A stretch of DNA of 64,000 bases from Chlorella sorokiniana (Eukaryota; Chlorophyta; Trebouxiophyceae; Chlorellales; Chlorellaceae). Shown here in pieces: positions 1 through 64,000 of this stretch; position 1 is the stretch's first letter, and each line of letters starts with the position of its first letter. Below the pieces are notes generated by a model. The model saw only the letters and a list, made by a program, of their open reading frames with translations, was not told the origin of the DNA and did no database searches. The stretch lies in assembly GCA_025917655.1 (NCBI GenBank), contig CP084609.1:1426001-1490000 (forward strand), in the 5' to 3' direction. A program made the translations under genes and the position numbers.

Positions 1-778
1 GTCGGTGTTGAGCGCCTGCGCCACAGCCTTGACCACCCGCGCGAACTGAGCGCCCCAGTCCCACCCCGCCACGTCTGCTGCCGCCTTCTTCTTGCGGCCG
101 CGGCCGCCGGCGCCGGGCTGCGAGGCGCCGGGCTGCGAGGCTGTTGCTGCTGCCGCGCCGCGCTCCTCGCGCGCCGCCAGCGTGCTGATCCAGGACAGGA
201 AGAAGTGGTAGGCCTTGTAGGCGGAGCGGTGGTGCCGCACGCTGTCGGGATCCACGCTGTCTGCGGGCGCCGTCAGCAGCTTGTCAATCCACGCATTCAG
301 GCAGGTGAGCGAGGAGCACAGCGAATCGATGAGCTGGCGCCGCTGCGGGCCGTCCACACGCCCAAACGCTGCCACCAGGCTGCAGAGCTGATCGAAGTTC
401 TGTTGCTCCACGATGCATAGGGGGTCCTGGTCGCACAGCACAAAGGCTAGGTCTGCAGGGATGGGGGCGGACGGGAGCAGGACGACGGTGGACGACAGGC
501 AGGCGGGAGAACCAACCAGCGCCAGGCCGGCGCCCGCTGCTTTGTAAAGCTAGGTACACCACGACCATTAGGCAGACGTCGCGTTCAGACCAGCTGCTGC
601 CACGGCGAGCTGTCGCTCGACAGCAGTTGAACTGGCGGCAGCTGCTCACTCTCTGCAATCTCGCCGACTTCCTCCTGAGAGCTTTCCAACAGGTCTATAA
701 AGTTTTCGCATCGGAAAGCCAGCTCGCTGTCCCCGCCCACAGCTCCTCCGGCTCTCCTGGCAAACAGAACTCGTCCAT
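1..778 (-). CDS. CAPD2: condensin complex subunit 1 (CAP-D2), 5' part only
   Basis: Condensin's D2 HEAT subunit helps compact chromosomes in mitosis. Only the N-terminal part is present; the gene continues past base 1. The first exon starts at 778 with MDEFCLPGEPEEL, like the start of human NCAPD2 (YEFHLPLSPEEL). A second exon, from about 452 down to the edge, has LCIVEQQNFDQLCSLVAAFG, then GRGRKKKAAADVAGWDWG; the basic stretch followed by WDW matches the same place in animal and plant CAP-D2. The first exon changes frame between MDEFCLPG and ENFIDLLESSQEEVGEIAES, by one base or through an intron I cannot place, and the donor near 590 does not give a clean phase. Identity rests on recalled similarity to human and Arabidopsis proteins. 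Confidence 0.75.
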
Positions 779-2132
779 AGTGTCACATTCAACTGCCTGA
801 GATCGCCGGCAAGTTGTCCGCCACCTTTGAGGCAGGCAATAAGGGCACCGGGCACCACAGTACAAGCTGGCAGGTACAAAGCTTTCAGGACCAGGCTCTA
901 TTGTCAACTCAGTTCCGTCATCCGATCTGTATTCGGTGGGAGGTTGAAACTGCAGTCCAAGTTCATAGCCATGTTTGGCTCCTGCCGAGATCGGTTGCGC
1001 ACCGGCAAGCTGAAACTTGTTCAATCAAAACTGGCAGCGGCTTCGAATGGCGTGCCCCGAGCACCGGATTGAAGCCTGCTGCCACCAGCAGGCAGTCGCT
1101 CTGCAGAGCCCCGCTCGCCCTTGCTGCGCACCAGGGTTCTGCGCACCAGGCGTCTCGGTCTCTCAGCTTGGGCCGGCTTGTCAGGCTGCAGACGGCGCCC
1201 AGCACCATAGCATGAAGGCATGGACATGGTGCTGGTTAAAGCGGCCCAAAGCTCCACGGTCCTTGAAGTGTTGCGCAGCGTGGGCAAGCGACTGCAAGCT
1301 GACGTATCCTTGGCAAGCAAACATACTTGTTGCATCGCTACTGTTCAGGGTTGCGTCATGTATGGCACACGTGTTGCAGCAGTCAGGGGAAGCATCTATC
1401 ATCCAAGGATCTTTGGGCCCCGGGCGCCCGTGCAAGCTGGGAGCGCTCCCAGCTTGCCTCGAGGCAAGCTCGCCGGAACGCCTAGCCGTGTCAAGGATAA
1501 GTTCTTTTGGTCTCATTCTGATGATAAAGCTTGGCCGGAGGAGACTGTATACACACGCACGCATTCAAAGGCAGGATGCACTGCAAATCACTCGCAACGG
1601 CTAGCCCTGCAGGCAACAGCAGAGCTGCACTGGCAAGGAATATTAATATTCTTGGGCCGCAGTAGAGACAGACTGAATATCTTGACTGCAGCTGTGAGGT
1701 GTGTTGTGAATCTGGCTTGGGGATGGCAATTGACGCCTGGCAAAGTGCAAAGAAGGTCTGGGCCCAGAGAAATGTTGTTGTGCTGCACAGCACGCTGTCT
1801 TGGAGAAGCTGGCAAGGAGCCACTAGTCCCGGGTCGCTCGCATGCCAACCCTTGTGTCCCCTTCGTCGGAAGAAACTTGCGTTGCACACACGTCGCCCCT
1901 AAATCCAGGGCCTCGTCCGTGCGCGTGCGTCCTTCCGAAGGCGCAGCGGAAGGCCGCAGCCCTGTGCAACTGTCCCTCGCCGCCGGCTGCCGCTATCCTT
2001 GACGGCCAGCTGTGGGATCAGATCAGTCGCAGCTGCAGGACCTGTGTTTGATCGCGAGCGAGGTGCCTGGCCCGGCTCATTTCGTACCATAGGAGTCTCT
2101 CAGCTGAGACAGGCAGCCAAAACCTACCCCGG
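779..2132. other. intergenic region, no convincing gene
   Basis: About 1.35 kb between two divergently transcribed genes. The ORFs are short, overlap each other on both strands and carry no recognisable domain. It contains one copy of a dispersed repeat (about 985-1285) and presumably the promoters of the condensin gene (leftward) and the proline-rich protein gene (rightward). Confidence 0.5.
985..1285. repeat. dispersed repeat, copy A
   Basis: A roughly 270-300 base segment that recurs in the same orientation at about 7750-8030. Shared blocks include CCACCAGCAGGCAGTCGC, CTTGCTGCGCACCAG, CTTGTCAGGCTGCAGACGGC and GGCATGGACATGGTGCTG. The two copies are clearly diverged, with small indels. No ORF is conserved between them, so a non-autonomous element or a degenerate repeat family is likely. 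Confidence 0.7.
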
Positions 2133-4765
2133 ATGTCGACGAAAGGCGCCGAGCTTCCGCCCACAGCGTTGCGCCCAGCTCTTTGTGGCTTGCAGCGCTG
2201 CGGCAGCTGCCGGGCTGTCCTGCTGGTTGCCGCCCTTGTTTTAGGTGCGTGGAAAACCACTATTTGGTGGTTTTGTCGGCAGTGGCCCAAGCCTGTGCAT
2301 CCGTGTCTGATGCTCACTACATTTCAAGTGAGCCTGGCCCTCAGGTTTCGCAAACACGGCATGTGCACATGGCGGTCTCGCGCTTCTTGATGATGGCGAC
2401 TTGGAGGTCGTCCCGCAAAGCAGCGGCGCCAGCCGCAAGCTTGCGCAGACGACAAGGCCGCCTCCACCACGTCCACGCCCAAGGCCTCCCCCGCCTCGCC
2501 CCAGGCCACGGCCTCCCCCGCCTCGCCCCAGGCCGCGGCCTCCCCACCTCGCCCCAGGCGGCCTCCCCCACCTCGCCCCAGGCCGCGGCCTCCCCCACCT
2601 CGCCCCAAGCCGCGGCCTCCCCCGCCTCGCCCCAGGCGGCCTCCCCCACCTCGCCCTCCCCCGCCTCGCCCCAAGCCGCGGCCTCCCCACCTCGCCCCAA
2701 GCCGCGGCCTCCCCCGCCTCGCCAAGCCGAGGCCTCCCCCGCCTCGCCCCAAGCCGCGGCCCCCACCACCTTGCCCCAACCCGCGGCCTCCCCCGCCTCG
2801 CGCCAAGCCGCGGCCTCCCCCGCCTCGGCCCAAGCCGCACCCCCCGCCAACTCCCATGTGAGATATCCGCCTTGCCCTCCTTGCTGCCTGCCATGAGATC
2901 GTCCATTCTGCGTGTGGGGGACAAATGAATGTGTCGTGAGGCGTGTGTACACATGTGTGTGAGTGTGTGTGTTTACGGTTGCTTCTTGCCAGCAAAATTG
3001 CCGCGTGTTGCCGAGCACCCTTTTTCACCTGGTTGTCACCATCTTTGACTTGCTCTACCATGCTCCATACCCTGCTCCAGCGGCGAGTTGCTGGCCACTC
3101 TTTTGGCAATCCAGTGGAGGTACGTGTGGCGGCTGGTGCCAACGACTCTGTTTGGACACTGCACCGGACATCAAACGCCACCGCCCGCCTGGCGCGCCTG
3201 GTTGGCGACTTGTTGCAAGAAGTGCCGGCAGAGGGGCCCGGCACCACCCCGATATTAGTGCGGCTGTGTTGCAGCGCAAATTCACTCTGGCAACCAGTGC
3301 TCCCGTGAGCAGCATAGATTTGGATCTGAGATTGGAAAGCGACCCCGGCTTCACACCCCAACCAGCCCCATACGTTATTGTGGCAGCGGCCAGCGCAATC
3401 GGATTCACCGGCTAGACACCGTGGAGGGTGATGGAACCGTTCAGGAAATCTACGGTACCGTGAACAGCGCCGATGCCATATCCTCACCGGCCGTACGCGA
3501 CGTGTGCTTCCGGTATCGCCCCACTGCCCTCGGATTTGGGTATGTGTTTGCCTTCGGCGACGGCGGTGCCGGCAACGGCTGCACCGCCCTTCTTCGGAGC
3601 GTCGGCAGCCAAGGCGGTTTTTATTCTGTGCTAGGCCAGCGTGACTTTTCTGGCGGCGAGGTGCGGTACGTGAAGTTGGAGCTGACCTCTACAGGCATAC
3701 CCGTCGTCGCTTTCTCCAAGGCGAGGCCCACCGCACAGCGTTGCCCGCTCGGGTTGCACATCTGATGTGTTTGCATCGTGTTGTGCAAGGGCACAATTGC
3801 ATATGTGGAAGACGGTGGCATACATGTCGGATGGTGATGTTCACGCCTCCTTGTAGCAGTTGTTTCAACAAACGCGATAGCCCCGCCCCGCATGCAGGTG
3901 GCCAACGGCGGCAGAGCAGCTGTCATGCAATATGATTCCTTCAACAACTCTTGGAGCACGCTTGGGAATGGTCCTGCTTCCGTTGGCGATGCTCGGGATT
4001 TGCAGCTGGCCTTGGGCATGGATGACTCCCCTTTCTTGGCCTACGCCGACATGACGCTGAGCGGTGGGTTGTGAGGCGGTGCAGTATTGGATCCAGACTC
4101 CGGAGCAGCTCTAAGCTATGCAGAAGCAAAAGTGCCATCTTTAATGCTACACATCTTAGAAAGCTCCCGCACGTCTATCTGCAGGCCGCGCCACTGTGCA
4201 GCTGGCTGGCTGCGCCGGCAGCCTGGCCTGGCAGACGTTGGGCCCGGCTGGCGTGACCCTAAGTTCGGTGGAAGGGGCGCTTGGCTTGGCAGTGGACTCT
4301 AACGGCGTAGCTCACATCGCCTCTCGAGTCGCGTCTTCGCTGCTTGTTCAAAGATTCAACGGCGTTACCTGGCTGGATGCCTTTGTGGCGGATGGGCCTG
4401 ACGGCGCCATCATTTCATTGGACCTGGCCGTTAACCCTGCAAACCAGCCCGTGTGTGCCGTCGCCTCCGCTACCTCAGTGTCACTCTTTCGCGGGTGAGG
4501 TGGCACCACATGCGGCGCCCGGGTGAACCCTCACATGGCATCAGAATTTCAGCAGAGGGAGGCGCCCGTCTCTCGCTTTAGAACTCTAGACCATGAAGAT
4601 GAGAACCCCACCCCCACCTCCTCACCCCACCCCCATCAGCCTTGTGATGAACCTCCTCACCCGGTTTGTTGGTTAAGGAGGTGTCTCACTGCTGGTAGCT
4701 TACATGTGCATCCATTGTTTTGCAGGAATGCCGCGTCTTTCGTCTACACCTTGCCAACATGGTAA
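2133..4765 (+). CDS. secreted proline-rich protein with beta-propeller-like repeats
   Basis: Probably a cell-wall or extracellular glycoprotein. The first exon (2133-2244) codes a signal-peptide-like start with hydrophobic core AVLLVAALVLG and a GTGCGT donor. The next exon contains SGASRKLAQTT followed by a long PPPPRPRPRP tract from a minisatellite. Downstream exons (about 3060-4500) carry repeats of a propeller-type motif: EVRYVKLELTSTGIPVVAFS, VGDARDLQLALGMDDSPFLA and GALGLAVDSNGVAHIA, each a 'W..LG ... lalg.dg.PyvAy' blade. The last exon is about 4725-4765, ending FVYTLPTW-stop, and is joined through a GTGAGG donor at 4498. TGTAA follows at 4914. The proline tract changes frame more than once, so its length is uncertain. 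I do not recognise a named gene. Confidence 0.6.
2458..2850 (+). repeat. coding minisatellite (proline/arginine tract)
   Basis: A tandem array of about 24-27 base units of the form CTCGCCCCAGGCCGCGGCCT, CC-ending, with variants differing by one to three bases. It sits inside the proline-rich exon and reads as PPPPRPRPRP in the main frame. Single-base unit-length differences throw the array between frames (alternate reading: SPASPQAAA). Confidence 0.85.
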
Positions 4766-5278
4766 GTTTTCCGCTCAGCACAAGCCCGCCTTGCGCTCTT
4801 CTACACTGCACTGGCTGCCAGGCCTTTGGCCTTGCTCTGGGACTACAATACACAGTGCAAGATTATAAGGCAGCAAATATCAATCACTTCATCTTTTTGC
4901 ATCCTAATAGAATTGTAATGTGATGTTGCCCCACATGTGTGTGCAGCGGGCCGTCTCCTTGAGGGTCGTATGAGATATGAACAACTGCGGACACCTCCAC
5001 CCATCTCAGAGTGCAAAGCACTAGTCCAACATTTTGGGCGGCCGCCGAGAGGCGGGTCCGCGGCGTGAGCGGGCTGTCAGCGTGCGAGGCGCAGCACCAC
5101 CGCACCCTGCGGCAATGCTCCCCATCTCTCCCTCCACCTTATTTGTGTTCGAGTTTTCTTCATCGGTCTTGTGCTTGGCCATGCCTAGCATCAGTATTGT
5201 GATGTACGTGGGTGTAATAACAACAGCACCCGCTTCATCATGTGATGCATGCATGCAAAACGGTTGGGCCCAACAGTG
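4766..5278. other. convergent 3' intergenic region
   Basis: Space between the stops of two converging genes. It holds the TGTAA signal of the rightward gene; otherwise I see nothing in it. Confidence 0.5.
4914..4918 (+). terminator. TGTAA polyadenylation signal
   Basis: TGTAA lies about 150 bases after the stop of the propeller protein gene, in the position expected for chlorophyte 3' UTRs. Confidence 0.55.
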
Positions 5279-7482
5279 TCACAACTGCCTTCTGCTTTGC
5301 CCAAGAATACCGCTAGAACCGACATCCTGCACGTATTTTCCAGGTCTGTACCACTCCTGTAGGTATGACTGGAATTTCCCATCTGCATCGACAATCTGTG
5401 CTAGAAGCACCTCCAATGCTGCCCATGGCAGCCGCGCAGAGCGATCACGAGGCCACCACTTCTTGCTCCCAATTTTTTGCTGCTCTTCGGGGCCCGGGGA
5501 CGACAGGGAAGGGTCGCAAATATTCAGCACCCACCACAACAGCTGTGAGGTGGGGTCCTGCACGCACAGCCAACATCGATGTTGGATACCACTCACAAAG
5601 AAAACAAGACAAGTGCATTTGATATTTTGTGCCTCACAGCACGTGGCCAGCCACAGGCGCAGCATGCAAGCTGCCCCGAGATGCCGACAACGCAAACAAC
5701 AGCCCAGCATGCTCACCCCTGCATTGAAGCCGCTCAGCGACATGGCTCCCGGCTGGCTGGCCACCCATCCAAAGGGCATGATCTCCACGGTGCTGCTGCC
5801 TGGTCTCATGAACCAGCTGTTTGCCATGTTGGCGCCGTGCATGCCAACGAGGATGGACGCCTCTTGCGCTGCCGCCACGCCTTCTGTTAAGTTGGGAGTT
5901 GTGACCTGGCGGAAGGGAAGAAGCAGTTGGCCGCGCAGTGCAACTGGCATGCAATGGAAAGCGGCGGCCCACAACACATCTACATAGAACGCAAACACAC
6001 CTGTCGGCAATCTGCAGTGAAAGTTTTCGGCCCTCGGCGCAGGCGCCAGCTCCGACATCGCTCTATGAGCTCAGCCGCATTCAGCAGCTGCCGCCCCTCT
6101 GAATCACGTTTCACAAACAAGACTGTCAGCCTCCGTCCGCCGTCACTCGCGCCATTCAGCTGCTGCCAGGGCTGAGCTCGCTGCGCGGGCTCGTCTTCAC
6201 TTTTCCGCTGCTGCTGACGCACCACCTCCTGGCCCCACGCAAAGAGCTCCCGAGGGACACCTGCCTCCAAGGATGTGTCAGTGAGCGGCGCGGCTCGGCC
6301 ACTGGCTATCTTGGTGCCGCAGAAGAACATGTTCTGGAAGCAGCGCTGCTCGCCTCCTTCGAAGCTGTGCGGCCTGGGCGCCTGCAGACGAAGCACCCTG
6401 AGTGAGCAGGTGTGTCGCCAGCACTGCATGCGTACAGGCCCCGGTTAGCATTGCAAACCCACCCGCGGTTGGTCACGGGTCGGGTGGTTGCCGGCGACGC
6501 AGCCCGTTGGCAGCCGGGCACTGAAGTCAGCAAGGCTCTGCAGGGCCAGCGGGCCCAAAGCAGGTAGCAGCTGGGCCTCCACAGGTGTCAGTCCCAAGCC
6601 GTCAGGTGTGAGCACGACAGGCTTGATATGTGCATGCCAGCGAGTGCGCCGGGCCATGGCGAACCAAATCGCTGCATTGTCTGCAGGCGCAACAGGTTGC
6701 ACCGTGCATGGAAACAAAGATGGCACGCTGTCAGCCCAGCGCATGTCAGAAGGTAAAAACAACCTCCTGCAGCAGATCCGCTTACCAAAGACGTGCCACA
6801 AGTTGTTGCGCCACGTTGCGGCCAGCACAATTGGCACGGTGCAGGTGGAAAAAGTTGGTGCTGCAGGTAAGGGGCAGGCTCTTGTGCCGTGGCCGGGCGC
6901 AGCCGGGGTGCCTCCAGGTGGCGGTGATAATCGATCTGCACTTGATAGGCCTGCCGCCGACCCCGTCCGCCTGCTGCGGCGCCATTCGAAGATGCATTGC
7001 TGCCTGACGCTGTCGCTGTCTGCCCAAGCCACGGCCACGAGAATACTTTATTTGGTGACATTTGCAAGCTGGGCAGCGCCCCTGCGACGCCGCCATCCGA
7101 CTGTTGGAAGGCTTTGTCCCACAGGATGATGGTGGATTGGTCCAGGCAAACGCTCTGCGGCAGCCAGCTAGGAGCAACTTCCTCACGCAAGCCCTCAAGA
7201 CAAGCGGCAGCTCAAAGTGCTGCTGGTCAAGCAGCAGGTATGCGTCCTGGCCATGGAAGCCAAAAAACACAGCAGCCTGCATGCAAGGTTCAAGCCCACC
7301 TCCAACCGCTGGCAGTGCTGAGCCCAGGGCGAGGTCTCCACATCCAGGTCACAGCTGGCCAGCGGTGGCTGAGCGTTGCCACGCACCCTAAGCTGACGAC
7401 TGCCGATGCCAACAAGCTGAGAACCCAAGACCAGCACCAAGGCTGTGATGCCAGCACATGTAAGCAAAAAACTCCGACTCAT
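5279..7482 (-). CDS. GT61-family glycosyltransferase (EOGT/XYLT-like)
   Basis: Likely a Golgi or ER type II membrane glycosyltransferase. It starts at 7482 with MSRSFLLTCAGITALVLVLG, a signal anchor. An internal exon has NLWHVFG at a GTAAG donor. A long exon (about 6400-6000) includes RRLTVLFVKRDSEGRQLLNA. The C-terminal exon (about 5990-5730) carries the GT61 hallmark ASILVGMHGANMANSWFMRP followed by GSSTVEIMPFGW. The last exon includes KKWWPRDRSARLPWAALEVL and ends at 5279. Family members add xylose, GlcNAc or arabinose to glycans or glycoproteins; the substrate cannot be read here. Its neighbours, a proline-rich protein and an extensin-type arabinosyltransferase, fit a wall-glycoprotein role. 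Some N-terminal splice sites are uncertain. Confidence 0.75.
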
Positions 7483-8922
7483 TGAATCAGGCGACGGACA
7501 TTTACTGAGAGGACCTCAATGTCATCGGATGGCTGCTTTAAAAGCTTAACGTGGTGATGGGGAACTGAGGGAAGAAGGAGAAAAGATAGGAGAAGAGGAA
7601 GACGCGCGGGGAGTATTCGCATAGTGCTACCTTGGCAGTACGTGGGAGGAACGGCGAGGAATGGCTACAGCCCCCATTCCTGCAAGTTGTTTAATATAGT
7701 TGATTGGTTGGAAGGTTAATAGCGCAGCCCACAGGTACTGTCAGGTTCGACCGCTGTCGAAATCGTTTGCACACCGGCGCAGCTGAGGCTTATCCAGTTA
7801 ATGACTGCGAGCAGCTGAGAATAGACGTGTCGCGAGCACTAGGTTGAAGGCTGCCACCAGCAGGCAGTCGCACTGCAGAGCCCCACACGCCCTTGCTGCG
7901 CACCAGCTGGCGCCGAGATTGGTCTCTCAGCATGGGCCACCTTGTCAGGCTGCAGACGGCGCCCAGAACCCTGACTTGAGGGCATGGACATGGTGCTGCT
8001 CAAAATGGTTGCTGGCGTGGGTTGCAACCTTCGTGTCCAGCAACACACGCTGTGCAGGTCAAGGAGGCTGTGAGATTCTGTGGGTTCAAGCTACCATCAG
8101 TATTGGGTTGGTTGTGGTTGTGAGGAGGGGTTACATCGGCAGGGCTGTGTCAAGCAGGCTCCAGCTAGCGCCGTCCCCGCCCCCTGCTGTTACATTGCTC
8201 CATGTGACGACAATGCAGCAGGCCAGCGTAGTCCCAAATGCTAGGAGCCACCTTTCAAGAGACGATTGCTGGGTTCAGGAGGCGCCCATGTCTCGACACG
8301 CAGTAAACCGGGTCGGAATGTGCGTTCCCAAGCAGTCTGCATTGTGGCCAACCACCCTGCGAACGCAGCAGCTTCAATGCTGTACGGACTGCAAAGCTGG
8401 CGCCGGAGCGGTTTTCCTGCAAACGTCCAGCTTCCACCATTTCCTGCCTTTTGCAACTTGCCAGACCGAGCCCGCCCGGCCCTGCAGCGGCTGTACAGGA
8501 CATGTGTCAGGCTGCCCAGCGCCCACCGGGCAGCAACTGCAGCCATCAGCGCTGACAGGACCGGAATGTACGTTGCAGAGTGGGTCGCATTTTCATGGCG
8601 CTGAGGCGATTTCTTCAGATTGACTGGTCCTCGCTCACATGTTTCGTTTGATGAGGCTGGCTAGCTGACAGAACGATTATCCTAGCCCAGAGGTAGACGT
8701 TGCCCTCTTTTTACGTTGCCCGGTGGCGTTTTTCGCGCATCATGGCGTCTTTTGTATAACATGTAGGTCTCCAGGGCGTCCCGTGCGTCTCCTGCACCCA
8801 GCCGAAGGTCCTCCTGAGGAGCGCACGAACCTCAGGCGCCTCTTTCCGGGGTGTATTGCTGTGTTTACCGTGCCCCAGACTAGACTGACCTTTAACAGCT
8901 CGTAACCTGTCTCGGGCTGGCC
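7483..8922. other. intergenic region with a repeat copy
   Basis: About 1.4 kb between divergent glycosyltransferase genes. It contains repeat copy B (about 7750-8030). The ORFs from 7840 to 8620 overlap on both strands and show no domain. Promoters of both flanking genes should lie here. Confidence 0.5.
7750..8030. repeat. dispersed repeat, copy B
   Basis: Second copy of the repeat at about 985-1285, same orientation. Similarity begins around the CACACCGG/CGCACCGG block and ends after GGCATGGACATGGTGCTG. Just upstream, GGTTCGACCGC resembles a pol III B box and TAGCGCAGCCC an A box, hinting at a tRNA-derived head, but copy A does not clearly share them. Confidence 0.65.
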
Positions 8923-11900
8923 ATGCCCACCTTCAAGCACCGCGCCCGCCACCCCCGCTGGGCGGCGCTGCGCAGCCCCCGCTTGTCCTTAGTGCTCACT
9001 GCAGTCTTCCTGTGTGTGGGTGTGAACTCGTACTGGACTCTTAGATCCTCAAATGAGTGAGTGACGAGCCTGCTAGCAGCAGTAATGCACTGTGGGACCG
9101 TTTCCGCAGACCAGCTTGCCAGCTTCTTGCCTGGCAGGAGCTTACCTTCGCATGTGGCATTCCGCTAGCGTGCCTCTTAATGACCCCTGCTGCCCCCTGT
9201 TCCCACCCTTCAAGCAGAGCCTCGATCTTGTCTGCCACCGTTCGCTGCAATTGCGATGCTGGGGTTGCAGGCTCTGGCTGCCACGGCGCTATCCTGTCGA
9301 GGGTCGCCCTGCATCGAGAGGGCCATGGACAGCGGCGGCAGGCTGCCTCCTTGGACAAACCCGTGACGCTGCTAGCAGCTAATAGGGAGGACGCTGCGCC
9401 TGGCCACATCAGCACCGGCGAGCCGCCGCCGGGCACGGTGCCCGCGGCGCGGCGGCGGCGTCTGCCGGCAGCGCGCCAGCTGGCACCGTGCTCATCACGC
9501 TGGGCAACAGCGCCATGGCCGACTTTGTGCGGAACTGGGTGCTGAGCGTGCAGCGGCTGGGCCTGCCGCTGCTGGTGGGGGCCCTGGACGAGGAGCTCGC
9601 GGCTCTGCCGGGGCGAGGCACACCCCACCGGGATCTTTGGCGCCCGCAGGCGAGCGGCAGCGGCGGGAAGCCCCAGCGGGACACGCCCCTGCCCGCCCGA
9701 CAGGGCCGCAGGCGGCCTGCATTGCGCTGGGCACTGCCCCTTGAACGGCTCCTGCCTCCGCCTGGCATGGCCTGGCGTGCTTGCCGAGCTGCCGCCACCT
9801 CGCTCCGCCCGCCCTCCCGGGTGCAGGGCGTTGCAGGGGGCCACCCTCAGCAGTGCCTGCCAGCGGGGCCGCCGGCAACGCCTCCTTCTTCCGCACCGAC
9901 TTCCGCGCCTTCCGCTCCATGGGCGCCACCAAGGTCCAGCTGGCGCTGTCCATGCTGGAGGGCAACCCGAGGGTGGAGGTTGTGGTGGTCAGCGACTCCG
10001 GTGAGGGGCAGGCGAACGGTTCTGGGGAGGTTAAGTGAGTGGGGAAGGAGAGGTGCGTGGCTGTGTGTGTATATGGTGGTGGTGGTGGCGGGCAGGGGGA
10101 GGGGGGATCAGTGTCCTCGTGGTTGGTGGTTCAGCCGCCCTTGGAACGAGGGGTGCAGGCTTGAAGGGTGTGTCACAGGGCCTGAGAGGGCAGCCAGCTG
10201 GATGGATCCAGATGCACCCGCCAAGGCCCTGTCCCAATGCATCCCAGGGCGGGGCCAGCCGCCATGCCGCCGACTATCCTGCCGCCATGCCGCCGCAAAG
10301 CTGAGGGAGGCCATGCTGACACGCCGCCTGCCATCCCCTCCCCGCCCACTCCCCCGCCCACCCCCGTCAAGACACCGTTTGGTTGCGGGACCCCTCTGAC
10401 CACTTTGCCCGCCACCCCTCCGCCGACTTCTTCGCCTCCACCGACTGCCTGTCTGCTGAGGTGGAGGCGGCGTGGGCGCCGCAGCACAACCAGCCGCGCT
10501 GCGGCCACATCCCCGGCAACACCTGGGGCGCGCCTACAACTCCGGCATCTTCGCCGTGCGCAACAACGAGGCTGGGCGGCGCATGCTGCGCCTGTGGCGC
10601 GACCGCATGCTGGGCCCACAGGACATGGTGCAGGTGGGTGGGCGGGTGGAGGGGTTGAGAAGATGCGGGGGGGGGGATTGGCGGCTGGGGTGCGTTCTTG
10701 TTTCACCGCTGCCCAGCACAGTGCAGGTGCTGCGTGAGCATGCTGGCATGCTATGAAGCCTGCTGAGGGCATGGTGCGCCCCACTGTGGCACGCCCATCT
10801 GCGACCTCCTCTCCCAGCGCTCAGCTGGCCATGCGCAAACGTGCTGCCCTCTCCAGCACTGACGCGCTGCCCTGCCCACCATCCCTGCATGACCGTCGCT
10901 CTAGACGCCGTCCAATCAGACGTTTGGGGTGACCGACCAGCTGGCGCTCAATCTGCTGCTGGAGGAGGGGTCGGAGTGGAGGCTGGAGGCGGCGCCCGAG
11001 GACGCGCGCGTCACCCTCATGCGCAACGCCACCCTGCGCCTGCACCCCTCCCCCTGCTGCTCTTCCCCAGCGGCCACGTCGCCTTTGTGCAGCGCCTGCC
11101 CTGGAGGTGCGTGACGTGCCGCTGGATGGTGGCGGTGTTTGTGTGTGGCTGTGTGGGGTCGGGTTTGTAGGGGCCTGGAGGTGGGGTGGAAGGCTCTTCT
11201 TCAGGCCTGCATCGGCGTGAGGGGTGCGGCCTCCAGGGACGGCGGCACGCGGAGCCGCCACTGCGCCTCATGCACGCTTGGCCGCAGGCACGGCGAGCAG
11301 CCGTACGTGGTCCACGCCACCTTCCAGCGTTACGGCACCTCCGTCAACCGCTACGCCAAGCGGGGGCGCATGAGGTGGGCTCCCCTGGCGCATGCGGGGC
11401 CTGCGCTGTGTGCATCTCACGAATGCTGCTCAACTTCTGGCTTCCTTTCCTCCCTGCTCAAGCAGCTGCTGCCTCCTCTGCCTCCCTGCGCCTGCGCACC
11501 GCGCTGTGCAGGGAGTTTGGCATGTGGTTCCTGGATGGCCCCGAGTACTACGACCCCCGGCGCACGCTACCTCACCTACACAAACGGCGTGCTCCAGTTT
11601 GTGGAGCGGCTGGCGGCGGAGCGCTTTGGCAGCGCCATGCCCCTCCTCTACAAGCACTGGGTGGCGGTGGGCTACCAGCTGGCGCAGTTCAGGTGGGCAG
11701 TGGCTGCTGGCGCGGGTGTGTTGAAGCCGGCGCCAGGCCAAAGCTGAGCGGAGTGGAAGCGACCCCAGGAAGACTTGCTGGTGTAGCTGGTGCATGAACA
11801 AGCGGGGCTGGCCTGCTTGGGCGCCCCCTGCAGGGATGCGCTGGCCGCGGCTCGCCTGTTCAACCGCACGCTGGTGCTGCCTGCCAGCTGGTGCTGGTGC

Positions 11901-12912
11901 GACTACGACTGGACGCCGCACGTGGTGGAGCGCTGCAAGATCAGGTGCCAGGGGGGCGCGTGCGTGCGTGGGGGCGGCGTGGGGGACAGTCGCTGTTGGG
12001 GTTCTAGGGTGTGCCTGCGAGCGCCGGTTGCTTCACCGCCGCACTTGCCATAACATTCGCTGCCATCCCTCCCGCCTCCGCCGCCGCCCGCAGGGGCAGC
12101 GACCTGCACCTGCCCTTCCAGTGCCCCGCCGACTTCGTGTTCCACCTGCCGCACATGGACATGCGGGGGCTGGAGGGGCGTATCGCGTGCCCGGGTTCTT
12201 GGAAGACCCGCGGGCGCTCCCGCTCTGCGCCTCTCGCGCACCGAGCTGCGCGTCGCGGCCGCACCGGGCGGCGGCGGCGCGCCGGGAGAGCTGCCGCTGG
12301 GCGCGTCTGCCGCGCAGCTGGTGGCGGCCGAGGCGGGGGTGCACGGCGCATCGGTGCTGACCCTGTCCGGCATGCGGCCTGGCCTCGTGGGCGGTCTTGC
12401 CAGTCGGGAGGATTCGGAGGCCTTTGACGCCCTGTTCGCCAACATCACAGACGAGCTGGTGAGGCCGGGCGGCCAGGGCGGCACCCAATACTGGCCCGGA
12501 ATGAGCGGCTGCCGTCCTCTCAGCTTCCACCCTCTGTCAGTGCTGCTGCACGCCTGGGGCCGAGCTGCCGTGCACTTGCAGATACTCCCCACCCCTTCTC
12601 TGTCTCCCCCAGTACTGGTGCTGTGCCGCGGAGGGCAACTTCGACCGCGCCATCTTCTGGTACCAGCTTCCGCCGCCGCTGGCAGGTGGGCGGCTGCCGG
12701 CCGGCCCGCTGGCTGTTGCTATGCGATCTGGGCACCCTTCATCGCTGAGCCGCAGTGGGGCCTCAACCCACAGCCAGGCAGCCCTAGGCTGCTTCCCCCA
12801 TCAGGCCCCCAAGCCCCTCGCTTTTCGCCTCCCCCACACAGGCGGCTACCAGGCGTGGCAGGCACCGGTGCTGGAGGCACCGTCCTGGTGCGAAGAGGAC
12901 CCTCGGGCGTGA
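8923..12912 (+). CDS. XEG113: extensin arabinosyltransferase, GT77 family (XEG113-like)
   Basis: XEG113-type enzymes add arabinose to hydroxyproline-linked oligoarabinosides of wall glycoproteins in the Golgi. Exons: 8923-9056 (signal anchor LSLVLTAVFLCVGVNSYW), about 9375-9620 (TVLITLGNSAMADFVRNW), about 9880-10000 joined to 10372-10633 giving VVVVSDSDTVWLRDPSDHF with the DxD metal motif, 10920 to about 11106, 11288-11374, 11512-11692, 11834-11944 (NRTLVLPASWCWCDYDWTPH), 12094-12458, 12613-12685 and 12842-12912. The second half (YLTYTNGVLQF, the WCWCDYDW block, LPFQCPADFVF) is typical of XEG113 rather than shorter GT77 members. The frame shifts by one base at about 10525, 11045, 11560 and 12190, probably consensus errors. 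Confidence 0.85.
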
Positions 12913-13380
12913 GCGAGCGGGACGCAGAGTTCTTGGCCTACCCCAACCATCCCTGCCAGTTCTTGCGCAACGCAATGGAGGCAGCCATTGCGGCGGCGCT
13001 GAGCTGAGCCCCAGGAGCGAATCGCTTGACCCTGTGTGCCACCCCTGGCCCTATCTTTCCACGCTGATGTTGTGCAGTGGCGACGTGACACGTGAGCGTT
13101 AGCCTGCCCCCGTAATCAAACCTGAGCTCCATACATTTCTTCATCACCCAGCCTTTCCAGCCATACATCAGTTCATTATCCAGCCATCTGCCCAACATGT
13201 CTTACAGTCTACCCAATATGTCTCGCTCTGCCCTCCACCTGCTCACTGTGCATGTTCAGTACAACTGCTACAATTACACCTAGCACTTGCACCAGGCCAC
13301 GCAGCTGCCGTGTTGTATGCCGGATGCGGGGCCCGCGGATCCAGCGCAGGGCCTCCGATCAGCTTCCGGTGTCCCTGTGG
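12913..13380. other. convergent 3' intergenic region
   Basis: 3' ends of the arabinosyltransferase (rightward) and REX1-B (leftward). It contains a reverse-strand TGTAA at 13274-13278; nothing else was seen. Confidence 0.5.
13274..13278 (-). terminator. TGTAA polyadenylation signal of REX1-B
   Basis: TTACA on the plus strand, 103 bases past the REX1-B stop. No such word occurs between the TFB5 stop and the REX1-B start, so this may serve both cistrons. Confidence 0.5.
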
Positions 13381-14346
13381 CTAAGGCATCGCCTCCCCCT
13401 CGTCGCCCTCCTCCGCCAGGTCCAGCCGCAGCTGCTCCACCTCCTCCAGCGCCTCGTTGATGGCCACCACGACGGCCTGCAGCTCGCGGTAGCTCTCCTG
13501 CACAGCGCCCGCGTACTCGGGCTGGGTGGGCTCGCCCGCGGGGCGCCGTGCGCGCAGCCCAGCCCACACACGTGGCCCGGGCCCGCCTCCGCAGCCGCCT
13601 CGTCGTGCTGCCAGCTGCAGGGATGGGATGGGGAGGGTGGGGGCGGGTGGCAGCTGGTTTCCGGTGGAATGCTGGGCAGGGAGAGGGGAGGCGGAGGAGA
13701 AGCTTGAGGGCGGCATTCCAAACGTTCGCCAGCCGCCGAGTCCGGGCGGCGGCCCCCAGCCGCCCGCGGCGGGCGCACCTAAAGCGCTGCTGTGCGTGGG
13801 CCGCCTTGAGCGCCTGCAGGCCCAGCGTGAGGCGCAGCTTGTCCCGCTCGCCGTCCTGCACGCCGCGCAGCAGCGCCGCCGCGTCGCCCTGCCCCGCCGC
13901 CCGCAGCGCCGCCTCCAGCCCCCGCACCCGCCCGCTCAGCTCTTGGAAGCGGGCCGTCAGCCCGCCCATCACAAACCTGCAGCGGGGTTGATTCGACCGA
14001 CGTTGCGCCACAGGAAGGCAGCAGGGCAGAGCCCCGAAGCCGATTGTGCAGTGCAGACAGCTGCGGACGGGCACATGCGTCGATCCAGGTTTGAGGGGAG
14101 GGCGGCCGGGGGCCCGTTCGCTCGCCTGTACGGCCCCTCCGCCCCGTCTTGCAAGTAAGCGCGGTACGCGGCCTCCAGGCGGCGGTACGCCGCCGCGCGC
14201 TCGCGCTGCACACCCACAAACGCGTCCAGCAGCGGCAGCACGCTCGCGACGGCGGCGGCGGCGGGCGGCTGCTGCCCGTCCTGCTGCTCCCCCTGCTGGC
14301 AGGCAGCGCTGGCGGGAGGTGAGGCCAGCAGCGGCTGCGGGGCCAT
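13381..14346 (-). CDS. REX1B: DNA repair protein REX1-B
   Basis: REX1-B was defined in Chlamydomonas by complementation of a DNA-repair-deficient mutant. Exon 1 starts at 14346 (MAPQPLLASPPASAACQQGE) and carries LPLLDAFVGVQRERAAAYRR. Exon 2 (13976-13779) has ALRAAGQGDAAALLRGVQDG then EKLRLTLGLQAL-like residues (ERDKLRLTLGLQALKAAHAQ). Exon 3 (13614-13381) ends with ESYRELQAVVVAINEALEEV. These three helical blocks are the REX1B family pattern: an N-terminal helix with RA.ay..l, a central 'kLrLT..lQ.lk', and a C-terminal 'ai.EaleEv'. The frame slips once inside exon 3. The gene lies 81 bases downstream of TFB5 on the same strand, as at the Chlamydomonas REX1 locus. Confidence 0.8.
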
Positions 14347-14427
14347 GTCCGCGCTGCCTTTCCGCGCTGCCGCTGGGCTTGAGCAACTGCCTGGCCCCGA
14401 ACCAAGGCCGATTGCGGCTGGCGCCGC

Positions 14428-14951
14428 CTACTGATCTTTGGCGGGCTCAAACCGCAGGCTCTCCTGCCACTCAGCCACCTTTGCCTGAACAAACTCAACC
14501 TTGCGCTCCTGCGGTGGGTTGCAGGCAAGGGACACCGCTGTTTCAGCCCTGCGTAAAGCAGAGAGCGCTGCCTATGGGGCGCGGCGGCGGCCTTGCTGGG
14601 CGGGCGGCACCTTGACCAGCAGGTGGTTGTCCCCCAGGTGCGGGTTGATGATGAAGCGCTCGCTGGGCGGCTGCTGCTCGTCCAGCCAACGGATGTACTC
14701 GATCAGCGCCACGTCACTGCAACAGGAGGGTGACAGGCTGGGAGGGGCTCAGCCCGCTGCTGCATTCTGCGGCCGTGGCGGGGAGGTGGTGAGAGACGGC
14801 GCCTGGGGTCGAGTGGCTGCCGGCACCTTCTACTGGGGATCGCAAGGCATGCTGACAGTGATTCAGATCTTCCCTGGTCCGCCGCGGGCGGGCGCGCAGG
14901 GAGCATGGTCGCTCACCCGGTGATCAACACGCCGTGTGTGGCTTGGACCAT
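14428..14951 (-). CDS. TFB5: TFIIH subunit TFB5/TTDA (REX1-S)
   Basis: The smallest TFIIH core subunit, which stabilises the complex in nucleotide-excision repair and transcription. Three exons, 14951-14917, 14716-14611 and 14508-14428, join in frame to exactly 73 codons plus stop, the usual family length. It begins MVQATHGVLITG, matching MVNVLKGVLIEC of human TTDA; then ALIEYIRWLDEQQPPSERFI and GDNHLLVK match the 'ylde...kFII..ld.tHlfV' core; the end is VEFVQAKVAEWQE. No frame problems. The start is fixed by the conserved MV..a.GVL. It is followed 81 bases later by REX1-B with no TGTAA between, suggesting one transcript. Confidence 0.92.
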
Positions 14952-15115
14952 CGGCGCACCACTTAAATTGCATACTGAAGACCAAGCCACAATTGAAGTC
15001 CGCCTTGGAGGGTCGTGAGCAATATAAGCACAGCACAGCACAGTCGCTTCGACTCTTGCTGCATCCGCCCGCCCCTCATCCCCTGCCACACTTTGAACGT
15101 GCACATCCAGTATGC

Positions 15116-15120
15116 TTACA
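15116..15120 (-). terminator. TGTAA polyadenylation signal
   Basis: TTACA on the plus strand about 155 bases past the stop of the cysteine-rich membrane protein gene to the right. Confidence 0.45.
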
Positions 15121-15273
15121 AGTTTGGTCAATTGTGCGCAACAATGCAACGCCACACATATTATACATGATCAAAACATGTGAAAAACAGTGCAGAAGTG
15201 CTTGACCGCGTGGGCCTCGCTGGCACGCAGGTTATGTTTTGGGTCTAGTCTGAACTGTTGCTGTTCCGGCTGT

Positions 15274-17547
15274 TCAGGCCTGATCCGTCAGGAATGCCTG
15301 GCACTGCCTCACCTCAGACGGGCACCTCAATAAACACATCCGGGGCGGGCGGGGAGCGGGCGGGCGCGGCGGAGCGGCGCAGATGTTGACGGTGAACACG
15401 CCGTCCACCCTCATGAGTTCATCCCCGCCGCGGTAAGGCTGCCCGTTGCAGACCGCGCCGATGTTGGCCTGCAGCACCACACATGTGCGTGCTGCATGGG
15501 GAGAGGGGGCAGGGTATGTAACCAGGGCCGCAGGAGGGTGAAGAGCGATTGAAGCGACGCTGTGCAGAAGGGGTGGACAAGAGGGCACCACAGTGCAGGG
15601 CACGAACAAGCTGCTGAGTCCTGCAGAATCCCAGCTTGCGCATGCCAGTTGTTCACGCCCCTGCCCCCCCCCCATCCCTGCCCTTACCTTGCACGTATGG
15701 ACCTGGCAGTGGTCGCGGCATGGCATCTTTGCAGGGCTGCAGCCTGGGTCCGCAGGTGGACTTGCAGAGGGCCACAATGACGGAGGGGTCGCCGCCGTTG
15801 CAGGCAGCGTCGTCGGCCAGGCAGGTGTAGGTGGCTGCAGGGGGCGGAGCGGGGCTGGGGGCTTTCAAGCTGGATGGCCTTGGGTGCCCAACGCCGATGC
15901 GCGCAAGGGGCTGCGTGCTGTTGCGCCTCCTTCCCCGCGGCCCCACCAAGGCAGCCCCCTAAACCCCTCCCCCAGTTCGGCTCACCCCTGACCGTCACCC
16001 GGCAGAGGGTGGGGTCGGTTCCGTCGTAGAAGACGCCTCTGGAAACCCCCTCCTCCACCCGCTCGTACCTGCGGCAGGCGGGGGGGAGGGGCGGCGGCAG
16101 GGAGCCCGGTGAAGCCGGGAAGCGCATGTTGTAGAGACCGGGGGCTGCGCTTGCACGCGGCGTTTGGACTGCCAGAGCCGAGGCACGGAGGGGCGGCAAA
16201 CCCTCGCAGGCCAGGGGCGCTGCCTTGCTGTCCCCGCGCGCCGGCTCGCATCGCCGCACGGGCGCGGGGCTGCCCACCCACGGTCGCAGCCCCGCGGCCA
16301 GCCCCCACCCCACCTGTGGTCCAGGTAGTACCGCCCGTCGGCCTTGAACTGAAACTCCTGGATGGTCCACCGCTCCCGCTGCTGCTTGTCGGGGCCACCG
16401 CGCAGAAGGGCGGGGGGCCTGCAAGCAGGAGGGTGCGCTGAGCTGAGTGGGATGATGGTGCTGGGCATGTGCATGCTAGTGTGCTCCCCCTTGGCTGGCT
16501 GGTTGGCTGGTTGTGGAGGGGGCTGCGCCGAATGGGAGGAACTGCTGAGCGGAGCCAAGCGGGACGTGGGAGGTCGCGTCGGGCGGCCTTCATGCGCCGC
16601 AGGCACCCTGCTCACTGGGCGGCGGCAGCAGCTTGATCCGCTTGGTGCCGGGCGGGGAGGGCGGCGGCGGGCTGGGGGCATGGGCGCCGGCGGCGGCGGA
16701 CTGGGAGGCATGGCGCCGGCGGCTGCGGCGGCGGCGGTGCTGGGGGCGGCGGTGTGGGCGGGAGTGGCGAGGGTGGTGGTGGCGGCGGCGGCCGGGGGAG
16801 GGTGGCGAGGGGGAGGGTGGTTTGGGCGGCAGGGGCGAGGGCGGCAGGGGCGGGGGCGGCCGAGGAGGAGGTGGGCTGGGCGGCGGCGGTGGGCTGGGCG
16901 GGGGCGGGCTGGCAGGTGGCGATGGGAACTGCAGCGCCACATTCTTCTGCTGCTGGTTTGTCACTGCACGCAGTGGGAGTAGGGCCAGCAGTCCGGGTTC
17001 ACCTTTCAGCAAGCTCACGCACGTTCCTGCGCACGCGATACTCAGTGAACAGGAACCATGCCGGTGCAGGCTGCCACGGCATATAGACAAACAAAAAGAA
17101 AAGCAGCCTGTGTTCGCAGCACCAACTGCTTCGACAAGGCGCTGCTGGACCTGGGGAACAGCTCTGCCGAGGCCTCAGTGGCATGCCCCCGCAGCCACGC
17201 TGGCGCCGCCCTGGTGCAACAGGGTGGGTCCCAGCATTCTTCATGGTTGCCCGTGCACATTGAAACCCACCTCCGACTGCCACATTCGTGGCCAGGGCAA
17301 CTGCCAGCATGGCTGCCATCCACAGTATAATGGCGCCCTCTGCTGAGCGCCGCCACCGGCTCCTCCAAAACTCGGCGCCATACAGCAGCCAGTGGTCGCC
17401 GCTTGCCTCCTCCTCCTCGCTGCTCAACGGGGTCTTCGCCAGCGCGGAATCCTCGTAAGGATCAGGCGCTGCAAGCAGCGCAATGTGACCTCGTTGCGAC
17501 ATGGAATTGGGGCCCGCGACTTCCTCAAGCGACCGTGCTGAGTCCAT
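15274..17547 (-). CDS. membrane-anchored proline-rich, cysteine-rich protein (paralogue 1)
   Basis: Family not recognised. The N-terminal exon (start 17547, MDSARSLEEVAG; an ATG at 17565 is also possible) has an acidic cytosolic part, then WLLYGAEFWRSRWRRS and a single membrane helix IILWMAAMLAVALATNVAVG. The next exon begins VTNQQQKNVALQFPSPP and runs into a PPPPSPPPPP stalk. Later exons give a cysteine-rich ectodomain: GPDKQQRERWTIQEFQF, GVFYDGTDPTLCRVTVR, ATYTCLADDAACNGGDPSVI and QANIGAVCNGQPYRGGDELM, ending FLTDQA-stop. The proline stalk changes frame, so its length is uncertain. Each block has a counterpart in the gene at 18103-20855. A wall-sensing or wall-anchoring role is an inference from layout only. 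Confidence 0.6.
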
Positions 17548-17565
17548 TATGAGCTTTTTGTGCAC

Positions 17566-18102
17566 TGTATAGTATGTTAGTGGGGTGCTGGACGCAAACG
17601 AATCAGGTTACGGACTAGGGGTTGGCTGCTGGACATGGATGCCGCGCACCCAACTCAGATACGGCCTCAAACAGACTGTAAACTCTATAATGACAACAGC
17701 GGGTGCTCCACAGGCTCTCCACCGCCAAGCTGGGGATGGGTCATTTCTGGGTGCGCCGCCAGCGCCATGTGTATCGCGCTGCTGACATGAAGGGCTCCCT
17801 CTTTGCAATACAGGGGCCCCACGGACGATTTGACTGGAAGCGCGCACAGGAAGCCTCACAAGACGCGAGCGGTGTACAATGCGCACGCCGCCAGCATTGA
17901 AGGGCGATCGCTACGGTGTGGCGTTGGCGACAGGCGCTGCTGGTGCGCCACCAGACTAGCACGGGGTCAGAAGTATTGTGAAAACAGTGTGGGGAGGTAA
18001 TCAATGGGTGGATAAAACTGGGGATGAGTCATCTGCACTCGGTGCAACGGCGGGCTCAATGGCCGTCTTCGGAGCGGAGGCATCGGAGCGCGCAGGCCCG
18101 CG
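17566..18102. other. spacer between tandem paralogues
   Basis: About 540 bases between the start of paralogue 1 and the stop of paralogue 2. It contains only short ORFs with no recognisable features; it should hold the 3' UTR of paralogue 2 and the promoter of paralogue 1. Confidence 0.45.
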
Positions 18103-20855
18103 TCACACGTAGTAGTACTGCGTGGGGGACCGCAGGATGCTTTGGTCACAGCAACGGCTCCTGCACCACAGTGCACGGCACCGCGCAGCCAAGCAGCGGG
18201 TGCAGTGGCCCCACCTCTGGCTGCTCCAGGACCGGGGCGGCGGGGGCGACATCGGCGGCATCGGCGGGTTCATGCATACGTTGATCTGCAGACGGGGGCA
18301 GAGGGCCCAGGACGGGGAAAAGGGGCTGAGGCAACAGGTGGAGCTGCTGGGGGTGGCAGCCAACACCACAGACCAGCCGGGGGCGCGCGCTGAGGGCGCA
18401 TGCGCTGCAGCAGCCAGCCTAAGCTCTCCTGCCGCCCATGGCAGGACCCCCAGCCAGCCAGCCAGCCAGCCAGCCCCAGCGCCTCACCCTGTACACGGCC
18501 TGCAGCTGGCGGTCGCCCTGCGCCGAGAACTGGCCGGTGTCGGTGCAGGCGGGCGGGCGCCCCAGCAGGCCGCACACCCGTCCCAGCATGGGGTTCCCAT
18601 CCAGGTTGTCAATGGGGCAGCCCTCGTTGTTGCCGCACGATGTCTGCAGCAGGGAAATCGGATACGTGTGGTGGTGGTGGTGGGTGTGTGGTGGGTGCTG
18701 GTGGTGAGGATGTGTGTGTGGGGGGGGAGGGGGGGAGGTCGGGGGCACAGAAGCAGAGCAGGGCTGCTGCACCAGGCAGCACCCTGCACACAAGCTGCAC
18801 GCGCCGTGGGGCATGCCCTCTGCTGCAACCCCAGCCAGGTAAAGGCTGCCAGCTGGCCAGCAGGGCTCGGCCAGCTGGGCACGGGCGGCTGGGGAAGCTG
18901 AGCCTCCCGACCATGCCCTCCCCCTCCGTTCCCAAAGCTCTTCGACGCACCTGGCACAGCTGCACGGCAACGTCTGGGTTGTTGTTGCACTCGGCATCGT
19001 CGGCAAGGCAGGTGTAGGTGGCTGCGAGCGCAGGAGGGCAGCCGGGCATGAAGTGAGTGAGGGCAGCCTGGCAGTCAGCGGCTCGCAGCGGCGCCTGCCG
19101 GCCAGCCTCCCCGCTGCCTGCTCACGCACGCGCGCTGCCCACCCCCTGAAGCCCGCCGCAAGCCGCAGCAGCACGCAAGCCCAGCTGTGCCGCGGGGCGA
19201 GGGGCTGGTGGCCCGGCGGGAGCGGCGGCGCACCCACGACCCGCACGGTGCAGTAGTCTGGGTTGGTGCCGTCGTAGTAGCCCGGGAAGCGCAGGCCGGT
19301 GGCGGCGTCGGCAATCTCGCCGTCCACGAACGAATCCACGTACTCGCTGGCGGGCTGCGGGCGGGAGGAACGGCCGCCGGGGTGAAATGTGAGTAGGCGG
19401 GAGGGTGGTAGGGTGGTGGGGAGGGGGTGGAGCGTGCGATGGGCATGGGCTTGGGGTGCCAGCGGGGGAGGGGCGCAAGGCGCCGCAGAATGTGGACGGC
19501 AGGTGGCGTGGGAGGTGCAGCAGCGCTGCGCGCAACGCTGCAGTGGAAAAGAGCCCGAGCGAGCCGCAGCAGCGTCGCAGCTTTCCACCGAACCGTGCGC
19601 TGCCCAGCGGCCGCCCCCTTCACGCCGCTCACCGCCGGAAACTCGGCGCGCTGGTCGCTGAAGCGCTCCCGCTGCTGCCGCGCCGGCGCGATGACGCAGA
19701 ATGGCGGAGGCGAGGGCGGGGCTGCAGCGTGGGGCGAGCACAGGGGGTCAGCGGACGGGCCCTGAACGAAGTCAAGGGGCGCCGTCTGGCCGTGCACGCA
19801 CACACACGCAGGGCAGTCAGTTGAAAGCAAGGCTGTGCTGCGCACGTGGAGGGAAGACTTCGCCAGGTCGGCGCTTCCGAATGCGGTCAGGTGGAGATGG
19901 CGGTGGGGCAGGGCGCCGCGGCGGCGGTGGCGTGGCGGCGCTGGCGGCGGCGGGGTGGGCGGCCGAGGCGGCGGCGGCCGTGGCGGCGCTGGTGGCGGCG
20001 GGCGGGCGGCCGCGGTGGCGGCGGGGAGGGCGGCGCTGGTGGCGGCGGGGCGGGCGGCCGCGGTGGCGGTGGCCGTGGCGGCAGTGGTGGGGGCGGGCTG
20101 GGAGGCCTCGGGAGGGTGGCCTTGGTGAGGGCGGTGGCGGCGGCGGCGACGGCGGCGGCGGGCTGCAGCACGGGCCAAGCTTGCCAGAAGGTTACCCAGG
20201 GCGCGCTCCAGGGCCCATCAAGCTGCGAAATGACGCTCACCTGGGAGGCGAGGGCGGCGGCGGCGAGGGGGCGGCGAGGGGATGGTGGGCACGCTGCGTA
20301 GCCGGTTGTTTGTCACTGCGAGCAGGGAGGGGCGGGTGGGGTGCCGGCAACAGTCGCGCAACCGACACCGGCAAGCCGACAGTGCTGCTGGGACCCTGTG
20401 CCCTCCCTGCTTTATGTGCCTGGAAGCGCCCCTCCGCACCAAGCGATCAAACAGCGCCAAGGCCCCAGGAAAGCAGGCGGGACAGCACGGTGTGGCGGCG
20501 CCCACCCGCTGTTTGCCTCTCAGCTGCCCGTCCCGGCCCGGCCCGCCCTGCTCCTCACCTCCCACCGCGATGTTGCTGCACAGGGCCACCACAACGGCCA
20601 CAAGCACCCAGCTGACGAGCGCCACCTCCACGCCGTGGCGGCGCAAGTCGGCTCCGTAACGGGCCCCTCCTCATCCTCGAGCTCGTCCCGCGGAGACGGC
20701 GCATCGCTGTCAAGGCCGGAGGACAGCGAGGAGGCATGAAGCCGGCTGAAGTCCGAGAACTTGCCAGGGGAGAGGCTGGGGTTGCCAGGGGAAGGTGCCT
20801 GCACCGACGCTCCTGCTGGCACTCCGCCCATTGTCGCTGGAGGGTACCCCTCCAT
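18103..20855 (-). CDS. membrane-anchored proline-rich, cysteine-rich protein (paralogue 2)
   Basis: Tandem paralogue of the gene at 15274-17547, same strand. Start 20855 (MEGYPPATMGGVPAGASVQA), acidic region ELEDEEG, then DLRRHGVEVALVSWV and helix VLVAVVVALCSNIAVGG at a GTGAGG donor (exon end 20559). The next exon starts VTNNRLRSVPTIPSPPP, as in the paralogue (VTNQQQ). A long PPPPRPPAPPPPAPP stalk follows, then ARQQRERFSDQRAEFPA, LRFPGYYDGTNPDYCTVRV, ATYTCLADDAECNNNPDVAV, then CGNNEGCPIDNLDGNPMLG with RVCGLLGRPPACTDTG, and INVCMNPP near the end. The stop is at 18103. Cysteines are conserved between the two copies while the stalks differ in length and frame. Function unknown. Confidence 0.6.
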
Positions 20856-21275
20856 TTTGGCGAGCGGCAAGATCGTAGTGCACCCGCAGGGCCTGGCACC
20901 TGCCTACTTCGACGTCGGCAAACTACATGCAGTTGGACATGTCGCCTGCTTGTCGAGATTGCATGCACCTCTAACGCTATGGAAGGCTATTATGGACGCT
21001 GCAGGCTCATAATTGACCTCCATCAGGTTCAGACTTCCACACTCCGCCAAGCCAGCGTGGCTAGAACCCGTTGAACGCGTTCTGATGAACACCGCACAGA
21101 AATTCTAAGCTTCTCTCATCTCGGGCCCCAAATCAGTCTGCGCTACCGATCAGCTCCAACTTTAGCAAGGTTGCAGCAGCTCCCCACCCCTGGATTGTGG
21201 TTTGGGGCAACCGTGTGGTGGCGGCTTCACCGGGGGATAATTGCACGATGTTACAGGCCCGAGCTCTCACAGCTC
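20856..21275. other. intergenic spacer
   Basis: About 420 bases upstream of paralogue 2 and downstream of the PAAT-like gene. It carries the latter's TGTAA at 21251-21255; no ORF with a recognisable feature. Confidence 0.45.
21251..21255 (-). terminator. TGTAA polyadenylation signal
   Basis: TTACA on the plus strand 21 bases past the coiled-coil end of the PAAT-like gene, which supports the stop at 21276. Confidence 0.5.
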
Positions 21276-22388
21276 TCACTGCTGCAGCAAGGACACCAGC
21301 TGACGCAGCAGCGTGTTTGATTCCACGCACGCCTCCTCCACCCGCGCCACCCGCGCCTCCAGCCGCTCCACCGCCCGCAGCACCTGCTGCAGCTGGCCGT
21401 CTGCCCACAGGCGGCCCCCTCACACCCCGGCTCATCCAGCTGCTGCTGCCCTTCATCGTCCGCTGGGTCTGGGCTCGAGCCAGGGGCTGCAGGGCTGCAG
21501 GCTGTGACCAGGGGGACCAGCTCCAGACCGCCGCCGTCCCGGCGTGGCGGCCGGGCGCCTGCTGCAGCACCGACCTGGCGATGGCCGCCAGCAGGGCACG
21601 CTTGGGGTCCTGCTGGGCACCGCCGCTGCCCCCGCCGTCGCTGCCCTCCGCCGCCACCAGCTGCCCCAGCATGCGGCGCACGGACTCGACCTGTGACAGC
21701 CCTGCTGTGGGTGGGGCAGGCGCCGCCGAGGCTGCTGCAACCGCGCCGCCGCCCGCTGCTCCGCCGTCGCGCTGCTCCTGCACGCTGCCTCCTGCTGCTG
21801 GCGTGCTGTCCGGGCTGCCCTGCTGGGCAGTCTCAGCGGGCAGCAGGTGCAGGCTGCGCAGGTGCAGCACGTCCTTTTGAACCAGCGAAAGCAGGCGCAG
21901 CGTGAGGCTGGCGGGCGCATGAAAGCTTGTTGACAAGCGGTGCTCAATGCGCCACAGCTTGGCGGGTGGGCTCTCTGCAACCTGCTCAGCGTGCTGCTGC
22001 AGCTGCTGCTGCTGCTGCTCATTCTCTTGTTGGTCACGGCTGCCATCATCAGCCGGCGGTGACGACAAGCGCTGCTCGCTGCCTTTTATGGAACAAATGT
22101 AGCTGGATTCTGGGCCCCCGCTGTACAGCTCGCATATTCTGGCGCTGGAGAGAAGAGAAAATCCAGAGATGCCCTGCATGAACCTTGCAGGGCAGGGTGG
22201 CCCATGCTTGCAATTATTAACGTCGAGTGGCAAGTGCAGCAGGAGCCGCCCCTCGATTGCTTCTGGCATTGAATACGCACCTGGCGCAACAAGATGGTGA
22301 TTTCAGCAGGCATTCTGCTTCCTTGAGCCCTCTTCAGCGTGTGCTCGCCAGACCTGGCCCAAGTCGAGCCAAAGTCAGTGACCTGCAT
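21276..22388 (-). CDS. PAAT-like protein (C10orf88 family)
   Basis: PAAT is a mammalian protein reported to bind mitochondrial ABC transporters; plant relatives exist. A first exon (22388 to about 22283) has MQVTDFGSTWARSGEHTLKR. The main exon shows SARICELYSGGPESSYICSI, then LSTSFHAPASLTLRLLSLVQ and KDVLHLRSLHLLPAE, the family core 'sltlRLLSLq.kd.v.v..v..f'. Near the stop another frame reads AVERLEARVARVEEACVESN and TLLRQLVSLLQQ, the short coiled coil that ends this family, with stop 21276-21278. Reaching it needs one frame change in a GC-rich alanine/glycine stretch around 21410. The joint between the first two exons is not phase-clean. Family call by recalled pattern only. Confidence 0.5.
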
Positions 22389-22677
22389 TGCCTACAATCT
22401 GTTCCACCTAAACAAAGTAGAAATTGTCAAGGGCGGCAGGAGCAACGTCGTGATTTAGGCACAGGGTTTGTGTCGGAAGAACGCCGTGCCCAGCTGGCGC
22501 CCATTGAATGATGAGGAGTGCCCATGTTTTCCAGAGGGGAGCCTTTGGTGCTTTTGAATGCAGCATCGCTGAACGACGCTGCCGAGCTCGGCGCCCCGCC
22601 TCGCCCTGAACCGCAGCCTGCCTTCTCCAGGGCTTGACAGCGCCCACTAGGCAGTAAGAGCATCACAAGCGCGACAG
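22389..22677. promoter_or_regulatory. putative bidirectional promoter (PAAT-like / RSRC2-like)
   Basis: 289 bases separate the proposed starts of two divergent genes. A reverse ORF starting at 22666 could extend the PAAT-like gene upstream, in which case the spacer would be only about 11 bases and the start assignments would need revision. Confidence 0.4.
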
Positions 22678-23964
22678 ATGGATCGAAGAGGCACCACGGA
22701 GGACGCTGGATGTAGCGGCGCCGCTATGAGGCCGTCGGCCGCAGCCGAGCGCTCTCAGGAGCGTGGCAGCCCGCAGCGCCGCAGCGATGAGCGGGAGAGA
22801 GAATCCAGGCGACGAGATCAGGAGCGCGATGCTAAGCAGCGTGGCAGTCGGCGGGACAGGGAGCGCGGCCGCCGAGGTCGCGGTCACCTCGGCGGCGGGA
22901 CGGGCAGGAGCGGCGGCGGCGCAGCCGCAGCCCCCGTCGCGCGGCAAAGCAGAAGCGCAAGGCTCCGCTGCAGGCAGCGCGCCAGCAGCAGGAGCGCCAG
23001 GCTTTGGTGAGAGTTGGCGGGCCAACCCCCTTCTGAGGCTGATGTATCATGCTTGCATGTCATGTGGGTTCCTGGCTCAAGAGCGGACCACTGACACCTG
23101 CCCTGCCTCTACCCCCGCAGTGCGCTCGGCTGGCAGCGGCGGCGGCAGCACCACAGCCGCCCCGCCACAGCCCGCTCCCGTCTCTGTCGTCGCCGCGGCG
23201 CAGGCCGCCGCCGCGGCCCTGGGGGCGGCGTGGCAGCGGGGCGCTGGCGCGGCGGGGGCGCGGAGCGCGGAGCAGAAGCGCAAGCTGCTGTGGGGCTCCA
23301 AGAAGCGAGAAATAGCGGCGGCGGGCAGCGCGGCGGCTGCGCCCAGCGCGCCGCCGCCCGCCGTGTTTGGGCGCAACCGGTGGGACCAAGCCGAGTTTGG
23401 CAGCGAGGAACAGAGGCTGAAGTTTTGAAGCTCATGGTGGGTGGCCCTCGGCGGCACAGCCTCCGCCCTGTAGCACCCGCTGCCGCTCTCCTCCAGTGCC
23501 GCTGCAGGGGGCGTGGTCCGTTTGCCGGCCCTGCAATCGCGGTCCTGTTGGCCTGCCTTCCCCTGCCGCGCAGGGGGCAAGGCAGCCGCCGACAGCGTGC
23601 AGCAGGGAGCTGCTGGGGGCCCAGGCCCCGTGCACGGACCGGCGCGCCGGCGGGAGCTGAGCCGCCCGCTGCAGCCGAGGGCGGCGGGGCTGCGGATGGC
23701 GCCCGGACATCATGAAACGTGCGGCCGCTCAACTTATCGGCCTCCCCTGCTGTGCCCTGCCTTGCCTTGCTTGGGCAGGTTGTCAGCGAGGCAGCTGCGC
23801 TCGCCTGGTGGCTTGCTGAGGCTTCACGTCGGCAGCCCGCTGCCCCCGCCGCCCGGCCCCGCAGGCGACCGCCAGGCCCAGGTGCTGTCTGAGCTGGAGC
23901 GGGGCTACCAGGCGGGGCTGCGCCGCCAGCTGGCCTCAACGCGCACCGCGGGGCTGGGCCTGTG
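22678..23964 (+). CDS. RSRC2-like protein with SMAP domain
   Basis: Probably a nuclear splicing-associated protein. Exon 1 (22678 to about 23008) is arginine/serine/glutamate-rich (RRSDERERESRRRDQERDAK) and ends at a GTGAGA donor. Exon 2 (about 23121-23442) ends with the SMAP-domain motif: EQKRKLLWGSKKRE, then NRWDQAEFGSEEQRLKF. The family continues FLKLMG, which is present once one T is added to the TTTT at 23423-23426; as given, the frame stops there. Exon 3 begins GGKAAADSVQQGAAGG. The last exon reads VLSELERGYQAGLRRQL and ends TRTAGLGL-stop, the usual C-terminus. The single-base problem in a T run looks like a consensus error. Confidence 0.65.
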
Positions 23965-24436
23965 AGGCGCCGACGCAGGCCTGCGCCCCCGGCTGCTTGG
24001 ACCACCCCGCCGCCAAACGTGCCGACGCTTCCGAGCTTACAGCCGCGCTTCTGTATGCTTTTGGAGCAGCCCATGTGCTGGGTGTGGCTGGAAAACCGTG
24101 TGAAAACGGGGCTGTGCCAAGGGGCGTAGAGGCTAGCAGGATGGCGACAGTAGGAAAGAAGTCGGGGGGTTGAAGAACCGGAGGACCGGCTGCACAAGGA
24201 GGCAGGTGGGCAGGGACTGAATAGGAAGTTGAAGGAATGCGCAGTTCAGCAGGACACGAGGGCTGCGTTTGTTTGTGATCCAAGGCATGCCCAGCGTGCT
24301 CTGCATGGCATGATAATTGGATGAGGCAGAAAGGAAAATCAAGGATCAGACAGATTCACGGGCGAAGTCACAGCGCATGCGTTGGTTCTACGCCTGGCAC
24401 GCGGGAGCAGCGGCTGAGACAGCGCTGGCACGTGCA
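23965..24436. other. convergent 3' intergenic region
   Basis: About 470 bases between the stops of two converging genes. Nothing recognised. Confidence 0.45.
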
Positions 24437-25617
24437 TCAAAAGGAGGCCACAAGCTCCAGGCCCGCCCAGACCAGCGCAGCAGCCTGCAGAAGCAGCAGC
24501 AGCCACTGCCCCAGGCTGCCAGCTAGCAGCGCCGCGCCCACCAGCTGCTGCTTGCTGAGCGCGGGCCAGCGCTGGGCGGCGCGCTGGAGGCGGCGCGCGT
24601 TGGCCGCTTGGCTGCCACTGGCAGCCAGCACGTGGTCTGCTTCGCTCGCCGCCACCTGGGGCCCATCTGTGGCGGTCGTGCGGCTGGTGGAGGGTCCGCT
24701 GGTGGAGGGGCCCGCGCGGAGGAGCTGGGCGGCGGCTGCTGCTGCCCCTGCTGCGCCTGCTGCGCCTGCTCGCCTGAGCCTGCCCCACAAGGCGGCCCGC
24801 CCTGCTGCCCCCGCCGTCTTGCGTGCTGCCACAGCGCGGCATGCACTGCCGTGGGCAGCCCGTAGCCCACCACCACCGCCATCCAAGCGTGCAGCATCCA
24901 GCAGCAGCGCTGCCCCGAGGGGTCCGGGCGAGAGGCGGGGCTTGCACCCGGCACCAAGGCCAGCATGGCCGCTCGCGCGGCCGCCACAAACCAGCAGCAC
25001 TGCTCGGCCCTGCCCGGCTGCAGCGCGTGCAGCGCACCCGCCGTCGGCGGGCGGCTGAGCGCGACGCACAGCGACAGGAGCTGCACCCAGAGGTGGTGCC
25101 GCAGCGGCAGGGGCAGCAGCCCAGCCAGTGCCGTGAGCCAGAGGGCCTGCAAGGGTTGATATGCATTCCGGTGTGGGTTGATGAGGGATGCATCCAGCGG
25201 CTGTGGGTGTGGGCGGTATGCGCATGGGTTTTGGGGGAGGGCAAGCAGCAGGCAGCGCACATCTGGCATGTGCAAGGCGGCCGTCCAGCGAACCTAGAAT
25301 CTGCTCACCCTGACGCTTGCAAGCGTGAACGCTGTGCTGGGCAGCAGCGACATGGCGGGCAGGGAATCTGGGCTGAAAACCTCGAGCAGCGCCGACGCCC
25401 CCAGCCGCACTGCTGCTGCGGCCCAGGGCCGCAGCCGTCGGCGGGTCCAGAGACAACAAACGAGGATGAAGAGGCCTGCCAAGGCTGTGCACAGGCCCAG
25501 GCTGCTCTGCCAAAGGGGCGGAACAGACCGGGCGACAGCGCCGACGACGACCGCCAGCAGGGCGACGGCTGCAGAGGCCACCTCCAACGGGGTCGCCGGC
25601 TCTGCCACACCGATCAT
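24437..25617 (-). CDS. polytopic membrane protein, family unknown
   Basis: Starts at 25617 with MIGVAEPATPLEVASAAVAL. Exon 1 codes two hydrophobic segments (VASAAVALLAVVVGAVA and LCTALAGLFILVCCLW) and ends at a GTGAGC donor near 25305. Exon 2 begins about 25147 with ALWLTALAGLLPLPLRHHLW and holds further segments (WVQLLSLCVAL, CCWFVAAARAAMLALVPG, MLHAWMAVVVGYGLP). After a glutamine/proline-rich linker a last segment, LLAGSLGQWLLLLLQAAALV, ends at 24437 in a different frame, so one frame break lies in the linker (about 24720-24790). About six membrane spans in all. I do not recognise the family. Confidence 0.5.
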
Positions 25618-27320
25618 CCCGCTGGCTGCTCCTCCAGCGCGTCAACCTAATGCCAGGGCCCGGAAAAGCGCGGAAGGCAGGGGGAGCGCTGCCTCCCCAC
25701 ACTGCCCGGGTACCAATATGATGATGTTGTTGTCAATGGCGGTTGGCTGAAAGGAATTGCGCAGCGGGCGAGGAACATACTGATGAGCGTCCTTGCTCCA
25801 GGGTCTGCCTACCCTGCTAACCAGGTAGCTGCCTGGGCTTACGCAAACTCAACTACAGTTGTGCTTCCTAGAAGCGTAATTAGATGCTCGTAGTGCTTTG
25901 ACAAATTCCCAAGTGTCAGAACCGCCGCCTGGCAGCCCCACACGTGCCTCAGGTGGTCAGCCCTGTTTCAAGCACGCTCGGCATTCCAGCAGCGTGGGGG
26001 CACGTTAGATGCATTTCAGCAGTAATCTGCAAAGAAATTAGCACGAGGCGGGCTTGCGCGGGGGTGCCGCCGCTCGTCCGCTGGTTGGAGCGGCCGCCCC
26101 CGGTGGCCAGTGGCCCTACAGTGTCCAGTTGTGGCTCCATGACGGCACGATTAGTTGGGAAGGGACGTGCTGCAAGCGGACAGGGAGAGCATGCCGGCAC
26201 AATGATAGGCAAGAGGCCCACTGGTGATGCCCAGCAGAATGTACTGCAGCAATCGAGCAGCCAGCAGCGGTGCAAGCAGCACATGTGGCAGCAGGGCAGC
26301 ATGCACTTGCTGAACCCATAAGTTGCACGTGCCTCCTCTCCTCGCAGTTCAAAGCATGCTCTGCAACGCCAGGCTCGCGCGAGCAGGTCCCCGCAGCATA
26401 CCGCAGGCTGAGCCTGCACCGCATGCGCGCAGGGCCAGCGCAGCAAGCTCTCAGCCGGGGAATATGCGGGCCAGTTTGATTTTCTGGCCATAAGCCAGGC
26501 AGAACCGTAAGAGATCAAGGGTACCATGCCAGTGCACGTAGATTGCGAGCAGCCTTGGTCCACCGGGCAGGGAATCTCACGTTATGTGGCCATAGAAAAG
26601 ATTCCCACAGCGCCCTGCAGCATCAAAGAATTCAGTTTGGATGGTAAGCTTACGGGCCTCTGGTGCCGTCGCCTTCGCGCCAGGCAACAATCGCGCATCG
26701 CCAACTTGAATTTCAGAACGATACCAATGCGGCCAACGCTGCTGCAACAACGTGCAGCATAGGCATACTGCGCAGCGCCAGGCATGCCGGTCAACCATGC
26801 TTTGCTGTTGCAAGATGAGCATGTGCAGCAGGGGACAGGTGTCCGCTTGCCTGATGAGCAGTGACGGGCACCGGTGCCAGCGGGGGCGGATGGGGATCCT
26901 CTGGCTGTAGCCTACGTCGCCCGCACACTTAAGCGGGGCTTGTAACAAGCAGCGGCAGGTTGTGTTGTCGTGTACTGGGTGCAAAGTTCCAGCGCTGAGG
27001 CAGGGGCATGGTAGAAGACGCCTGTCAACCGTAAGAGTGCCATCTGCAGAATCAGTCAGCAGAAAATGCCATCCAAATCGATATGTCGTGAACTGGGCCA
27101 CACAGCAGCCTCCAGCTGTGCCATGCAGCACTTTGGGAAGCTCTAAACTCACGGAGGCATGCAAAAGTAGCCTCACGTTCCCCGCGTATCACCAGATGAT
27201 GAGCCAAAGTGCTTGCCTGTGGCCGAGCCTCGGCTCGCAGCGGTCAACAGCCTTGGGGCGGAAGCTCCCTCAACTGCACAGCGCACATCCGTCGGCATCG
27301 CTGTTTGCAAGCCACACAGA

Positions 27321-27490
27321 GGAAGGGGCTTGTGCATACACAAATGCGATAGAAGGTGGCAGAGGCTACCCCTCCTTGGATGGCGTAGGGACATGCTGCG
27401 GCCCTGCAGAGCACCTTGGATAGCGTGCAAGGGAGTTTTCAGCAAGTTGCTAGCTCCAAGGCATATCTTCATGGAAATCTGGGAGCACAA
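27321..27490. repeat. direct repeat, copy 1
   Basis: About 170 bases repeated at 28271-28438 in the same orientation. Shared blocks include CTCCTTGGATGGCGTAGGGA, CGGCCCTGCAGAGCACCTTG and CAGCAAGTTGCTAGCTC followed by GGCATATCTTCATGG. The copies differ at scattered bases and by small indels. Confidence 0.8.
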
Positions 27491-27966
27491 CAAGACAGAG
27501 GTGCTGACTCTGCTACTCAGCTGAAGCATGCTGACAAGGCAGGGATGCTCGTGATAGAGTATTATGCTGAGCCTGCTAAGCATGCATGCATAAGAGAGAG
27601 TGGTTCCCAGCTTGCATCTTATGCCTGCTTAAGTGCAAGAAGGAAGCAGAAATTGAGCAGACCCACCCACCCACCCGTGTCTGCTCACCGAGTCTTGCAG
27701 GCTCTTGGGCCTCCAACTACTCCACCACGCACCCTCCAGCCCGGCCAAGCCTACAGCAATGAACGGGGGAGGAAGAGAGAGCAGGCAGCCTCAACAACAG
27801 CCATTTGAAGTGGATGGAGGTGCCTGGAATAGCCAGCCAACTCCCCAACCATTCATTAGTGCATAACAGAAACAGCATGAGAAGTCTGAGTAACAAGAAG
27901 AAGGAGCTTCAAAGAAAGAGACTGTCTTTGGCAGATAGCTGCTGCTGACCCTGCCACGCAGGCTCA

Positions 27967-28012
27967 CACGTCAGCCCGCTCTATCAACTGAGTCTCCTAT
28001 AGGAGCATCACC
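27967..28012 (-). other. tRNA-like A-box fragment
   Basis: On the reverse strand ACTCAGTTGATAGAGCG resembles the D-arm (A box) of a tRNA and GGGCT...AGCCT could form the anticodon stem, but the loop is eight bases and no B box or acceptor stem follows. Most likely a tRNA-derived remnant, not a working tRNA. Confidence 0.25.
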
Positions 28013-28270
28013 GTAATGCAGAAATGGAAGTTGTACCAATACTTCCAAAACCTCCAATGAATCCACCTAGTCTTGCTGGCTGGGGCGTCCATTGCCAACT
28101 ACATATCCTGCAGTCTTGCGAAAACTGCTAGACATGAAAGACAGGCCCACCTTGTCGCTGCATCAGCATGGCGCAACACGCCGTCTCCGAGGCGGTGCTC
28201 CTGCTGCGTTTACTTTACATTAAAGAAACGGGCACACAAAAATCTTACAAAGGGTGAAGAACTGTAAGCA

Positions 28271-28438
28271 GGAAGAAGCTTGTGCTACACGAACGTGCCA
28301 GAAGGTGGCAAAGGCTATTCCCTCCTTGGATGGCGTAGGGACATGTTGCGGCCCTGCAGAGCACCTTGGACACCGTAAATAAGAGCTTTCAGCAAGTTGC
28401 TAGCTCAAAGGCATATCTTCATGGCAATTTAGGAGCAC
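28271..28438. repeat. direct repeat, copy 2
   Basis: Partner of the repeat at 27321-27490, about 780 bases downstream of its end. The right edges part after the GGAGCAC block. Confidence 0.8.
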
Positions 28439-28764
28439 TGAAAGCAACTGTGTGCACTGCGCAACATGGCGCAGCCTTTTCCGGGCTGTGCTACTGCTGC
28501 ACCAGGACACTCTAGATTTGATCAAAGGATCAATGCACACACTTAGAAACGTCTAAAGTCTCGGAAAGAATTCTTTGTCATGCCATGCCTGATGCAATGA
28601 CGCTAGCACTACATCAAACGGTTGGAAAGTACCAAGTGCATAGCGCGCTCACGGGCGCAGGCACAGGAGGGGCAAAATGCGGCAGCGGAGAGAAGGCACA
28701 CTTGGCAAAACCAGAGCGCTGACAATCTAGCATCGGTACCGGTAGCAAAGCACACAGCAATCCG

Positions 28765-28834
28765 GTGTGGGTGGGTGGGTGGGTGGTGTGTGTGTGCGCG
28801 CGGGGGGGGGGGGGGGGGGGGCGCGCGCGCGCGC
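28765..28834. repeat. low-complexity tract (GGGT)n, G20, (GC)n
   Basis: GGGT repeats and a GT run are followed by 20 consecutive G (28802-28821) and a GC alternation. Such a tract is hard to sequence, so its true length may differ. It could form G-quadruplex or Z-DNA. Confidence 0.9.
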
Positions 28835-28915
28835 TGTGGGGCAGGCCGGCGCCATTGAATACACTACAGGCTCTCCACAAGAAGATAGCTCATGTTGCAC
28901 ATAAGAATATGGGTG

Positions 28916-31900
28916 TCAAGATGTGTGCGTATCTTGCATGTAAGCCCACACCACAACACAAACACACAGGAATAAAAACCCCGATAAAATAAACATTGGG
29001 ATCCAGATTTCCCACCAAACTTCCTTCGCGATGTGCTTCTGCATGCGTTGCGCCCAGGAATCCTTGGGATTCATACCAGATTCTCCAGACGTGTTGGAGG
29101 TTGTTTGCGCAGCAGGCACAAGAGGTTTGCCAGTGAGCTTTTGATAGCGGAATGCATGATACCGCCGTTCTGTCTCGGCTTTTAGGATGGGTGTCGCAGA
29201 GGACAACAGGCGGCGGAGCGCTTGCAAATCTGAAATGACAGATAGGGGCGGGAAGCTGCAACAGGTGTCAAAACACAACGAGCCATGCAGGTAACCCTTA
29301 CTATTACGCATGTGTGAATCTTGCCTGCTTGTGCGCTTTTCGATTCATTGCCAATGATCACTGCAAGCGGCAGCTCCACAGAAAGACCTGCTGCCTGGCC
29401 CACCTCTGCACACGACACATCCCAACACTGTTGTAAGATCATGGTGCTAGATTGAGTCATTGCAGCGCATGCGCACCTTTCAGCAAGCTCAAATGCGCAT
29501 TCGAGTATGGATTGCGATAAAAAGCAGGCCCGCTGCCAAGCTCGGTCCTCACAGCTTCCATCTGGGCTTTCAACTGAGATGAAGGGCATTGATCTGCCAC
29601 GCTTATGACTGCACATTGGGCAAAGCGACATGGATGCAGATGTTCAGCTGAATGCGTGCATCCTGGCCTGCACCCATGATAAAATCAGCACCTGGAATAA
29701 CAGGCAGCCTCCATGCGAGCTGAAGCACTGCTTCTGTGTAATCATGAAATACCCTGCACAAGTGTCGCATTGAAGCATCACGCACTGGCGCTCACATACC
29801 TTACAGCAGCACACGGAAAGCGTTGCAAGTCCGTAGAGGCACCCCTCACCCGCTTGGCGGCAAGACAACGATGCACGCGTTGAGCCGAGTGTCGCGCAAA
29901 GCATGGGAGGGCAGCATTCTGTGCATACCTTCACACAAGGTTTATGAAATCATGAGGTTGAATGAGACAATTCAATTCAGTGTTGCAGCAAGGAAATGCA
30001 AGCCTCACTTGAATCCTCTTTGTAGTAAGCTTCAAATCCGCCAGTGACAACGTTAGCAATGTCCTGCACTGCATCGCCTCGCAGCCCGCCCCAAATCTCG
30101 GTGACTTCGTAAAGAAGCTTTGATTGACACGTGTTTGCAGGCCTGCACAGCTCAAAAGGGTTTAGGGTCCATGCATGCAATGCAAACAGCTAGCCAACAA
30201 CAAATCATATTAGCTGCCAGTCAGGCGTGGCCTGAGCAATGACTCGCAAGATCTGCCCCTGGCATGCATACCTGCACGCCACAGCCCTGTAGGTCATGGC
30301 TTGCACAAAGCGCTCTGGTCTGCTTGTCGCAATGTACTTAAAGTCCTCATCCTCAATGAGCTCTAGTGGCGACAGCAGGGAGCGAATGAACGACGACTTG
30401 CCCTCGCCAACGTCCCCAACCTGCAGATGAAGATGAGCGAGTCCTCGTAAGCCCTATAAAACTGTCGCCCAACTGCAGCCCACAATGTGAGAGTCGCTCA
30501 AGCTGCAGGTCTCACCACCAACAGGTTGATGCGCTGGGTATGTGGTTGCACCAAGGGAGGCCGCAGATCAGCACCACCAGCCACTTTACGCATAATCTCT
30601 GCAAGGCAAATGCGCAGTATTGAGATCATGCGCACACAACAACAACGACAACGAAGCAGTTTGTAGGCCCACACTTGCCTGCCTTTTCTGTTTGGGCGTG
30701 CTGATCTGCTGGGGTAACACAGGGGCTCATGGGCTCAAGCTTGCACGCGGCTGTAGGTGCATTTGAGACCGACAGCGCAAAACTCCCGGTGTGTGCTGGA
30801 CAAATGACTGGATCTGGCCCGACTCCTCGGGTTGCAGGCGGTGATTTTCCAGCCATGCGCGCTTGGCGGTACACAGCATACTGCGAATTGCTATGGGATC
30901 GTAGGACATGGTGTGATGACGCCAGCAGCTTACGCAACGCCAATACATCTGCGGTTTGCAAGCATAGATGATGCTTTCATGGGGGTTCCAAGCAAGTTAG
31001 CATAAGAACCGTTGCTGCAGAACAGTGGTTTGGTTGCAATTCAATTGCGCATTCCTCTCCAAAGCACTTTGCCTCCAAGTGCAAGATCACCTGTGTTTGG
31101 CCCAACAAGCACCTCGCTGGTGCCCCAGGCGCAGATTCGCTGTGGCCAAAAGCTGCAAGCAGATGTGGAGACAGTTGAATTCTGCCTCTTGACAAGCCCA
31201 GACTGTGCAGTTTTTCAGCGGAGGGAACCTCACCTTCCGGTCGTTGTTGAAGCATAAGAGCTGGCAGTTGTGGCAACAGGCAGACGATCAGCTTCCAATC
31301 CTGCAAAGCTGTTTCAAGGGCGTTGTCAGTGCACAGTATCAAAGCACACCCTGCACCAGGCTGCGAGAACTGGCCTTCCAAGTCTTGACTGAGCTTGGAG
31401 GGCCAGGTGCAAGCTCTTGCCTACCTCTCAGTAGCCCAGTGAACATGGTGGCGTTTGGCAAGCAGTACATGTCCGGGCCAACAAGTCCTAGTTGCTTCCG
31501 TACTGAAGCGCGATGCTTCTCCAACTCCGAAACGGTGTACAAGTCAGATTTGCTCACAACTGGAAAGGCAGCAAGCAGTCCGATTTGCCCACATGCATGC
31601 TCTCCAATCCACAGCAAAGGCTGCCGAAGATAAGCAGTTCGTCTCACCTGGAATGACGGGCAACCACCTTGCCAGGGAGCTCACAGCTCCCACCAGCTCG
31701 TCGCTGAGCCTTTGGGGCCAGGCATGGGTACTGCAAGCGGCACGAAGGAAGGGGCCCGGTTGGGGCAGCAGGCGGGCAGCTCGATCCGTTGGCTCGAGCG
31801 CAGCACTCGTGCTTCTTCCATTCCCAGCGGGAAGGCCTACCTTGTGTTAGGCAGCAGTAGGAGGCACGCGTGCGGGAGGTCCCGGCACAGCTCGCGAAGG

Positions 31901-32912
31901 GGCTGGCTGCGCTCGGGCCCTGCACCAAGTAAGCCAGGTTTAATCCGGCAAGCCAACGATGCAGCCGCATCCAACACGCCGTGTGCCCGATAGACACCTC
32001 TGGTGGCATACAGGCCCTGAGAGGCCCACTCTACTTACACCGGTCATAAAAGAAATGCTTGCTATGGCAGCTCTCGAGGAAGCCAAGAATGCCACGCATC
32101 ACGCCCTTGCCCAGGCCGCCCCTCACTTCGATGAAAGTGTAGTCAAGGGCACCCCCGCCCTCCTCAGCCGGCCTGCACAGGGGACGCAATGCAGCAGTCA
32201 AGGCGCCTTCAGCTGGCAGCCCACCAGGGAATTTTGCTGAGAAGCCAGTGGCCTTAAACCGCCACAACTGCCTGAAGATCCTTGTGTTGGGGCCAAGGCA
32301 CGTTTCCATGCCTGCACAGCAGCCCACCTGGCAGCACGGGCAGAATACTCCCTTATGTCCAGGCTTGAGAAGCCAAGCAAGCCGGTCGTCGGCATGCGCA
32401 TTTCATAGGCGGCGATGCTCAGCGGCTCCAACAGGGTGCGGATCAGGGAGGACTTGCCGGAGCTGACATCGCCCACCTGCAACAGTGAAAGGAAATGACA
32501 GGGATGGGGAGAAGGGTGACGTGCATGCATGCTTAAAGCTAATCGTGTTGCAAGTCAATTCCAGCAAGGCAAGGCAAGGCACACGCCAACGCACCACAAG
32601 CACGTTGAGGCGCGAAACCTTCTGAGGCAACGGTATGGGAGCCAAGTCGGCACCTGACCACAACTCTGCACGCAAGTGCAGCAAAAGTAGCAAAGTCATG
32701 GATAGTCACCTTGCACCAGCGGCCAAGCGGGAACTCTTGATAAGCGCATGGAGCTCTGTGGTTTCTGGCCAAGGCGAGGCCAGCAGTGTATGGTTTTAAA
32801 GCAAGCACTTCAGCTGCTGTTCCGCACCCTCTGCCTCTTGCACTTCTTCCACGTTTTCGTCCTCCTCAATTTCTTCCTCCTCTTTGGCTGGACAGGCCTC
32901 ACACTCTTCCAT
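28916..32912 (-). CDS. tail-anchored tandem IFI44-like P-loop GTPase
   Basis: About 19 exons. Acidic start (32912, MEECEACPAKEEEEIEEDEN), then two homologous P-loop modules. Module 1: SRLNVLV joined to VGDVSSGKSSLIRTLLEPLS (exon 32476-32328), DYTFIEVRGGLGKGVMRGIL (32172-32039), LARWLPVIP (31730-31648), VVSKSDLYTVSELEKHRASV (31559-31425; SKSD as G4). Module 2: QRINLLV to VGDVGEGKSSFIRSLLSPLE (30420-30272), EVTEIWGGLRGDAVQDIANV (30142-30009), LAWRLPVIP (29753-29692), VISVADQCPSSQLKAQMEAV (29608-29477). Each ends with a helical unit: DVLALRKLLASSHHVLRSHS and DLQALRRLLSSATPILKAET. The C-terminus has one membrane helix, WIPMFILSGFLFLCVCVVVW, with a ten-residue tail. The order GKSS - '..GGL..' - VIPxxS.sD follows vertebrate IFI44. 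A GC-AG intron (30678-30599) links the modules in frame. One module-1 joint (31300-30948) is not phase-clean. Confidence 0.7.
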
Positions 32913-33603
32913 GCCGAGGCTGCCGGCTGGGTTGTTGGAGGGATTGCCAGCAGATGCCTGAAGGGGAGCCCCGCTGTTGCCTACCGCTGGAGGCGCTGCA
33001 ACGGCGTCACCACCTGCGGGCGGTTGACAGGGCGCAAAACGCACGTTCAGGCGCGAAACTCACGTTGCAACCACTGGCGAGGCAGCAGCAGGGTATCAGG
33101 CCTGGCTGGGCACCATTTGGGGCACTCAGGACCAGGTAGGTTTGTCGCTTGCGACAGGTGCGTGTGGGCAGTAGTTCCAACTATCCTGCTCACTGTTGTT
33201 GCAACTGATGAGATCCCACTCATTCGAGTCCATGGCGTATCCTGCAGCTCTTGCAAAGCGCTGTCACAAGCGGCAGAGGGGCTGGCAGACGTGGGAGGGG
33301 TGCCCTGCTGACGAATACAGGCAAGCGTGAGGGATGCTGGAGATACGAGGCCGTGCAAACGCGGTTTCACCGTCAGCATAACTGCACAACACCCTCGGTG
33401 TACTGCCAGACGCTTGGATGCTTTAGTTTTTTGCAGTGTACGCGTGCTGGACGAGGAAGACTGTTGCAGCATTGCTGCCAGACCCAATACGTGAATGCAC
33501 GCAGGGCGCTTGTGCCAACCAGTCGAAACCAAGGGCAATTGCAATGAGCTCATGCAGCGTGCATTGCACCTCATAATCTCAACCATTAACAAGCAGAGGT
33601 ACC
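32913..33603. promoter_or_regulatory. spacer between divergent GTPase and USP genes
   Basis: About 690 bases. The open frame upstream of the GTPase ATG (to 33044) could extend its N-terminus if an upstream start is used. A reverse ORF (33047-33592) has no recognisable domain. Promoters of both genes should be here. Confidence 0.35.
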
Positions 33604-34743
33604 ATGCAGGAGGAAGCCCAGCGCCATCAAGTTCCCTTGAAGCCTGGTGGGTGCTTTGTCAACACGCGTGCATCTTTACATTTCCACAAGCACCGTGCCA
33701 CGCTCTCGGCTGCAGGCTGCCCAAGCGACAAAACAAGTCCAGCCGTGGCGCATGCACCTGTGCAGCTGCCGCGCGCGCCACATTTTTGTTGCTGTGGACC
33801 ACGACGGGTGCGCTCCCGGCAGGTGCACTACTGCGCCAAGGTGAGCCAGTTTGGGGCATGCTGCTAAGTCTACAAGTGAGGGTTGCCCCTGCACCTGAAG
33901 TTGCTACAGTAGCATTAGCTGATTCCAGCAGCTGCTATGGCCTCCCTGCAGCTGCTGGTCAAGGGGGCTGGCGATCAGGTGACGCTGCTGCATGTGCAAC
34001 AAAAGGGGCACCCAGGCGGCAGCACCCGCGGCAGCAGCGCGCTTGGCCCTGAGACAGCTTGCTCAAACAGCCAGACGCAGCTGCTGCGCATGTCGGCTCC
34101 TGCTGCCCATGCCCTGCTCGGCGGGCAAGCCGGCGGGGGCAGCCAGCACGCCGTGCGGGGCTGACCAGGTTCAGTGCGCTCGGCTGGCTTGGTGGCCCCA
34201 ACAGCAGCAGCCCAAGTGAGAAGAGCGGCGGGAGGTCCACTGCACCTGAGGGAACCGCGCAGGACGGCTGCACTGAGCTATTGGAAAGCTGCCGGCAGCA
34301 GCTGCTAGCAGAGTGCAAGAGGTGAGCTAGGTGCTTGTGGTGGCGGGCTGTGCACCTTCGCCATACTTCGCCGGAGTAAGGACAAGCGCCCATGTCTGCT
34401 TCCAGGCTGACCCCGAACGCCTCCACAGCCAGCTGCTAGCCCACACAAGGAGCCCTGAGAAGGCGATTGTCGAGGCGGTTGCACAGGCGCGCTGCCGCAC
34501 CGGACCTGTCCCTGGCCGAGGCTTCAATGCTGACAGGGTGCCTCTCCGTCTCCCCAGACCATCCACCCCTGCTGCCGCACTCACGCCCTCTCCCCACTGC
34601 AGCCAGGCGGACACATACTCGTGCTGGGCACCCACCGCCATAGCAGGCTGTTGGGCATGATGCACGGCAGCAGTGACATGAGCCGCTACTGCTGCGAGCA
34701 CCTGCCCAGCACACGCGTGGTGGTGCTGAGGCCCGAGGACTGA
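33604..34743 (+). CDS. universal stress protein (USP) family
   Basis: Small nucleotide-binding fold found in bacteria, plants and algae, often stress-induced. Exon 1 (33604-33650) MQEEAQRHQVPLKPGG; exon 2 (about 33766-33807) has the first strand RHIFVAVDHD; exon 3 (from about 33928) LQLLVKGAGDQVTLLHVQQK, the typical 'd.v.llHV'; then CTELLESCRQQLLAECKR to a GTGAGC donor at 34321; RSPEKAIVEAVAQ; and the last exon GGHILVLGTHRHSRLLGMMH plus GSSDMSRYCCEHLPSTRVVV, ending LRPED. The last block is the USP ATP-loop region 'dllVlGtrg.s.l.g...GS.s.y....'; the second glycine of G-x2-G is histidine here, so ATP binding is not assured. The joint between exons 2 and 3 is approximate. Confidence 0.75.
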
Positions 34744-35122
34744 GACTGCCAACCGCCGTGCTTTGAAAGCGCCAGCAGTGGCTTGAGGCTGCGCTGACTT
34801 GCCACGCCAATGTATCTGTGTCAAAAGTGTTGAAATGAAGAGTACCCACAGCTGGCGCGCGCAAGACAGAAAGAAGGCTGTCCTGAAGCGAGGTCGGGCT
34901 CCACGGCGGCAGCTGGCGGGGGTGCCGCCGCCGACGAGGAAGCAGGCTGAAGCCGTGTGAAGGCAGATGCAGCCGGGGTGTTGGCGTATAATAGTGCTTT
35001 CTGGTGCGTGACGACGTTATTAGCCGCGACCTTCCTGACCCCAGACAAAGCAGGTTGCCTGCCGCTGCTTAAAAAGGGTGTCCAAGGTTTCAACTCTCTT
35101 CCCCCGCACCCGGCTCATCGAA
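34744..35122. other. intergenic spacer with TATA-like sites
   Basis: About 380 bases upstream of the small secreted protein gene. GTATAATA near 34986 and TTAAAAAG near 35070 (about 50 bases before the ATG) resemble TATA elements. No gene seen. Confidence 0.35.
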
Positions 35123-36646
35123 ATGAAGGCCTTCGTCCTTCTGGCGGCCCTGCTGCTGTTGGGCACCTGTGCCCATGCACGCCAGGCATTCACTGGTGAG
35201 TCTGTTGGGGGGCCGGCCTTGCGCAGCTGGGGGCACCTTGCGCGGCTGCTGTTGCTGCTGTTGCTGCCTGCTGGGAGCTGCAGTCCTCGCAGACTTGGGC
35301 AACAGAAGTTATGCAGGCAGTGGGGCGGAGGCACGATATGGGGCCCAACCCTTGCACACTATGCCCCATCTTCCTCCCTCCTATCTGCTCAATCTCCAGG
35401 ACGCGCCCTGCTCGACTGCTACACCGATGCCTTTGCCAAAGCGGAGGCCGAGTGCTTTGTGAAAGACCCCGCCTTCTGCAAGGCGATGGCCGACGCTCGC
35501 GCCAAGGCCTCTTGTGAGTGGCTTGGGGCACCCAGGCAGGGCTGTCCGAATGCTTTGCCAAGCTGCTGCCCTGCCTGCTGCTGGCCGGCGCGATGCTGGT
35601 GCTTCAGAGGGTCCTTCCTTGCTGATGGCTCCCCATCCATGCCTGGCCTGACGCTCCTTGACTCACCTGTGCCACAGGCTCAGGTGGTGGCGGCGGTGGT
35701 GGTGAGTCCTCCTGCCTGGCCTGCCTCCCACACCACCTGCGCACTCAATGCCACTCCAGTATGTTAGCCCCAGCAAACTCGACATCGCCCACTCCATCGT
35801 CCCCGGTGCAGGTGGCATGCACGTGCCGCCTGGGGGCGGCGGCACATCACACTGCGAAGCCAAGGCCAAGGCTGAGTCAAAGGCCAGCTGCGTGGGATCG
35901 GCCTCATTCTGCGAGGCCAAGGCTTCTGCTGACGCTAAGGCAAAGTGCAGCACCGGCGGGGGTGGCGCAAGTGAGCAAGGGAGGGGAGCCAGCTCTGCAG
36001 CTCTGCAGCAATGCAGCTGTGTGAGTGGGAGTGTCGGAGGAACCCCTGGATGTGCATGTGCTCCCACTGCCTGTCCTGCCGCCCCCCCGATAAGGCTGGC
36101 CCTTGCTTACTTTTGCTGCCATCCAATCTCCCCGGCGCAGGTGGCCACCCGTCAAACTGCGAAGCCAAGGCCAAGGCTGAGTCAAAGGCCAGCTGCGTGG
36201 GATCACCCTCTTTCTGCGAGGCCAAGGCTTCTGCTGACGCCAAGGCAAAGTGCAGCACCGGCGGGGGTGGCGCAAGTGAGCAAGGGAGGGGAGCCAGCTC
36301 TGCAGCTCTGCAGCAATGCAGCTGTGTGAGTGGGAGTGTCGGAGGAACCCCTGGATGTGCATGTGCTCCCACTGCCTGTCCCTGCCACCGCCCAGCAAAG
36401 GCTGACAGCTAACTAAACTGTCATCGAATTCCCTGGCGGCTCTTCAGGTTGCGTCAGCAAGGCCCAAGCCAGCGCCAAGGCCAAGTGCAAGGGCGACCCC
36501 TTCTGCGAGGCCAAGGCAGCCGCCTCTGCATCTGCCAGCTGTGAGTCGTGCCCGCTGCTCTGGCGCTGCATCACATTGTGACGTCATGTGTGATGGCGTG
36601 TGCATTGAGTTTGCTGGCCCGCCCCGCAGGCAAGACTGGCGGGTGA
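35123..36646 (+). CDS. small secreted protein of four-cysteine, Ala/Lys-rich modules
   Basis: Seven exons join in frame to 204 codons plus stop: 35123-35195, 35400-35513, 35678-35701, 35812-35970, 36141-36275, 36448-36540, 36630-36646. All junctions are phase 1. Signal peptide MKAFVLLAALLLLGTCAHA. Four modules follow, each C-x11-C-x(5-7)-C-x11-C and very rich in Ala, Lys, Glu and Ser, for example CEAKAKAESKASC then CEAKASADAKAKC, separated by glycine linkers (STGGGGAS). Modules 1 to 4 start in exons 2, 4, 5 and 6; the last cysteine of modules 1 and 4 is completed by the next exon. The pattern predicts disulphide-linked helical hairpins. Exons 4 and 5 with adjoining intron are a recent duplication. 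I know no named family; an extracellular structural or defence peptide is a guess. Confidence 0.8.
35853..36075 (+). repeat. tandem exon-intron duplication, unit 1
   Basis: About 223 bases, from TGCGAAGCCAAGGCCAAGGC in exon 4 into the following intron, repeated almost exactly 305 bases downstream. The few differences I can see are in the exon part (for example GGATCGGCCTCATT against GGATCACCCTCTTT). Confidence 0.95.
36158..36380 (+). repeat. tandem exon-intron duplication, unit 2
   Basis: Second unit of the duplication at 35853-36075, covering most of exon 5 and its intron. The intron parts, including CAGCTGTGTGAGTGGGAGTG, are identical as far as I can align them, so the event is recent or maintained by conversion. 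Confidence 0.95.
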
Positions 36647-36825
36647 CGGACCTGGCGCAGCCCCTCTGCGATTGTTGTGGTCGCTGCGATACCCTGCCTA
36701 TCTGTCTTTGCTCCCACGATCTGTTCATATGCCCCTGAAGCACAGCAAGAAGACGAGCACATGATGTGCCTGCATGCGGCTTGACCCATCGTGCTCATTG
36801 CATGTTTGCTTGTGCGTAAGCTACT

Positions 36826-39800
36826 TCATCCTGCCATTGATGCCTGTCTGTCTACTGCGTGTAACAGATACAGTTCAATGTATAAATAAACTAACATAAT
36901 GAGTGACTGGCACACTATAGCACATGCGCGCCTTTCAAATCCAGCTGCTGGGTAGCTCTCACGCTGCTCGCAAGAGAGCGACATCCTCCCCGCGTCATCG
37001 CTTTCATCTGCCTCTGAAAAGCGCGCAAGCCCAGCCTGGAACTGCTGCCCCTGGTCTCTGGTTGGTGCGGCGGGTGGGCCAACAGCATGCAGGAGAGCCA
37101 GCGCCGCCAGCCACCCGACCGCCAGGGCCAGCGCCGCAGTTCGAAAGAGAGCTGCAGCGCCGTGGGTTCCATACAGCAGCCCGCCTGCAAGGCCGCCCAG
37201 GCCAGCCCCTGAAAGCGGGAGGGACATGCCATTGGACACATATTGGTCCAGGCGTTCAGCCGCCATCCCGCTCCTGCCCTGCCGCAGCCCCGCCCGCCCC
37301 ACTCCCCTCACCGATGCCGGTGTAGAGCCCCTGGAACAGGCTCTGCACCGTGCTGCGCAGGTGCGGCGGCGAGATGCGCTTCACATGCACTGTGCCTGCG
37401 CTCCAGGCCAGCGCAAAGGTGGCCCCCTGCAGCAGCTCCACGGGCAGCAGCAGCCAGGGGGTGGGCAGCAGCGGCAGCGCGAGGTAGGCCAGCAGGCGCG
37501 CCACGTAGGCGCCCATGGCCACGTGCAGCGCACGGGACGCGCCCAGCGTGCGCAGCAGCGAGCCGCTCCAGTAGAACACTGGCACCTCAGCCGCGCAGTT
37601 CACCTGTGTGTGTGTGTGTGTGTGTGGTGTGGTGTGGGGGGCGGGCGGGGCGGGGCGCAGGCGAGGTTAGCGGGGGAGTGCACCGGGCGTGACCGCACCA
37701 GGCTAGCAGCGCGACAGCTTTGCAGCGCAGCACGAGAGCGGGCAGGGCAGGGGCGCGGGTGAGCACTGCAACAGCGCACGGAGAGGCAGAGGCCCATGAG
37801 GGTGGCGGGGGCCTCCAGCTCGTCCAGGTAGAGGAAGAGGTAGCCGATGGCGCCGTTGCCGACGCCCATGAGGAGGGCCTGGGGGTGTAGGGTGGGGGGG
37901 TGGGGGGGGCGATGAGACAATGCATGGCTGGGGGTTGTATGCTTTGTTGTTGGGGGCGGGAGTTTGGTGTTTGGGTGGGTGGGTGTGGCGCGAGAGGAGG
38001 GACCTGGCACAGAGGTTTGCCGAGCGGTCGCTGGGCAAGGGAAGGGGCACGCAGTGGGGGGAGCTGAGGGGCACTCCCCCCAGCGGCGGCGGCCAGCTCA
38101 GGGCCTGGCCCCCGGGGCCACCAACCCACCAGGAAGAAGAAGACCAGGACGTGCACATCGCGCAGCAGGCCCAGCAGGCCCTCCCACACGCCGCCGGCTT
38201 GCGGTGGGCTGACGCCAGCAGTGGGAAGGGCAAGCTTCTGCTTCAGGCTGTCGCTGTCGAGCACAACCTCAAGGGGGCGTGCGCTGCTGCTGCTGTGCCA
38301 GCCGCCCAGCGGCGCGACAGGCGCGTTGGAGGCAGGAAGCAGGGGTCGGTGGGCGGGACTGAGCAGGGGGCCCGGGGCTGGGGCTGGGGCTGGGGCTGCC
38401 CAGCAAGGGGTGTGCACGGCAGGTGGGGGAGGGCGGCCGGCGCGGCAGTCGGCCACAAGGTGGAACACGGGGGGCTGGCAGGAGATGCAGGGATTGCGCG
38501 GCTTGCTTCCGGCTGGCTGATTGGGCTGCGGTCGGCGGCGGGGGCCAGCCCCGCCCGATGCTCCAGGATGCGTTGGGGGCTACCAGCGGCGCCGCCTTCC
38601 CCGCCTCTGCCAGGCCGTCGCCGCCAATCCTCACCTCCAGCACGCCGCCGCTGCTGCCCTCCCCCTGCACTGCCAGCTTGTCTGAGGGCCTGCCGCTGGG
38701 CGCGCTGAGGCCGCCGCTGTCAGGGCTGCCCTGGACCCCCGCAGAACCCTGGGCCGCTGCTGCGCCGCCCTGCGGGCCGGGGCTGGCGGCCAGCACCTCC
38801 ATGGGCAGCAGGCAGGCGGGCAGGAGGCAGAGGCCCACGAGGAGGGCGAAGCAGAGGAAGGCGGCCTGCAGCCCGTACGCAGCCACCACCCAGCCGGCCA
38901 GCGGGGCGGTGAGGCCCCAGCCCACCGACGCAAACATGCGGATCCGGCCATAACCGCCATCCTGTGGGAGAGTGAGGCCAAAGGTGGTGTGCATCGGTGG
39001 ATGGATGTGGAGTGGTGGGGTTCAGGTGGGGGGGGATGCTGCGGACCATGCCAAAGCTGAGTGCAGGTGTCATAAACATTGAGATGAACATGGGCTTGGA
39101 GGGAGCCAGCGGGCACGCATGCTCCCCCTCGGCATGCACCCGAGTGGACCACGCCTCGATCTCGGCCCCCACCCACATCTGTGGCGGAGGCCATCACGGC
39201 GGCATCGACGAGAGCGCCCAGCGGGCTGGCCGCCGCCTCGGTGAGCAGCGCCAGCGCCAGCTGGGTGGAGAAGGCCGCAGAGAGGGCCATCGAGGAGCGG
39301 CCCAGGTAGGCCACAAGGTATGCAGCCAGCAGGACGGCCATGTGGCAGCGGGTGGAGTCGGCCAAGGATACGACAGCCGAGCCTGCGCCACGGGGGAGGC
39401 AGGGATTGGGCTTGCAGTGCTTCACTATTTTCGATACATGCTAGACTCTCGTCACTTCCACGAGCTGCCCAGGAGGTGGTGGGCAGAACACAGCAGAGGG
39501 GCGGCAGGCAGGAGACCGGCCTGCAGGCGCTGCCACCCAGGGCTTGAGGGCGCATAGCACGCCGATGAGCTGCTCATCAAAGCAGCAGTGCTGGCGGTAG
39601 AATAGATTGACAAAGGGCAACAGGAAGACAGTGCCGGCACTGAACAGGAAGAAGTAGACTGCAGACAGGGAAGGGCCAGGAAGAGCGGGGGGGCTCAGCG
39701 AGCGGGCGGCATCAGGTGGCAGGTGGAGTGCGGGGAGGAGCCGAGAGTGCCTTGGCAGCACGGGGGCCACGTTCCCCACACGTTTGGGTATCAAATCTGT

Positions 39801-39839
39801 TCTCCGCGGGCCCAGCTCGAGCAGCGCCCGCGCCCGCAT
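36826..39839 (-). CDS. MFSD6-like major facilitator transporter
   Basis: A 12-helix membrane transporter related to MFSD6 and the MFS_1_like group; substrate unknown. Start 39839 (MRARALLELGPRRTD), then exon VYFFLFSAGTVFLLPFVNLF with LIGVLCALKPWVAAPAG, the family's first two helices. Next exons: GSAVVSLADSTRCHMAVLLA; YGRIRMFASVGWGLTAPLAG; a serine/glycine-rich central loop; LLRDVHVLVFFFLV; LLMGVGNGAIGYLFLYLDEL; then VNCAAEVPVFYWSGSLLRTL and WLLLPVELLQGATFALAWSA with SPPHLRSTVQSLFQGLYTGI, the most typical block. The last exon AGLGGLAGGLLYGTHGAAAL runs to the stop at 36826. The acceptor before VNCAAE is preceded by a (CA)n run (37605-37626). The 3' end faces the gene at 35123-36646, and the transcripts probably overlap. 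Confidence 0.8.
36860..36864 (+). terminator. TGTAA polyadenylation signal
   Basis: TGTAA 214 bases after the stop of the small cysteine-module protein. It lies inside the last exon of the opposing MFSD6-like gene, so the two 3' ends overlap. Confidence 0.5.
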
Positions 39840-40238
39840 GTCAAAGCTGTCGATGCCCCTTCCGTCCCGCAAAGGTAAAGCGGGGTTGCTGCCGCTTTTA
39901 GCGCGGAAACACTACTTTTATGAAGGTTAATGGGCGAAAATGTGCGTTCTTCAGTCCGTCCGCCCAGGAGGTAGATGCCCAGCGGGCGAAGCGGCGGCGG
40001 CGGTGCCAACTCCCTAATGGCAGGCCCCTGGCTCCTGCACAAGGAACCCCTTCACTCTCAGCATGCTACCGCAATTACAGCTGGGTGGTCACATGCCACT
40101 GGTGCAGCACGGTCCCATGACGGCCCCGCTGTCGCGTCGGCAAGCACTGCACTAGGCCGCCGCGCGCCGCGCTGCTGCCCCCGGCTGCTCCCGCGCCGCT
40201 ACAAGGAACGCCCGGGCGCGCTGCCGGGCAGGCGGGGC
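39840..40238. other. spacer between MFSD6-like gene and eL33
   Basis: About 400 bases holding the promoter of the transporter gene and the 3' UTR of eL33, with TTACA at 40075-40079 as the latter's likely polyadenylation signal. No gene seen. Confidence 0.45.
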
Positions 40239-41684
40239 TCACACCCGGGAGGGGTACAGCATGACGCGGACCTTGCTGCCGATGGCCGCGGGGGCAGGTT
40301 CTTCTGGAACTTGGCGCGGACGGCGCCGGTGCTTCCGTGGGCACGGTTCACCTGCGCGCCGGGACCAGGGTGCTTGCCCAGGTGAGGCGCTGCTGCACCA
40401 TCAACAGCTGCGCACGCAAGAGAGACATCAGCTCGGCAGCGCGACGACCACGCCCTGGCTGGCAGTCTGTTGCAGTGAGAGGCATCGGCTCCATGCCGCT
40501 GGCCCCCACACAGCAAGCTGCCGCCTGTGCGCTGCTTGAACTCAGAGGCCATAAGCTGTCAGCTGCCAGGACGTGCGCTAGGGTCTGGGGCGGCTGCCTG
40601 GCTGAATCGGCTCGCCAGCATCACAGCAGAGCCCCCTGTGCAAGACGTTCGCAGCGCAAAGCCATCGTTGCAGCAGCTCACCTTGCCCCAGATCACGCGG
40701 TACTTGCTGCCCTTCTTCTCCGTCTTGGCCTTGTACACGTAGGCAATGCTGCAGAAGGGAAGGAAGGGAGGTTGGGGTGCAGCGCAACAGGTGAGCAGGC
40801 GCTGCAGAATGGCCACCCGCTCCGATGGAGCCGACGACCTCGGGCTGCCCAGACCGCCGAGCGAGCAGCTGGGGGGCTTCTGTGCATAGGTAGCTGCTCT
40901 GCTGCCGAGCTGCAGCCAACATGGTGCACAGACCCAAGCCATGCGCAATTAGCGGCTGACGAGGCCGGCCCTTCTCAGGATTGCTGCTGTGCCGCGTGAG
41001 CTGCTGCTGCCTGCCGCGCAGCTGCGCCGCTCACATCATCACATCGAATCGAGCTGCGTGTTTTTATTCTGCCCTGCAACAGGCTGCTGATGCCTTGGCC
41101 TGCCCCGCCTGCCCAGGCCAGCAGTTCACGCACCGCTTGCCCAGGTAGAACTCGGTCTCCTCCTTGCTGTTCACGCCGTCAATGCGGATCAGCGAGGTGT
41201 GGTTGTACTGGTTGGCCTTGCTCCTGCGGCAGCACACCAAGACAAGTCACAAACCAGCAGCACAATACAGCACGAGCGGGCGGCATTTGGGTGCCGTCCA
41301 CACAGCTAGGGTTGCCTAGTGGGAGGCTGTCCCAGCCAAACTGATGCTTCATGGATTGCTGATTGCTGCGCAGGCTGTATCGTAAAGGCTCGCAGCTTCT
41401 GAGGCTGCACACTGCTGAGCGCCCAAGCAGGAGGTGCGCTCACGGCCTTTGCCGCCGCCGCTGTCAGGGGCGGCATAGCCGTGCACTGGCTGGCGCTCAG
41501 CATCGATGTGTGCACGCAGCGTCAAGTACAGAGCTAGTTGATGCTGCGCTGCGCCCTGGCTGCCGCTCGCTTGGCTGCATGCTGCCTGCATGAAGGGCTG
41601 GCTGGTCCACTGTGGCCTTCAGGCGCACCTCTTGTAGCCCAGGAACTGGCCCGTCACGTAGAGCCGGACCTTCTCGCCGCCCAT
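40239..41684 (-). CDS. RPL35A: 60S ribosomal protein L35a (eL33)
   Basis: Cytosolic large-subunit ribosomal protein. Four exons: 41684-41629 (MGGEKVRLYVTGQFLGYK), 41223-41134 (SKANQYNHTSLIRIDGVNSK, EETEFYLGKR), 40748-40682 (IAYVYKAKTEKKGSKYRVIW) and 40351-40239 (VNRAHGSTGAVRAKFQKNLP). These follow human RPL35A closely. The end of the last exon reads AAIGSKVRVMLYPSRV-stop only if one C is added to the five-C run (plus strand G run 40290-40294); with it the protein is 108 residues, near the usual 110. In a gene this conserved the missing base is best explained as a consensus error. Splice phases agree at all three joints. Confidence 0.95.
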
Positions 41685-42165
41685 CGCTGCTGTTCCTCTA
41701 GAGCACCAGGGAAGAGTTGCTCCGCGAGCAACCTGGTCGGCGTTTGCTCTTGTGCGGAAGAGCAAAAGAGGCAGGCGGAGGCGGTGCTTGCAGACTTCAG
41801 GGCGCTTGGGCAGCCTCGCCTGCCCTGCCGTGCTGCGGTGACCCAGGCAAGACTCGTCCATTCCGGCCGCTCAATGGCCATTATTCATCGGTTCCCCGTG
41901 CTCAAAACCGTGTGCAAGCATCATGAATGGCATTGAAGCTCATGAATTGCCCGGCCTCCGCACATGGATGAGAGCCGCGCGGCAGGGCTGCAGGTGCAAA
42001 GTTCAAGCACATGGATCGTCCCTGAAGGGCAAATTGCGATCCATACAATCCGCCATGGAAGCCAGCAGCAGCAAAACTCGTGCCCTTGAGCAGCAGCGGC
42101 CAGGTGCCACGTGCCCTTCCCTGACCTCGACCTTCATGTTGGATCTGGCAGCCTCTCGCAGCACC
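41685..42165. other. spacer between eL33 and RPB5
   Basis: About 480 bases upstream of eL33 and downstream of RPB5. Short ORFs only; nothing recognised. Confidence 0.45.
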
Positions 42166-43923
42166 TCAGACACAGAGGCGGTAGGTGACCTGCAGGCAAC
42201 GCAGCCCCGAGCCAGGTCAGGTGGCAGCAACCCAGCGCCCCCTCGCTTGCTGGGCCGACGAGCAACGTGCTTGCCTCAGTTTTTGGGCCCGCCTGGGGCT
42301 CCCCCCCCGCCAAACACACACGCACGCTCGCCCTGCTCACATATCGCCCAGCAGTCTCCGAGCCGCGCACGACGCGCACCACCTGGCCGCGTGTCTGGCC
42401 AAAGTATCTGGCCACCGGGTCTGCGGCCGAGATTCGCGGCAGCTGCGTGTCCTTGATCTGCGTGCGCTTGCGTGGACGTGCGCATGTGCATGCGTCACGG
42501 CATGCATGGAGGTGGGCGGCGCTGTCGTAGAGTTGCTGGCAGGGTTGAGTCAGGCAGCACTGCTGAAGCTTCACGGGGCACATGCACGCCCAGGCTGCAT
42601 GTGCAGAGGGGAAGCCGTGCTCACCAGGTTCCCGGCTCACCACCCGTCCCACCCCCACCACCCCCACCCCCGCACACCTTGTACCGCACCAGCAGCGTCT
42701 GCTTCTCCTGCGCCGTGAGCACCGAGTGCGCCGGTACCATGCTGTGCGTCGTGATGTTCACGCGCAGCTCCGCCTCGCAAAACACCTCCAGCCGGAGCCG
42801 CGGCCCCATCTCGCCGATGCACTGCTTCGCAAACGGAGTCACGCTGTCCTGCTGGGTCGCAGGGGGCGGTGGGGGTGAGGCAGGTGGGGCGGGGCGGGGA
42901 GCTTGGTCCCCTTGCCTCGTGTCAAGAAGGGGAGGGGCAGTCAGGGTGCTGGCAGGCATGCAGAGGAGTGCAGGGCTATGGTTAGGCGGCATCGATGCAG
43001 CCAGGCAGGCGCCCACAGGCAGGCAAGCACGTGGCCAGGCCGAGCTGAGCGGCCCTCCTCCTACCAGCCACCCCGCTGGGCCCCACCTGCACCACCAGTA
43101 TAGCGTGGCGGATGCCCTCGTCCCGCATGCGCTGCGCCACCGCCTTGACCGGCTTCACGCCCACCTGCGGGCAGCCGGGAGCGCCCGCGGCAGCCAGGAA
43201 ACGCGGCTGGGGACAGGGCATGTTGCAGAGGTGGGAGGTGCTGAGGTGGCGCCGCGACAGCGAGCGTGCGGCGAGGCAGGCCCGCCCCGGGGTTCCGGTG
43301 AGGGGGCCCTTGCCCTCCTGCTTGCGGCGGGACCCACCCGGGGCTCATCAAACCACGTGACCAGCACCTGCCTGGTGGGGTCCTCCTGCTGGCAGGCTCA
43401 GCATGTGCGCAGCGTGAGCGCCTGCTCCATGAGCAGCCCCCGCAGCCCCCAAATGGACAGCAGGCCCGCACCATCCTCCCGCCCGCGCCCACGGCAACCA
43501 CATACCGCGTCCGCTCCCGCGCAGCGCGTCTTGCCTCGCTTGGCACCGCTGGGGGCACCCACCCCGGCCGCACCTGCATCTCGGCGACGATGACCAGCGA
43601 GCTGCGCGGCACGGCCGTCGGGTCAGGCTCCAGTCCAAAGCGCCTCAGGAAGTCGTCCCTGGACAGCTCTATGTCATTCTGCAGGGCAGCGGCCCCACAC
43701 GAGTGCCGCCAGCCGCCTTTGCCCAAGGCAGCGCAGCGCTGGGACGGCTGCATGGCGGGGGCCCCAGCTGACGGTGCTGGTGGGCGCCATGGCCGCCGGC
43801 TGCGCGGGCAGCTGCAGTGGTGTGATGCACAGCCCCACCCACCTTGTCAACAAGGTACCCGCGGTCCCGCAGCATCTCCAGGCAGGTGCGCCGCCCGCGC
43901 CACAGGCTCTCCACCTCGTCCAT
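42166..43923 (-). CDS. RPB5: RNA polymerase I/II/III shared subunit RPABC1 (RPB5)
   Basis: Shared subunit of all three nuclear RNA polymerases. Seven exons, 43923-43843, 43678-43574, 43385-43338, 43164-43087, 42848-42678, 42457-42341 and 42189-42166, each a whole number of codons, give 207 residues, close to the human 210. Start [20 protein letters not shown]; then [57 protein letters not shown]; and the highly conserved C-terminal assembly domain [20 protein letters not shown] with [20 protein letters not shown], ending RLCV. All introns are phase 0 with GTG donors. No frame problems. Confidence 0.97.
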
Positions 43924-44196
43924 GGCGGCTGGCAGAGCTGCGGCGACGGCGCCAAGAGGCAGGGAGCAGGCAGGGGGAGGGCGTCAAGGCATTGGGTGCC
44001 TGGAGACGCTCCAGGAGGGGTTGCCCTTCAACAGGAGCGCAGGATGTGGGTGGGGGCATGGGCTCCTGCACCCTCGGAATGCTTGCAGCTGGGCGGTGGT
44101 GGCAGCCGGGGAGGGCAGCAGTCACTGCACTCCAACGTGACTGGGCGGCGACCCCTGCAATGCTGTCCAAGGCTCGAGCAGCAACAACACCCCTTA

Positions 44197-44703
44197 ATGG
44201 CGTCCTGGTTTGTTGCTGGGGTCGGAGCAGGCGGGCTTTGCTACGCTCTGTGGCAGCCGCACAGCCCCACGCGGCTCAGGCACACCAACCCGGAATGCCG
44301 CTTGTTGGAGCACACCACACCCGGGTCCTTCTTTGAGCCCTCCCAGACTGCCTCAATGTTGGCAAGCAGGCCCCTCGCCTCCAACCCTTTTCCTCACCCA
44401 AGGATGATGAAAGCGCCTGATAATAACACTTATCAGCCAGGCAGAGGCTGGGGAGTGCTGAGGCCAACCTTGCAACCAGGCGCCTGGGATTGTTGGCCGC
44501 GCTGGCGTACCGCACCCCCTCCCCTTTTCATGCCCCACGCACGGGTGACTGGGTGGGCACCGCAGGTTGCACAACATGGCAACAGCAACACAGCGTACGC
44601 CAATCACAAGCAGGAGGGAAGTCGCCACAGGCAGCGCGCTAAGCAGGCGCAAGCAACACCTTCGACAGCGCTGTTAGAAACAGGAGGAAAGTGTTCGGGC
44701 TAG
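44197..44703 (+). CDS. hypothetical short protein (doubtful)
   Basis: A single-exon ORF of 168 codons between RPB5 and the inositol kinase gene. It starts MASWFVAGVGAGGLCYALWQ, which could be a single membrane segment, and is then polar and proline-rich (GSFFEPSQTASMLASRPL). No family recognised and no splice evidence. It may instead be promoter and UTR sequence of its neighbours. Confidence 0.25.
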   Translation: MASWFVAGVGAGGLCYALWQPHSPTRLRHTNPECRLLEHTTPGSFFEPSQTASMLASRPLASNPFPHPRMMKAPDNNTYQPGRGWGVLRPTLQPGAWDCWPRWRTAPPPLFMPHARVTGWAPQVAQHGNSNTAYANHKQEGSRHRQRAKQAQATPSTALLETGGKCSG

Positions 44704-44757
44704 CGCCGCAACCCGCTTGAAACCCTGGCCGGGAGTGCCATGCGGCGCGGCCATGCG

Positions 44758-47700
44758 CTATGATTGCGGTAGCGGTCCGTGCCGCTCGCGTGGACGCTCG
44801 GCCTGCTCAGCCTGCTGCGAATCGCCTGGCGGCAGCACCGCGCTGCGCAGGAACTGCACCATGTAGGACTCGTAGTCAGGCATCTTCTCATAGCCTGCAG
44901 AGGCCCATGCAGGCGGAGTCGCAGCCGGGAGAAGGAGGCAGGCAGGGCGGCTGGGCAGACGCGAGGGCACAGGCAACAGGGGCAGTCAAACAGCGGCGGG
45001 GAGCATGGCTTGGCCCGTGTGGGGGCCTCGGAGGGCAGCCAGTTGCAGCCGCACGAGCGGTCGGGGCCTGCGGCCGCAGTTGTCGGCATCTGAGGGGCCC
45101 ACCTGGGAAGTAGTTTATGTCGATCAAATGGTACAGCAGCTCCCCCTGGCCCCCTCCTCCTGCGCCGCTGGCCCCTGCTGCCTCTGCTGCTGCCGCTCGT
45201 CCAGCCCACCCCAGCCAGCTGCCTGTGCGCTGGCGGCTGCTCCGCCGCCCCTCTGCTCCTGCTGCCGCCGCTCGTCAGCGGCAGCGGCCGCCTGCGCCTT
45301 GACCACCGTGAGGTCAAGCACAGCGGGCTCCTCTGACGCAGCGCCCTCAGCGCAGCAGCCGCCACTGTGCTGCGGCATCGCTCGCTGCTGGGCCTGACAC
45401 GGCTCACCCTGCTGCTGCTGCTGCTGCTGCTGGCGCTGCTGCTGCGGCTCGTCGGCCTCCTTGCCTGCGCTCGCGCCGCGGCTGGGCGCCAGCTCGGCTG
45501 CGCTGGAGGCGTGGCGCGGGCGGTGGTGGTGCAGGTGCATCGGCACGATGACGTCAAAGTTGAACAGGCTGAGGCCGGTCTCCGCACGCAGGCGCCGCGC
45601 CAGCGCCTGCAGAAGCCAAGGCGGAGGGCTCGGCACGCCATGGCCCTGCGGCGGCAGTGGGGGGTGGGGGTTGGGGGGTGGGGGGGGCACGCGGGGCTAG
45701 GAACACAAGTCAATGAAAAGCAGGCTTATCGCTCGCACTGTCCACACAGAGGCTTGTGGACAAAGCTCAGGCTGTGGCTCGGCCCGTCCTGCACCTCTGC
45801 ACATCTTGCTGCACTGCCACCCCTGCCCTCCCTGCCGCCCTGCCTTCCCTGCCGCCCCACCTTGGGCGCGGTGTCGGCCTTGCCCCACGACTTGCTGGCT
45901 GGGTAGGCGGACACGCGATTAAGCAGCTCCAGATCGGGCGTGGAGGGTGAAGCAGCAGCGGCGGCGCCGCTGCCCCCGCCCCTCGCGTCGCTGCCTGCGC
46001 CTCCGGCGGGCCGCCGCCGCCGCTCGCCTCCTGCGGTTGCCCCTCGCGCTGCGGCTGAGGCTGGCAAGGAGCCGGGGCACACGCCCACTGGGGGAGATGC
46101 AGCGAGTTGCGCTTGACGCGCACTGCAGGGGGAATGGAGTCCGGGACCAGTCGGTGGCGGTCGTGGTTGCCTGTGTGGCCTTCACATATGTGCAGCCACC
46201 ACCACTCTAACACACGGGCAGCCACTGGGGCTGGCAACCTCCTCTTGGCATTCCCCTCGCTTCTACCTCAGTTACCCGCCCCACGCATCTTTGCGCCGCC
46301 AAATCTTGCTTCCCCTCCCCTCGCTTTCCTGTCAGTGCACCATTACGCACAGCCCCCTTCCACCCGGCATCAGCAGCCCCACGCCCCACCCACCCCACCC
46401 ACGCGGCCACCCACCATACGTGTCCCCCAGCACATACACCTTGAACAGGCAGCCGCCGTGGTCGACGTACTGCTGCAGCAGCACCGGCAGCGCCAGGTGG
46501 GCGGCCTCCCCAGCAACCAGGCGCTCCAGCCCGCCCGGCGTGTGCACCACTGAGCATGGGAGCGGCGGAGTGCGTGAAAAGCTGCATTAATCACGCCCGC
46601 CAGCACAGCGTCTGCTGCCAGCCGGGAGCACCGCAGAGCCACTGTGGGCGCCGCCCTGTGCTACCCATGCGTCCCCTCCTCCCCCTTCCCCCTCCAGACC
46701 CCCCCGCCCCACCTGCCAGCGCGTGGGATCCCTCCCGCCCGTCTGCCCACAGCGGCTTGGCCAGCAGCGGGAAGCGCAGCCCCGCGGCCTCCAGCTGGCG
46801 CTGCGCCTGCTGCACCGACGTGCCCTCCGCCAGCACCGTGTGGGTGGGCACGTCGCAGCGGCAGCGCAGCGGCGGCCGCCCGCGCTCCGCCAGCGCTGCG
46901 GGCTCCTGCGGGGGCGGTGTGGAAGCGGGGGCCATCAACCAACCAGGGCTGCACACGTTAAAACACACGTGCGTGGCTGCGCGTCGCCCGGCTGCCACGC
47001 CTGGCCTGCGCTGCCGCTACCAGGCAAGCGGTGATTTAAAAGCAGCAGTGTCCGTGTGTGCAGCCAGCAGCCTCGCTGGGCCTGCCCCCTTGCTCTCAGC
47101 GCCGCTGCAGCTGCGAGGAGCCGCTGCGCACCTCAAACAGCCAGCCGCCGCCGTCCAGGAAGGACACCATGGTGCCGCGGTTGCGCAGCGGGTAGGTGGC
47201 TGCAGGTGGGTCAAACACGCGTACCTCGGGGTGGGCGGCGGCGTACCGCTCCAGGGCCGCCTCCCAGTCTGTAACGCGCAGGAGAGGCAAAGAAAGGGCT
47301 ATCCGAAGGCCAGGGCACCATCAGCGATCCGCAGCGCGGCTGAAACCGAGATGGGCAGCCTGCTTCTGCCGCCGACGCGGGCGGCCACCACCTGCCACTG
47401 CACAGGCCTCGGATGCAGCGATGAGGCAGCGGGGCGGCGGCGCACCTGGCTTGCGCACTTTCTGCAGGATGGCCGCAAACGGCCCCTGCTCCTCCAGCGG
47501 CTGCTCCTTGTCGATGAATCGCAGCGTGATGCCCTCCTCCGCCGCCATGCGCACCAGCTTGTCGCTGATGTGCTTCTTGCGCTTGTCCTTCTTCAGGGCC
47601 AGCCCCACTACGCAGGGCTGGGCGCCCGCCGTGGCCGCACAGGGCGGTTGCGCGGAGGCGCCGAGGCCGCCAGGGAAAGTCCCGGGCGGTGGAGCGGGCA

Positions 47701-47800
47701 GGGGTGCGGGATGGCCGGAAGGATCCCTCGACGTCTGGTGGCTCCCGGGCTGGCAGCCATCGGGCACGGCAGGGGCGCCACCGTCGCCCTCTTGGCGCAT
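44758..47800 (-). CDS. ITPK1: inositol-tetrakisphosphate 1-kinase (ITPK)
   Basis: ATP-grasp kinase of inositol phosphate (phytate) synthesis. Exons: 47800-47446 (CVVGLALKKDKRKKHISDKL, then ITLRFIDKEQPLEEQGPF), 47268-47132 (FDPPAATYPLRNRGTMVSFL), 46905-46713 (ALAERGRPPLRCRCDVPTHT, LRFPLLAKPLWADGREGSHA), 46549-46420 (LPVLLQQYVDHGGCLFKVYV, ending LGDT), from 46122 (VRVKRNSLHLPQ), about 45650-45103 (LSLFNFDVIVP ... YHLIDINYFPG) and 44894-44758 (YEKMPDYESYMVQFLRSA). The Q.y.dHgg.lFKvYv and D.NYFPG..KMPdYE motifs are diagnostic. Between FNFDVIVP and YHLIDINYF lies a large Gln/Ala-rich insertion absent from typical members. Frame breaks occur near 46122, between 46080 and 45970, and in the insertion. 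Confidence 0.88.
45411..45440 (-). repeat. CAG/CTG microsatellite (polyglutamine)
   Basis: Seven or more CTG triplets on the plus strand, read as polyglutamine inside the insertion of the inositol kinase. Length polymorphism is likely. Confidence 0.8.
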
Positions 47801-48119
47801 ATCCAGCGAGGCGCCCAGGGACGGACAGGAATGCCAAATTCGTGTCGATCACGAAGATACAATGGAAGGACTCACAGCCAAGCAGCCCGACAGGCTCGTC
47901 GCGCCAAACCAAAAAGGTGCGCGCGTGGCAAGCGCCCTATTGTCGCAACCAAACATTTAACGTTTCAATAACGGCGACAGTGCGCAAATCATGCAGCGAG
48001 CCGCCGCAAAGAGCATGCATCTGTTGCCTGCTGAGCTGTGCACTGCCGAAACCGGTTTCCATTCGCTAGGTCGCTAGCCTCCTGAGCATCATTTGGAATA
48101 GAAATTGAGGGCTGTTACC
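47801..48119. promoter_or_regulatory. putative bidirectional promoter (ITPK / zinc-finger gene)
   Basis: 319 bases between the starts of two divergent genes. No clear TATA box. Confidence 0.45.
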
Positions 48120-49917
48120 ATGCAGGGAGGCGATCCCGACCTTGCTTGGGCGGCGGCTGTGCAAGACGGCACAGTTGTGACTCGGGGGCTTGGAAGGGTG
48201 ACAGGCGCGTTCAACAGCAGCGGAAAGGCAGCCAGCACGGTCGTACCAGCCCCAGCACCGGTGGCAGTGGCGCCGGCGCTAGGCATGGCAGGGCGGCCCG
48301 GCGGCCAGACTCGCGGCCGGGGCACCGCCAGCAGCAGCAGCCGCGTCGCCAGCAACGCCAGCAGGATGTGCAGCAGCAGCAGCAGCAGCAGCCAGCTGGA
48401 TCAGGCAGCGGGGGCGACGCTCTGGCGGCGTACGGCCGACCGGGCCCGAGCTCCACCGCCCGAGTGGCCCACTGCGAGGCCTGCGATGTGTGGGTGCCGC
48501 GGCGGGCGGGCGACTGGGAGGTGCACGTGGAGGGCATCCGCCACCGCCGCCAGCTGCTGAGCCTGCGGGTGCACGGCGAGCGCAACCGGCTGGTGCTGTC
48601 CGCCTTCGAGGCGCCGCCAGGTTGGGACAGGCCTGCAGGCTCGTGCTGCAACCTTGCCTGCCGCCACCAAACCAATGCACAGCTTGCTTGCAGCCAGCGC
48701 TCCTTCCCAGCACATGCTCATTGCTCTGCATCCACGCAGATTTTTCTTCGGCCGCGGCGCAGCGCCTGGTGGGCAGAGCAGCAGCAGACTTTGGCCTGGC
48801 AGGCGCAGACCAGCAGCAGCGGCTTGCCGCCCCGCCCGAGCTGGCGGCAGCAGCACGGAAGCTGCGCACCGAGGCCCTGAAGCAGCTGCTCAACATGTTT
48901 GGAGTGGGCCAGGGTGAGCCAAGTGGCTCAAGTGTTGATCGGGTCAAACGAGTGGTGTTGCGGGGCGGCAAGGCGGCAGAGAACCATGGGCCGCCCAGCC
49001 TGCGAAATAAGATCCCTCCCGCCTCGAGCCCCTGCCGTGCAGTGTACAGCGGCGCAGCGGCCTCTTTCGACGAAGCGCGGCTGGCAGCTGCCTTGCAGCA
49101 AGCGGCAGACGGATGCGGCGGCAGCAGCGCCTCCGACGCCTGCCGCCTGCTGGCTTGCCGGTGCGGGGCAGAGCTGGCGGCTGTGGCACACGCGGCCCAG
49201 ATGGGGCTGCTGGGGCGGGCTGCTGAGCTGGACGTCGTGTTGGTGCAGCCGCCGCCAGACGCGCCGCGCTCCCAGCACGCCAGCCTGGCGGCCGCGCTGC
49301 CGCTGCTGCTCGCACCGCTGCAGCGCAGCGCCAGCCTGGCGCGGCTGACGCTGACGCTGCCGCGGACGAGCGGCGGCGACGCCGCGCGGCTGGCACAGCT
49401 GTGGCAGGCCGCCTGGCAGCACCTGCAGCCCGCGCTGTGCGGGTTGCTGGGGAGCAGCGCGCCGCTGCGCCAGCTGCGCCTGGTGCTCCCGCCCTGCTTG
49501 CGAGAGGCGGTCGAGGCCGGCATGCCGCAGCTGGCAGCAGCAGCCGCGGCTGCGCCGGTCGCGCTGCGGCGGCAGGTGCTGCTGGCGCTGCACCCTCGGG
49601 CCGGGCGGTGCAGCCTGCTGCAGCTGCTGCCGCTGGCGGTGCTGCGGGAGGTGCTGGACCAGGCGGCCCCCTGCAGCCCTGCTCAATCACGCTTGAATGG
49701 GCGGCCTGACGGCGCTTGTGGGGGTGGGTGCCAGCTGTGCAATGCTGCCGGCTCGGCAAGGTCCGGCGACAGCGCGCAGGATGCGCAGTTTCAGCACCAG
49801 CTGGTGCCCCACCGTATGCCGTGTAAGGCTGCCATGTTCGTTACAGGGGTTGCAGAGGGGGACAGGAGGCGGGCAGGGATGGGAGGGGGAGCGTGGCAGC
49901 AGAGTGATCGGCGGTAA
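48120..49917 (+). CDS. U1-type C2H2 zinc-finger protein, family unknown
   Basis: Starts at 48120 (MQGGDPDLAWAAAVQDGTVV) followed by a low-complexity Gln/Ser/Gly linker. In a neighbouring frame after the CAG run comes VAHCEACDVWVPRRAGDWEV, HVEGIRHRRQLLSLRVHGE, a single C-x2-C-x(n)-H-x5-H finger like those of U1-C and matrin proteins. After an intron (about 48620-48740) the exon DFSSAAAQRLVGRAAADFG leads to LRTEALKQLLNMFG, then from about 49041 a long helical region (HASLAAALPLLLAPLQRSAS; QLLPLAVLREVLDQA). The last frame runs to 49917, but a TGTAA lies at 49822, so the true stop may be earlier. One frame change occurs in the CAG-rich linker. Partner and role unknown; an RNA-related function is suggested only by the finger type. 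Confidence 0.55.
49822..49845. terminator. opposed polyadenylation signals
   Basis: TGTAA on the plus strand (49822-49826) and its reverse TTACA (49841-49845) sit 14 bases apart between converging genes. The second is 110 bases past the TCP11-family stop. The first falls inside the longest reading of the zinc-finger gene. Confidence 0.45.
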
Positions 49918-49953
49918 CATGTCCCAGACAACACAGGGTCATGCTGCTCCCTG

Positions 49954-52900
49954 CTATTGGTGCAGCAGGCGCAGCAGCGGCGCGTACACCACGGGCTCAG
50001 CCACCGCGGTGCTGACTGCGGCCAGGCGGTACAGGCGGGCCGCCAGGAGGTACACGTCGCCAGCCAGCGCCTCGGCGCCCACGCCACGCAGCGCTTGGCG
50101 CCAGCCCGCCGCCCCGCCGCCCCGTCGCCCCCCCCGCCGCCGCCGCCGCGGGCCTCTGCGCCTTGCAGCAGAGCCGCCAGCGCGGCCAGCACGCCGGCCT
50201 GTACGCGGCGGTACACTGGGTCCTCTGTGGAGAAGATGCGGGACACCATGCCCCGCACCAGCTCCAGGTCCGCCTGCCCCGCCTGCCCCGCCTGCTGGCT
50301 GGGTGGCGGCTGCTGCTGCCCACGCGGCGACGCAGCGGGCCCCCTCTTGCAAGGAGGCCTCTTGCGGCTGCAGGGCGGCTTCCACGCAGGCGTGCAGCTC
50401 CAGTGCCAGCCCCTCCATGCCCACCTCCGCAGCCAGCAGGGCGCCCACGCGCCCGCCACCCGCTCGTCCAGCTGGCGGCGGGCGGGGGGAGCCGGGCGGC
50501 GGCAGGGCCCCGCGAGCCGCCAGCACCTGCACACCACAGCCGCATGCAGCCGTCGCTTTGTTGCAGGTCCACCTGGGGTGTGGCTGGCACGCGGCACACA
50601 CACACACTTGCAGGGGTGCAGGCAGGTTTCTTGGCAGCGCAGGGGTGTGGGGCTGGGGGTGGAGCTGCGAGCATCACTCGCCTGCTGCGCGATGAGGCCG
50701 GAGGCGGCCACCAGGCACACCCGCTGCAGCTCGTTCTGCGCAGCCACGATGCCGCCCAGGTCCAGCAGCAAAGTCTCTGCAGCAAGGCGGGGGGGGCGGC
50801 GGGCGGGTATGGAAGGCTGGCTCCTGCTGCATGGCTACAGTGGCGCTGGCTGCATGGGTCAAGGTTTGGTTGCTGGGCGGGGCCAAGAAGCCAGGCAGGC
50901 GCTGTCAGCACAGCCTGCCACTGCGAATGAATGCTGCACACAGAGGGAGCGGCCAGGCCTGGGTGCAGCGCGGGCAGCACCCGCCCCCGCGCGCCTGGGC
51001 AATCTTGCACAGACACCGCTCGGGCGCGCTGCACCAGCTGCAGCAGGCCGGCGGACAGGCAGGCGCGGCAGACAGCGGCGCCCTCCAGCCCCGGCGGAGG
51101 GGATGCCTGGAGCAGGGCATGCACGGAGGATGAGGCGGCGGCGTCAGCGACGGCACGACCAGCGGCAGGCCTTGTCAGTGGGTACTCTTCACGGCCCGCA
51201 GCGCAGCCGATGCTGCATGTTGCTCGCTGCGCCGGGCTCACCTCTTGAAGGGTGCGCCGCAGCCAGGACAGCGTGGCGGGGAAGGCTGCTGCCACGGCGT
51301 CGCCGCCGCTGTCGCCACCGTTGAGCGCCGCCTGTGCAGCCTGCACCACGCGCTGGAAGCGGGCTCGCTCGTACTCGGTGGCGGCGGCGCCGCCCAGCAC
51401 CGAGCGTTTGAGCAGCGCCAGGCGGGCGCGCGCCACGTCAGCACGTAGCTCCTCCAGCTGGCGCAGCAGGAAGCGCGCGGCGCCCACCACAGCCGCCACG
51501 CTCGCTTCGCCCGGGACCGGGGCCGCAGACGCCTCCAGTTCGCCGCTTCGCCCCGCTCCCTGCGCTGCGCTGCCTGCCGGGCTCGGTATCGATGCGGAGC
51601 CGGCTGTGGCGCCGCCCAGGGATGGGGTCAGCCGGGCACGCACGGCGCCGCTCCCCTCCGGGGCTGGCTCCAGCAGCAGCCGCCATTCCAGGCCCTCCAG
51701 CTGCCCCACGGGGACTGCGGCGGCGACGCAGCGCACAGCTGCACCCCCACATGCTCGCCCGCCTCGGCGAGCGACAGCCGCAGGCGCAGGCGCTCCTCCC
51801 CTTGCTGGCTGTCCCCTGGCCCGCCGCTCCCTAACGCGTCGCTCTGCCGCCCCGCGGCAGCCCGCCCGAGCCTGTGCCTCCGCCTCGGCCTGTACCGCCG
51901 ACGCAAACGCCGCCGCCACGCGGGCGTACTGCTCCTGCGTGGCTGCGCGCCGAGCGGGCGCCTGCAGGCGGGCGATGACGTGGAGCAGCAGGCCGAAGGC
52001 CTGGGCGCAGTACTGCGCGTCGTACCGCCTCAGCCGCTGCCGTACGTACTCCTGCGGGGCCGGGCGAAGGAGGAGCCATCATGACGGGAGGCTTTCAAAG
52101 TGCTGGGTGTGCGCAGCTTCGGGGGGCTCACGCCGCGGCGGAACATCAACGGCTTGAGCTGAAAGACCGCCGACAAAGGGTGCTTGCCGGGCGCAGGGAC
52201 AATTCCCCCTTCAGCAGCCCACCGTGTCCAGCTTCTCCTGCAGCTCCGCCAGCAGCTGCTGCCCCTCCCCAGCGCGGCCGGAGCCCCGCTGTCGCCGGGG
52301 CCGCCCTCCGCCCCTCCAGCCGGGGCGGCAGCAGCGCCGCCAGCTGGTCTCGCGCATCCAGCAGCAGCGCCGCCAGCCGCTCGGACTCGCCGCGACGCAG
52401 GCCGTCTGCCAGGGCATCGAAGAAAGCGCGCTCCACAGTCTCCCGCACGGCTCGCTGCAGCCCTGCCCCGGGTGCTGCATCCCAGGCTCCTGCACTAGGC
52501 CGGCATCAGGGGCGGCCGAGGGGCCCGGGCGGCGGCGCCGCGGGGGCCGTCCTGCCGCCAAGCGACCCGGCGTCTGTTGACCGGCGTCCAGCGGCGGCAG
52601 CGAGGGCATGGCGTCGCCCTCCTGGCCCTGGAGCAGCCAGCTGTGGACCAGCAGCTCGTTGGGGGCGGCGCGATACAGAGGGGCGCGAGCGGCCGCAAGT
52701 GCCGCGTCAACGCTGCCGGCCAGCTGCTCGTGCTGCGCATCGTGCTCCGCAAGCGGCAAATCGCCCGCGGCTTTGCGTTCATCACTCAAGTCGGCAGCAC
52801 TGTCTTCAACCTCATGGGCAGCCGGCGCCTCTGCGTCGTCCGCAGGCGGAAGGGCGGCGCCCGCCGCCGGACGCTGTGCCGCTTTTGTGCTGCTAGGGGC

Positions 52901-53091
52901 GACCTGTATGAGGTGCAACAATTTCCAAGGTAAAAGCGAGCAGAGCAAACAGACATTCATAGGGAGCCGATCAGAAAAACAGCGACCAATTTAGCGCTCG
53001 ACATACTCACAGCTTGCCGGCGCTTCAAGGCAAAAAGTAAAGCTGCGGTCAAGCCCGTGAATGCCGCAAATGCAGCGATGGGGCGCTCCAT
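49954..53091 (-). CDS. T-complex 11 (TCP11/SOK1) family protein with N-terminal membrane segment
   Basis: The TCP11 family is widespread in eukaryotes; members act in cAMP-linked signalling in yeast and sperm, and plant roles differ. Start 53091, MERPIAAFAAFTGLTAALLF, one hydrophobic segment, then an exon from about 52905 beginning VAPSSTKAAQRPAAG, low-complexity. Family blocks follow: AVRETVERAFFDALADGLRR with LLLDARDQLAALLP (the 'vke..hkaFwd.L...L' motif), RRYDAQYCAQAFGLLLHVIA, FLLRQLEELRADVARARLAL with TEYERARFQRVV, ETLLLDLGGIVAAQNELQRV, and the C-terminus EALAGDVYLLAARLYRLAAV, ending APLLRLLHQ. The stop is 49954-49956. Several exons change frame, so exact joints are not given. Family call rests on the ordered blocks, especially the yeR.kF and PETLLLD regions. 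Confidence 0.65.
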
Positions 53092-53289
53092 GGCTGCTTC
53101 TAGACGAGCTATCAAACCAAAGTGCCGTCTCGTGCAGCTTGTGCAAACATTGAAGTCTGTAGATGCTGCAAAGACCGATAATTGCACATCGCAGCCGCCC
53201 ATGGCCGAGAGAGCCCCCAAAGTCAACATGCGGCACGCTGTGCTTGCTCCGCTCGTGTCAGCATGCTCAAATCACAGTGCTAGCTCCGC

Positions 53290-53294
53290 TTACA
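53290..53294 (-). terminator. TGTAA polyadenylation signal
   Basis: TTACA on the plus strand 65 bases past the FHA gene stop. Confidence 0.5.
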
Positions 53295-53358
53295 TAGACC
53301 TTGGGTCGCAGTCTATTGACCATCCCCGGTACAGAGTACGCAGGCAAAGACTGTCGCA

Positions 53359-55067
53359 TCACCTCCGCTGCTGTGCTTGCGCCTGCGCCATCTGCGCCAG
53401 CGCCATCTGCTGCTGCTGCGCAAGCAGGGAGCTCAACGCCATCTGCTGCTGTTGCGGAGGCAGGGCTGCCAGGAACGCCTGCTGCTGTGGAGGCAGTCGG
53501 GAGATCAAAGCAGCGGCGTTCAGGCCTTGCGCGCCAACTGCAGCGACAGCGGCAGGCTGAGCTGGAAGCATGGACTGCACAGGCTGGGCTGCCTGGGGCG
53601 GCCTCGCCGCAGCAGCTGCTGCCTGCACAACCTGCGGCTGCGCCTGGGCCTGCATCCCCTGCTGCATCTGCGGCTGCATCAAAACCGGCTGCGGCTGCAT
53701 GGCTCCCATCTGCATGGTTGCAGCGCCGGTCGGGGGCGCACCGCGTCCTTGCTGCCGCTGGATCGACAAGTTCAGTAGGTGCTGCAGCTGCGCTGGATTT
53801 GACAGCAGGTTGCCAAGCAGCTGCTGCTGTGCTGCCGCCAGCACATCCGGCTGCAGCAAGAGCGGCGCGAAAAGGCACCAGGTTCAGCACACCAGAAGCA
53901 ATCCGCAAGGCTACTGAACACGCGGAGGCTGGAGCAACAAAGCAGCGGCCAACGGTTGCGTGCTCAAGCAACTAATGCCAAAGAGATTTCACTTACGGTG
54001 ATGGCAGTCGGTTGGGAGGATTTGGCCCCAGCATCCGCCACCGCTGCTGGCTGCGGCTGTAATGAGGCGGCTGCTGTAACAGGTGGGGCAACCACCGGCA
54101 CAGCCTGCTGCACCTGCTGCTGCGGGACACGAGGCTGTGCCACAACCACCTGCTGTGCCTGCTGCGCTGCCGGCTGAGCGATGGGCGCAGGCTGCACCTG
54201 CTGCACCTGCACCGTAGCAGGCTGCGGCTGGGCCTGTGGCTGAGACATGGGCTGCGTTGCCTGCATGAACATCTTCATGACATCCGGCGGGGGGCAGCCG
54301 CGGCGGCCTTGGTGGCAGTGGAGCCAGGTCGTGAGCTTGTGGTGTTGCTACGCTTGAGGGCCGGCGCCATGTGGGGCGGAATGGCCAGAGAACTGCAGGG
54401 GTGTTTGCCGACACGGGTTTCAACGTACGAGCCGGGCGGGAGCCACCACTGAGCGCATTGCAGACGCGCACACAACCTTTCCAAGCCTCTGCCACAGGCC
54501 ACGGCCACCCACCCCAACTTGCGCTTGCGGACCACGTCCTTTGGATCCTTGGGCAGCAGGAAGTAGAAGGTCAGGTCATCCCCAACCTGCAGCATCGTCT
54601 GGGAGGGAAGCGGGTGCGGCCCCGAGCCGCCTGGGTTGCCCGGCTTCATGTCCACGCCGTTGATCTTCACGCCGTTCTTGCCCAACACATGGAGCTCCCA
54701 TTGTCCTGAAGGATGAAGAGGCAACAAACAACACACAGCTCATCATGAAAACTCATGCGTCCTAAACCAAGCGTCGTGACACGCTACCAGCGGACGAGAA
54801 GGCCTTGGCTGCCAGGGGGAGGAAGGCCTGCTGCAAACCCTCTACCGCTCCCCGCTTCTCACTGTTGTCAAAGTTGTAGCGGATGTAGGCGTGCTCGCGG
54901 GAGGCGAGTTTGTGCTGTTCCAGCGACACGTCCACTGCTTTGGTCTTGCTGTGACGTCCCAGCAGTATTTCATACTTTCGGATGACGTAGTCTAGCTTGC
55001 CACCGTCGCCAAACAGCTTGGCGAAGCCGCAGCGTCGCAGGCGAGGGTCGTCGCCGTGTACAGGCAT
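53359..55067 (-). CDS. FHA-domain protein with Gln-rich C-terminus (plant FHA2-like)
   Basis: Nuclear phosphothreonine-binding type protein, possibly a transcription co-factor. Exons: 55067-54863, 54706-54513, 54392-53998, 53850-53359. Start MPVHGDDPRLRRCGFAKLFG; FHA core IRKYEILLGRHSKTKAVDVS, SREHAYIRYNFDN, WELHVLGKNGVKINGVDMKP, then MLQVGDDLTFYFLLPKDP. The LGRhSk, SReHa.I.y.F and VLGKNGv..nG positions are those of Arabidopsis FHA2 and yeast Fhl1-type domains, with Arg, Ser and Asn of the phosphopeptide site present. The rest is Gln/Pro/Ala-rich (QPMSQPQAQPQPATVQVQQV; LPPQQQAFLAALPPQQQQM). Exon 3 breaks frame by one base at a C run (plus G run 54289-54294). It shares a short divergent spacer with TAF11. 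Confidence 0.82.
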
Positions 55068-55332
55068 TTTGCAAGATCGCGTTTGATCTTGAGAGCACCC
55101 TTTTATTGCAAGGCTCGTTGCTATGCTTCTCGATTTGCGAAACTCCCATTTTTGTGTTAGCTGAAGTACACGCGATGTACGCTGCCCTTGGAGAGGGCCT
55201 CCTGGTGGCATGTTGCCCGACAAAACAATTGCTGGTTCTTTCCCGGCTGTTTGGTCCAATCAATAAACGTTTGCCTCTTTTGTTGATCCTCCCTCCCTTC
55301 TTGCTCTCGTTTTCCGGCCCACAAGGAACAAC
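55068..55332. promoter_or_regulatory. putative bidirectional promoter (FHA gene / TAF11)
   Basis: 265 bases between divergent start codons. The half near TAF11 is pyrimidine-rich. No TATA box is evident. Confidence 0.55.
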
Positions 55333-56541
55333 ATGGCGGCGGATGATATGGACATGCCGGATTTGGAGGCGATGGCGCCACAAGGCGCCAGCCAGGGCCT
55401 GCCAGACGCCGGCGGCGTCCAAGCAGCGGCGGCGGACGAGGTGCTTGATGAGGAAGACGAGCTCGAGCTGGCGCTAGAGGCAGAGCTGGATGAAGCGGGA
55501 GAGAACCAGCAGGAGCAGCAACACCAACAGCAGCAGCCTCAGGATGTGGCCCAAGCGCCAGCAGGGACAGCGTTGCAGGACGCCGCGAGGGCTGCCACCG
55601 CTGCCTCAGCTGTTCTGCAGCAGGAGGAGGAAGATGCGCTGCCGCTGACGGACGACGGCTTCATCGACCTCAACCGCCTCACCGCCAAGCAACACCAGCG
55701 TTACAACACGTGAGGCTCACTGCCTTGGCTGCCAATGTCCTGCCCATGTTGTGCTGCGCCTTTGTAAGCGACCTGGTCTATTCCGGTCCTCAACCTGGCT
55801 GCCCTGCCCAACATTGTGTGCAGCCTGGTCAACGAAATCCTCACAGAGCAGCAGCTGGACCGTTACTCAGCCTTCCGCCGCTCTAGCGTCAGGAAAGGCA
55901 TCCAGGTGGGGCCGGCTTGACGGACGCTCCCGGCAGCTGGGCCTGGCTGTTGGGGGCGACCTGTGCTGTTTTTGTCATTTCGGCTTGGTCGTCGGGCGCC
56001 TGTGCTTCGCTGCTCTGGCACGCACCCTATCGCCCCCGCCGCGCGTTCCTCCCTGGCGCTCAGCTGCTCATGTCCAAGACGCTGGGTGGCATGCCAAACA
56101 ACAAAGCCCTGATCGCCCTCAGCAGCGTGACAAAAAGCTTTGTGGATGACTTAGTGGCAGCAGGTGGGCTGCTGCAGTCGGTGGACCATGTGCGTGTTTG
56201 GAGCTGGGCGTGTGTTCATACGAGCCGGTTAACCAGTTTATATGCTCAGCTGGTTTGCATGGTCTGTGTGTCTGATGTTTGCGATCAGCGCTTGTGTGTT
56301 GATGGACAACTGTTTGTGTACTTACCGGCCCCCTCATGTTTTTGTCCAGCTGCTTGCCTGCCAGCCCATCAAGCAGCTGACGACAGCCCGCTCAACCTGC
56401 CTCCCTGCAGCCATGACGGTGGCAGAAGAGCGGGGCGAAACCACTCCGCTGCAGCCTGCTCACATCCATGAGGCATATCAGCGGCTTATTGAGCAGGACA
56501 AGGTGCCTGGCAAGACGGCGCGACGGCGAGCCTTCCTGTGA
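55333..56541 (+). CDS. TAF11: TFIID subunit 11 (TAF11)
   Basis: Histone-fold subunit of TFIID that pairs with TAF13. Four exons, 55333-55709, 55824-55905, 56064-56163 and 56411-56541, join in frame to 229 residues. N-terminus MAADDMDMPDLEAMAPQGAS with an acidic/Gln-rich region; histone fold: EQQLDRYSAFRRSSVRKGIQ, LLMSKTLGGMPNNKALIALS, SVTKSFVDDLVA; then EERGETTPLQPAHIHEAYQR and RLIEQDKVPGK, matching the family's 'W....PLqPkHireA.rrl....'. Stop 56539-56541, TGTAA 50 bases later. The start fits AACAACATGGCG. No frame problems. Confidence 0.93.
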
Positions 56542-57102
56542 CGTGAAACCTGATGGCGTGGGTTGCTCGTGAAAAGCAGAGATGTGTGGAGTGTAACATT
56601 GCATTGCATCGGAGCGCCAGGTATTCAAATGTGGGAGTGGCAGCCTACCCTTGGCAGTTGACAGTTGCAGCTGAGTTGATTCGCCCACGGGTGTGTTGTG
56701 CATAGGTTTCTCCTGCTTGCAGCGCTGCAAGAGGTTGGGGTCTTATCTAACGCCACTGCCGGCCTGAAAGCACATTCCTCCGCGCAGAACGGAGAGTGCG
56801 GCGGGTCGCAAAAAGGGGGTGGCTGACGTTTTGCAGAGTGGCAAAGCACGCACTGCAGCCGGGCTTGCCTCCCTCTGTTGCCGCATTCAGCCGTGTACTT
56901 GCGTTCACGCTGCTGCTCGATCCATAACTGCTTCTCTGTCGGCCCCTACCCCAGCCATTCGCGCGATCCGCCTTCTCAAACTTCACCTCCACTGCCTGTC
57001 AAGCCCTGCAGCTTCCGTTGTTCAACTCACACGTTTCAAGAGCATCAGCGACAGTCTTCTGTTAGGCCCAGCACGCGCGCGGGGCACTAGGTGGCCGCAG
57101 CC
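56542..57102. other. spacer between TAF11 and ASF1
   Basis: About 560 bases with the TAF11 3' UTR (TGTAA at 56592-56596) and the ASF1 promoter. Nothing else seen. Confidence 0.45.
56592..56596 (+). terminator. TGTAA polyadenylation signal of TAF11
   Basis: TGTAA 50 bases after the TAF11 stop. Confidence 0.6.
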
Positions 57103-58430
57103 ATGACGGCCATCTCGGTCACTAGCGTGAACGTGTTGGACAATCCTTCCAAAGCCACCAACCCGTTGCAGTTTGAGATTCAGTATGAGTGCATGTTTGA
57201 TCTCGCAGATGGTGAGCTCACGGCAGCCACTGCAGGCCCCGCCGCGCCCGCCGTTGTTGCGTTCGTGCAAACGCGGCCCAACTGCCACGCCCCAGCCTGG
57301 GTTCTGGGGCCACCTTGTGCCGCATACTTCGGCCGCATATGAACTGTGTGCCAGGCCTCCTATCCATGTGTCAACCTGCCGCCGCCGCCCGGTTTTGATT
57401 TGCCTTTGCGCCTGGTGATCCAAGTGCACCTCCACATACCCCCTCCCCCTCCTCCTCCCAGACCTGGAGTGGAAGCTGACCTACGTGGGCTCCGCAGAGT
57501 CGGAAAAGTACGACCAGGTGCTGGACACGGTGTTTGTGGGGCCTGTGGCGCCCGGCCAGTACAGATTCGTGTTCCAGGTGCGCCTGCGGCGCGGTGGGGC
57601 CCAAGGGCCGGGCTGGCGCCGCGCAGCCCAACCCGCATTCAAAACTTGCCAACAGTCGGCCAGCTGCGCCTGTGCCTGCCGCCTGGCAGCATGCCCATTC
57701 ATGTTTGGGGGCTGGCCCGCACCCGCAGGCGGATCCCCCAAACTTCCAGCTCATCCCTCCAGACGACATTGTGGGCGTGACCGTCATCCTGCTTACTTGC
57801 TCCTACAAGAGCCAGGTGCGCTGCCCCACATATCAAGGGCTCTGCGGATGCAGCTCGGCGGCGGGCGCTGGCGGCGGCCAGGTGGCCGGGCGCACGCATG
57901 GCCGGTGTGGGGGTCGCAAAGGCCCCAGCGGGCAGCTGCAGGCGAGCTGAAGTGGAGCCCCGCCACGGCGGCTGTGGCAGCTGCCCCCTGCGTGCCGCCA
58001 TCATCGCTTGCCCCGGTTGCCGCCGCATTGCTGTGCAGGAGTTCCTGCGGGTGGGCTACTACGTGAACAACGAGTACCTGGAGGACGAGCTGCGGGACAA
58101 CCCGCCAGACGTGCCCCTCATCGACAGGTGAGGGCCGCGTGCTGGCAGAACACGCCTCAGAGCGCCCGGCCGCAAGCGTGGCGGAAGCGCTCGTCGCGCA
58201 TGAATGGGGCGCGCTGCGACGGCGCTCGCCACGCTTGTTGCGCTCCATAGCTCCGACGACGGCCGCGAGGCTGCTGCAGGTTTGATTGGCTCGGCCCCCC
58301 CCTTGCGCGCAGGCTGCACCGCTCCATCCTTGCCGACAAGCCGCGCGTCACCAAGTTCAACATCAACTGGGACGGGGAGCAGGCGCCCTCGGGGCTGCAG
58401 TCGGGCATGGATGTGGACACGTCCAGCTGA
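57103..58430 (+). CDS. ASF1: histone chaperone ASF1
   Basis: Binds histone H3-H4 dimers for nucleosome assembly. Five exons, 57103-57211, 57462-57577, 57729-57815, 58039-58127 and 58313-58430, join in frame to 172 residues. MTAISVTSVNVLDNPSKATN; LQFEIQYECMFDLADLEWKL (joined); TYVGSAESEKYDQVLDTVFV; QLIPPDDIVGVTVILLTCSY; EFLRVGYYVNNEYLEDELRD; HRSILADKPRVTKFNINWDG. All are the invariant blocks of the ASF1 core (V.nV.vlDNP, VGSAe...yDQ.Ld, DiiGVTv.LlTCsY, F.RVGYYVNN.Y), followed by a short tail with a final MDVDTSS. No frame problems. Confidence 0.97.
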
Positions 58431-58833
58431 CCCAGCCGACGATACTGGTGGCCCTCGATAGGATGGGAGGCTGCGAGGGAGCTGGAGGGCTGCTCCCTTG
58501 GCCCTCGCGGGCCCAGGAGCCTCCCAGAAGCTCGGCGCCCCGCCTCCCCGCCTCCCCAGGGCCCGCAGCCTCCCATTGATGACCCCAGTCCTGCGTGCTC
58601 CTGTCCGTGCTGACCCGCTGTTTTCCCTGCTGCCTGATGACCTCCACAACGTTCCTCTCCAACTCCCGCCCGCCCTGCACTTCGAGGGGCGAATCTGCTT
58701 GGTGTGCCCAGTGCTGCCATGTCGCCACACAGCCCTTCTGGGCGGCACATCAACCTCTGTCGCTCCTATAACAGCCTGCCTTCCTGAAATTACAAGTGAG
58801 GGATGGGCACCATCGCGCTGGTGTTGCCACGCA
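58431..58833. other. convergent 3' spacer
   Basis: About 400 bases between ASF1 and the RNF25-like gene. A reverse TGTAA (TTACA at 58790-58794) lies 40 bases past the latter's likely stop. Nothing else seen. Confidence 0.45.
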
Positions 58834-60522
58834 TCAGCCCAGTGCAGGCGCGGCGGCAGCAGGCACCGGCCGGCCCCTGCCGCGGCCGCGCCCGGCGCTG
58901 CCCTGCGGGTGCTGCCGCTGCCGCTGCTGCTGCTGCTGGCCCTGCTGCTCGGCGAGCTTCAGGCCTCCTAGCGCCTTTGCCGCCACGGATGCGGAAGTTT
59001 TTGCAACAGGCATGGCCCCCGTTGCAGCTGCGTGCTGGCCACCTCGCCCGCGGCTGCCCCTGCCACGCCCCCTTGCCGCCCTCTGCCGCCGCGGTCGCCG
59101 CCATGCACGCGCCCGCCGCCGTGTCTCAGCCCAGGGCCGTTCGTCCCGCCGCTCTGCGGTGCAGGGGCTGCGCCGTTGGCTGGGCCCTGTGTGGCTGCTG
59201 CAGCTGCCTCTCTCTGCTGCGGCGGCTGCCGCCGCCGCTGCCTGCTGCAGGTCGGCCAGGAGACCGAGTGGCTGGCATCCACCAGCCCGCCGCATGCCTG
59301 CTGCCGCCGCTTGACCGCCGCATGCTGCGCCTGCATGGCCCGCAGCGCATCCCGCTGCTGCGTCGGCAGGCCCGCCATCGCACCCCCGCCGCCGCCGCTC
59401 CCGCTCCAGGATTCGGCGCTGGCAGCCTGCAGCTGGGGCCACGCGTGGGCCAGGCTGGCGGGGGTGATGTCAGCACGGCATGCCGGGCAGGCCAGCACAT
59501 ACGCCGACGCTGGCGCCTCTGTGCCGCCCCCTGCCGCCGCCGCCGCCGCCGCCGTCGTCGTCGCCTGCCAGAGGTCCGCCGCCCAGGCTCTCTCTCCTGA
59601 TGCCCTCCTCCCCTAGCTTTGCCGCCGCCATGGCCTTGTACTCCGCCCACAGCTGTGCCTCGCGCTGCGCCAGCCGCCGCTGCTGCCACTGCCACCACGG
59701 CGCGAAGCAGGCCCTGCGAAGCGGCAAGGGCAACAGTTGCAGGCCTGGGAGGCTGCAGGCTGGGGCTTGGAGGAGAGCCCCAGGGCTGGAGCTGCGTCAG
59801 AGGCACAGGCACGCTCAGAGCCGCGCCGGGGGCAGCAAGCGCCGCCACCACCACTGGTGGAGGGCTGCGTGGCTGGTTGCTGCCGCCCTCACGTGTGGTA
59901 GCAGTGGTAGCAGGCCAGCCGCAGCACAGCCCCGCCGCTGCCGCAGCTGCCGGCCCCCCGCCCGGCGCGAGGGGTTCCAGGCAGAAGGCGCAGGGCCCGT
60001 GGGGCCGGTTGGCCGCGCTCAGCAGCTCCAGCCCAGTCTCCACCAGCTGCCCCAGCGACAGCTCCCCCGCCAGCGCCGCCGCCTCCCGCGCCAGCGCCCC
60101 CGCCAGCCCCCGCAGCTGCTCGTCGGACAGGCCTGCGCAGGGCGGGTGACAGGGGGCTCGAAGTGAGGCGACAGGGTGGGCACGGGGCTGGGGCGCGGTC
60201 GAAGGGAGCTCGCCGGCTCGGTGCGGCGGAGGAGGGCGGCCCTGCGCGGCGTGCAAAGCCGCCATATACGCACGACCATGCACCAGCGCACCCTTGGCAT
60301 CGGCCAGCTGTGCCTGGGCTGGTTCCTTGGGGTAGCTCGGCCCCACCCCCAGCACCAGCCGCGCCGCCACAAAGCGCTCGTGCTCAGACTCCGCCCGCGG
60401 CGCCAGGGGCAGGGACACCGTCACCGCTGCCCCGCGGAACGCCCCACGTGCACCGCCTCCACGCCATAGGTCGCCTGCAGCGCCTCCAACTCAAACTCCA
60501 GCTCCTCTGGCAGATCAGCCAT
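58834..60522 (-). CDS. RWD-RING E3 ubiquitin ligase (RNF25/AO7-like)
   Basis: RNF25-type ligases pair an N-terminal RWD domain with a split RING; they act in ubiquitin signalling, including at stalled ribosomes in mammals. Exon 1 (60522-60292): MADLPEELEFELEALQATYG, then AAVTVSLPLAPRAESEHERF and VGPSYPKEPAQAQLADAKG, an RWD pattern with YP. Exon 2 (60132-59893): GLSDEQLRGLAGALARE, then PHGPCAFCLEPLAPG and, in another frame, ACYHCYHT, the first RING ligands. The last exon has WQWQQRRLAQREAQLWAEYK, then VLACPACRADITPA, the final CPxC pair, a coil AMQAQHAAVKRRQQ and a low-complexity RG-rich tail. Frame changes occur at a C run (60430-60433) and in GGC-rich stretches. The stop at 58834 is the favoured one of two (other 58968). 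Confidence 0.7.
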
Positions 60523-61231
60523 GCTGCGAGGGTGTGCCCCAGCCTGAGGCTGCCGTCGTCACCGCTGCCCCCGCGCCCCTGCTGCCCCAAGCCACCACGT
60601 CAGGCAGCGGAGCCCGCAGCAAACTAAGACAGCCTATATCAACCAATTGCAAAGTGTACCAATGACGAGAATGGGCGCCTGAGCGCAGGGAGCCTCGCTC
60701 GTGTGATGGGGCTCAACTGTGTCGCGACAGCGGGAAAGTCAACAGATACGCTTAATGATGGTGCGGGATTGACGTGAATATGCAGCTGCCGCCTTGACCT
60801 GAAGAACAGCTGCGCATGGCGGTGCGCAGCATGCGCGGAACACCACCCAGTGCACCAGCTCACTTTCAGCGCTGCCTCTTTAGTAGATGAGCCGTTACAG
60901 GAGAAGTATGTCGTTCGTTCATGAACAGTTGTGTGGGAAAAAGGGGGCACAGTGGGTGAGCTCACGACCCGCGCGAGAAATCCATCGGCGCTGGACAAGC
61001 GACAAACTCTGCGCCGGGCACCTGGGCCGGGCTGGGAAAGCACTTGAGCAGGGGACTGGCAAGTGGCATGCAGCCTCTGTTTGAGAAAGAGGCATGAATC
61101 GAATAGAACAGCTTGTCGCATGGCATCCAGGGCAGCGGGGCAGAGTGCTATCAAACAAGGCAGTACAAAACCAAAACCAGGAGGGCTGGCAAGCGCTAGG
61201 CACCCAGCACAGCGTGAAGCCTTGCTTGGGG
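60523..61231. other. intergenic region
   Basis: About 700 bases upstream of the RNF25-like gene and downstream of the kinase gene. Less GC-rich than its flanks; no ORF with recognisable features. Confidence 0.45.
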
Positions 61232-63962
61232 CTACGTGCTAACGGCACGGCGTGCTCTCAAAAACAGTGTAAGGGTTGTGTGTCTGGGGACAGGGGTAGG
61301 TAGGTCGGGTGTTGATTGGCAGTGATGCTGAGTCGGCACGCTCCTTCCGCCGGGAGGGTGGCAGGGATGGCCGGCCAGCCCTGGACCAGCCCAATAGCAG
61401 CAAGGGCATACAGAGGGGGTGGGCATGCGGCGGGACGGGTGCGAGGATGGCGTTGGGCGGGTGTCAAAGGTGCGCTTCGGGGGGGGTCGGCTGGCCCCGC
61501 ACATCCGCCACAACCTAGTGCGCGGCGGTGGCGGGCGGTGGCTGCCGTGCAGTTGTTGCTGCGGCAGCCGCTGCCAGCTCGGCCGACGCCTTGCACGGCC
61601 CCAGTGAGGTGGGCGGCGGCGGGGCGCCACTACCACACGCTCCCCCGCCTCCAACAGCTGGTCAATCCGCTCCACAAGCTGCTCAAAGCTGCAGCGGCAA
61701 GGGCGCAGGCAGGGCGCGCAAGGCCGTCGCTCGCTGTGTGGGCCAAGCGAAAGCAAGCAGCTGGCCGGGCCTCGCCTGCCGCACCTTGCCGTGCGTGCAA
61801 GGCTTCAAAGGCGAGGCTGGGCAAGCACAGGAGCAAGGGCAGGCTCCGCCGCCCAGCCCACACTCATCACGCAGCCGTGTGGCCCCGCAGCCGCGGCCCA
61901 CCTGGGCCGAGCGGTGTGGTCGCGCTGCAGGCACGCCTCCACCAGCGCACGGTAGCCGGGGGCGTGCCGGGCGGCAGGCTGAGCATCCCGCGCCCGCTGG
62001 TCACCAGGAAGATGATGTTGGGCATGCGGTGGCCCACGTAGGCGCGCACGCCGCTGCGCGGCAAAAGGGAGGCGCGCAGGCAGGAAGGCGGCAGTTGAGG
62101 GACCATGCTAGGCCCGGGGGGCCCGGGGGACCCGGCGGGCGGCGGCTGCACATGCCATCCCCTTCCCAGCCCTGCTGCCTGAGCGCGGCAAAGGAAATGC
62201 AGCTGCCCGCCCCCCCGCCCCCCGCCCCCACCCCCCCCCCCGCCACCCCCTCCACCCACGTGTATATCTCCCAGGCGATGACGCCAAAGGACCAGACGTC
62301 CGCCGCGCGCGTCAGCAGGCCGTCGGTCATCAGCTCGGGCGCCATGTGGGAGCAGGTGCCAAAGGAGGCGGTGGAGACCTCCCCCGCCGCCACGCGCGCC
62401 AGCCCAAAGTCGCCGACCCGCGCGGAAGCCGCGGTCGTCCTCCTCGCCCGGCTCAGCCGCATCCAGCAGCACGTTGTTGCCTGACACGGGGTGGTGTGGG
62501 GGCAGGGGGCAGGGGCGCGGCATGGGCTGGGTGCCCGCAAGCGGCAGGGCAGCCCACAGCCTCCAGGGCAGTCCGCATGCGCGCCGCCCGCCCGCAACGA
62601 GACATCCCCACAATCCTCCGCCCTCAAAACCCACCCGTGAGGTCGCAGTGCATGATGTCGCGAGAGTGCAGGAAGGCCATGCCGGACGCCACCTCGCGCA
62701 GCGTGCGCAGCACCGACGGCATCGACGGCGGCGCCGTCAGCGCGCTTTTGCGCACCCACCCGCGGTCAACTGCAGCAGGGACGCGGGGTGGGATCAGGGT
62801 GAAGGATGGACCTTGTGGCTCGGCAACGCGGGTGGGCAGCGCAGAACAGGTGGGGAGCTGTGGCAGGCAGGGAGGCTCGGCCTGCCGCCATGCGGGCCGG
62901 CCGGCAGCCTGCAGCCATGCGGCTGGGCAGTGTGCCGCACCGGCCTCGATGAGCGTGCCGTGGTTGCACATCTGCTGGATCATCCAGAGCGTGCCGCCGC
63001 CGTCGGCGGGGTTGCCCATCATGGCATACTCCAGCGTCTGCACACCGGGTGGGAAGCAGAGTCGAGAGGTTCAGTTGAAGGGGCAGGACGAGTGACCAGC
63101 ATGAGGGCAGCTGCTATCGAGAGACACGGGGGGAGGCAGAATACACACGCGTTCAAACACTCGCACAGACAGAACAAGGCCACGCAAGATTGTTTTGCAG
63201 CAACCGGCTGGCCGGCACCCTCACCCTCACAACGCAGGGGTGGTGCAGCCCCTTGCTCAGCTCCGCCTCGTGCAGGGCCAGCTCCGCCGCCGAGGCGCTG
63301 CCGGCCTGGGAGGTGAAGGAGCAGTCAATCAGCTTCACCGCAACCACCTCGTCCCGCCAGAACCCGCGGTACACTGCGCGCACATCCGGGAAGGGAGGGG
63401 AGGGAGGGGCAGTCAAGGTGCTGGCGCGCTGTGAGGGGAGGCAGCCAGCACGGCGTGCAGCAGGCGTTCGTGGCCACGGCAGGCAGGGGTCAGCGACGGC
63501 AGGCACGCCGTGGGAGCGGGGCGGGAGGGCGCCGCTCACCGCGGCCAAACGACCCCGAGCCAATCATGGGCCCCATCTCCAGCCCGTCCAGCAGCTCCGG
63601 CATGCGCTTGGAGGAGAAGTTCTGCAGGTGGCGGTCCCTGCCGGCGCGAGGCTTGCCCGCCGCGGCGGCCTCGCGCTGCTCCGCGGTGGGCGTGGCGGGG
63701 GGGACATCGCGCGGATGGTTGATGCCGAGGTGGCGGGGGAGCCCTCCACCACCACAAACCAGAAGCACGAGGCGAGGGTTGGGGCGGGGGCGGAGGAGGT
63801 GCCCGCCGGGCCCTCAAACCTCGCGCCGCCGGCCTCCAGCGCCCGGGCAGGGCGCCTGCGGCAGGGCGAGGCACGATGGCCGCAGTTGATCACTGCCCCC
63901 AAGACCACAGGCGCCAGCGGTGCAATGCAGCAACACAGGGGGCGCCAACGCAAGGCAGACAT
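61232..63962 (-). CDS. TKL-type protein kinase, non-RD
   Basis: Cytosolic protein kinase, no membrane segment seen. Kinase exons: MPELLDGLEMGPMIGSGSFG (G-loop, ends near 63541), 63373-63225 (YRGFWRDEVVAVKLIDCSFT with the ATP lysine, ELALHEAELSKGLHHPCVVR), 63037-62941 (TLWMIQQMCNHGTLIEA), 62769-62635 (LREVASGMAFLHSRDIMHCD), 62480-62260 (NNVLLDAAEPGEEDD; ARVGDFGLARVAAGEVSTAS; SHMAPELMTDGLLTRAADVW; SFGVIAWEIYT), 62053-61902 (GVRAYVGHRMPNIIF; VEACLQRDHTARP) and from 61688 (FEQLVERIDQLLEAGE). The catalytic loop reads HCDLTGNN instead of HRDL, keeping the base Asp. One base shift occurs before VGDFG (about 62420). The start is uncertain: MSALRWRP at 63962 is in another frame, and the N-terminus may lie beyond the window. 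Confidence 0.8.
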
Positions 63963-64000
63963 GGTTCCTGTTGGGTGACGGCACCGACCCGGAAGCAGAT

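Follow-up and report, generated by a model that had tools for sequence, protein, structure and literature searches.

A probable tandem septin gene with a putative C-terminal membrane anchor in Chlorella sorokiniana

The locus and its gene model

The window, that is, the whole stretch of 64,000 nucleotides of C. sorokiniana that was analysed, contains on its minus strand a gene (33233-28916) in which 19 exons, drawn by eye, can be joined in an open frame of 769 residues (Table 1). The 18 introns comprise 16 of the GT-AG and 2 of the GC-AG type. Exon limits were set by eye and were guided in part by the correspondence between two modules of the encoded protein, the named motifs of which all lie on the minus strand and follow the same order in both modules. 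The 5' end of the gene is probably at 33233, upstream of 32912, and an in-frame ATG near 32911 may serve as an alternative start. Exon 1, for which there is no homology evidence, is the least certain exon. The protein has an acidic N-terminal extension (19 D/E versus 1 K/R in residues 1-75). In a tblastn search of the window with the spliced protein, no match at E <=0.01 was found outside this gene; no tRNA was found in the window by ARAGORN (bacterial code), and Rfam gave no match there at the gathering threshold.

Table 1. Exons and selected introns of the tandem septin gene (window coordinates)
Feature	Coordinates	Strand	Content
Exon 1	33194..33233	-	N-terminal leader MDSNEWDLISCNN; provisional; open frame, GTGAGC donor
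Exon 2	32828..33013	-	Acidic N-terminal extension
Exon 3	32595..32665	-	Module 1 start to first strand RLNVLV; homologous to exon 12
Exon 4	32328..32476	-	Module 1 P-loop GDVSSGKSS and switch I region; 149 bases, phase as exon 13
Exon 5	32039..32172	-	Module 1 switch II region, then helix; 134 bases, phase as exon 14
Exon 6	31841..31919	-	Module 1 strand ACLLLLPNT, Sep2 motif equivalent; 79 bases, phase as exon 15
Exon 7	31648..31730	-	Module 1 arginine-finger position and LPVIP strand
Exon 8	31425..31559	-	Module 1 G4 motif SKSD; phase as exon 17
Exon 9	31234..31300	-	Module 1, approach to septin unique element
Exon 10	31091..31152	-	Module 1 septin unique element core FWPQRICAWGTSEVLVGPNT; no module 2 equivalent
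Exon 11	30679..30948	-	Module 1 final helix (alpha6) and linker
Intron 11	30599..30678	-	80 bases, GC-AG; in-frame link between modules
Exon 12	30516..30598	-	Module 2 start
Exon 13	30272..30420	-	Module 2 P-loop GDVGEGKSS
Exon 14	30009..30142	-	Module 2 switch II region (EIWGG), then helix (FEAYYKEDSS)
Exon 15	29850..29928	-	Module 2 Sep2 motif DTRLNAC
Exon 16	29692..29753	-	Module 2; Gly at arginine-finger position (codon split with exon 15); LPVIP strand
Exon 17	29477..29608	-	Module 2 degenerate G4 (SVAD)
Exon 18	29325..29405	-	Module 2, LPLAVIIGN
Intron 18	29324-29230	-	Second GC-AG intron
Exon 19	28916..29229	-	Module 2 final helix, linker, C-terminal transmembrane helix IWIPMFILSGFLFLCVCVVVWAY, stop

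Septin affinity of the two modules

Septins are cytoskeletal proteins with a role in cell division. Both modules match the Pfam Septin family (48.7 bits for module 1 and 41.4 bits for module 2, gathering cut-off 26.2), and no other Pfam family scores above its own gathering score in either of them. When a profile of both modules was compared with the PDB, 43 septin sequences ranked on top (E 5e-17 to 6.2e-6). The best PDB match of module 1 is 5irr, entitled Septin-like protein in the database and presumably the Group 6A septin that Chlamydomonas reinhardtii has as its single septin. An alternative acceptor of exon 7, starting the exon at 31709, leaves 62 bases, the length of exon 16; with it the match of module 1 to 5irr rises from 38.9 to 47.1 bits (E 1.5e-11, against 4.4e-9 without it) and trimmed module 1 reaches 51.8 bits with Pfam Septin. 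To the eye, the acceptor of 31730 appears the stronger of the two. On these sequence matches we regard the two modules as septin domains in tandem, followed by a putative C-terminal anchor.

The modules had been described in a preliminary description as IFI44-like, an identity to which we now attach next to no probability, as both exceed the Septin cut-off in Pfam and the PDB matches are led by septins; the modules thus fall into another P-loop family by sequence, not by structure. IFI44 and IFI44L are P-loop GTPases, as are the modules here, and the likeness consists of the P-loop only. Other interferon-inducible GTPases match through the P-loop alone: Pfam IIGP in module 2 (E 0.072; 12.6 bits, below its cut-off of 24) and six PDB rows (E 0.93-0.97, 23 profile positions). 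An IFI44 entry, if those libraries include one, was not among the returned Pfam or PDB matches. TOC receptors of the plastid outer envelope also have an acidic N-terminus and a C-terminal anchor, a layout that the acidic leader and the anchor of the present protein resemble. A GTPase of the TOC34/TOC159 or AIG1/GIMAP type is nonetheless extremely unlikely, for AIG1 is absent from the Pfam matches listed for either module (maximum E 10, with filters that drop most matches above 0.1), the septin unique element of module 1 aligns to 5irr, and it is septins that lead the PDB ranking. These families have been termed paraseptins and have arginine fingers of their own (PMC11238149).

The two modules differ in the motifs that they retain. 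The G1 P-loop (GxxxxGKS/T) is found in both. The G4 motif, (A/G)(K/R)AD, is represented in module 1 by SKSD, with its lysine and aspartate, and in module 2 by SVAD, which of these has the aspartate only. The Sep2 motif D-x-R, a strand motif of septins that is also present in the PDB alignments, is fitted by DTRLNAC of module 2; RDLPHAC of module 1 is without the Sep2 arginine. Module 1 has the septin unique element, in which FWPQRICAWGTSEVLVGPNT lies opposite FWPERRYPWGTAEAFNKEHS of 5irr, and module 2 is without its first half. At the arginine-finger position the module 1 segment PNTRLSD lies ungapped against PPHRLRP of 5irr, and both exon 7 variants have an arginine at this Sep3 position; module 2 reads PSGVFHD, with glycine at the finger position. 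Module 2 is likely to be a pseudo-GTPase. In the profile alignment glutamate replaces the aspartate of switch II DxxG in both modules, the single-sequence alignment of module 2 being shifted at this point, and in module 1 EVRGG stands opposite DTPG of 5irr. The switch I threonine was not placed with confidence. Glutamate at the switch II position has been reported for some catalytically inactive septins (PMC8640212), and we read it as the mark of a divergent septin rather than as exclusion from the septins.

Evidence for internal duplication and for a single gene

The two P-loop modules noted earlier are homologous to each other, with 29% identity over 297 columns (E 2e-28) and a Smith-Waterman score of 254, which none of 1000 shuffled comparisons reached (mean 34.7, maximum 58). 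The succession of motifs given for them was likewise recovered (EVRGGLGK and EIWGGLRG, LPVIP twice, SKSD and SVAD, DVLALRKLL and DLQALRRLL). Three exon pairs are equal in length (149/149, 134/134 and 79/79) and in phase (0, 2 and 1). Intron position and phase are shared at five of the seven module 2 introns in the main model and at six of the seven with the alternative exon 7 acceptor, the seventh lying six columns off across an alignment gap. When introns were placed at random 200,000 times, never more than 3 coincided; this test used the alternative exon 7 and scored the gap-crossing site as a match. The agreement of introns is not fully independent evidence, because the exons were drawn partly with the correspondence of the modules as a guide. 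Module homology and shared intron positions together support the proposal that an intron-containing module was duplicated internally.

The 80-base intron (30678-30599) that had been proposed to join the modules in frame is present; that it is of the GC-AG type was absent from the preliminary description. Its donor, CAG/GCAAGT, agrees with consensus at 7/7 positions and is the top GT or GC site in 30900-30626, and among the 14 best sites listed the only GT in the needed phase, at 30672, scores 3/7. Splicing from the latter would, as judged by eye, create a TAG at the junction. The pentamer TGTAA, the green-algal poly(A) signal, does not occur on the minus strand between 32039 and 29805, and the first two past the stop codon are at 28249 and 28219. 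The phase-matched GC-AG intron, its 7/7 donor and the lack of a nearby TGTAA support the single gene that had been suggested.

Were intron 11 left unspliced, the module 1 frame would run through a brief hydrophobic stretch (NCFVVVVVVCA) and end near 30627, and an in-frame ATG for module 2 lies near 30593, five bases into exon 12, which might indicate two adjacent genes or transcripts. We consider such a pair quite unlikely, however, as a terminator and a promoter would not fit in the gap of ~30 bases, the GC donor is the best site of the stretch and in the needed phase, TGTAA is absent nearby, and the split GAG codon at the start of exon 12 is the same as that at the start of exon 3. It is very unlikely that the locus represents a fused septin gene degenerating into a pseudogene: several motifs and the equivalent of one exon are gone from module 2, but all 19 exons are in open frame, the introns are 16 GT-AG and 2 GC-AG, and the anchor is intact. 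The reading to which we assign a high probability is that of one gene encoding a tandem septin, with the acidic N-terminal extension, a module 1 in which P-loop, G4 lysine, arginine finger and septin unique element are retained, a linker, a likely pseudo-GTPase as module 2, and a C-terminal transmembrane tail anchor.

The hydrophobic window at the C-terminus has a Kyte-Doolittle peak of 2.58; among windows that begin ahead of residue 720 the highest value is 1.53. Single-sequence AlphaFold2 of exon 19 predicts helices at 2-32 and 55-102 (pTM 0.33), and the block-mean pLDDT over its residues 71-100 is 86, 96 and 94. Both the hydropathy and the predicted helix (pLDDT 86-96) agree with the tail anchor proposed at the outset.

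A possible membrane-bound rod and its relatives

The two-module architecture, the asymmetry of the modules and the hydrophobic tail can be read directly from the translated exons, and from them we infer how the protein might work. The tail would enter a membrane, and the two modules would face the cytosol. Two molecules would pair over the G-interface through their module 1 copies, each supplying its arginine finger to the other in trans; module 2, which has lost the finger and the G4 lysine as well as half of the septin unique element, the first, would form no productive G-interface. Module 2 retains the final helix, which in septins belongs to the NC-interface, and might be stacked against module 1, close to the membrane, where it would act as a cap or a spacer. 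Such pairing would yield a short rod of limited length that is bound to the membrane, in the order module 2 - module 1 : module 1 - module 2, and that is plausibly located at the division site, where a Nannochloris septin reportedly is found. A self-made hetero-oligomer, in which a finger-bearing septin, a finger-less pseudo-septin and an anchor are combined so that two chains form a capped, membrane-fixed protomer with no other subunits, is put forward tentatively, as a possibility that may well prove wrong.

In algal septins a Sep3-motif arginine works over the G-interface (PMC8640212 section 5.2.1), as trans pairing would have it. Since switch II glutamate occurs in catalytically inactive septins, module 1 may be catalytically inactive too, and the trans-catalysis step is therefore weakened. 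Two points speak against NC stacking: no NC-interface is seen in the Chlamydomonas septin crystal, and it is unclear if that septin makes homofilaments (PMC8640212); and conservation of NC residues is poor in Groups 6B and 7 of the algal septins (PMC11238149).

The two modules of a single chain could instead share a G-interface, as a covalent heterodimer in place of the algal homodimer. Finger-plus and finger-minus septins co-occur in species with duplicated septins (PMC11238149), the linker between the modules (roughly 55-77 residues) is long enough, and the fusion would fix the stoichiometry. Such a cis dimer is nevertheless rather improbable, as module 2 is without the G4 lysine and without the part of the septin unique element that builds the G-interface, so that the pocket receiving the finger would be the damaged one. 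The cis dimer and the capped rod concern the same protein and differ in the contact.

Pattern stretches for the two-module architecture were found in viral contigs (105, 15 and 5) and in prokaryote genomes (70), and none of these was confirmed by tblastn; nor is a two-septin polypeptide named in the listed titles and opening parts of abstracts of open-access literature on algal, membrane or multi-domain septins. The suggestion that a tandem, membrane-anchored algal form was undescribed holds in part: the tandem is unusual, but predicted anchors are known in algal septins, 44% of Group 6A members having predicted transmembrane segments (PMC11238149 Table 2). Like module 1, the C. reinhardtii Group 6A septin has an arginine at the Sep3 position and a septin unique element (FWPxR...WGTxE); it differs in having one GTPase domain, a DTPG switch II and a TKAD G4, where the present protein has two modules and E-x-x-G-G. 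Its polybasic stretches (PMC11238149) contrast with the acidic N-terminal extension found here.

Arginine-finger loss accompanies septin duplication, and finger-bearing homodimers are thought to have given rise to hetero-oligomers via gene duplication and loss of the finger (PMC11238149). Gonium pectorale has one Group 6A and four 6B septins, and Klebsormidium flaccidum a finger-plus and finger-minus pair (PMC11238149); there, too, duplication was followed by loss of the finger in at least one copy, although the copies are separate proteins and not one polypeptide. In C. sorokiniana this step appears within one gene, of which one module only has kept the finger, and the gene may be an example of a multi-part septin complex originating inside a single gene. 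Fusion sets both stoichiometry and order, and it renders the evolutionary idea testable in one protein; it also ties the finger-loss step to a membrane-spanning septin, a type with a little-known role. A septin domain in a larger fused protein is also found in the 4484-residue septin of Symbiodinium minutum, which differs in having one septin-like domain together with SMC and HSP70 regions (PMC11238149).

Gene structure and internal duplication

The gene was modelled as 19 exons with a frame open throughout, encoding 769 residues in which one module is present twice (copy 1 in exons 3-11, copy 2 in exons 12-19). The duplication of an intron-containing module proposed in the preliminary description is borne out: the modules share 29% identity over 297 aligned columns (E 2e-28), a score reached by 0 of 1000 shuffles, and three consecutive exon pairs have equal lengths (149, 134 and 79 bases) and equal phases. 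Matching intron positions, also claimed there, hold in position and phase for 5 of the 7 introns of module 2 under the main model and for 6 with the alternative exon 7; at the last, the two sites are six columns apart with an alignment gap between them. This agreement is not wholly independent, because the correspondence of the modules was already known when the exons were drawn by eye. With seven introns placed at random, no trial out of 200,000 yielded more than 3 coincidences, the alternative exon 7 being assumed and the gap-crossing site scored as a match. Database matches serve as an outside check on the gene product.

The intron joining the modules is one of two GC-AG introns among 18, the other 16 being GT-AG. 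Its donor, CAG|GCAAGT, agrees with all 7 scored consensus positions, has the phase needed and is the top site among the GT and GC sites of 30900-30626, in keeping with the single, in-frame gene described earlier. Formally, though improbably, each module could have its own transcript: unspliced, the frame of module 1 would stop near 30627, and module 2 has an in-frame ATG near 30593. A split GAG codon opens both exon 12 and exon 3. TGTAA, which we take to be the green-algal poly(A) signal, occurs on the minus strand as an intron donor and within intron 15, and next at two sites downstream of the stop codon. Retention of intron 11 would leave module 1 with a short hydrophobic tail, CGPTNCFVVVVVVCA, by chance or possibly as a single-module isoform.

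Family assignment and termini

Judged from its sequence, the gene likely encodes a tandem septin with a C-terminal anchor. Pfam Septin scored 48.7 bits for module 1 with its leader and 41.4 bits for module 2 (cut-off 26.2), and no other family in the Pfam list for either module passed its own cut-off; the runners-up were AAA_16 (module 1, E 0.0023) and GTP_EFTU (module 2, E 0.036). All 5 NCBIfam matches at E up to 1 lay far under cut-off. A two-module profile retrieved 57 PDB sequences at E up to 1, of which the top 43 were septins (E 6.2e-6 or better); the other 14, septin Shs1 among them, began at E 0.28. The IFI44-like identity first proposed was rejected on these results, since no IFI44-named entry was among the Pfam, NCBIfam and PDB matches listed and interferon-inducible GTPases matched the P-loop only (six PDB rows at E 0.93-0.97; Pfam IIGP against module 2 at E 0.072 over 23 residues). 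The PDB sequence nearest to module 1 is 5irr, presumably the Chlamydomonas septin (E 1.5e-11 if exon 7 takes its alternative start, 4.4e-9 if it takes the main one), and that nearest to module 2 is septin-11 (E 3.5e-8), with 5irr sixth (E 4.7e-6). Together with G+C content and the form of the introns, this nearest septin points to a green alga.

The predicted tail anchor is supported: the Kyte-Doolittle mean peaks at 2.58 in the C-terminal stretch, whereas windows that begin before residue 720 reach 1.53 at most. Single-sequence AlphaFold2 of the last exon, in frame, gave two helices, at 2-32 and 55-102, with an unstructured linker between them; over residues 71-100 the block-mean pLDDT was 86, 96 and 94. 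Only the helices of this model were used, because its pTM was 0.33. Transmembrane segments are predicted in 44% of Group 6A septins (PMC11238149). Every septin group except Group 8 is described as having a polybasic stretch ahead of the GTPase domain (PMC11238149), whereas residues 1-75 here hold 19 acidic residues and 1 basic.

Septin duplication followed by loss of the arginine finger is reported from several lineages, with the copies described as separate proteins (PMC11238149), whereas here they would form one polypeptide. The word "tandem" is absent from the main text of that paper, and no two-septin polypeptide was named in the titles and abstract openings of the open-access papers listed on algal, membrane or multi-domain septins; databases may hold this architecture unremarked.

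Module asymmetry and proposed pairing

Module 1 has a P-loop, SKSD, a septin unique element (FWPQRICAWGTSEV, aligned to FWPERRYPWGTAEA of 5irr) and, with either exon-7 variant, a Sep3-aligned arginine (PNTRLSD against PPHRLRP of 5irr). The 5irr arginine is taken as the published finger because it stands in the Sep3 motif beside histidine (PMC11238149). Module 2 has a P-loop, a Sep2 motif reading DTRLNAC, the stretch LPLAVIIGN and the last helix; its finger position is glycine, its G4 is SVAD, and nothing in it corresponds to exon 10. By profile alignment both modules carry Glu in place of the switch II Asp, although the single-sequence alignment of module 2 is shifted there; Glu at this position occurs in some catalytically inactive septins (PMC8640212).

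The architecture is what the sequence itself shows; membrane insertion, fold, pairing and function are inferred. Module 2 is without three G-interface or pocket features and keeps the last helix, which in septins is located at the NC-interface (PMC8640212). This combination would favour two chains pairing in trans, module 1 to module 1, while module 2 caps the assembly close to the membrane; the cap mechanism, taken alone, is rather doubtful. Its main rival is a cis dimer of module 1 with module 2, which would place against the finger of module 1 the module short of those features; the algal arginine finger acts on the adjoining subunit (PMC8640212). By analogy with the Nannochloris septin, found at the division site (PMC11238149), this protein might have a role there.

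Surroundings in the window

Coordinates of the probable tandem septin gene and neighbouring features
Feature	Position	Strand	Detail
Probable tandem septin gene	33233-28916	minus	19 exons
Exon 7 start, main model	31730	minus	
Exon 7 start, alternative	31709	minus	
Intron joining the modules	30678-30599	minus	GC-AG
Retained part of intron 11	30678-30626	minus	
Second GC-AG intron	29324-29230	minus	
TGTAA	32039	minus	intron donor
TGTAA	29805	minus	within intron 15
TGTAA	28249, 28219	minus	downstream of stop
Simple sequence	28764-28837		on the minus strand GC, followed by C, followed by CA and CCCA repeats
G+C dip	26001-34000		
MFS_1_like transporter matches	ORFs 37259-37666, 38272-39021	minus	E 1.7e-20, 5e-6
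Glycosyltransferase 61 match	ORF 5282-6070	minus	28.2 bits, just over cut-off 27
Inositol trisphosphate kinase match, sub-threshold	ORF 45127-45696	minus	21.6 bits, cut-off 23

The septin stop codon is followed, about 80 bases on, by the simple-sequence run, and the gene falls within a stretch where G+C dips to about 56%, against 65% window-wide.
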